Below, piece by piece: positions 1 to 20,899 of a DNA stretch of 20,899 nt. Position 1 is the stretch's first letter. Each line of letters opens with the position of its first letter. This DNA is from a virus: positions 28,006 through 48,904 of the IMG/VR virus record IMGVR_UViG_3300030390_001913; one strand, written 5' to 3'. A program made the translations under genes and the position numbers. The notes beneath the pieces are model-generated. The model saw only the letters and a program-made list of their open reading frames with translations, was not told where the DNA came from and did no database searches.

Positions 1-164
1 CAATGGATTAGTTGTAATAGACTTTTCATATTACTAACGATTAGTTCTGATGCGTATTCTATACCTTTTGCATCAAATGTTTTGCGTATCATTGTTCTGT
101 TGCATGATATTCCTTCTTCGCCAAGAGTCATATTTATACATGCGTATCCTAGTCTTTTTGCCAT
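1..164 (-). CDS. uvsE: UV-damage endonuclease UvdE/UvsE, N-terminal part (runs off window)
   Basis: The reading frame opens at an ATG at 164 and stays open for 54 codons to the window edge, so only the N-terminus is visible. The protein begins MAKRLGYACINMTLG and continues with SCNRTMIRKTF and a NMKSLLQLIHW segment. This is the characteristic start of the UvdE/UvsE TIM-barrel family (RLGYAC..NMTL, then NRT, then a helix ending LL..I.W). Family knowledge: these metal-dependent endonucleases nick DNA 5' to UV photoproducts and start alternative excision repair. The gene follows the gp6 gene by nine bases, so it is probably co-transcribed with the baseplate genes although its role is DNA repair. 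Its codons look a little richer in G+C than those of its neighbours, which may hint at separate acquisition. The metal-binding residues lie beyond the window, so intactness cannot be judged. Confidence 0.85.
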   Translation of the reverse strand, partial: MAKRLGYACINMTLGEEGISCNRTMIRKTFDAKGIEYASELIVSNMKSLLQLIH

Positions 165-173
165 AGTTTAATT

Positions 174-2036
174 TTATAATGGTGATACTCTACCTCTAAT
201 ATCTTGAGTTGGATTTTTAATTTCAAAAACCATAGGATCAATTGATGGATAAACTACATTATCTAAATTTGATCCTTGTACATCATATGAATATTTACTA
301 TATCCTAAACTTTCTCCTGATAAGTTCTTAATTGTTACTTCTTTTACTGTTTGTACTCCTTCAACTTTATCTAATAAAATAGAAAGATCTTTCATCATAA
401 TAGGTTCGTTAATTTGCCATTTATCAATATCAAAATAAGATGTTAATGAATTTATACATTTAGTTATTGTTTCTGAGTTATTAAAGTTAGGTAATACTAT
501 TATATCAAAATCAACACCTATATTAATTATATATGCATCTTTAATTTTAATAGAATCATTTATCATTCTATATTCTGCTAAATAAGTTTGTAGATTTCTT
601 TTTAAAATATCAGATGCTGTTCTTAATTTTTTATTTATATCATATGTTAAAACATATAAATCTAAAACAGATGGAAGTGTTCCGGCTTCATATTCTCCTA
701 CTTTATTAGGTTGAACATGAGCTTTTGCTACTACTCCTAAATTAGCAGGCATGGATAATGCTCTTATTAAATAATCTTGGGCTGTTACTGTTCTTAATTG
801 GTTTTGAAAATTACCTAGTGCGTTTTGTCTTAACTCTTCAACTGTATCTCCATCCATTCCTCCATCAGCTGCTTTTACATTATTAGCAGCAACAGAATTA
901 AATATTTGATTAGCTAAAGTAGTATTTGACAAATCAGGATTTATAAATGTTACATTTGTTTCATCTACAGCTGTTAATGTACCTGCTTCTACATTAGATT
1001 GAGCTCCACCTCCTGTTAAAAATCTTACTGTTAAAGTAGTATTATAAGGAGCTATACCATAGGTATTTGTATAAACAAAATTTAATGGAGAAAATGCAGT
1101 TGTTAGTTTTGTTTTTTCAAAAGGTAACCCTAATCCAACATTATCTGGATTGGGTATAATTTCTTCATCTATAAATCTAGTACTCCCAGCACCAAATTGT
1201 AATTGTAAAATATTTTCATTTAAAAACCGTGATGCAAATCTTCTTTGTACTGGTTTTAATTCTAATAAATATGGTACCTCTGTATCTACTGAGTAATTGG
1301 GGTCATTTACATTTGTGTTTCTAATCGAATTAAACACGTTTTCTTGCGCTAAATTAGGCACTTCATACCAAATATTGCCATCAGAATCTATCACGTCTAA
1401 TATGCCTATAATATTAGATGCATTAATATTTCTAGTATCAAATTTAATTGAATTATTAAATACAAACGTTTGTGTATTAATTGTAGCTGATATTGCTTTT
1501 CTTGATTTTTTTAATAAATAATATGTTGGGTTAATTCCTGATATTTGGTATACTGATGCTTCAGTTGGATCTAAAGAACTAGATGATTGAAAATCTACAG
1601 CATCCTCTATTAAAAATTTCATTTGAGAATTTACATTAGATACAACTTGAGTATTTTCAGGTATAACTAAGGCATAATCATAATCAGGTACATAAGCACC
1701 ATTTTCTAATTTAGCTGGTAATTGTTGATAAAAATCTAAATCAACTGCAGCAACAGTAGTAACTTTAGGTATATAACCTAAAGAATAAGCCATAGCAAAT
1801 AAATTATCTGTTTGTCTAGCTTTTTGTATAAATGTTTCTTGTATTTGATTATCTAAATAAAAAGATAAAACATCTCCAACATAAGCTGCCATTTCCATAA
1901 ATAACATACCTGTTGATGTTTCTGTAAAATCATTATATGTATCTGGAAAATACGTTCTTGAATATTGAATTAGGTTATCCCTAAGAGTATTAAAATCTCT
2001 ATCAATATATCTTATATCTCTATTTAATTTGCTCAT
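174..2036 (-). CDS. 6: T4-like baseplate wedge protein gp6 (baseplate J family)
   Basis: A 620-residue protein close in size to T4 gp6 (about 660). The N-terminal 100 residues carry the gp6-like block with RDFNTLRDNLI, TETSTGMLFMEMAAYVGD and KARQTDNLFAMAYSLGY, which in marine T4-like phages builds the wedge dimer ring of the baseplate. A baseplate-J-type middle follows around residues 390-440 (GDTVEELRQNALGNF, then a TAQDYLIRALS stretch). The C-terminal part, including DIDKWQINEPIMMKDLSILL, is typical of the family. It acts in virion assembly: gp6 links wedges around the hub and changes conformation during sheath contraction. Its ATG overlaps the stop of the gp25 gene by one base (TAATG), indicating translational coupling. 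No frameshift or truncation is visible. Confidence 0.93.
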   Translation of the reverse strand: MSKLNRDIRYIDRDFNTLRDNLIQYSRTYFPDTYNDFTETSTGMLFMEMAAYVGDVLSFYLDNQIQETFIQKARQTDNLFAMAYSLGYIPKVTTVAAVDLDFYQQLPAKLENGAYVPDYDYALVIPENTQVVSNVNSQMKFLIEDAVDFQSSSSLDPTEASVYQISGINPTYYLLKKSRKAISATINTQTFVFNNSIKFDTRNINASNIIGILDVIDSDGNIWYEVPNLAQENVFNSIRNTNVNDPNYSVDTEVPYLLELKPVQRRFASRFLNENILQLQFGAGSTRFIDEEIIPNPDNVGLGLPFEKTKLTTAFSPLNFVYTNTYGIAPYNTTLTVRFLTGGGAQSNVEAGTLTAVDETNVTFINPDLSNTTLANQIFNSVAANNVKAADGGMDGDTVEELRQNALGNFQNQLRTVTAQDYLIRALSMPANLGVVAKAHVQPNKVGEYEAGTLPSVLDLYVLTYDINKKLRTASDILKRNLQTYLAEYRMINDSIKIKDAYIINIGVDFDIIVLPNFNNSETITKCINSLTSYFDIDKWQINEPIMMKDLSILLDKVEGVQTVKEVTIKNLSGESLGYSKYSYDVQGSNLDNVVYPSIDPMVFEIKNPTQDIRGRVSPL

Positions 2037-2443
2037 TATTGTAATAATATGTTTATACTATCTTCTACTCCAAAATTTGCAATTTGATATACTAATGTAA
2101 AATTAACTGTATTTTCATCTGGCTCATTATTGAATTGAATTTCTTTTATTTCTACACTAGGAAAAAATTGTGTTATATCATTTTGAATAGTATCTCTTAA
2201 ATCTTCATTTGTTATATCTAATATATTTTCAAATAATAAATTTCGTAAATCCGCACCAAAATTAGGTCTAAATACTCTTTCTCCTTTATTGGTTAATAAA
2301 TAATTAACCATATTTGCTTTTATTTGATCTCTAGTAAAATATGTAGGTACAAAGACAGCATCCCCATTTAATGGAAAACCAAAACCAATTGCTCTACTTT
2401 TTTGTAGATCTATAGGCCATTTACTTTGTATAATTCTTGCCAT
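2036..2443 (-). CDS. 25: T4-like baseplate wedge subunit gp25 (GPW/gp25 family)
   Basis: 135 residues, matching the size of T4 gp25 (132). The diagnostic GPW/gp25 core is near residues 38-75: FTRDQIKANMVNYLLTNKGE followed by RVFRPNFGADLRNLLFE, where the GER..RP.FG..L...LFE pattern is the family signature. This small protein is the initiator of sheath polymerisation and sits in the wedge core with gp6 and gp53 in T4. Family members resemble the TssE/gp25 subunits of other contractile injection systems. It lies directly upstream of gp6 with a one-base TAATG overlap. Its own start at 2443 abuts the stop of the preceding small gene. The gp25-gp6 pairing is conserved in T4-like phages, which supports both calls. 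Confidence 0.93.
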   Translation of the reverse strand: MARIIQSKWPIDLQKSRAIGFGFPLNGDAVFVPTYFTRDQIKANMVNYLLTNKGERVFRPNFGADLRNLLFENILDITNEDLRDTIQNDITQFFPSVEIKEIQFNNEPDENTVNFTLVYQIANFGVEDSINILLQ

Positions 2444-2799
2444 TATTTTTTATCCATTAATCCCATTATTTGACTCATATCAACTTCTCCAGCAGGTAGT
2501 GTACCATTTGCTGCATCCATACTTGTATCAGGTTTAAAACTCTGAGCATATTGTGAATTATAAGCACCCCCATTATTCATTTCTCCTAATATATTTTTAT
2601 AAGCTTCTTTTTTATCTACAGAAGACATAGTAGGAGTTTGTGTAATATTTGATGGTGTTTGTATTTTATTTTCATTTACTGGTACTTGTGTTATAACTTG
2701 TGGAGTCTTAACAGCTTCCAGTAAAATTTCTTTCAATTCTTCTTGAATTGCTTCTCTTACTGCTTCTTTAATAATAGATTTTAGTGCTGATGTCTTCAT
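2443..2799 (-). CDS. Small helical protein in baseplate operon, unknown
   Basis: 118 residues starting at the ATG at 2799 (MKTSALKSIIKEAVREAIQE). A longer reading from 2859 is possible but would overlap the end of the preceding gene by 29 bases, and the added residues are not protein-like. The A-rich TAAATAAA just before 2799 fits the start context of other genes here. Residues 1-32 form an amphipathic, probably coiled helix rich in Glu and Lys. The middle is Thr/Pro/Gln-rich and likely disordered. The C-terminus ends in MSQIMGLMDKK after a PAGEVD segment, possibly a short docking helix. I recognise no family. Its place between a large structural gene and gp25 suggests a minor virion component, adaptor or assembly factor. 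Confidence 0.7.
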   Translation of the reverse strand: MKTSALKSIIKEAVREAIQEELKEILLEAVKTPQVITQVPVNENKIQTPSNITQTPTMSSVDKKEAYKNILGEMNNGGAYNSQYAQSFKPDTSMDAANGTLPAGEVDMSQIMGLMDKK

Positions 2800-2830
2800 T
2801 TTATTTATAAATATTACGTTATTAAACTTT

Positions 2831-4525
2831 TTATAGTAAAGTATTGGAACTATCGTCACTATCTATAATTACAGTATCATTTCCTGCATTTGCTCCACCT
2901 CCGCCTCCACTATTATCACCTCCTTCAGGTAAAATAGGCATTATTTGAAAGTTAGACTGATTACCATTATTTCCAAGATTTTCTACTATTGTCATAGTAT
3001 AATTCCATATGCCTTTTTCTGTTAATATTGAAGGGGGTGATGGAAGAACATTACCTCTTGTAACGTATGCTTCCCGACTTAATTGAGTATTCATAGGTTT
3101 ATTTCCTTTTTGGAAGGTAATTATAGTATTGGTATAATTCATTGATTTAATCCCACCATTAGTTGTCATTTGTACCCTAATAGGTTCATTAACTACTATG
3201 GTTCCTGATACTTGGTCACCTGTAAATTCATCTACAGGAGTAACTATATTAGGACCATTTAAAACATAAGGATTTAAATTATTTTCACCGTTTGGACCAA
3301 ATGGATCTTCATTTCCACCTCCTACATTTCCACCTCCTACATTTCTATCACCTTCCTCTAATTCTGTATCTGCACTTACTCCGTATCTTAATTGTTGTAA
3401 AAAGTTATCAATTTTATATACCATTTCTTCATATAAAACTGTAACTGAAGAACTAAAAGAATAATCATTTGCATTTAGCCCATTAGGAGAGTTATATAAT
3501 GTTTTTTGAGTTATTTGGTTTTGAAATTTAGTTAAATATACTTCTTCTCCTGGGTTTGTTAAAGTAAAATCTCTAAATGCTTTAATTCTTCTAGCAGGAA
3601 ATGAAAATTCATTATCTGGGTTTTGTTCGAGTACTAAATAAAAACCTTTATAAATTAAGGGAGGTTTAGCATTAGGTGACATAGCCTCTATTAATGTTGC
3701 ATTATCTGCATTATTAACATTTATGTTAGAAGAATCTCCGGAAGCAGCTATAGATACCTCTAGTTGATCAGCTAGATTATTTTTTACAATATTTATTTCA
3801 TTTTGGGGTAAATTAGGACAACTATCACCTACTTTTACTATAGCATCAACAAAAGCCATTGTTGTAAAAACAGGATTTATTACTTTATCTAAATCATTTA
3901 AAGCTTTAATAGCGACATTAATCATTTTTACAACACCTCCACTTAATTCTGGTATTACTTTAGTTACTCCTTTACCATAAGTTAATAATTTATCTAATTG
4001 ATCTAAAGAATCTGATAATATTGTTAATACATTTATGGGTACACCTATCCCACCTGATGGAGGTATTATAGCTGTTGGTATAGGTATTGCTTTTATTACT
4101 TTTACTGCTCTTTTAACAGTACTTATAATACTCCCTAATGTTTGTCCTGTTGAAATTAAAGTATTTAATGGGGTTTTTATAGTAATTAATGCTCCTGATA
4201 TACTATTTTTAGCAACTATTATATTATTTAAAGATGCAAGTGTACTTTCTACTACTCTAGAAGCATCTGCCTTTTGTTTATTAGTTAAAGGTTGTTGATT
4301 ACATATTACTTCAGCAGTAAGTAAACTAGATGTATCTGCTATATTACCACTCATTAATTCTTGAGGTGAGAAAGGTAAATCAGCAGGATTAAGACCTGTT
4401 TTTTCTATAATTTCAATACCCTTATCCATAAGTTTAATCTTCATAGTATCTATAGTATTTTCGAGTCGACCAGTATCTTTGGCGACTTTTACTACTTGTT
4501 TTACTACTAATTTTTCTAAACCCAT
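2831..4525 (-). CDS. Large predicted virion/baseplate protein, unknown family
   Basis: A 564-residue protein inside the baseplate operon; its ATG overlaps the stop of the gp5-like gene by one base (TAATG). Residues 1-260 are mostly helical, with amphipathic repeats and a long hydrophobic stretch around 105-200 (ALITIKTPLN, STGQTLGSIISTVKRAVKVI, PIPTAIIPP). It looks more like a structural helical bundle or membrane-active segment than a set of ordinary transmembrane helices. Residues 285-390 look beta-rich (LIYKGFYLVLEQNPDNEF, YSFSSSVTVLYEEMVYKIDN). A Gly/Asn linker with a duplicated VGGGN follows near 395-410, then a beta domain with VDEFTGDQVSGTIVV. The tail is very Gly- and Asp-rich. I do not recognise a named family. 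The context suggests a baseplate or tail-tip protein; a hub or tape-measure-adjacent role is speculation. Confidence 0.75.
   Translation of the reverse strand: MGLEKLVVKQVVKVAKDTGRLENTIDTMKIKLMDKGIEIIEKTGLNPADLPFSPQELMSGNIADTSSLLTAEVICNQQPLTNKQKADASRVVESTLASLNNIIVAKNSISGALITIKTPLNTLISTGQTLGSIISTVKRAVKVIKAIPIPTAIIPPSGGIGVPINVLTILSDSLDQLDKLLTYGKGVTKVIPELSGGVVKMINVAIKALNDLDKVINPVFTTMAFVDAIVKVGDSCPNLPQNEINIVKNNLADQLEVSIAASGDSSNINVNNADNATLIEAMSPNAKPPLIYKGFYLVLEQNPDNEFSFPARRIKAFRDFTLTNPGEEVYLTKFQNQITQKTLYNSPNGLNANDYSFSSSVTVLYEEMVYKIDNFLQQLRYGVSADTELEEGDRNVGGGNVGGGNEDPFGPNGENNLNPYVLNGPNIVTPVDEFTGDQVSGTIVVNEPIRVQMTTNGGIKSMNYTNTIITFQKGNKPMNTQLSREAYVTRGNVLPSPPSILTEKGIWNYTMTIVENLGNNGNQSNFQIMPILPEGGDNSGGGGGANAGNDTVIIDSDDSSNTLL
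3311..3340 (-). repeat. 15-bp tandem duplication inside a structural gene
   Basis: The unit atttccacctcctac occurs twice back to back and is followed by the first five bases of a third copy. On the coding strand it encodes a duplicated VGGGN pentapeptide in a flexible linker. It is in frame (15 bases), so expansion or contraction would only change linker length. Confidence 0.85.
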
Positions 4526-5760
4526 TATTTACTTTTACTTATTTTTGACTTATATTGTTCTATTCTTCCTATCATTTTTTGAGCAGATGCTAAAGTTTGA
4601 GTTGCTGGGGCTGGTATTGCTCCATTAATAGCATAAGGTGGACCTGATCCTATGGGAGTTGCTAAAGCATTAGATAATGATACAATTTTATTACATAAAT
4701 CTTTAAAATCTGTTAAAAATTTATCTCCTAATATTACAGGTTCTGTAGCATATTTATCTCCTAATAATATTTTTTTAGATTGTATAATAGTTTCTGGTGA
4801 ATCTAAATTAATACTATCTTTGGAATTTAAATTTATAGTTTTAAATGATGATAATAATATAGAATCATCTTTAGAATTAAATAATAATCTTCCGGAGTTT
4901 AAAATAACTTGATCACCTGTGTATTTATCTGTAGATTTTGGTTGTGAAAAATAAGAATCATATTTTTTACTTGCTACATTAATAGGAATGGCTTGTGTTG
5001 TAGTTAAATATATACTTGATTTATCTGTATTAATATCTTCTACTTGTGGTACCCATGGATCTGTTGATTCTTCATGTTGTCCATTTTTTAATATAATAAT
5101 AGGATCTCCATCTTCTCCATCACGCGACCAAGGATTTGATATTACCGGATTTTTAACTGTAGAACCTAATCTAATAGTATTACCCCATCTACCTTGTAAT
5201 ATATTATCACCTTCATAAGGTAGTAAATTTCTGATACTTAATTTTTCTTGAAAAGTATCACCCAATTCTATTTCTGTACCCCCATCAGTTACTCTCCTCA
5301 CTGCTCCTCCTTCAGTCTGTTCATAATCTTGTTGTTGAGAAGGAGGTAATAAAGTTCCTAAAATAGGATCTGGTATTGCATTATGGTGTACACTATTCCA
5401 AATATTAATTGGTTGGAAATAATAATATGATACTTCATTTACATTAGATTGTATATCACTATTAGGTAAGGCAATTAAATATACAATTTCATTTTCCAGA
5501 GGAATGATTGATTGGTTTGGAAATAAAGCTCTTGCAAAATTATCTGTTGTAAATTGTGTATTAGGGTTAGGTTGATTTAACTTATCAAAAAATATACATC
5601 CAATAGAACTCCATTCTCCAAATTGTTTAAACGCTTTAGAGTTAGTTTGATCATCAAGCATAGTTGCTATAACTCTACCTGAAAAAACATTAAGACCCCC
5701 TTGTGAGGGAGTTGTAGTATTATTTAAACTACTAAGTCCTGATATTGGTTTAATTGGCAT
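4525..5760 (-). CDS. gp5-like baseplate central spike protein without lysozyme domain (predicted)
   Basis: 411 residues. The N-terminal third (about 25-130: NVFSGRVIATMLDD, SSIGCIFFDKL, NQSIIPLENEIVYLIALPN) has the look of the OB-fold domain of gp5/VgrG spikes, where a GRV strand begins the barrel and a P..NE.V.L.. strand closes it. From about 285 there is a repetitive beta pattern (GRLLFNSKDDSILLSS, KTINLNSKDSINLDSPETI, KKILLGDKYATEPVILGDKF) typical of the triangular beta-helix of contractile-tail spikes; the ATEPVILGDKF block is common at the end of such spikes. No lysozyme-like domain is visible between them, unlike T4 gp5. The C-terminus is helical and Lys-rich. Operon position, just before the large structural gene and gp25-gp6, fits. 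The fold assignment is pattern-based inference. Confidence 0.65.
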   Translation of the reverse strand: MPIKPISGLSSLNNTTTPSQGGLNVFSGRVIATMLDDQTNSKAFKQFGEWSSIGCIFFDKLNQPNPNTQFTTDNFARALFPNQSIIPLENEIVYLIALPNSDIQSNVNEVSYYYFQPINIWNSVHHNAIPDPILGTLLPPSQQQDYEQTEGGAVRRVTDGGTEIELGDTFQEKLSIRNLLPYEGDNILQGRWGNTIRLGSTVKNPVISNPWSRDGEDGDPIIILKNGQHEESTDPWVPQVEDINTDKSSIYLTTTQAIPINVASKKYDSYFSQPKSTDKYTGDQVILNSGRLLFNSKDDSILLSSFKTINLNSKDSINLDSPETIIQSKKILLGDKYATEPVILGDKFLTDFKDLCNKIVSLSNALATPIGSGPPYAINGAIPAPATQTLASAQKMIGRIEQYKSKISKSK

Positions 5761-5761
5761 T

Positions 5762-6106
5762 TTACTCTTTTGGTTTTTTGATTTGGAGTTTATCCATTTC
5801 AGCTAATAATGCTTCTTTTTCTTCCTCAGAAATACCAAAACCACCATCTTCATTTACAGTATTAACTGCCCTTTGAATAATAGTAGCCATTTTAATTAAA
5901 GCATCATCATTTTTAACTCCTATTTCCATATATTCTTTTATTAATGGAACTATAAGAGTAGCATCTCCGATTTCTTGAACTAAGGGTTTTAACTCAGATA
6001 TTAAAGCATTTACTTGTTCTGATTTTTTCTTTTGGTTATTATAAATTTCTTCTAAAATGTCAGAAAATTTTTTATCCCCAAATATAATTGAATCTAGTTG
6101 GCTCAT
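5762..6106 (-). CDS. Small helical protein at head of baseplate operon, unknown
   Basis: 114 residues (MSQLDSIIFGDKKFSDILEE), predicted almost wholly helical, with Lys/Glu-rich coiled segments at 15-45 and 85-114 and a hydrophobic core segment ATLIVPLIKEYMEIG near 53-67. No motif or family recognised. It is the first gene of the structural operon, one base upstream of the gp5-like gene. The interval before it (6107-6132) holds TATTTATAAC on the coding strand eight bases before the ATG, a candidate late regulatory element also seen before other probable virion genes. It could be a minor tail component or an assembly chaperone. Confidence 0.75.
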   Translation of the reverse strand: MSQLDSIIFGDKKFSDILEEIYNNQKKKSEQVNALISELKPLVQEIGDATLIVPLIKEYMEIGVKNDDALIKMATIIQRAVNTVNEDGGFGISEEEKEALLAEMDKLQIKKPKE

Positions 6107-6132
6107 AATTTTTGGTTATAAATATCACTAAA

Positions 6133-6942
6133 TTAAATCTTTGAGGGAGGATAGTAACCATGTTCTAAATAAACCATATATTTTTCCTTAAATATTTTAT
6201 ATAAAACGTTAGCTATTTTTGTAATCTTTGGAGTTTTTACATCAACCATTTCTCTTATGTAGATATATAAAGCTTTTTTATTAAATACATCTATATTATC
6301 TCTTTTTCTAAATAATTCTAAAATGGCATCAGCTATTTTAGCATCATTTCCTTTAGGAAATAATTTATATATTCTTTCTGTAACATCATCTACAAATTGA
6401 TCAATAAATACTGATAATTTATCTTCATATTTATAACCTTTTAATGCTAAGTCATCTCCTTCAAATTCTTTTTCTGTTAATATATTCATTCCTTCTTCCA
6501 TTTTTGGAGAAGTAACGAATCCAGGTGATAATTGATCTAAATTTGAATAATTACTTATATCATTAATTTGTATATTTTGAATTTTTTTACCATAATTTTT
6601 AGTATTATATACTATTAACCAACGTTTAACTATAGTTCCAAAATATGAATATGCTTTTGCACCATTATCAGGATTAAAAAGATGAATTTTACTTAAAAGA
6701 AATACCATTAATTCATGTTGTAAATCTTCTAAATTTTCAACTTCTGTATAATAAAATTTAAAGGTATGAATTATATTTTGAGTTAATTTATAAAAAGGCC
6801 AATGAATGTGGTCTTGATAAAGATCACTTCTTTCTTCTTTATCTGTAGAATTATTATATTTTACAATAGCAGCTTCTGTATCTTTTGTAAAGTATACTCT
6901 ACCTTTTCTTATTTTTTTATTTTTCTCAATTATATGGTCCAT
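6133..6942 (-). CDS. 55: T4 gp55-like late sigma factor (predicted)
   Basis: 269 residues. Residues 70-115 (ENLEDLQHELMVFLLSKIHL, FNPDNG, AYSYFGTIVKRWLIVYN) match the sigma-70 region 2 pattern seen in gp55-type factors: an acidic DLxxE helix, an F(D/N)P..G turn and an aromatic Y.Y...I..R promoter-melting helix. Residues 200-255 are helical and may form a helix-turn-helix-like tail (KTPKITKIANVLYKIFKEKY). T4 gp55 is shorter (185 residues) but homologues in marine T4-like phages are often larger. Function by family: it replaces the host sigma factor and directs RNA polymerase with the sliding clamp to late promoters. It is placed just upstream of the structural genes it would be expected to activate. 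Sequence similarity is weak, so this is a motif-based call. Confidence 0.72.
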   Translation of the reverse strand: MDHIIEKNKKIRKGRVYFTKDTEAAIVKYNNSTDKEERSDLYQDHIHWPFYKLTQNIIHTFKFYYTEVENLEDLQHELMVFLLSKIHLFNPDNGAKAYSYFGTIVKRWLIVYNTKNYGKKIQNIQINDISNYSNLDQLSPGFVTSPKMEEGMNILTEKEFEGDDLALKGYKYEDKLSVFIDQFVDDVTERIYKLFPKGNDAKIADAILELFRKRDNIDVFNKKALYIYIREMVDVKTPKITKIANVLYKIFKEKYMVYLEHGYYPPSKI

Positions 6943-6948
6943 TTATTC

Positions 6949-7224
6949 TTAAATTTTCTTGATATTAAAATCATTAAGAATTTCTTGGATTTGTTTTATG
7001 TTTTTAAAGAAAAAACCTACTTCGTCATCGCCTTCAAATGAACCCTTAATATCTATTTTTTTAATTTTTTCATCTGAAACCTCTATTATTCTTGATATAT
7101 TATCTAAATATTTTAAATATCCTAATAAAATATCTTCTTGTTTTTCATTTTTACGTAGTAGATTAATAGTCGTAAACGCTAGGCATACGACTATTATTGA
7201 AAGTATTACTATTGTTGTTATCAT
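6949..7224 (-). CDS. Small membrane-anchored protein of T4-like type, unknown
   Basis: 91 residues with an N-terminal membrane segment at about 3-22 (TTIVILSIIVVCLAFTTINL) followed by RKNEK, so an N-out/C-in single-pass anchor is likely. The soluble part is a coiled helix ending in FEGDDEVGFFFKNIKQIQEI, a block I associate with a small conserved protein of marine T4-like phages, but I cannot name a function. The start at 7224 shares ATGA with the stop of the HD-domain gene, implying translational coupling, and the stop is six bases before the sigma-factor gene. Confidence 0.75.
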   Translation of the reverse strand: MITTIVILSIIVVCLAFTTINLLRKNEKQEDILLGYLKYLDNISRIIEVSDEKIKKIDIKGSFEGDDEVGFFFKNIKQIQEILNDFNIKKI

Positions 7225-7994
7225 AAATTATCTAACATATTTTTAAGTCCTTCACTTTTTATAGTACCTAATGCTTTAGACTTAGTTGATTTATTTTTAC
7301 TGGTGTCCAATATAAAATTATTTTTGCTAGTATCCACGCTATTTTTAAATTTAGGTAACCATTCAACTTCAAATTCAATTCTAGCAGCCATCATATCTGC
7401 TTGATGGAGAATAAAAGGTAATGAAGTACGTGGTTTTTGCTCTGGCATATAACCCTTTAAATATTTATCATTTGCTGAATCATATAACCCATCATGAGTT
7501 TGAATAGCTACCATTTCATTAAAGGTATATTTAATACCATTATCTTGAAGTAAAAATAATCCTCTATCTGGTACAGCAGAAAATGCTAATTTTTTATTAA
7601 ACATATAATCTTCACCTAATTTATCTCTTCTCCACTTATCAGTTTGAGGAATATAAGATTCATGATCTGCATCACCCATTTTTCCTAAATCATGATTAAT
7701 TGCTGAAAATACTAATTCTTCTTCTGTAAATGTAGTCATATCACAACCCTCACTTTTCCAAAGTCCGGATTGTTTAAGAGCACATCTAACTACTCTATTA
7801 ACATGATCAACATAACCACCTGGAAATGCTGAATGATATTCTTTTTTATGAGCAGCAGGCATCATCATAATTCGCTCTGCGTATTTTTTATAAAATTTAA
7901 TTAGTTGATTTTTACGATCACCCGTAATATGTACTTCAATATTATTAAGAAAAATTTCCCAATTGTCCTGAATTTGTTTTGCTGATAATTTCAT
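7221..7994 (-). CDS. HD-domain metal-dependent phosphohydrolase
   Basis: 257 residues with a complete HD signature: His64 (GGYVDHVNRVV), the His101-Asp102 doublet (SAINHDLGKMGDADHE), His167 (AIQTHDGLYD) and Asp200 (LHQADMMAARIE). These are the metal ligands of the HD superfamily, which hydrolyses phosphate esters of nucleotides, cyclic nucleotides or RNA ends. The spacing is close to HD domains of the YhaM/dNTPase-like group and related proteins of T4-like marine phages. The substrate cannot be deduced. Possible roles include nucleotide-pool adjustment, RNA processing, or degradation of nucleotide alarm signals used in host defence; the last is speculation. The start has the recurrent AATAAAAGTTATG context. 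It precedes the membrane protein by an ATGA overlap. Confidence 0.85.
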   Translation of the reverse strand: MKLSAKQIQDNWEIFLNNIEVHITGDRKNQLIKFYKKYAERIMMMPAAHKKEYHSAFPGGYVDHVNRVVRCALKQSGLWKSEGCDMTTFTEEELVFSAINHDLGKMGDADHESYIPQTDKWRRDKLGEDYMFNKKLAFSAVPDRGLFLLQDNGIKYTFNEMVAIQTHDGLYDSANDKYLKGYMPEQKPRTSLPFILHQADMMAARIEFEVEWLPKFKNSVDTSKNNFILDTSKNKSTKSKALGTIKSEGLKNMLDNL

Positions 7995-8008
7995 AACTTT
8001 TATTTTTA

Positions 8009-8203
8009 TTATCCGTTTCTTAACGGGTTACCTTCTCTTTCTAATGTAGATGTTAACTGTTCAATAATTTCTTCAGTTTGGTCTATTTTTTTAAGATATT
8101 CTTCAACTGGTTGTTGTGATTTAACTATTAATTTAAGATTTTTACATTGTCCTACTAATCTTGTTAGTAAACGTGATACTGTTTCTGGGTTGCGTAATGC
8201 CAT
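8009..8203 (-). CDS. Small coiled-coil protein, unknown
   Basis: 64 residues (MALRNPETVSRLLTRLVGQC), predicted to form two helices with heptad-like hydrophobic positions and charged surface, ending EREGNPLRNG. No catalytic motif. It lies 14 bases upstream of the HD-hydrolase gene and has an AATAAATTATG start context, so it is probably the first gene of the 8203-6133 operon. Could be a small structural or regulatory partner; nothing in the sequence decides this. Confidence 0.7.
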   Translation of the reverse strand: MALRNPETVSRLLTRLVGQCKNLKLIVKSQQPVEEYLKKIDQTEEIIEQLTSTLEREGNPLRNG

Positions 8204-8230
8204 AATTTATTTTTATTAATTGATAATATA

Positions 8231-8245
8231 GGTACCTCTGGTACC
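8231..8245. other. Short perfect hairpin in intergenic gap (GGTACC/GGTACC)
   Basis: In the 107-base gap 8204-8310 two GGTACC palindromes are separated by three bases, giving a perfect six-base-pair stem with a three-base loop on either strand. No T-run follows on the minus strand, so it is not a standard terminator. It sits in the likely 5' leader of the 64-residue protein gene and could be an operator or leader structure. The rest of the gap shows no gene. Confidence 0.5.
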
Positions 8246-8310
8246 CTTGTATCTTATTTCTCTAATCACTTTATTTCTGTTTCCTTAATTCCTGTACCTC
8301 CAATGTACGA

Positions 8311-8763
8311 CTAAATATTTTTGTCTCCAACCTTAGATTCAAAGCTTTTTGATTTCTTTATGACCTTTAAAAGAAAAGCACATTTTTCATATTCTTCAGT
8401 TTGAGTAAAATAACTTATCCCTAGTTTAAGTGATGTAATTAAATATTCGTCTGAATAGTATTTTAATGCGTCTATATGCGCTTCCTCATTTAAGTCAACG
8501 TCCTTGATATAACTCCAGGCTCTACTGTATGTAACAAATTCTCCTGCTTCTTTAATTTCATCTATATCAAATTCACCATTGGATTTTTTAAAAAATGTAA
8601 GTACCTTTTTATTAAAATTAATATGATTAAGTACAAGTTTTTTGTACATTCCAACATAATATACAGGAGATATTTTTAGATCATCATAAGTAGTCTTACC
8701 ATCAACAGATAGATCATCATTATCATGTGAAAATAAACCAAATATATTATCTATACTTACCAT
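8311..8763 (-). CDS. Hypothetical phage protein, 150 residues
   Basis: 150 residues, mixed alpha/beta to helical, acidic N-terminus (SHDNDDLSVDGKTTYDDLK) and Lys-rich C-terminus (LLKVIKKSKSFESKVGDK). Tyrosines and aromatic residues are frequent (SPVYYVGMYKKL, YYSDEYLITSLKLGISYFTQ). No recognisable domain. Its ATG directly follows the stop of the 61-residue gene (TAAATG), so the two are co-translated from the promoter-like element at 8974-9004. The downstream gap of 107 bases suggests this two-gene unit may end here. Confidence 0.75.
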   Translation of the reverse strand: MVSIDNIFGLFSHDNDDLSVDGKTTYDDLKISPVYYVGMYKKLVLNHINFNKKVLTFFKKSNGEFDIDEIKEAGEFVTYSRAWSYIKDVDLNEEAHIDALKYYSDEYLITSLKLGISYFTQTEEYEKCAFLLKVIKKSKSFESKVGDKNI

Positions 8764-8949
8764 TTAATATTCTTCTTTAGATTTTCCCCCTTTAATTCTA
8801 TAAAGAGCATACTCCCACTTTTCAGCTACTTCCTTAAATCGATGTTTATCTTGATCCTTCATAATCTCTATCTGTTTATCAAATAATAATTTTAAACCTT
8901 TTGACTCAACTTCGTAAAAAACATCGTATAATCTATCTTCACTACTCAT
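8764..8949 (-). CDS. Small charged helical protein, unknown
   Basis: 61 residues (MSSEDRLYDVFYEVESKGLK), highly charged and predicted helical, with RHRFKEVAEKWEYALYRIKGG-like basic/aromatic C-terminal half. No family recognised. First gene after the tRNA cluster; a promoter with the -33 TTG and -7 TATATTAA elements separated by 20 bases lies 25 bases upstream of its ATG. Small size, charge and promoter type fit an early host-takeover protein, but that is inference. Confidence 0.65.
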   Translation of the reverse strand: MSSEDRLYDVFYEVESKGLKLLFDKQIEIMKDQDKHRFKEVAEKWEYALYRIKGGKSKEEY

Positions 8950-8973
8950 TTGTGAAATTTTAAGTGGTTAATG

Positions 8974-9004
8974 TTAATATATGTTATAAATACTAGCAAT
9001 CCAA
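8974..9004 (-). promoter_or_regulatory. Candidate Bacteroidota-type promoter (-33 TTG / -7 TATATTAA)
   Basis: On the minus strand TTG (9004-9002) is followed by exactly 20 bases and TATATTAA (8981-8974). The spacing equals that in the five conserved promoter repeats elsewhere in the window, but the flanks are not conserved. It would drive the 61- and 150-residue protein genes. A TATTTATAAC motif lies within the spacer. Confidence 0.5.
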
Positions 9005-9080
9005 ATGATTTTATAAAGGAATTATCTGCGTTTAATAGAGTAGTTTTATTTAAACGATGATTGATGTGGGGATGTTGTAG

Positions 9081-9110
9081 TAATGCGTTAAATCGCATGA
9101 TAATGCGCAT
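9081..9110. repeat. GCG hairpin repeat downstream of tRNA cluster, copy 1
   Basis: The plus strand reads taatgcgttaaatcgcatga then taatgcgca. ATGCG and CGCAT form a five-base-pair stem around TTAAAT, followed by another ATGCGC. A nearly identical element occurs at 20580-20609, also just 3' of a tRNA gene. The 183-base gap 8950-9132 otherwise holds only the promoter at 8974-9004 and no gene. Confidence 0.7.
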
Positions 9111-9132
9111 ATTATATATATTAAACGCGAGG

Positions 9133-9209
9133 TAGGCAAGAAGAGACTTGAACTCTTATGTAACCAATTACTCTTTCTACAAGGTATAAGCTTGAGGAGA
9201 TACATGCCT
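9133..9209 (-). tRNA. Aberrant tRNA-like sequence, possible D-armless tRNA-Ile(UAU)
   Basis: 77 bases, six bases from tRNA-Arg in the cluster. Visible tRNA parts are: an acceptor stem AGGCATG/CTTGCCT with one T-T mismatch and an A after it; a perfect T-arm AAGAG-TTCAAGT-CTCTT; and a four-base-pair arm CAAG/CTTG with a seven-base loop CTTATAC, whose central triplet TAT would read the ATA codon, with A at position 37. Between acceptor and this arm only eight bases remain, so there is no D-arm. In the variable region is GTAA-TTGG-TTAC, which looks like a D-loop sequence (TTGGTTA) in the wrong place or a long extra arm. It may be a degenerate tRNA, a genuinely unusual tRNA, or a tRNA mimic. ATA is a very common codon in this genome. 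Confidence 0.5.
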
Positions 9210-9215
9210 ATATAG

Positions 9216-9289
9216 TGAACCAAACAGGACTCGAACCTGTGACCACCTCCTTAGAAGGGAGGTGCTCTATCCATCTGAGCTATTGGTCC
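9216..9289 (-). tRNA. tRNA-Arg(UCU)
   Basis: 74 bases with a full cloverleaf: acceptor GGACCAA/TTGGTTC with one G-T pair, D-arm AGCTC...GAGC, anticodon stem CCTCC/GGAGG with loop CTTCTAA (anticodon TCT), T-arm ACAGG-TTCGAGT-CCTGT and discriminator A. CCA is not encoded. It reads AGA, the dominant arginine codon of this phage. Confidence 0.95.
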
Positions 9290-9309
9290 ATGTATTTACT
9301 TATGAAGGG

Positions 9310-9395
9310 TACTCGGGGTGGGAATCGAACCCACACTCACCATTCGGCGAATCAGATTTTAAGTCTGACGTGTCTACCAATTCCACCACCCGAGC
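9310..9395 (-). tRNA. tRNA-Leu(UAA)
   Basis: 86 bases, class II with a long variable arm. Acceptor GCTCGGG/CCCGAGT, D-arm with GGTAGAC, anticodon stem TCAGA/TCTGA with loop CTTAAAA (anticodon TAA), variable arm about 9331-9349, T-arm GTGGG-TTCGATT-CCCAC, discriminator A, no encoded CCA. It reads TTA, the preferred leucine codon here. First tRNA of the cluster in transcription order. Confidence 0.95.
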
Positions 9396-9408
9396 ATTCG
9401 AGGGGGTT

Positions 9409-9621
9409 TTAATTATGAAACATCCTAGTTGGAGGTTTATTGATATCTTCTATTTTAGATTGAAGTTCTTCCATAGCTTTATCAATTTTTGGAATTTCAA
9501 TATTAACATCTACAGAATGGGGATTAGCAGGATGAAAACTCCAATATTCATCTCTAATTTTAGATAATTGAATAAGTTCATTAATTAATTCTGCTTTAGG
9601 ATCTTTTTTTGTTTTTGACAT
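9409..9621 (-). CDS. Small hypothetical protein, 70 residues
   Basis: Start set at the ATG at 9621 (MSKTKKDPKAELINELIQLS) because it has the AATAAAGTTATG context shared by many genes here; an upstream start at 9657 would overlap the preceding gene by 26 bases. The protein is helical with an aromatic EYWSFHPANPHS turn in the middle and a C-terminal helix (IDKAMEELQSKIEDINK). No family recognised. Last protein gene before the tRNA cluster, probably co-transcribed with the tRNAs. Confidence 0.7.
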   Translation of the reverse strand: MSKTKKDPKAELINELIQLSKIRDEYWSFHPANPHSVDVNIEIPKIDKAMEELQSKIEDINKPPTRMFHN

Positions 9622-9631
9622 AACTTTATTT

Positions 9632-9829
9632 TTAGCAATCCCAATCTTCTGCTGCAATTTGTAATGCTAGCAAAGGAGAGGTATTGGGGTTAGATTTAAT
9701 TTCATTTAAGGCTGCATATACAACTTCAACTATTAATCCATGAATCTTAACTCTTTCTAATATAGAATCAATTTCAATAACTTCATCTGAAGTACATATT
9801 TCTAAAAAATCTTTACGGATTTTATTCAT
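9632..9829 (-). CDS. Small hypothetical protein, 65 residues
   Basis: The start is taken as the ATG at 9829 (MNKIRKDFLEICTSDEVIEI) preceded by GAAATAAAG; an alternative ATG at 9847 would add six residues and overlap the upstream gene more deeply. Helical, with hydrophobic segments LIVEVVYAALNEI and SPLLALQIAAEDWDC near the C-terminus. No motif recognised. It overlaps the end of the 149-residue gene by eight bases, so translation is probably coupled. Confidence 0.7.
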   Translation of the reverse strand: MNKIRKDFLEICTSDEVIEIDSILERVKIHGLIVEVVYAALNEIKSNPNTSPLLALQIAAEDWDC

Positions 9830-10271
9830 CTTTATTTCTTCCATCATATTGTGTTTTTTGTAATTCTGTCATATCTTTTTCCTCAACTCTTTGAAGTCCT
9901 TTCTTTTTAGCTTCTGCATCAACTGCTTGAGTAAGGGCATATGCAAATCCCATAGGAAATTGTTTTAAACATTCTTCTCTACCTAATTGTTTATAAAGTT
10001 TTTGTAATTGTTTTACTGTTCTTTGTCTTTCTTTATAAACATCATAATCTTCATTTTCAAGTCTTTTTCCACTTATATCAAGACCTGCAAATAATGAAAT
10101 TTCTCCATCTGCTATACCTCTAGCAAATTCCTTAGCTAATTTTTTCTGATTTTTTTCCTTAAATTCTTTAGTTTTAGGATCATCTTTACGCATTGTAAGT
10201 CCTTCATCACCAAAGGTAATTAAAGTATCATTATTTTCTTGATAATCTTTTTTGTTTAAATTGTCGCTCAT
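9822..10271 (-). CDS. Hypothetical phage protein, 149 residues, charged
   Basis: 149 residues (MSDNLNKKDYQENNDTLITF), very rich in Lys, Glu and Asp, mostly helical, with a central GIADGEISLFAGLDISGKRL segment and a Gln-rich helix TVKQLQKLYKQLGREECLKQ. No recognised domain. The start has the AATAAAAAGTTATG context, and a promoter-like TTG-20-TATATTTA element lies just upstream at 10284-10314, so it heads a short operon (149, 65 and 70 residues, then tRNAs). Confidence 0.75.
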   Translation of the reverse strand: MSDNLNKKDYQENNDTLITFGDEGLTMRKDDPKTKEFKEKNQKKLAKEFARGIADGEISLFAGLDISGKRLENEDYDVYKERQRTVKQLQKLYKQLGREECLKQFPMGFAYALTQAVDAEAKKKGLQRVEEKDMTELQKTQYDGRNKDE

Positions 10272-10283
10272 AACTTTTTATTT

Positions 10284-10314
10284 TAAATATAATAATTATT
10301 TTTTATTTTTCCAA
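10284..10314 (-). promoter_or_regulatory. Candidate Bacteroidota-type promoter (-33 TTG / -7 TATATTTA)
   Basis: On the minus strand TTGG begins at 10314 and TATATTTA occupies 10291-10284, with exactly 20 bases between TTG and the -7 box, as in the five conserved promoter repeats. The spacer is nearly pure A/T, and the outer conserved blocks are absent, so this is an independent, unrelated copy of the core. It lies 13 bases before the ATG at 10271. Confidence 0.5.
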
Positions 10315-10320
10315 ACTATA

Positions 10321-10971
10321 TTATAGAATGATTACACTAATTTGATTTTCTATTACTTCGGTTTGACCTAAATCTGTATTAAATTGAGTTTCTATAAAAA
10401 TATTAATTGTATCACCTACCATTTCATTATCTAAAAATATATTTTGAGTAGGTTGATAGTTATATTTAGAGTATGTTCCTAATAGAGTATAGGCCGCTGG
10501 ATGATCAAAATCAAAATATCTTGGAAGTTGATATCCTACAACATTTAAAGGAGGGTATAACTGTACCATATCAGTTAATGTAATTTCTAAATCTCCAATA
10601 TAAATAGGATCATCCAAAGTATTACTATTAAACCAACCCAAATAAGAATACATAGGGGTTTGAAATGTTAAAGTATCTAATACAACCCAATAATCAGAAT
10701 CAAATCTAGCTTCAATTAGAGGAATACCATTTAAAATATACTCATCATTTAAGGGTGTAGTATAACCTGATATTTGAAAGTAATTTAAATTATCCCACTC
10801 TACTTCATAATAACCCTCTGTATTAGTATACATTAATTGATTTTTATAAATCACTTCATATACAGTTTCACAATCCCCACTACATGGTGGGGGGTATAAA
10901 TGAATATCTTCTTTAACACATGAAGAAAGAGTTAATATTAAAAGGATTTGGAATATAAATATATTTTTCAT
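10321..10971 (-). CDS. Phage-encoded lipoprotein, probably exported to host cell surface
   Basis: 216 residues with a lipoprotein signal peptide: MKN, a hydrophobic core (IFIFQILLILTLSS) and a lipobox LSSC with Cys18 as the lipidated residue. After cleavage the mature start is Cys-Val-Lys-Glu-Asp. An acidic patch after Lys near +3 to +5 is the known lipoprotein export signal that takes Bacteroidota lipoproteins to the outside of the outer membrane. The rest is beta-rich, with many Tyr/Asn/Asp residues, a second Cys pair near 30-35 (PPPCSGDCETVYE) and no obvious enzyme motif; it resembles an Ig-like or beta-sandwich surface protein. It follows the 111-residue gene by four bases and probably shares the promoter repeat at 11346-11414. 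A receptor-blocking superinfection-exclusion role like that of T5 Llp is plausible but unproved. A virion role is also possible. Confidence 0.8.
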   Translation of the reverse strand: MKNIFIFQILLILTLSSCVKEDIHLYPPPCSGDCETVYEVIYKNQLMYTNTEGYYEVEWDNLNYFQISGYTTPLNDEYILNGIPLIEARFDSDYWVVLDTLTFQTPMYSYLGWFNSNTLDDPIYIGDLEITLTDMVQLYPPLNVVGYQLPRYFDFDHPAAYTLLGTYSKYNYQPTQNIFLDNEMVGDTINIFIETQFNTDLGQTEVIENQISVIIL

Positions 10972-10975
10972 AATT

Positions 10976-11311
10976 TTATTTTTTAACTAATAAACTTGGT
11001 GAAACTCTCATCATAGCTCCATTGCTGTTTTTAACTCCAATATTTTTACTATTAATTTTATAAATAGTAAATTCATCATTAGGATTAACTTTTTTATGAT
11101 TAATACCAACTATATCTCCAACATTAAATTCGGCTTTTGTAAAAAGTTTTGTAGGTTCATAACCTGCTTTAGCAGTCATTTTACTTCTTAATTCATTAGA
11201 ATTAAAAGAAATATTACCTAAAGAAATGGTAACACCAAAATCTTTTTCTAATTGCTTAACTGCTTTTGAAAATTCACCTCTAAATTCTTGTACTTTTTGT
11301 TTATTTAACAT
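10976..11311 (-). CDS. Small protein with predicted KOW/SH3-like C-terminal barrel
   Basis: 111 residues. The N-terminal half is helical and charged (QEFRGEFSKAVKQLEKDFGV). The C-terminal half (about 65-111: FNVGDIVGINHKKVNPNDEF, TIYKINSKNIGVKN, MMRVSPSLLVKK) has the alternating beta pattern FxxGDxV..........YxI......V......RVsp..L of small SH3/KOW-like barrels that bind nucleic acid or protein. This is a pattern-based guess. It is the first gene after a promoter repeat (-7 box at 11368-11361) and has the AATAAAGGTTATG start, so it is likely expressed early or in the middle phase. Confidence 0.75.
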   Translation of the reverse strand: MLNKQKVQEFRGEFSKAVKQLEKDFGVTISLGNISFNSNELRSKMTAKAGYEPTKLFTKAEFNVGDIVGINHKKVNPNDEFTIYKINSKNIGVKNSNGAMMRVSPSLLVKK

Positions 11312-11345
11312 AACCTTTATTTTAATTATAAATGCTTGACTTCAT

Positions 11346-11414
11346 GCCTCATTTACCCCGTAAATATACGAAAGCTATTTGGCTTCTCCAAGCATTTTAG
11401 CGGAAGTCTTTAAA
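11346..11414 (-). promoter_or_regulatory. Conserved promoter repeat, copy 1
   Basis: On the minus strand: TTTAAAGACTTCCGC, then TTGG with TTG at 11391-11389, a 20-base spacer ending TTTCG, TATATTTA at 11368-11361, then ACGGGGTAAATGAGGC. The same blocks occur at 13364, 14525, 14907 and 16874 with the same spacing. TTG/TATATTTA fits the Bacteroidota -33/-7 consensus (TTG, TAnnTTTG). It drives the 111-residue gene and the lipoprotein. In this copy the bases after TTGG (AGAAGCCAA) can fold back on it. Confidence 0.8.
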
Positions 11415-11418
11415 AAAT

Positions 11419-11592
11419 CTAGCGATTTTTATATTGAAGTTCTTGTCTTAAATATTCAATTTCACGCTTAGCCTCTGCTATATTCCTATCATCAAGTAAT
11501 TCTTGTATATAAGTAACTTTTTTATACATTTCATCAACTTTAATGTAGTTTTCATTTATATTATTTTCAAGCCTTTCTATTATTCCTTTCAT
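11419..11592 (-). CDS. 57-residue coiled-coil microprotein
   Basis: An open frame from ATG at 11592 to TAG at 11419, below usual length cut-offs. It begins MKGIIERLENNINENY and ends EAKREIEYLRQELQYKNR. Charged residues and regularly spaced Ile/Leu give a strong coiled-coil look over nearly the whole length, and codon use (ATA, GAA, AAA, AGG, TTA) matches neighbours. It fills the space between a putative terminator at 11617-11633 and promoter copy 1, whose outer block begins five bases after its stop. No family recognised; oligomeric regulators or anti-host proteins of this form are common in phages. Confidence 0.7.
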   Translation of the reverse strand: MKGIIERLENNINENYIKVDEMYKKVTYIQELLDDRNIAEAKREIEYLRQELQYKNR

Positions 11593-11616
11593 ATTGTTAG
11601 TTTAAAATTATCTCTC

Positions 11617-11633
11617 AAAAAGGTCTCCCTTCT
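11617..11633 (-). terminator. Candidate intrinsic terminator with GAGA tetraloop
   Basis: On the minus strand AGAAGG-GAGA-CCTTTTT can form a six-base-pair stem (one G-T pair) closed by a GNRA tetraloop and ending in five Ts. It lies 36 bases after the stop of the 124-residue gene. The stem is short, so efficiency is uncertain. The remaining bases of gap 11593-11668 show no gene. Confidence 0.45.
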
Positions 11634-11668
11634 ACATATATTACTACTTACATACGTATATATCAGCA

Positions 11669-12043
11669 TTATGGTGTGAGTTCTAAGCCAATGTTACCAG
11701 TACTTCTCATTTTTGATGTACCAGCATCTACGTCTTCAGTAGGAGTGAATTTATATGAAACAGCAGTAGGTGGAGTTCTTTTACAAACAATTGAAGATTT
11801 ATATGATGATGTAACAAATCCATCAGCGGGAATGTTTGTGAGTGAAGCATATTGACCTAATGCGTTAGTTGGTTTATTAAAGTCATATGATCCAGTAGCG
11901 TTAGGAATAGTTTCCATTACAAAATAACCCGACCCACTTAAATTAGTTGGAATTGCCATAACGAAGGTATATTCTACGCCCGCCGTAAGTAACGGATTGT
12001 CTATTCCTTCTCCTGATAGTTCTGCTCCTGTATATGTTGCCAT
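11669..12043 (-). CDS. Beta-rich small protein, possible virion decoration or fibre component
   Basis: 124 residues (MATYTGAELSGEGIDNPLLT) rich in Thr, Ser, Gly and Pro and poor in Lys/Glu, unlike the charged regulators around it. Predicted mostly beta (VEYTFVMAIPTNLSGSGYFV, AVSYKFTPTEDVDAGTSK). Composition resembles phage capsid-decoration or fibre-attachment proteins, but there is no recognised family. It stands as a single gene: a TATTTATAAC motif lies 11 bases before the ATG and a probable terminator follows, which also suggests separate, perhaps late, expression. Confidence 0.75.
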   Translation of the reverse strand: MATYTGAELSGEGIDNPLLTAGVEYTFVMAIPTNLSGSGYFVMETIPNATGSYDFNKPTNALGQYASLTNIPADGFVTSSYKSSIVCKRTPPTAVSYKFTPTEDVDAGTSKMRSTGNIGLELTP

Positions 12044-12068
12044 GCTGAAATTTTGTTATAAATATATG

Positions 12069-12497
12069 CTAGTTGTGGGTTCCATTTATAATAGCGGAGG
12101 AGCTTAAGCCTTCATAGCGAGGTAAGTAAATAATTTCACCTATATGCTCACTTCCTATAATGGGCTTTTCTCTATAGTCATCACCTATTATCATATATTG
12201 AGGAGAATGCGCTTTAATTAAATTGCGAAGCATATCATCACTATGAAAAGCGTAAACTTCATCAACCCATCTTATCGCGTGGAGGAATTCCATACGGTTT
12301 TTTAGAGTATTAATTGGTCGCGAAGAGCCTTTCTTTTCCTTAATTCTCTCATCCGTATCAACTCCAACTACTATTTTCCAACTGAAGCTCCTAAATTCAT
12401 CACATGCTATCTCATGCGCTTTTTCGAAGAGTTTAATGTGCCCCATATGAAGCACATCAAACGTTCCATTTATCCAAATAACTTCATTACGCTGCAT
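12069..12497 (-). CDS. RfaE/HldE-type (cytidylyltransferase family) sugar-phosphate nucleotidyltransferase
   Basis: 142 residues, the size of a free-standing cytidylyltransferase-fold enzyme. Motif 1 is NGTFDVLHMGHIKLFEKA with His17 and His20 of HxGH, which bind the nucleotide phosphates. GVDTDERIKEKKGSSRPINT holds the sugar-phosphate/nucleotide loop with SRP and a later NRMEFL helix. GDDY at 105-108 and SSSAIING at 132-139 replace the usual GGDY and STT.II motifs. The SRPIN...R pattern is closer to the C-terminal domain of HldE (ADP-heptose synthase) than to TagD. Expected reaction: sugar 1-phosphate plus ATP or CTP to NDP-sugar plus pyrophosphate. The start overlaps the DUF932 gene by 11 bases. 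A heptosyltransferase-like gene is at 19628-20557 in the same window. No kinase domain is fused. Confidence 0.85.
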   Translation of the reverse strand: MQRNEVIWINGTFDVLHMGHIKLFEKAHEIACDEFRSFSWKIVVGVDTDERIKEKKGSSRPINTLKNRMEFLHAIRWVDEVYAFHSDDMLRNLIKAHSPQYMIIGDDYREKPIIGSEHIGEIIYLPRYEGLSSSAIINGTHN

Positions 12498-13317
12498 AAG
12501 ATAATGCTACATTAAATAATTCTTTGTTGATTTTTATATCTTGCTTGAAGTTTTTAATTACGCGAGCTTGTCTAACTTTACCACCTGCTCTATATTGAAA
12601 ATCTCCTTCAATTAATTTTTCCTGAACTACATTAAATACTGACCAAAGATCTGAGCCTCTATCTTCTTTACGTGTGGGAGTTGTTAATTCTTTTAAATCA
12701 ACTTCAATACGATTCATTTCCTTTTTTGTAAATCTCGCATTTAACGCATCTTTAGCAAAGGCAAGTATTTGCTCTTCCGCCATTTCAATTGCTTTCATCT
12801 TATTCATCGACTCTACTGTTAATGGTAATTTCCCAACCATTTCTTTAATCATATCTTGTAGATCTTCAAACGAATAACCCATATGACGCATTTTAACTGA
12901 TTCAAATTGCTCATCTGCAATAACTAAGCCATTTGAGCAAATCATTCTATATAACCCTGCTTGAAATTTAAATGCATTTTTACCATCATGTGAATTCGTC
13001 AACATAATTTGTGGGAAAACTGTATCTCCATCTTCTCCATTAATTACTACATCATCATTTCTAAACACTAGTAAGTGCTTTTGAAATCCTTTTGTATGTT
13101 TAGTTCTTGCTTTTACTTCTTTAGCTTCAATTGGCTTCCAACCTAAAACTTCCATATCATCAATTACACGCTCCGTTGGAATATGTGTATAATGTTTTGA
13201 AACCTCATCTGATGGGCTTTGTGCAAATACTGATGGAGCCATGCTCATAATATTTGCTTTTGTTAAATACTTTGCTGAATTAGCTAACTCTTGTGGGTTT
13301 ACGATTAAATCTGACAT
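12487..13317 (-). CDS. DUF932 family phage/plasmid protein
   Basis: 276 residues. Residues 104-133 (MLTNSHDGKNAFKFQAGLYR followed by MICSNGLVIA) carry the DUF932 hallmark: NSHDG, then a hydrophobic GL(F/Y)R(M/L)(V/I)CSNGL. The family is widespread in phages, plasmids and mobile elements, is often highly expressed early, and has no settled biochemical role; links to anti-host or replication functions are only suggestive. The N-terminus has VIDDMEVLGWKPIEAKEVKA, which is also typical. It is the first gene after promoter repeat copy 2 and has the AATAAAAGTTATG start context. Full length, no missing segments. Confidence 0.88.
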   Translation of the reverse strand: MSDLIVNPQELANSAKYLTKANIMSMAPSVFAQSPSDEVSKHYTHIPTERVIDDMEVLGWKPIEAKEVKARTKHTKGFQKHLLVFRNDDVVINGEDGDTVFPQIMLTNSHDGKNAFKFQAGLYRMICSNGLVIADEQFESVKMRHMGYSFEDLQDMIKEMVGKLPLTVESMNKMKAIEMAEEQILAFAKDALNARFTKKEMNRIEVDLKELTTPTRKEDRGSDLWSVFNVVQEKLIEGDFQYRAGGKVRQARVIKNFKQDIKINKELFNVALSYAA

Positions 13318-13363
13318 AACTTTTATTTATTTAAATTATTAAAACGTGTTCTATTGGCTTCGC

Positions 13364-13432
13364 GCCTCATTTACCCCGTAAATATACGAACCCTCTCTCG
13401 CTTCTCCACGCGATTTACCGGAAGCCTTTAAG
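13364..13432 (-). promoter_or_regulatory. Conserved promoter repeat, copy 2
   Basis: Minus strand: CTTAAAGGCTTCCGG, GTGG in place of TTGG (GTG at 13409-13407), 20 bases ending GGTTCG, TATATTTA at 13386-13379, ACGGGGTAAATGAGGC. It shares the longest downstream identity with copy 5 (GAAGCCAATAGAACAC). It drives the DUF932 gene and the nucleotidyltransferase. Confidence 0.8.
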
Positions 13433-13508
13433 AAATTGTTGCTAATGTAAACACTACAATCATAAGTGTTATATAAATCGCTGAAGATATGTCTATTTTA
13501 CGTTTCAT
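13428..13508 (-). CDS. Possible 26-residue single-pass membrane peptide
   Basis: ATG at 13508 to TAA at 13428. The peptide has a basic N-terminus (MKRKIDISSA) followed by a clean hydrophobic helix (IYITLMIVVFTLATIS). A basic head plus one membrane span is typical of phage-encoded membrane micropeptides. Its stop lies inside the outer block of promoter copy 2. The usual A-rich start context is missing upstream, so expression is uncertain. Confidence 0.4.
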   Translation of the reverse strand: MKRKIDISSAIYITLMIVVFTLATIS

Positions 13509-13574
13509 GGCGATATATATGGGTTTTAAGCCAATAACTGCGGTTACTCATATTACTCTGTGATGAAGTAGCTA

Positions 13575-13820
13575 TTACGTTATATACATATATCTCCTAT
13601 CGATGCCAAAAAATCGTCGTTCGCTACGAGTTGCGCCCTGCGGATTTTTATTGCCATTTTCCCATATGGCCCTTGCATGAATATATTTGTATATATCATC
13701 GATGTTTGAGTTACGTTTGCGAACTATGAAGAGCGCTACACCCTTTATTTGGCATATCCACGCGCGATGGACGGCGGCGCGCCGTGGGTATTTATACCGC
13801 ATATACGCCGTACGCCGCAT
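13575..13820 (-). CDS. Doubtful Arg-rich ORF in structured region, 81 codons
   Basis: The frame runs from ATG at 13820 (MRRTAYMRYKYPRRAAVHRA) to TAA at 13575. The product is unusually rich in Arg and Tyr. The only stretch that looks protein-like is near residues 52-72 (IWENGNKNPQGATRSERRFF). Codon choice and G+C are quite unlike the surrounding phage genes, the usual A-rich start context is absent, and the frame runs straight through a strong hairpin (13754-13791). It may be a chance opening in structured DNA or a recently acquired gene. Confidence 0.3.
   Translation of the reverse strand: MRRTAYMRYKYPRRAAVHRAWICQIKGVALFIVRKRNSNIDDIYKYIHARAIWENGNKNPQGATRSERRFFGIDRRYMYIT
13754..13791. other. 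Strong hairpin in structured region
   Basis: ATATCCACG-CGCG on the left pairs with CGCG-C-CGTGGGTAT on the right: 13 base pairs with one G-T pair and one bulged C, around an 11-base loop. It contains GGCGCGCC. No T-run follows in either direction, so it is not a simple terminator. Confidence 0.65.
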
Positions 13821-13881
13821 GACCTACTATGGTAGTTATTATATATCCAGTACGTAGCACCTAGGTAATATTATATAGTAA

Positions 13882-13920
13882 GGTACCCACCGCGGTAGGT
13901 TATGTCACCGCGGGAGTACC
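13882..13920. other. Strong hairpin in structured region (GGTAC..CCGCGG)
   Basis: GGTACCCACCGCGG and CCGCGGGAGTACC flank a 12-base loop. GGTAC pairs with GTACC and CCGCGG with CCGCGG, separated by a small internal loop; because CCGCGG is itself palindromic, intermolecular or cruciform pairing is also possible. It lies about 50 bases beyond the upstream gene's stop at 13970, so it would be transcribed as part of the 3' region of the cysteine-peptidase-like gene. Confidence 0.65.
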
Positions 13921-13969
13921 AATTACGATCGTCGTCACGACCTTATATTCTATAATTACGTACGGTTAA

Positions 13970-14488
13970 TTACTGTACTTGGTACGCACCCTCTACTATG
14001 CGTCTATACCCACCATACTGATAATTACTATTATCTACCACCACGCCATTCTTAATTGCTAACGCGTGCTTATTCACACCAATAATAAAATTACCCTTAT
14101 TATATTGTTGAGCAAATTCCTTTACCGTAAATGCTACCTTTTTATGCTTATATTTTGGGTTATTTAACTCACCACCAATGTTCTTACCATCCTTAAATTT
14201 AGGAGCGTAACCTAACTGTGTTATTGTTTTGGTTGTGGTTGTATTGAATAAATCTAATTGACCCGCTTGCTCAAATACCATTTCCTCAATGTCATTCATC
14301 GTCTCAAGGAATTTCTGTGTGCCTTGACCCTTTTTACGTTTAAACACATCGCTACAATACTTGTGTGCCTGAGAATAATTCACGTCACATGCATTTGCAA
14401 TGGCTCTCACCGCACAGTCTTTTGTCTCGCTACTAGCTGTTTGATCAGAACCACTAATTGCATACCCATTTTTGAAATTTTTTAACAT
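13970..14488 (-). CDS. Predicted papain-like/C39-like cysteine peptidase fold protein
   Basis: 172 residues. The N-terminal part has ETKDCAVRAIANACDVNYSQ: a Cys (Cys25) at the start of a helix, in the DC.(V/I)RA(I/L)A.A......A pattern known from a phage family with a papain-like fold. The second half has NFIIGVNKHALAIKNGVVVD with His141 before a beta hairpin and Asp152 (or Asn153) after it, matching the G.(Y/F)I..V..H..A...G...D pattern. Cys25, His141 and Asp152 would form the triad. Family knowledge says such proteins are peptidase- or transglutaminase-like; substrates are unknown. Host-protein cleavage or deamidation is plausible, but activity is not shown. It has the AATAAAGGTTATG start and its own promoter repeat (copy 3). 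Downstream lies the structured region. Confidence 0.65.
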   Translation of the reverse strand: MLKNFKNGYAISGSDQTASSETKDCAVRAIANACDVNYSQAHKYCSDVFKRKKGQGTQKFLETMNDIEEMVFEQAGQLDLFNTTTTKTITQLGYAPKFKDGKNIGGELNNPKYKHKKVAFTVKEFAQQYNKGNFIIGVNKHALAIKNGVVVDNSNYQYGGYRRIVEGAYQVQ

Positions 14489-14524
14489 AACCTTTATTTT
14501 TTTAAATTAATACTATCGTTAATG

Positions 14525-14598
14525 GCCTCAACTCATTAACACCGTGAATATACGAACAATTCTTGCGGTAGCCAAGCCTTTCCGCATATGTCTTTAAA
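14525..14598 (-). promoter_or_regulatory. Conserved promoter repeat, copy 3 (most diverged)
   Basis: Minus strand: TTTAAAGACATATGCGG, TTGG with TTG at 14575-14573, 20 bases ending TTGTTCG, TATATTCA at 14552-14545, ACGGTG and then TTAATGAG. The outer TTTAAA overlaps the stop codon of the upstream 92-residue gene. It drives the cysteine-peptidase-like gene. Confidence 0.75.
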
Positions 14599-14872
14599 AC
14601 GTTGCCGGATGACCTTTAAATGCTAATTGCTCTGCCTTGCTAGCATTCATATATTTGATACGTTGCTTGAAGAACATTAGAAATAATGTAGCGTCGGTGA
14701 AGAATCTATCGATGCGTTCGACGTGTGATGATTTACCATATTGAGGGCAATCATAGCTGCCGACTAACATCTTATCATTATTATCAGGATCGTTGGCGAT
14801 CGTGATTGTAACTCCAGGTACCATTTGCTCAACTGCCTTTTGTGTTGTTTTAACTAATTCTAAATAATTCAT
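14594..14872 (-). CDS. Hypothetical phage protein, 92 residues
   Basis: Start placed at the ATG at 14872 (MNYLELVKTTQKAVEQMVPG) because AATAAAGGTTATG precedes it and because an upstream in-frame start at 15010 would run through the promoter repeat. The protein has a beta-like TITIANDPDNNDKMLVGSYD segment and a C-terminal helical half (ERIDRFFTDATLFLMFFKQR then IKYMNASKAEQLAF). No family recognised. Single gene between promoter copies 4 and 3, so probably made as its own short transcript with read-through to the next. Confidence 0.75.
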   Translation of the reverse strand: MNYLELVKTTQKAVEQMVPGVTITIANDPDNNDKMLVGSYDCPQYGKSSHVERIDRFFTDATLFLMFFKQRIKYMNASKAEQLAFKGHPATF

Positions 14873-14906
14873 AACCTTTATTGTTTTTATTAATACTTGC
14901 GTTCCC

Positions 14907-14970
14907 GCCTCATTTACCCCGTAAATATACGAACAATCACTCGCTTCTCCACATATCTCCGCGGGAGTCG
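14907..14970 (-). promoter_or_regulatory. Conserved promoter repeat, copy 4
   Basis: Minus strand: GACTCCCGCGG, GTGG (GTG at 14952-14950), 20 bases ending TTGTTCG, TATATTTA at 14929-14922, ACGGGGTAAATGAGGC. Unlike the other copies, the outer TTTAAA block is replaced by repeats of GTTCACAA (14971-15012). It drives the 92-residue gene. Confidence 0.8.
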
Positions 14971-15012
14971 TTGTGAACGTTTGTGAACATGCGTAGCTCC
15001 GTGTGTTCACAA
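14971..15012. promoter_or_regulatory. Three TTGTGAAC boxes upstream of promoter copy 4, possible operator
   Basis: TTGTGAAC occurs at 14971-14978 and 14981-14988, spaced ten bases (one helical turn), and inverted as GTTCACAA at 15005-15012. Located directly upstream of the -33 element on the minus strand, at about -55 to -95, this fits an activator site or an upstream operator. No regulator in the window can be linked to it. Confidence 0.5.
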
Positions 15013-15106
15013 GTATATACTCGTTACCTATAGTAAGGGTTGGATGCGCGGGCCAAAGGGGTTAATACATAATGTGTTTTATATCACATTCCCATATACA
15101 CGTTTA

Positions 15107-15268
15107 TCACATACTATCGATGTGTTTCTTCCACGTGTCATACTTGGCCATTTGTTTGTCATACTTACGTTTGGATATGCGCTTACCACGCTCCTCAAAC
15201 CAACACCATACGAATGTAAAGGCAAATATGCCAATTACACCTAAAATACCCGCTACGGCTTCACTCAT
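15107..15268 (-). CDS. 53-residue single-pass membrane protein
   Basis: ATG at 15268 to TGA at 15107. The N-terminus is a membrane helix (EAVAGILGVIGIFAFTFVWC, about 3-22) followed by WFEERGKRISKRKYDK and a basic soluble tail ending KKHIDSM. The positive charge after the helix predicts a cytoplasmic C-terminus. It is preceded by AATTATTAAGGTATG, similar to neighbouring starts. Last gene of the run beginning at 16835. A plus-strand frame across the same bases has no gene-like composition. Role unknown; small membrane proteins of this kind may affect lysis timing or membrane defence. Confidence 0.65.
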   Translation of the reverse strand: MSEAVAGILGVIGIFAFTFVWCWFEERGKRISKRKYDKQMAKYDTWKKHIDSM

Positions 15269-15284
15269 ACCTTAATAATTTTTA

Positions 15285-15593
15285 TTAATATTCATTTGCA
15301 TCGTTAATTTCCCCACCGCGACGACTATCTCTACCGTCACTGAAACTATCATAATCATCATTATCCCCATCTACCCAATTATAAGATTGAGTGGAAAGTA
15401 AACCAGAGTAATTACATGTTACACTTTCATACACACCCATTTTATCATCAAACTCTTCATTAGTCATTCCTTTCATAAACATGACCATTTTAAAATCTAA
15501 ATTCATTAATCTATACTTTGTAGAGTAATTGGCAATAAATTCTTTGTGATGACTATTGAATTCATCTTGTGTAAATTTAGAATGGTAACTCAT
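15285..15593 (-). CDS. Hypothetical protein with acidic tail, 102 residues
   Basis: Start placed at the ATG at 15593 (MSYHSKFTQDEFNSHHKEFI); an in-frame ATG at 15650 lies deep inside the preceding gene and adds residues with no protein-like features. The body is helical and aromatic-rich, with Met-rich FKMVMFMKGMTNEEFDDKMG. The tail (VDGDNDDYDSFSDGRDSRRGG) is Asp/Ser-rich and probably disordered, a feature seen in DNA-mimic or protein-binding phage proteins, though not proof of such a role. The start overlaps the preceding gene by 17 bases. Confidence 0.7.
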   Translation of the reverse strand: MSYHSKFTQDEFNSHHKEFIANYSTKYRLMNLDFKMVMFMKGMTNEEFDDKMGVYESVTCNYSGLLSTQSYNWVDGDNDDYDSFSDGRDSRRGGEINDANEY

Positions 15594-15834
15594 CGTCAGT
15601 ATCTTGTTCAACGTAAATTTCACCTTCCTGTTTATTATCAAAATATGCATCTAAATACCATTTTGGATATGTTAATACTTTACCTTTATAATAAGGTGTA
15701 TCAACTTCTTTAGAATCAACTTTAACAAATTCCTTTGTTTTCTTAACTGCCTCAAATACTTCCTTACCTAAATCAGCACCAGCAGCACGACCTAAATAAT
15801 CATATAAAGACATATATGTGTTATCTTTTTCCAT
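15577..15834 (-). CDS. Hypothetical protein, 85 residues
   Basis: 85 residues (MEKDNTYMSLYDYLGRAAGA), acidic C-terminus (GEIYVEQDTDDELPF). The first 35 residues are helical with a Gly/Ala patch (AAGADLGKEVFEAVKKT). The KGKVLTYPKWYLDAYF segment looks beta-like. The DDELPF C-terminus resembles the acidic DDE(L/I)PF tails of single-stranded DNA-binding proteins, which recruit partners. That likeness, if not chance, would point to replication or repair. No other motif. The start overlaps the 34-residue gene by 14 bases and the stop overlaps the next gene by 17. Confidence 0.7.
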   Translation of the reverse strand: MEKDNTYMSLYDYLGRAAGADLGKEVFEAVKKTKEFVKVDSKEVDTPYYKGKVLTYPKWYLDAYFDNKQEGEIYVEQDTDDELPF

Positions 15835-15925
15835 TCCTATTATTTTTAACTGTTTTTTTACTTTTTAATGTTGGTAACCATTGTTTTAATTGTTCATACA
15901 ATGACTTATGACTATTTTTGCTCAT
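15821..15925 (-). CDS. 34-residue basic microprotein
   Basis: ATG at 15925 to TAA at 15821, overlapping the start of the 85-residue gene by 14 bases. The sequence begins MSKNSHKSLYEQLKQWLPTL and ends in a very basic tail (KSKKTVKNNRNGKR). The overlap and tight packing with both neighbours support it as a real gene. Function unknown; a nucleic-acid-binding peptide is possible. Confidence 0.55.
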   Translation of the reverse strand: MSKNSHKSLYEQLKQWLPTLKSKKTVKNNRNGKR

Positions 15926-15926
15926 A

Positions 15927-16040
15927 TTATTTGCTTTTGCATTTTATATTATCTTCTCTTGTTAAATCTGAATTTCTTAATCCACATTTAGTACACTCTA
16001 CAGTACCATCTTTGTCTATTTTTATATAATTGTGATTCAT
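15927..16040 (-). CDS. 37-residue zinc-ribbon-like microprotein
   Basis: ATG at 16040 to TAA at 15927, then one base to the next ATG. The peptide (MNHNYIKIDKDGTVECTKCG and onward) has Cys16-x2-Cys19 on a knuckle-like turn (VECTKCGLRN) and a third Cys near residue 34, giving half of a zinc ribbon. A full site would need a fourth ligand such as His3 or dimerisation. Fits neatly between the 80-residue and 34-residue genes. Confidence 0.6.
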   Translation of the reverse strand: MNHNYIKIDKDGTVECTKCGLRNSDLTREDNIKCKSK

Positions 16041-16057
16041 ATTAACTGTATTTTTAT

Positions 16058-16300
16058 TTAATATTTAACTTTACCTTTAATTCCTGCTTTTAATGCTTTA
16101 AGTACATCACTATGATGATATAAAAAATCATCACCTACAACTGTACAATCTACAAACTGTAATACTTCATCAAATGTAACAGTATTAATATCCGGAAAAT
16201 TTTTCAACATATGATCCACTTCAGGAATTGTAAAACCGTGCTCATTACTTGTTTCAAAATTAGCTATTAAGCTATCTAAACTTCCACTATAATTACCCAT
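16058..16300 (-). CDS. Hypothetical acidic protein, 80 residues
   Basis: 80 residues (MGNYSGSLDSLIANFETSNE), acidic and mixed alpha/beta, with a TIPEVDHMLKNFPDINTVTF segment and VDCTVVGDDFLYHHSDVLKA followed by a Lys/Gly-rich end. No domain recognised. Two bases downstream of the 112-residue gene; part of the operon from promoter copy 5. Confidence 0.7.
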   Translation of the reverse strand: MGNYSGSLDSLIANFETSNEHGFTIPEVDHMLKNFPDINTVTFDEVLQFVDCTVVGDDFLYHHSDVLKALKAGIKGKVKY

Positions 16301-16302
16301 AT

Positions 16303-16641
16303 CTACAAATTTAATGCTTTACATTTTAATATAATTTCATCTGCTGATTTAGCTGACTGAACAATAACCATTACTTTAGCTACTTGATCTGTATTCAACC
16401 AACCACAAACCATATCCAAGCCATCATTAAGAGGAATAATTGGGGTATCTTTAATATTATCATTAAACACAGCAATTTCAGCTGATGTAGATTCCCAAAA
16501 TTTACCTTTCATTTCATCACCAAACATACCATCACTTTTCTTTTGACAGTAGTTACCTATTCCCCATTGAACAGATAACGTAAAACCATTATCAAAGGTC
16601 ATTTGAAAACCTTTATTATGTGTACTATTAAACTTACTCAT
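16303..16641 (-). CDS. Hypothetical phage protein, 112 residues
   Basis: 112 residues. An N-terminal beta region (GFQMTFDNGFTLSVQWGIGN) with NYCQKKSDGM leads into an ESTSAEIAVFN strand, then a helical C-terminal half (DQVAKVMVIVQSAKSADEII). The TFDNG(F/Y)T.S.Q.G.GNYC...E.A....... pattern looks familiar from small proteins encoded by phages of diverse hosts, but I cannot attach a function. Second gene after promoter copy 5, five bases after the 62-residue gene; its start has GAGTTATG, a variant of the common context. Confidence 0.75.
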   Translation of the reverse strand: MSKFNSTHNKGFQMTFDNGFTLSVQWGIGNYCQKKSDGMFGDEMKGKFWESTSAEIAVFNDNIKDTPIIPLNDGLDMVCGWLNTDQVAKVMVIVQSAKSADEIILKCKALNL

Positions 16642-16646
16642 AACTC

Positions 16647-16835
16647 TTAAGAATTTGTTCTTGAAAATTTCCCATTATATTGATACATTTTTCCTAATAC
16701 AGGATGTACAATATTATTACCATACTCAACAAGATCTATTAACATTTTAGACATTGCTTGTACTTTTAATGCAGTAACAAATACTACACCATTAATCACT
16801 TTTGAATTTGTTGGATTTAAATTTACTTTTTTCAT
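16647..16835 (-). CDS. Small hypothetical protein, 62 residues
   Basis: 62 residues (MKKVNLNPTNSKVINGVVFV), with two beta-like segments and a central helix (LKVQAMSKMLIDLVEYGN). No family recognised. It is the first gene after promoter repeat copy 5 and has the exact AATAAAGGTTATG start, so it heads an early-type run of small genes: 62, 112, 80, 37, 34, 85, 102 and 53 residues. Confidence 0.7.
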   Translation of the reverse strand: MKKVNLNPTNSKVINGVVFVTALKVQAMSKMLIDLVEYGNNIVHPVLGKMYQYNGKFSRTNS

Positions 16836-16873
16836 AACCTTTATTTATTTTACTTGTGTTCTATTGGCTTCAT

Positions 16874-16942
16874 GCCTCATTTACCCCGTAAATATACGAA
16901 CCCTCTTTCGGGTATCCAAGTTTTTTCGCGGAAGTCTTTAAA
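16874..16942 (-). promoter_or_regulatory. Conserved promoter repeat, copy 5
   Basis: Minus strand: TTTAAAGACTTCCGCG, TTGG with TTG at 16919-16917, 20 bases ending GGTTCG, TATATTTA at 16896-16889, ACGGGGTAAATGAGGC. The TTTAAA block overlaps the stop codon of the upstream membrane-protein gene. ACCC and GGGT in the spacer could pair. It heads an eight-gene run of small proteins. Confidence 0.8.
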
Positions 16943-17174
16943 GAGAATTAATAAAATGTATTGTCCAAGCAATTAATCCATTCAATTGTAATGCAACTAA
17001 ATTCCACTGCTTTCTAACTGATACTTGAAATATAACACATATAAACCCTACTATAAATAAAGGTGGAGCAACTGTCCATTGCCCAGCCATTAAAAAACCA
17101 GCTCCCATATAACCCACTCTAGATGACATTCTTTCTAATGCAGTTAGTTTTCTGTCTCTAACCATTTGTTTCAT
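16938..17174 (-). CDS. Small membrane protein with two or three spans, unknown
   Basis: 78 residues from ATG at 17174 (MKQMVRDRKLTALERMSSRV). An in-frame TTG at 17213 would add 13 basic residues but overlaps the previous gene and is a rarer start. Hydrophobic spans are near GYMGAGFLMAG, VAPPLFIVGFICVIFQV and LVALQLNGLIAWTIHFI. The N-terminus is strongly basic, predicting a cytoplasmic end. Last gene of the glycan operon. A two- or three-span phage protein of this size could be a holin-like or membrane-remodelling protein, but neither an endolysin nor other lysis gene is nearby, so this is only a possibility. Confidence 0.6.
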   Translation of the reverse strand: MKQMVRDRKLTALERMSSRVGYMGAGFLMAGQWTVAPPLFIVGFICVIFQVSVRKQWNLVALQLNGLIAWTIHFINSL

Positions 17175-17205
17175 TAATTTTCTCCACACCAATTTCCTAT
17201 ACCTT

Positions 17206-17376
17206 CTATTCAAATGAATTCCTCACTTCCTTATATTGAATTTCACCGTCAATTTCTCTATTTCTTCCAATTTGTTCAACAGTCCATTTTATATCACTAG
17301 TTTTTATAGTCATAACTTGTTTTTCCATTTGACCCTCTTCAAGAAATTGGACCTTATATGTTTTTGATTCTCCCAT
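17206..17376 (-). CDS. 56-residue hypothetical microprotein
   Basis: ATG at 17376 to TAG at 17206, below usual length cut-offs. The protein (MGESKTYKVQFLEEGQMEKQ and onward) has an alternating pattern suggesting a small beta fold: YKVQFLEE, QVMTIKTSDIKWTVEQIG, EIDGEIQYKEV. The start is four bases after the stop of the methyltransferase gene, and codon use matches neighbours. No family recognised. Confidence 0.65.
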   Translation of the reverse strand: MGESKTYKVQFLEEGQMEKQVMTIKTSDIKWTVEQIGRNREIDGEIQYKEVRNSFE

Positions 17377-17380
17377 GTAA

Positions 17381-18058
17381 TTATATTTTTTGTATAGTTT
17401 TTTTCAACATTGTAAACCCATCATGTAACCAATCTGGATTACCAGGTGCATTCCACCTAATTGTATTTTGTTTTACTACTTTTAATTGATAAGTTTTAGC
17501 AAGATTAGCAAATTTATCTAAATCCATATTACTTCTTCCAGCTATATTTTTAAAATTATTATCATTACCTTGTACTAAAATAGAATGATGTATCCAACAA
17601 TGTCCTCCTAACTCTAATACTCTATTAATTTCACCTAAATAACTATTAATTACTTCTTCATGCATATGAACAAATGAATCAAATGAAAATATAAAATCAA
17701 TACTATTAGATTTAATATCCTTTAAGTCACTACCTGACCCTACATAATAATTTTCTAATTTTTCATTATCACTAAACCTTTCTTTACATCTATCAATACA
17801 AGTTTGGCTTAAATCTAATACATTTAATCTAATATCATTCTCTAATAACTTTCTAGTTAATCTACCCCTACCAGGAGCTATTTCAAGTACTACTTTTTGA
17901 TCACAAAGATGACTATTTATTTCATTGTAAATATGTTTTATCCATAATTCATCAGTACTCCCAAAATGTTCAGACCATTCTTCACCATCATCTATCCAAG
18001 TATCAACATTATCCCAGATTTTGAGATTATTATCTACATTACTTTTAATATTCTTCAT
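17381..18058 (-). CDS. Class I SAM-dependent methyltransferase
   Basis: 225 residues from ATG at 18058; an ATG at 18076 would add six residues and deepen the overlap with the preceding gene. Motif I VVLEIAPGRGRLTRKLLE (57-72) with the glycine loop binds SAM, Asp82 in NVLDLS caps motif II, and SIDFIFSFDSFVHM (119-132) is the motif IV region. The Methyltransf_11/25-like arrangement is typical of enzymes acting on small molecules, lipids or sugars, and lacks a DNA-methylase DPPY/NPPY motif. Next to a GT9 glycosyltransferase and a DUF6165-like gene, a sugar O- or N-methyltransferase is the best inference. The conserved HDGFTML end is intact. Confidence 0.85.
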   Translation of the reverse strand: MKNIKSNVDNNLKIWDNVDTWIDDGEEWSEHFGSTDELWIKHIYNEINSHLCDQKVVLEIAPGRGRLTRKLLENDIRLNVLDLSQTCIDRCKERFSDNEKLENYYVGSGSDLKDIKSNSIDFIFSFDSFVHMHEEVINSYLGEINRVLELGGHCWIHHSILVQGNDNNFKNIAGRSNMDLDKFANLAKTYQLKVVKQNTIRWNAPGNPDWLHDGFTMLKKTIQKI

Positions 18059-18428
18059 ATGATTTTTCTTCAACAAACCCTGATTTGGTTATTACATTAA
18101 TAATTTTTTTAACTTCACAACGTTTATCATTAGTAATATAAACATCTCTTGCTAATTTAATAAATTTTGCCCCAAAGTCTTTATTTTTCTCACATTCTCT
18201 AATTTCATCCTCAATTCTCCACAACTGAGAATTAATATTAGCTAACTCTGTATAATGATTCTGTAAATCACTATCAAAAGTATTAAATAATTCTTCAGCT
18301 AAAGGATTTAACTCATTAAACTCTTTATAAACATTAACTAATTTGTTAGTGTCTTTAATATTTTGTGTTTTTAACTCTAAAATTGATATTTTATCTAGTA
18401 ATTCACCATTTGAAACTTCTATTTTCAT
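18045..18428 (-). CDS. DUF6165-like protein, associated with surface-glycan genes
   Basis: 127 residues. MKIEVSNGELLDKISILELK at the N-terminus matches the DUF6165 hallmark (GEL.DKI.ILE.K). The second half, LWRIEDEIRECEKNKDFGAK then FIKLARDVYITNDKRCEVKK, gives the paired helices with IED.IR..E...DFG..FI.LAR.VY..ND.R typical of the family. These small helical proteins are usually encoded beside glycosyltransferases in LPS or capsule clusters; their biochemical role is not established. It lies one base after the 160-residue gene and overlaps the methyltransferase start. The family context strengthens the glycan-cassette reading of this operon. Confidence 0.7.
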   Translation of the reverse strand: MKIEVSNGELLDKISILELKTQNIKDTNKLVNVYKEFNELNPLAEELFNTFDSDLQNHYTELANINSQLWRIEDEIRECEKNKDFGAKFIKLARDVYITNDKRCEVKKIINVITKSGFVEEKSYEEY

Positions 18429-18429
18429 T

Positions 18430-18912
18430 TTATTTTCTATTATTTAAAAATTCTATTGTGTCTATATTGTATCCCTGTAACTTTGCAATATGAAAATACA
18501 ATTTTTCAGTTGTATCTCCAAACTCACTCATAACATTTCTAATGTCATCTTTAGCCATTTTAAATTGTTTATATAAATTATTAACTAAATTAGATAATCT
18601 ATCATTTTCCTCTTTCATAGCATCCTCATATAACTTATTATATCGCTTTCTCGCGCGTTTTTCGATGTCTATATAAAGCATATCTTCTTTATAATTTTTC
18701 CCTTGATAATTTTCAATAAAGTCCTTTTGCTCTTCTTTCATCCAATGTAACTCCCAATCTGCTTCTTGGAAAAATTGTGAGTATTCAAAATCTCCATTTT
18801 GGATTTTATTTAAAAGTGATGATTTATAAGGTAATGATTTATGTGATCTAAAACGTCTCCACCAATAAAAAGGCATTGCACGTCTTCCACTAGGTTTTAT
18901 AGGTACTCTCAT
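18430..18912 (-). CDS. Hypothetical protein, 160 residues, basic N-terminus
   Basis: 160 residues. The N-terminus is strongly basic and aromatic (MRVPIKPSGRRAMPFYWWRR, then FRSHKSLPYK), which could bind nucleic acid or acidic membranes. The rest is a long charged helical region (KEEQKDFIENYQG, IEKRARKRYNKLYEDAMKEE, LVNNLYKQFKMAKDDIRNVM) that may be a coiled coil. No catalytic motif. The start shares ATGA with the stop of the 157-residue gene. In the middle of the glycan operon; a partner or adaptor protein is possible. Confidence 0.7.
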   Translation of the reverse strand: MRVPIKPSGRRAMPFYWWRRFRSHKSLPYKSSLLNKIQNGDFEYSQFFQEADWELHWMKEEQKDFIENYQGKNYKEDMLYIDIEKRARKRYNKLYEDAMKEENDRLSNLVNNLYKQFKMAKDDIRNVMSEFGDTTEKLYFHIAKLQGYNIDTIEFLNNRK

Positions 18913-19382
18913 ATTCCTAAATATTTTTTATATTTACTATCCATCTTATCATAGTATTTTGTATTTTTCATACTTTTATGTGCGTAATATATGTCCTTTT
19001 TGTCATTTATCAAAACCATAAAGCAAGGAGCCAATGATCTAGCATTAAATCCATCAACTTCTAAATTATCATTAGGATTTATACATAATGCCTTCCAATT
19101 ACTTAAATCTAATGTTTTTAATGTAGTATTTAAAAATTTTTGATAACGTTTAGTTTCTCTTTCATCTAATTCGTTATTTTGTATAAATACTGCTGAATTC
19201 TTGCCAGACTCTACAAAATTATGCATACAAACTATAAAATCATTGTCATTACTTAAAGTATCTATATAAATATTATCATCTTCACGTTCCTTTTTAGCAA
19301 AGGGGCAAGTAGGCATACCATTATACTCATCTCTTGGTACCTCTAACACATATTTAATATAATTTAATACCTTATTTTTCAT
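18909..19382 (-). CDS. Hypothetical protein, 157 residues, MPTCPFAKK motif
   Basis: 157 residues. The motif GMPTCPFAKKERED near 22-35 is distinctive, with Cys26 next to Pro; further cysteines lie in DFIVCMHNF, KALCINPND and LAPCFMVLI. A PFARFLNDL-type pattern in other families (DUF1415-like) also uses CPFA, so a relationship is conceivable but unsupported. Mixed alpha/beta; ends in a Lys/Tyr-rich tail. Same MP.CPFAKK start occurs in unannotated phage and bacterial proteins as far as I remember. Overlaps the 32-residue gene upstream by 11 bases. Role unknown, context glycan-related. Confidence 0.7.
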   Translation of the reverse strand: MKNKVLNYIKYVLEVPRDEYNGMPTCPFAKKEREDDNIYIDTLSNDNDFIVCMHNFVESGKNSAVFIQNNELDERETKRYQKFLNTTLKTLDLSNWKALCINPNDNLEVDGFNARSLAPCFMVLINDKKDIYYAHKSMKNTKYYDKMDSKYKKYLGI

Positions 19383-19470
19383 TTATGGCTTTTATAATTA
19401 AATTTCTTAATTGTTCTCTAATAATAGAATTATGAATCCATCTATCTAACATTCTATCTATTTCAACCAT
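19372..19470 (-). CDS. 32-residue microprotein, unknown
   Basis: ATG at 19470 to TAA at 19372. The peptide starts MVEIDRMLDRWIHNSIIREQ and forms one amphipathic helix ending IIKAINEK. It overlaps the preceding gene's stop by 13 bases and the next gene's start by 11 bases, exactly bridging an otherwise non-coding gap in the operon, which is the main evidence that it is real. Confidence 0.5.
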   Translation of the reverse strand: MVEIDRMLDRWIHNSIIREQLRNLIIKAINEK

Positions 19471-19631
19471 AATATTATTAAAAGTACTACCATTCCAATA
19501 ATTCCTATAAATGCTCCCATATAAGAACTTTTTAATTGTGTTTCACTTTTACCTTGATAGTGATTTATTTCACTTTCATCTTTCCAACCCCACTTTTCAC
19601 GATCATACTTTCTACCTGTTTTATTCATCAT
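19458..19631 (-). CDS. 57-residue single-pass membrane protein
   Basis: ATG at 19631, sharing ATGA with the stop of the glycosyltransferase gene, to TAG at 19458; a second ATG follows immediately at 19628. The N-terminal half is polar and charged (KTGRKYDREKWGWKDESEIN), and a C-terminal membrane helix (MGAFIGIIGMVVLLIILWLK, about 38-57) ends the protein, making a tail-anchored membrane protein. The stop-start coupling with the GT9 gene suggests a membrane partner for it. Unknown family. Confidence 0.65.
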   Translation of the reverse strand: MMNKTGRKYDREKWGWKDESEINHYQGKSETQLKSSYMGAFIGIIGMVVLLIILWLK

Positions 19632-20557
19632 AGTTTTTTTACTTTAGTTATTACTTCATTTACTTCTGAATGGCATTTAAATTCATCATAGTTTTCTAAA
19701 CATTTTCCAATAGGTGGAACTCCATTTATATGACCCCACTCTTTTAAATAATATTTCATATTACTAGCACAATTAATACTACATTCACCTTTAATGTAAG
19801 TATACTTATAATCTTGTGTACCATTTCTCCAAGGGGCTCTTAATTTATAATCAATTGAACTCCCTAATTGAATAATCTCTCCATTAGTAGTACCAGCAAC
19901 GTGTAAAATTCCAGAATCTATTGTTATAGTACATAATGCTCTATTATTCATCATCCATCTTATTTCAGGAACTCCTATATTATAATTGTTTCTTAAATCA
20001 TAATAATTACCATCAACATCCATTACCTTTTTTTCAACAACCTTTCTATGATAAGTTGAAAATTCAGTTGTATCTCTTCCTATAAGAACAACTTTAATAT
20101 TTAAATCATTTAATCCTCTAATTAATTCTTCATATTTTTCCTTACCCCATGTTCTTGAAGGCCATGCTTCTGAATCTACAGGATGTAAAATAACATAATT
20201 TTCTATAGGTTTATTATCTTCTATAATTTCATATTCATTTTCAATATATAAATCACAAAATAATTCATCTGATGTTAGTGAAAAGCCTAAATGAGTACAA
20301 TGAAATAATCTAATATCCATAACAGCATGGTTTCTTTTTTCTGTTACAAACGTTTTATATAAAGTATAACCATCAGTACTTTCATCTAATCCTTTAGTTT
20401 GTGAAACTGATGGATGACGATAGAATAACTCAGGTTGAGTTGTAAATACTGTTAAAGGTTGTTCATGAGCTTCAGACAACTTATTAATAGTAGGAATAGC
20501 ACAAATTGTATCTCCTAAAGCAGGTGAGTTTATATAAACGGCAGGTGTTTTATTCAT
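19628..20557 (-). CDS. GT9 (ADP-heptose:LPS heptosyltransferase-like) glycosyltransferase
   Basis: 309 residues with the two Rossmann domains of family GT9. The N-terminal glycine-rich loop SPALGDTICAIPTI (11-24) with Gly15-Asp16 matches the conserved G(D/E)..(L/I)..(L/T)P. Residues 122-160 (VILHPVDSEAWPSRTWGKEK then LNIKVVLIGR) match the linker and second-domain start (H/N/P.....W..(K/R).W....). ITIDSGILHVAGTTNGEIIQ (211-230) is the nucleotide-sugar-binding block where D.G..H.A....... is diagnostic; LGSS replaces (F/Y)G.T. Four late cysteines (259, 263, 286, 295) may bind a metal or form pairs. Expected role: transfer of heptose or another sugar from a nucleotide sugar onto LPS or another acceptor. 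It leads the operon, 80 bases after tRNA-Ala. Confidence 0.85.
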   Translation of the reverse strand: MNKTPAVYINSPALGDTICAIPTINKLSEAHEQPLTVFTTQPELFYRHPSVSQTKGLDESTDGYTLYKTFVTEKRNHAVMDIRLFHCTHLGFSLTSDELFCDLYIENEYEIIEDNKPIENYVILHPVDSEAWPSRTWGKEKYEELIRGLNDLNIKVVLIGRDTTEFSTYHRKVVEKKVMDVDGNYYDLRNNYNIGVPEIRWMMNNRALCTITIDSGILHVAGTTNGEIIQLGSSIDYKLRAPWRNGTQDYKYTYIKGECSINCASNMKYYLKEWGHINGVPPIGKCLENYDEFKCHSEVNEVITKVKKL

Positions 20558-20579
20558 AATAACCTATGATTCATTGTTT

Positions 20580-20609
20580 TAATGCGTTTAAATCGCATTA
20601 AAATGCGCC
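20580..20609. repeat. GCG hairpin repeat downstream of tRNA-Ala, copy 2
   Basis: AATGCG and CGCATT flank TTTAAAT, making a six-base-pair hairpin, followed by AAAATGCGCC. The 30-base string is nearly identical to 9081-9110. Further GCG words (AACGCATG, TTGCGCAA) lie between it and the tRNA 3' end at 20637. Confidence 0.7.
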
Positions 20610-20636
20610 TTGAACGCATGTTATTGCGCAATATTG

Positions 20637-20711
<75 letters not shown>

Positions 20712-20717
20712 TTTACA

Positions 20718-20899
20718 TTACATATTTCTTTCATTCTCATAAATATGCTTTACAGTTGGAAATCTTAATGAAATTCCCCCTTCTTGATTATTAGTTTCTT
20801 CAAAATATTGAACAGTAATTAGTTTACCAACAATAGATCCATCCATATATTCTAAACGTTGTTCTTGAGTAAACCCACTACCAACTTTTACTATGTAAC
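20718..20899 (-). CDS. ATP-dependent DNA ligase, C-terminal OB-fold part (runs off window)
   Basis: The frame is open from the window edge to TAA at 20718 and encodes about 60 C-terminal residues. KVGSGFTQEQR is the (F/V)(K/E)VGSGFT(D/E)(E/Q)R signature of the OB-fold domain of ATP-dependent DNA ligases, followed by GSIVGKLITVQYFEE (the strand around the conserved GK..TV.YFE) and GGISLRFPTVKHIYE, where SLRFP is motif VI, used in AMP-transfer from ATP. So the C-terminus is intact although the catalytic lysine is outside the window. Function: seals nicks during phage replication and repair; T4 gp30 is the functional counterpart. tRNA-Ala follows directly. Confidence 0.85.
   Translation of the reverse strand, partial: YIVKVGSGFTQEQRLEYMDGSIVGKLITVQYFEETNNQEGGISLRFPTVKHIYENERNM

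Follow-up and report, generated by a model that had tools for sequence, protein, structure and literature searches.

In Flavobacterium johnsoniae, the promoter -7 motif is TANNTTTG, transcription starts 4-5 nt after the -7 box, and Flavobacterium is without Shine-Dalgarno sequences (PMC6847099). The -7 box of this species ends in a nearly invariant G, and its -33 motif is hardly evident (PMC6847099). The early promoters of phage T4 are strengthened ones, with a consensus extending beyond the host elements and with A-rich upstream sequence (PMC2988021). Little was found on the ways in which lytic Bacteroidota phages commandeer the unusual sigma-A of their hosts. In the MotA promoters of T4, the MotA box replaces the -35 element. 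The element described here is repeated five times in a 20,899-nt stretch of viral DNA (the window), which belongs to a virus record of 48,904 bases. Judged from sequence comparison, it is probably a compact intergenic promoter module in a T4-related phage infecting Flavobacterium-like hosts, most likely read by host sigma-A and combined with a hairpin and a leader stem-loop. The virus was regarded as a T4-related contractile phage because gp6-like and gp25-like baseplate genes were present.

All five module copies were found on the minus strand of the window (Table 1), as the initial annotation had claimed. The 26-mer TTCGTATATTTACGGGGTAAATGAGG was identical in four of them (11347-11372, 13365-13390, 14908-14933, and 16875-16900), and 100 shuffles produced zero matches at ≤3 mismatches. 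The order [TG]TGG, 19 nt, TATATT[TC]A was common to the five copies, and the 20-nt distance from TTG to the -7 box, which had been called invariant, was identical in all of them. The proposed location just before gene starts was also observed, with an ATG approximately 45-57 nt 3' of the predicted +1 in each copy. Other parts of the description held for some copies only. The -33 block was TTGG in copies 1, 3, and 5, but GTGG in copies 2 and 4, and the conserved outer block (TTTAAAGACTTCCGC) was exact only in copies 1 and 5, overlapping the stop codon of the upstream gene in copy 5 (16938-16940); the other three carried the variants CTTAAAGGCTTCCGG, TTTAAAGACATATGC, and CACAACGACTCCCGC. Copy 3 (-33 TTGG at 14575), which had been described as reduced, did have three mismatches to the 26-mer in its core (TATATTCACGGTGTTAATGAG), but its leader contained a different stem (GTTAATG...CATTAAC), so it was not merely reduced.

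Table 1. Module copies in the window, with predicted transcription starts (+1) and putative stem-loops
Feature	Position	Strand	Elements
Copy 1, outer block to predicted +1 (~11356)	11356..11414	-	TTGG 11391-11388; TATATTTA 11368-11361; spacer hairpin ~11393-11382
Copy 1, leader	11312..11356	-	stem-loop GGC-ATGAA-GTC 11348-11338, closed by GTAAATG/CATTTAT; ATG of 111-aa gene at 11311
Copy 2, outer block to predicted +1 (~13374)	13374..13432	-	GTGG 13409-13406; TATATTTA 13386-13379
Copy 2, leader	13318..13374	-	GGC-GCGAA-GCC 13366-13356; ATG of DUF932 gene at 13317
Copy 3, outer block to predicted +1 (~14540)	14540..14598	-	TTGG 14575-14572; TATATTCA 14552-14545
Copy 3, leader	14489..14540	-	alternative stem GTTAATG/CATTAAC 14540-14518; ATG of 172-aa gene at 14488
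Copy 4, outer block to predicted +1 (~14917)	14917..14975	-	GTGG 14952-14949; TATATTTA 14929-14922
Copy 4, leader	14873..14917	-	GCG-GGAA-CGC 14908-14899; ATG of 92-aa gene at 14872
Copy 5, outer block to predicted +1 (~16884)	16884..16942	-	TTGG 16919-16916; TATATTTA 16896-16889; spacer hairpin ACCC...GGGT
Copy 5, leader	16836..16884	-	GGC-ATGAA-GCC 16876-16866; ATG of 62-aa gene at 16835

Just 5' of copy 4, an imperfect inverted repeat (TTGTGAACATGCGTAG/CTCCGTGTGTTCACAA) and a repeated GTTCACAA were identified (14981-15012), and similar GTTCAC repeats were located upstream of the matching copies in two other stretches (L015 and L019). A region of about 550 bp (13420-13970) lacked a convincing ORF and was rich in palindromes (CCGCGG, GGCGCGCC), with a G+C content of up to 47% vs. 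~30% in its surroundings. No Rfam match was obtained for this region, and the Rfam search for known RNA families returned tRNAs only.

An ungapped alignment of 70 non-redundant copies, numbered so that position 0 is the first T in TTCG, yielded the consensus [TG]TGG-N15-TTCG-TATATTTA, with [TG]TGG at -19 to -16, TTCG at 0-3, TATATTTA at 4-11, and RTAAATGAGG from position 16. The -33 box was TTGG in 52 copies and GTGG in 18, always at the same distance. The Bacteroidota -33/-7 core proposed in the initial annotation was supported. TTG was present at -33, and seven of the eight positions of the -7 box TATATTTA fitted TAnnTTTG, the last one being A where G is usual. With the start placed 4 nt past the -7 box by analogy with F. 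johnsoniae (PMC6847099), the predicted +1 (position 16) was a purine in 69 of the 70 copies. Because the loci were chosen by this core, its own conservation is partly due to that choice, and only the non-core columns are independent evidence. Such columns, located upstream (A at -38/-37 and GC at -29/-28) and in the leader, bore out the earlier claim that conservation exceeds a minimal promoter. Relative to the predicted start, A-rich stretches would occupy roughly -55 to -51 and -41 to -37, in the promoter-upstream zone of UP elements. The TTTAA part often coincided with the stop codon of the upstream gene. The median distance from this stop codon to TTCG was 37 nt, and that from the predicted +1 to the next ATG, usually preceded by A-rich AATAAAGGTTATG, was 46 nt. 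Copies inside genes without positional preference were not seen, and for 65 of the 70 no ORF of ≥60 aa covered the module. In addition, positions 12 and 16 (approximately -4 and +1) covaried as C/G or T/A (z 6.5), giving the dyad TTTAY-NNN-RTAAA across the predicted start, which is perhaps an operator or a lineage effect.

A search of related phages, suggested together with the initial annotation, detected an exact 23-mer of the module in 48 IMG/VR stretches, and the copies of any one contig were all on one strand. A reversed control pattern gave 0 hits in 20 contigs. Eight near-exact copies were found in each of three relatives of ~164 kb (G001-G003), and a looser search of G001 returned ~15 modules, mostly at 70-93 kb. 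In the sample, modules preceded 26 gene families, mostly encoding small proteins of unknown function. The exact sequence had no real match among the cultured phages of INPHARED. An exact 21-mer was not found in the GTDB species genomes, and a host origin of the element was rejected on this result.

The closest cultured relative found, via baseplate and DUF932 proteins (~44% identical), was Flavobacterium phage immuto (NC_055915.1; 160-kb genome), which infects Flavobacterium sp. LMO8. Its genome contained 25 modules, identified through a leader of its own (GGTATCAATAATTAAAA), and the immuto leader sequence was present in 36 IMG/VR stretches. In all 25 modules, TTG was located exactly 23 nt before TATATTTA, i.e., with 20 nt between, and TTC preceded the -7 box in most of them. 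As in the window phage, TTG-N20-TATATTTA was combined with TTC before the -7 box and with a hairpin including the -33 TTG, and the modules stood upstream of individual small genes in the neighbourhood of the DUF932 gene. In contrast to the window phage, the leader (GGTATCAATAATTAAAACA) was unstructured and without a stem-loop, the AAAGACTTCCGC block was absent, and the U-runs were better. Since the modules of immuto share the core and differ in the leader, core and architecture are common to two phage groups, and the leader is group-specific. Within the open-access literature, which provides a weak negative, neither a description of the immuto repeated module or promoters nor anything relevant on terminators overlapping promoters in phages was found; a paper on Baltic Sea Flavobacterium phages mentioned neither immuto nor promoters.

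The extra conservation appears to comprise two RNA parts, namely a spacer hairpin and a leader stem-loop of the GGC-GNRA-GCC type. Single-register covariation of the spacer over the 70 copies gave no consensus helix because the stem registers differ between copies. An arm-swap test was therefore used instead, in which left and right arms were exchanged between copies (400 swaps), keeping column composition and breaking pairing. Real copies were more stable than all 400 swaps both in the spacer (-30..+2; z -6.5, -5.3, and -4.0) and in the leader (+13..+45; z -7.7, -5.4, and -4.7), the values being listed by decreasing redundancy and the last spacer set consisting of 15 sequences. A downstream control region showed no effect (z near 0), and a control at -50..0, which overlaps the spacer, showed a small one. 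The spacer hairpins of immuto were likewise more stable than all arm swaps. Spacer hairpins of ≤-8 kcal/mol occurred in 20 of the 70 copies vs. 6.7 expected. In three examples, L011 (GAGGGGATTTGGC-TTA-GCCAGATCCCCTT), L014, and L065, the -33 TTGG was contained in or at the stem. Real U-runs followed the hairpins of L014 (GTATCC-ATTT-GGATAC..CCGGTTTTTTTTT) and L065 (GGCTTGG-ATTT-CCAAGCTTTTTTT), and most marine copies had a poor one (UUCGUAUAUUU). The five spacer hairpins of the window were weak (-3.4 to -8.6 kcal/mol), and 0/5 passed the terminator scan. In a 16-kb region of immuto (60-76 kb), the scan detected 19 sites vs. 5.0 expected, several of which coincided with modules. Terminator features, i.e., a G+C-rich hairpin plus a U-run, were clear in immuto, L014, and L065; the 20 strong stems among the 70 copies mostly had poor U-runs. 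Leader stems were GGC/GCC, GGT/GCC, GGGT/ACCC, or GCG/CGC around GNRA-type loops. Conservation of the leader stem-loop started near the predicted first base of the transcript, and the stem-loop was specific to the lineage of the window phage.

The sequences themselves establish the anatomy, spacing, position, and orientation of the module, the re-pairing evidence for both hairpins, and the equivalent in immuto. In the proposed mechanism, the upstream end would consist of A-rich, UP-like sequence together with the preceding gene's stop codon or 3' UTR. The spacer, as RNA read from upstream, would fold in many copies into the hairpin containing the -33 TTGG, and the stronger hairpins would be intrinsic terminators for the upstream gene, so that the hairpin may end or protect the upstream transcript. 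Transcription would be directed by the host sigma-A core (TTG-N20-TATATTTA, the -7 box being directly preceded by TTC) from a purine ~4 nt past this box, giving a leader of ~45 nt, comprising the RTAAATGAGG start, a short GNRA-type stem-loop, and the A-rich start context AATAAAGGTTATG. The leader stem may stabilise the new mRNA or keep it open for initiation. Many small genes would in this way become separate strong units read by host RNA polymerase, as with the strengthened early promoters of T4. An early class is suggested because small genes of unknown function lie downstream. This reading predicts early timing, host sigma-A use, the start site, termination, and an effect of the leader on stability or translation. 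Far more tentatively, the leader stem-loop could be the site of a phage RNA-binding regulator or an mRNA-stabilising 5' structure, co-controlling the small genes post-transcriptionally while the fused hairpin insulates each gene, although we consider this doubtful. Points against the main reading are the final A of the -7 box, where F. johnsoniae has the nearly invariant G, the sigma-like protein encoded by these phages, the weak window hairpins, none passing the scan, and the poor U-runs of most marine copies.

The sigma-like protein (269 aa), encoded on the minus strand of the window (6133-6942), matched Sigma70_r2 below the threshold and had 95 relatives in IMG/VR. Sigma factors headed the list in a fold search, all of them weak matches (E above 0.001, low-confidence model). 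A profile search against PDB sequences returned nothing, and no Sigma70_r4 match was obtained in the six records tested, which favours reading of the module by the host sigma. The immuto homologue (78174-78872; 40% identity) is annotated as hypothetical. The product is a candidate divergent sigma-like protein, possibly a late sigma factor. In immuto (L081-L084), TATTTATAA without a -33 box was located shortly before the ATG of the sheath, tube, portal, gp036, gp044, and gp077 genes, and it is a possible late promoter of structural genes. As a guess, if a gp55-type late sigma served a separate class of promoters, the module would remain with the host sigma.

A phage activator or sigma might instead recognise the outer block AAAGACTTCCGC (approximately -55 to -44) or the start-site dyad TTTAC-NNN-GTAAA, making the modules a middle-type regulon like that of T4 MotA. 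Such a factor would agree with the outer block, which was fairly conserved (AA at -38/-37, GC at -29/-28), constant in its distance, and kept even where it lay inside upstream coding sequence, as well as with A instead of G at -5, the -4/+1 covariation, and the sigma-like gene. We regard it as unlikely: several window copies retained the block poorly, the immuto modules that share the core lacked it, part of it is the upstream stop codon, and the different motif upstream of the immuto structural genes is a better candidate for a phage sigma. Moreover, a strict -33 TTGG/GTGG was present in all 70 copies, unlike in MotA promoters. Given the hairpin, the leader stem-loop, and the A-rich upstream sequence, the data fit a module in which an extra protein factor is not needed for most of the extra conservation.

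It is quite improbable that the module is a promoter only and that the hairpins are by-products of composition, relatedness, or chance. Hairpins were weak or absent in most copies, no single-register consensus helix emerged, and the immuto leader was unstructured, all of which would agree with this reading. However, different stem sequences restored pairing in different copies, no arm swap attained the energy of the real copies, not even when the set was reduced to 15 dissimilar spacers or to 25 leaders, and immuto showed the same upstream tendency with unrelated sequences.

Leader identity was 0.59 between orthologous loci across genomes and 0.45 both between different loci of one genome and between random pairs. 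Because copies at orthologous genes were more alike than same-genome copies, the pattern fits old, mostly vertical inheritance rather than current mobility. The initial annotation had also raised a regulatory cassette that spreads within genomes by mobility or duplication. This is very improbable and was rejected on the identity pattern, in which copies track the downstream gene. Genomes did contain several copies each, and a few 20-nt leader stretches were identical before unrelated genes, but the orientation was always single and no copy family was found inside genes.

The preferred reading, a host sigma-A promoter with two RNA elements, gives an explicit, testable consensus (TTG-N20-TATATTTA, with TTC before the -7 box), and equivalent modules occur in immuto, which is cultured on Flavobacterium sp. 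LMO8. These natural promoters may be of use in Flavobacterium genetics. Where a terminator hairpin partly merges with the -33 box, single small genes would become independent in very little space. Compared with Bacteroidota sigma-A promoters (sigma-ABfr; -33 TTTG / -7 TAnnTTTG), the module shares TTG at -33, TA..TTT at -7, a purine ~4 nt downstream, and a start context that is rich in A and lacks a canonical Shine-Dalgarno arrangement, but it differs in A for G at -5, in the spacing fixed at 20, in the strict -33 box, and in additional upstream, spacer, and leader features. With T4 early promoters it has in common many copies before small genes, A-rich upstream sequence, and extra consensus, whereas the sigma specificity differs. 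To our knowledge, the T4 early consensus includes neither a hairpin sharing the -33 box nor a leader stem-loop. The module is a well-defined variant of ordinary phage promoters and no new kind of system.
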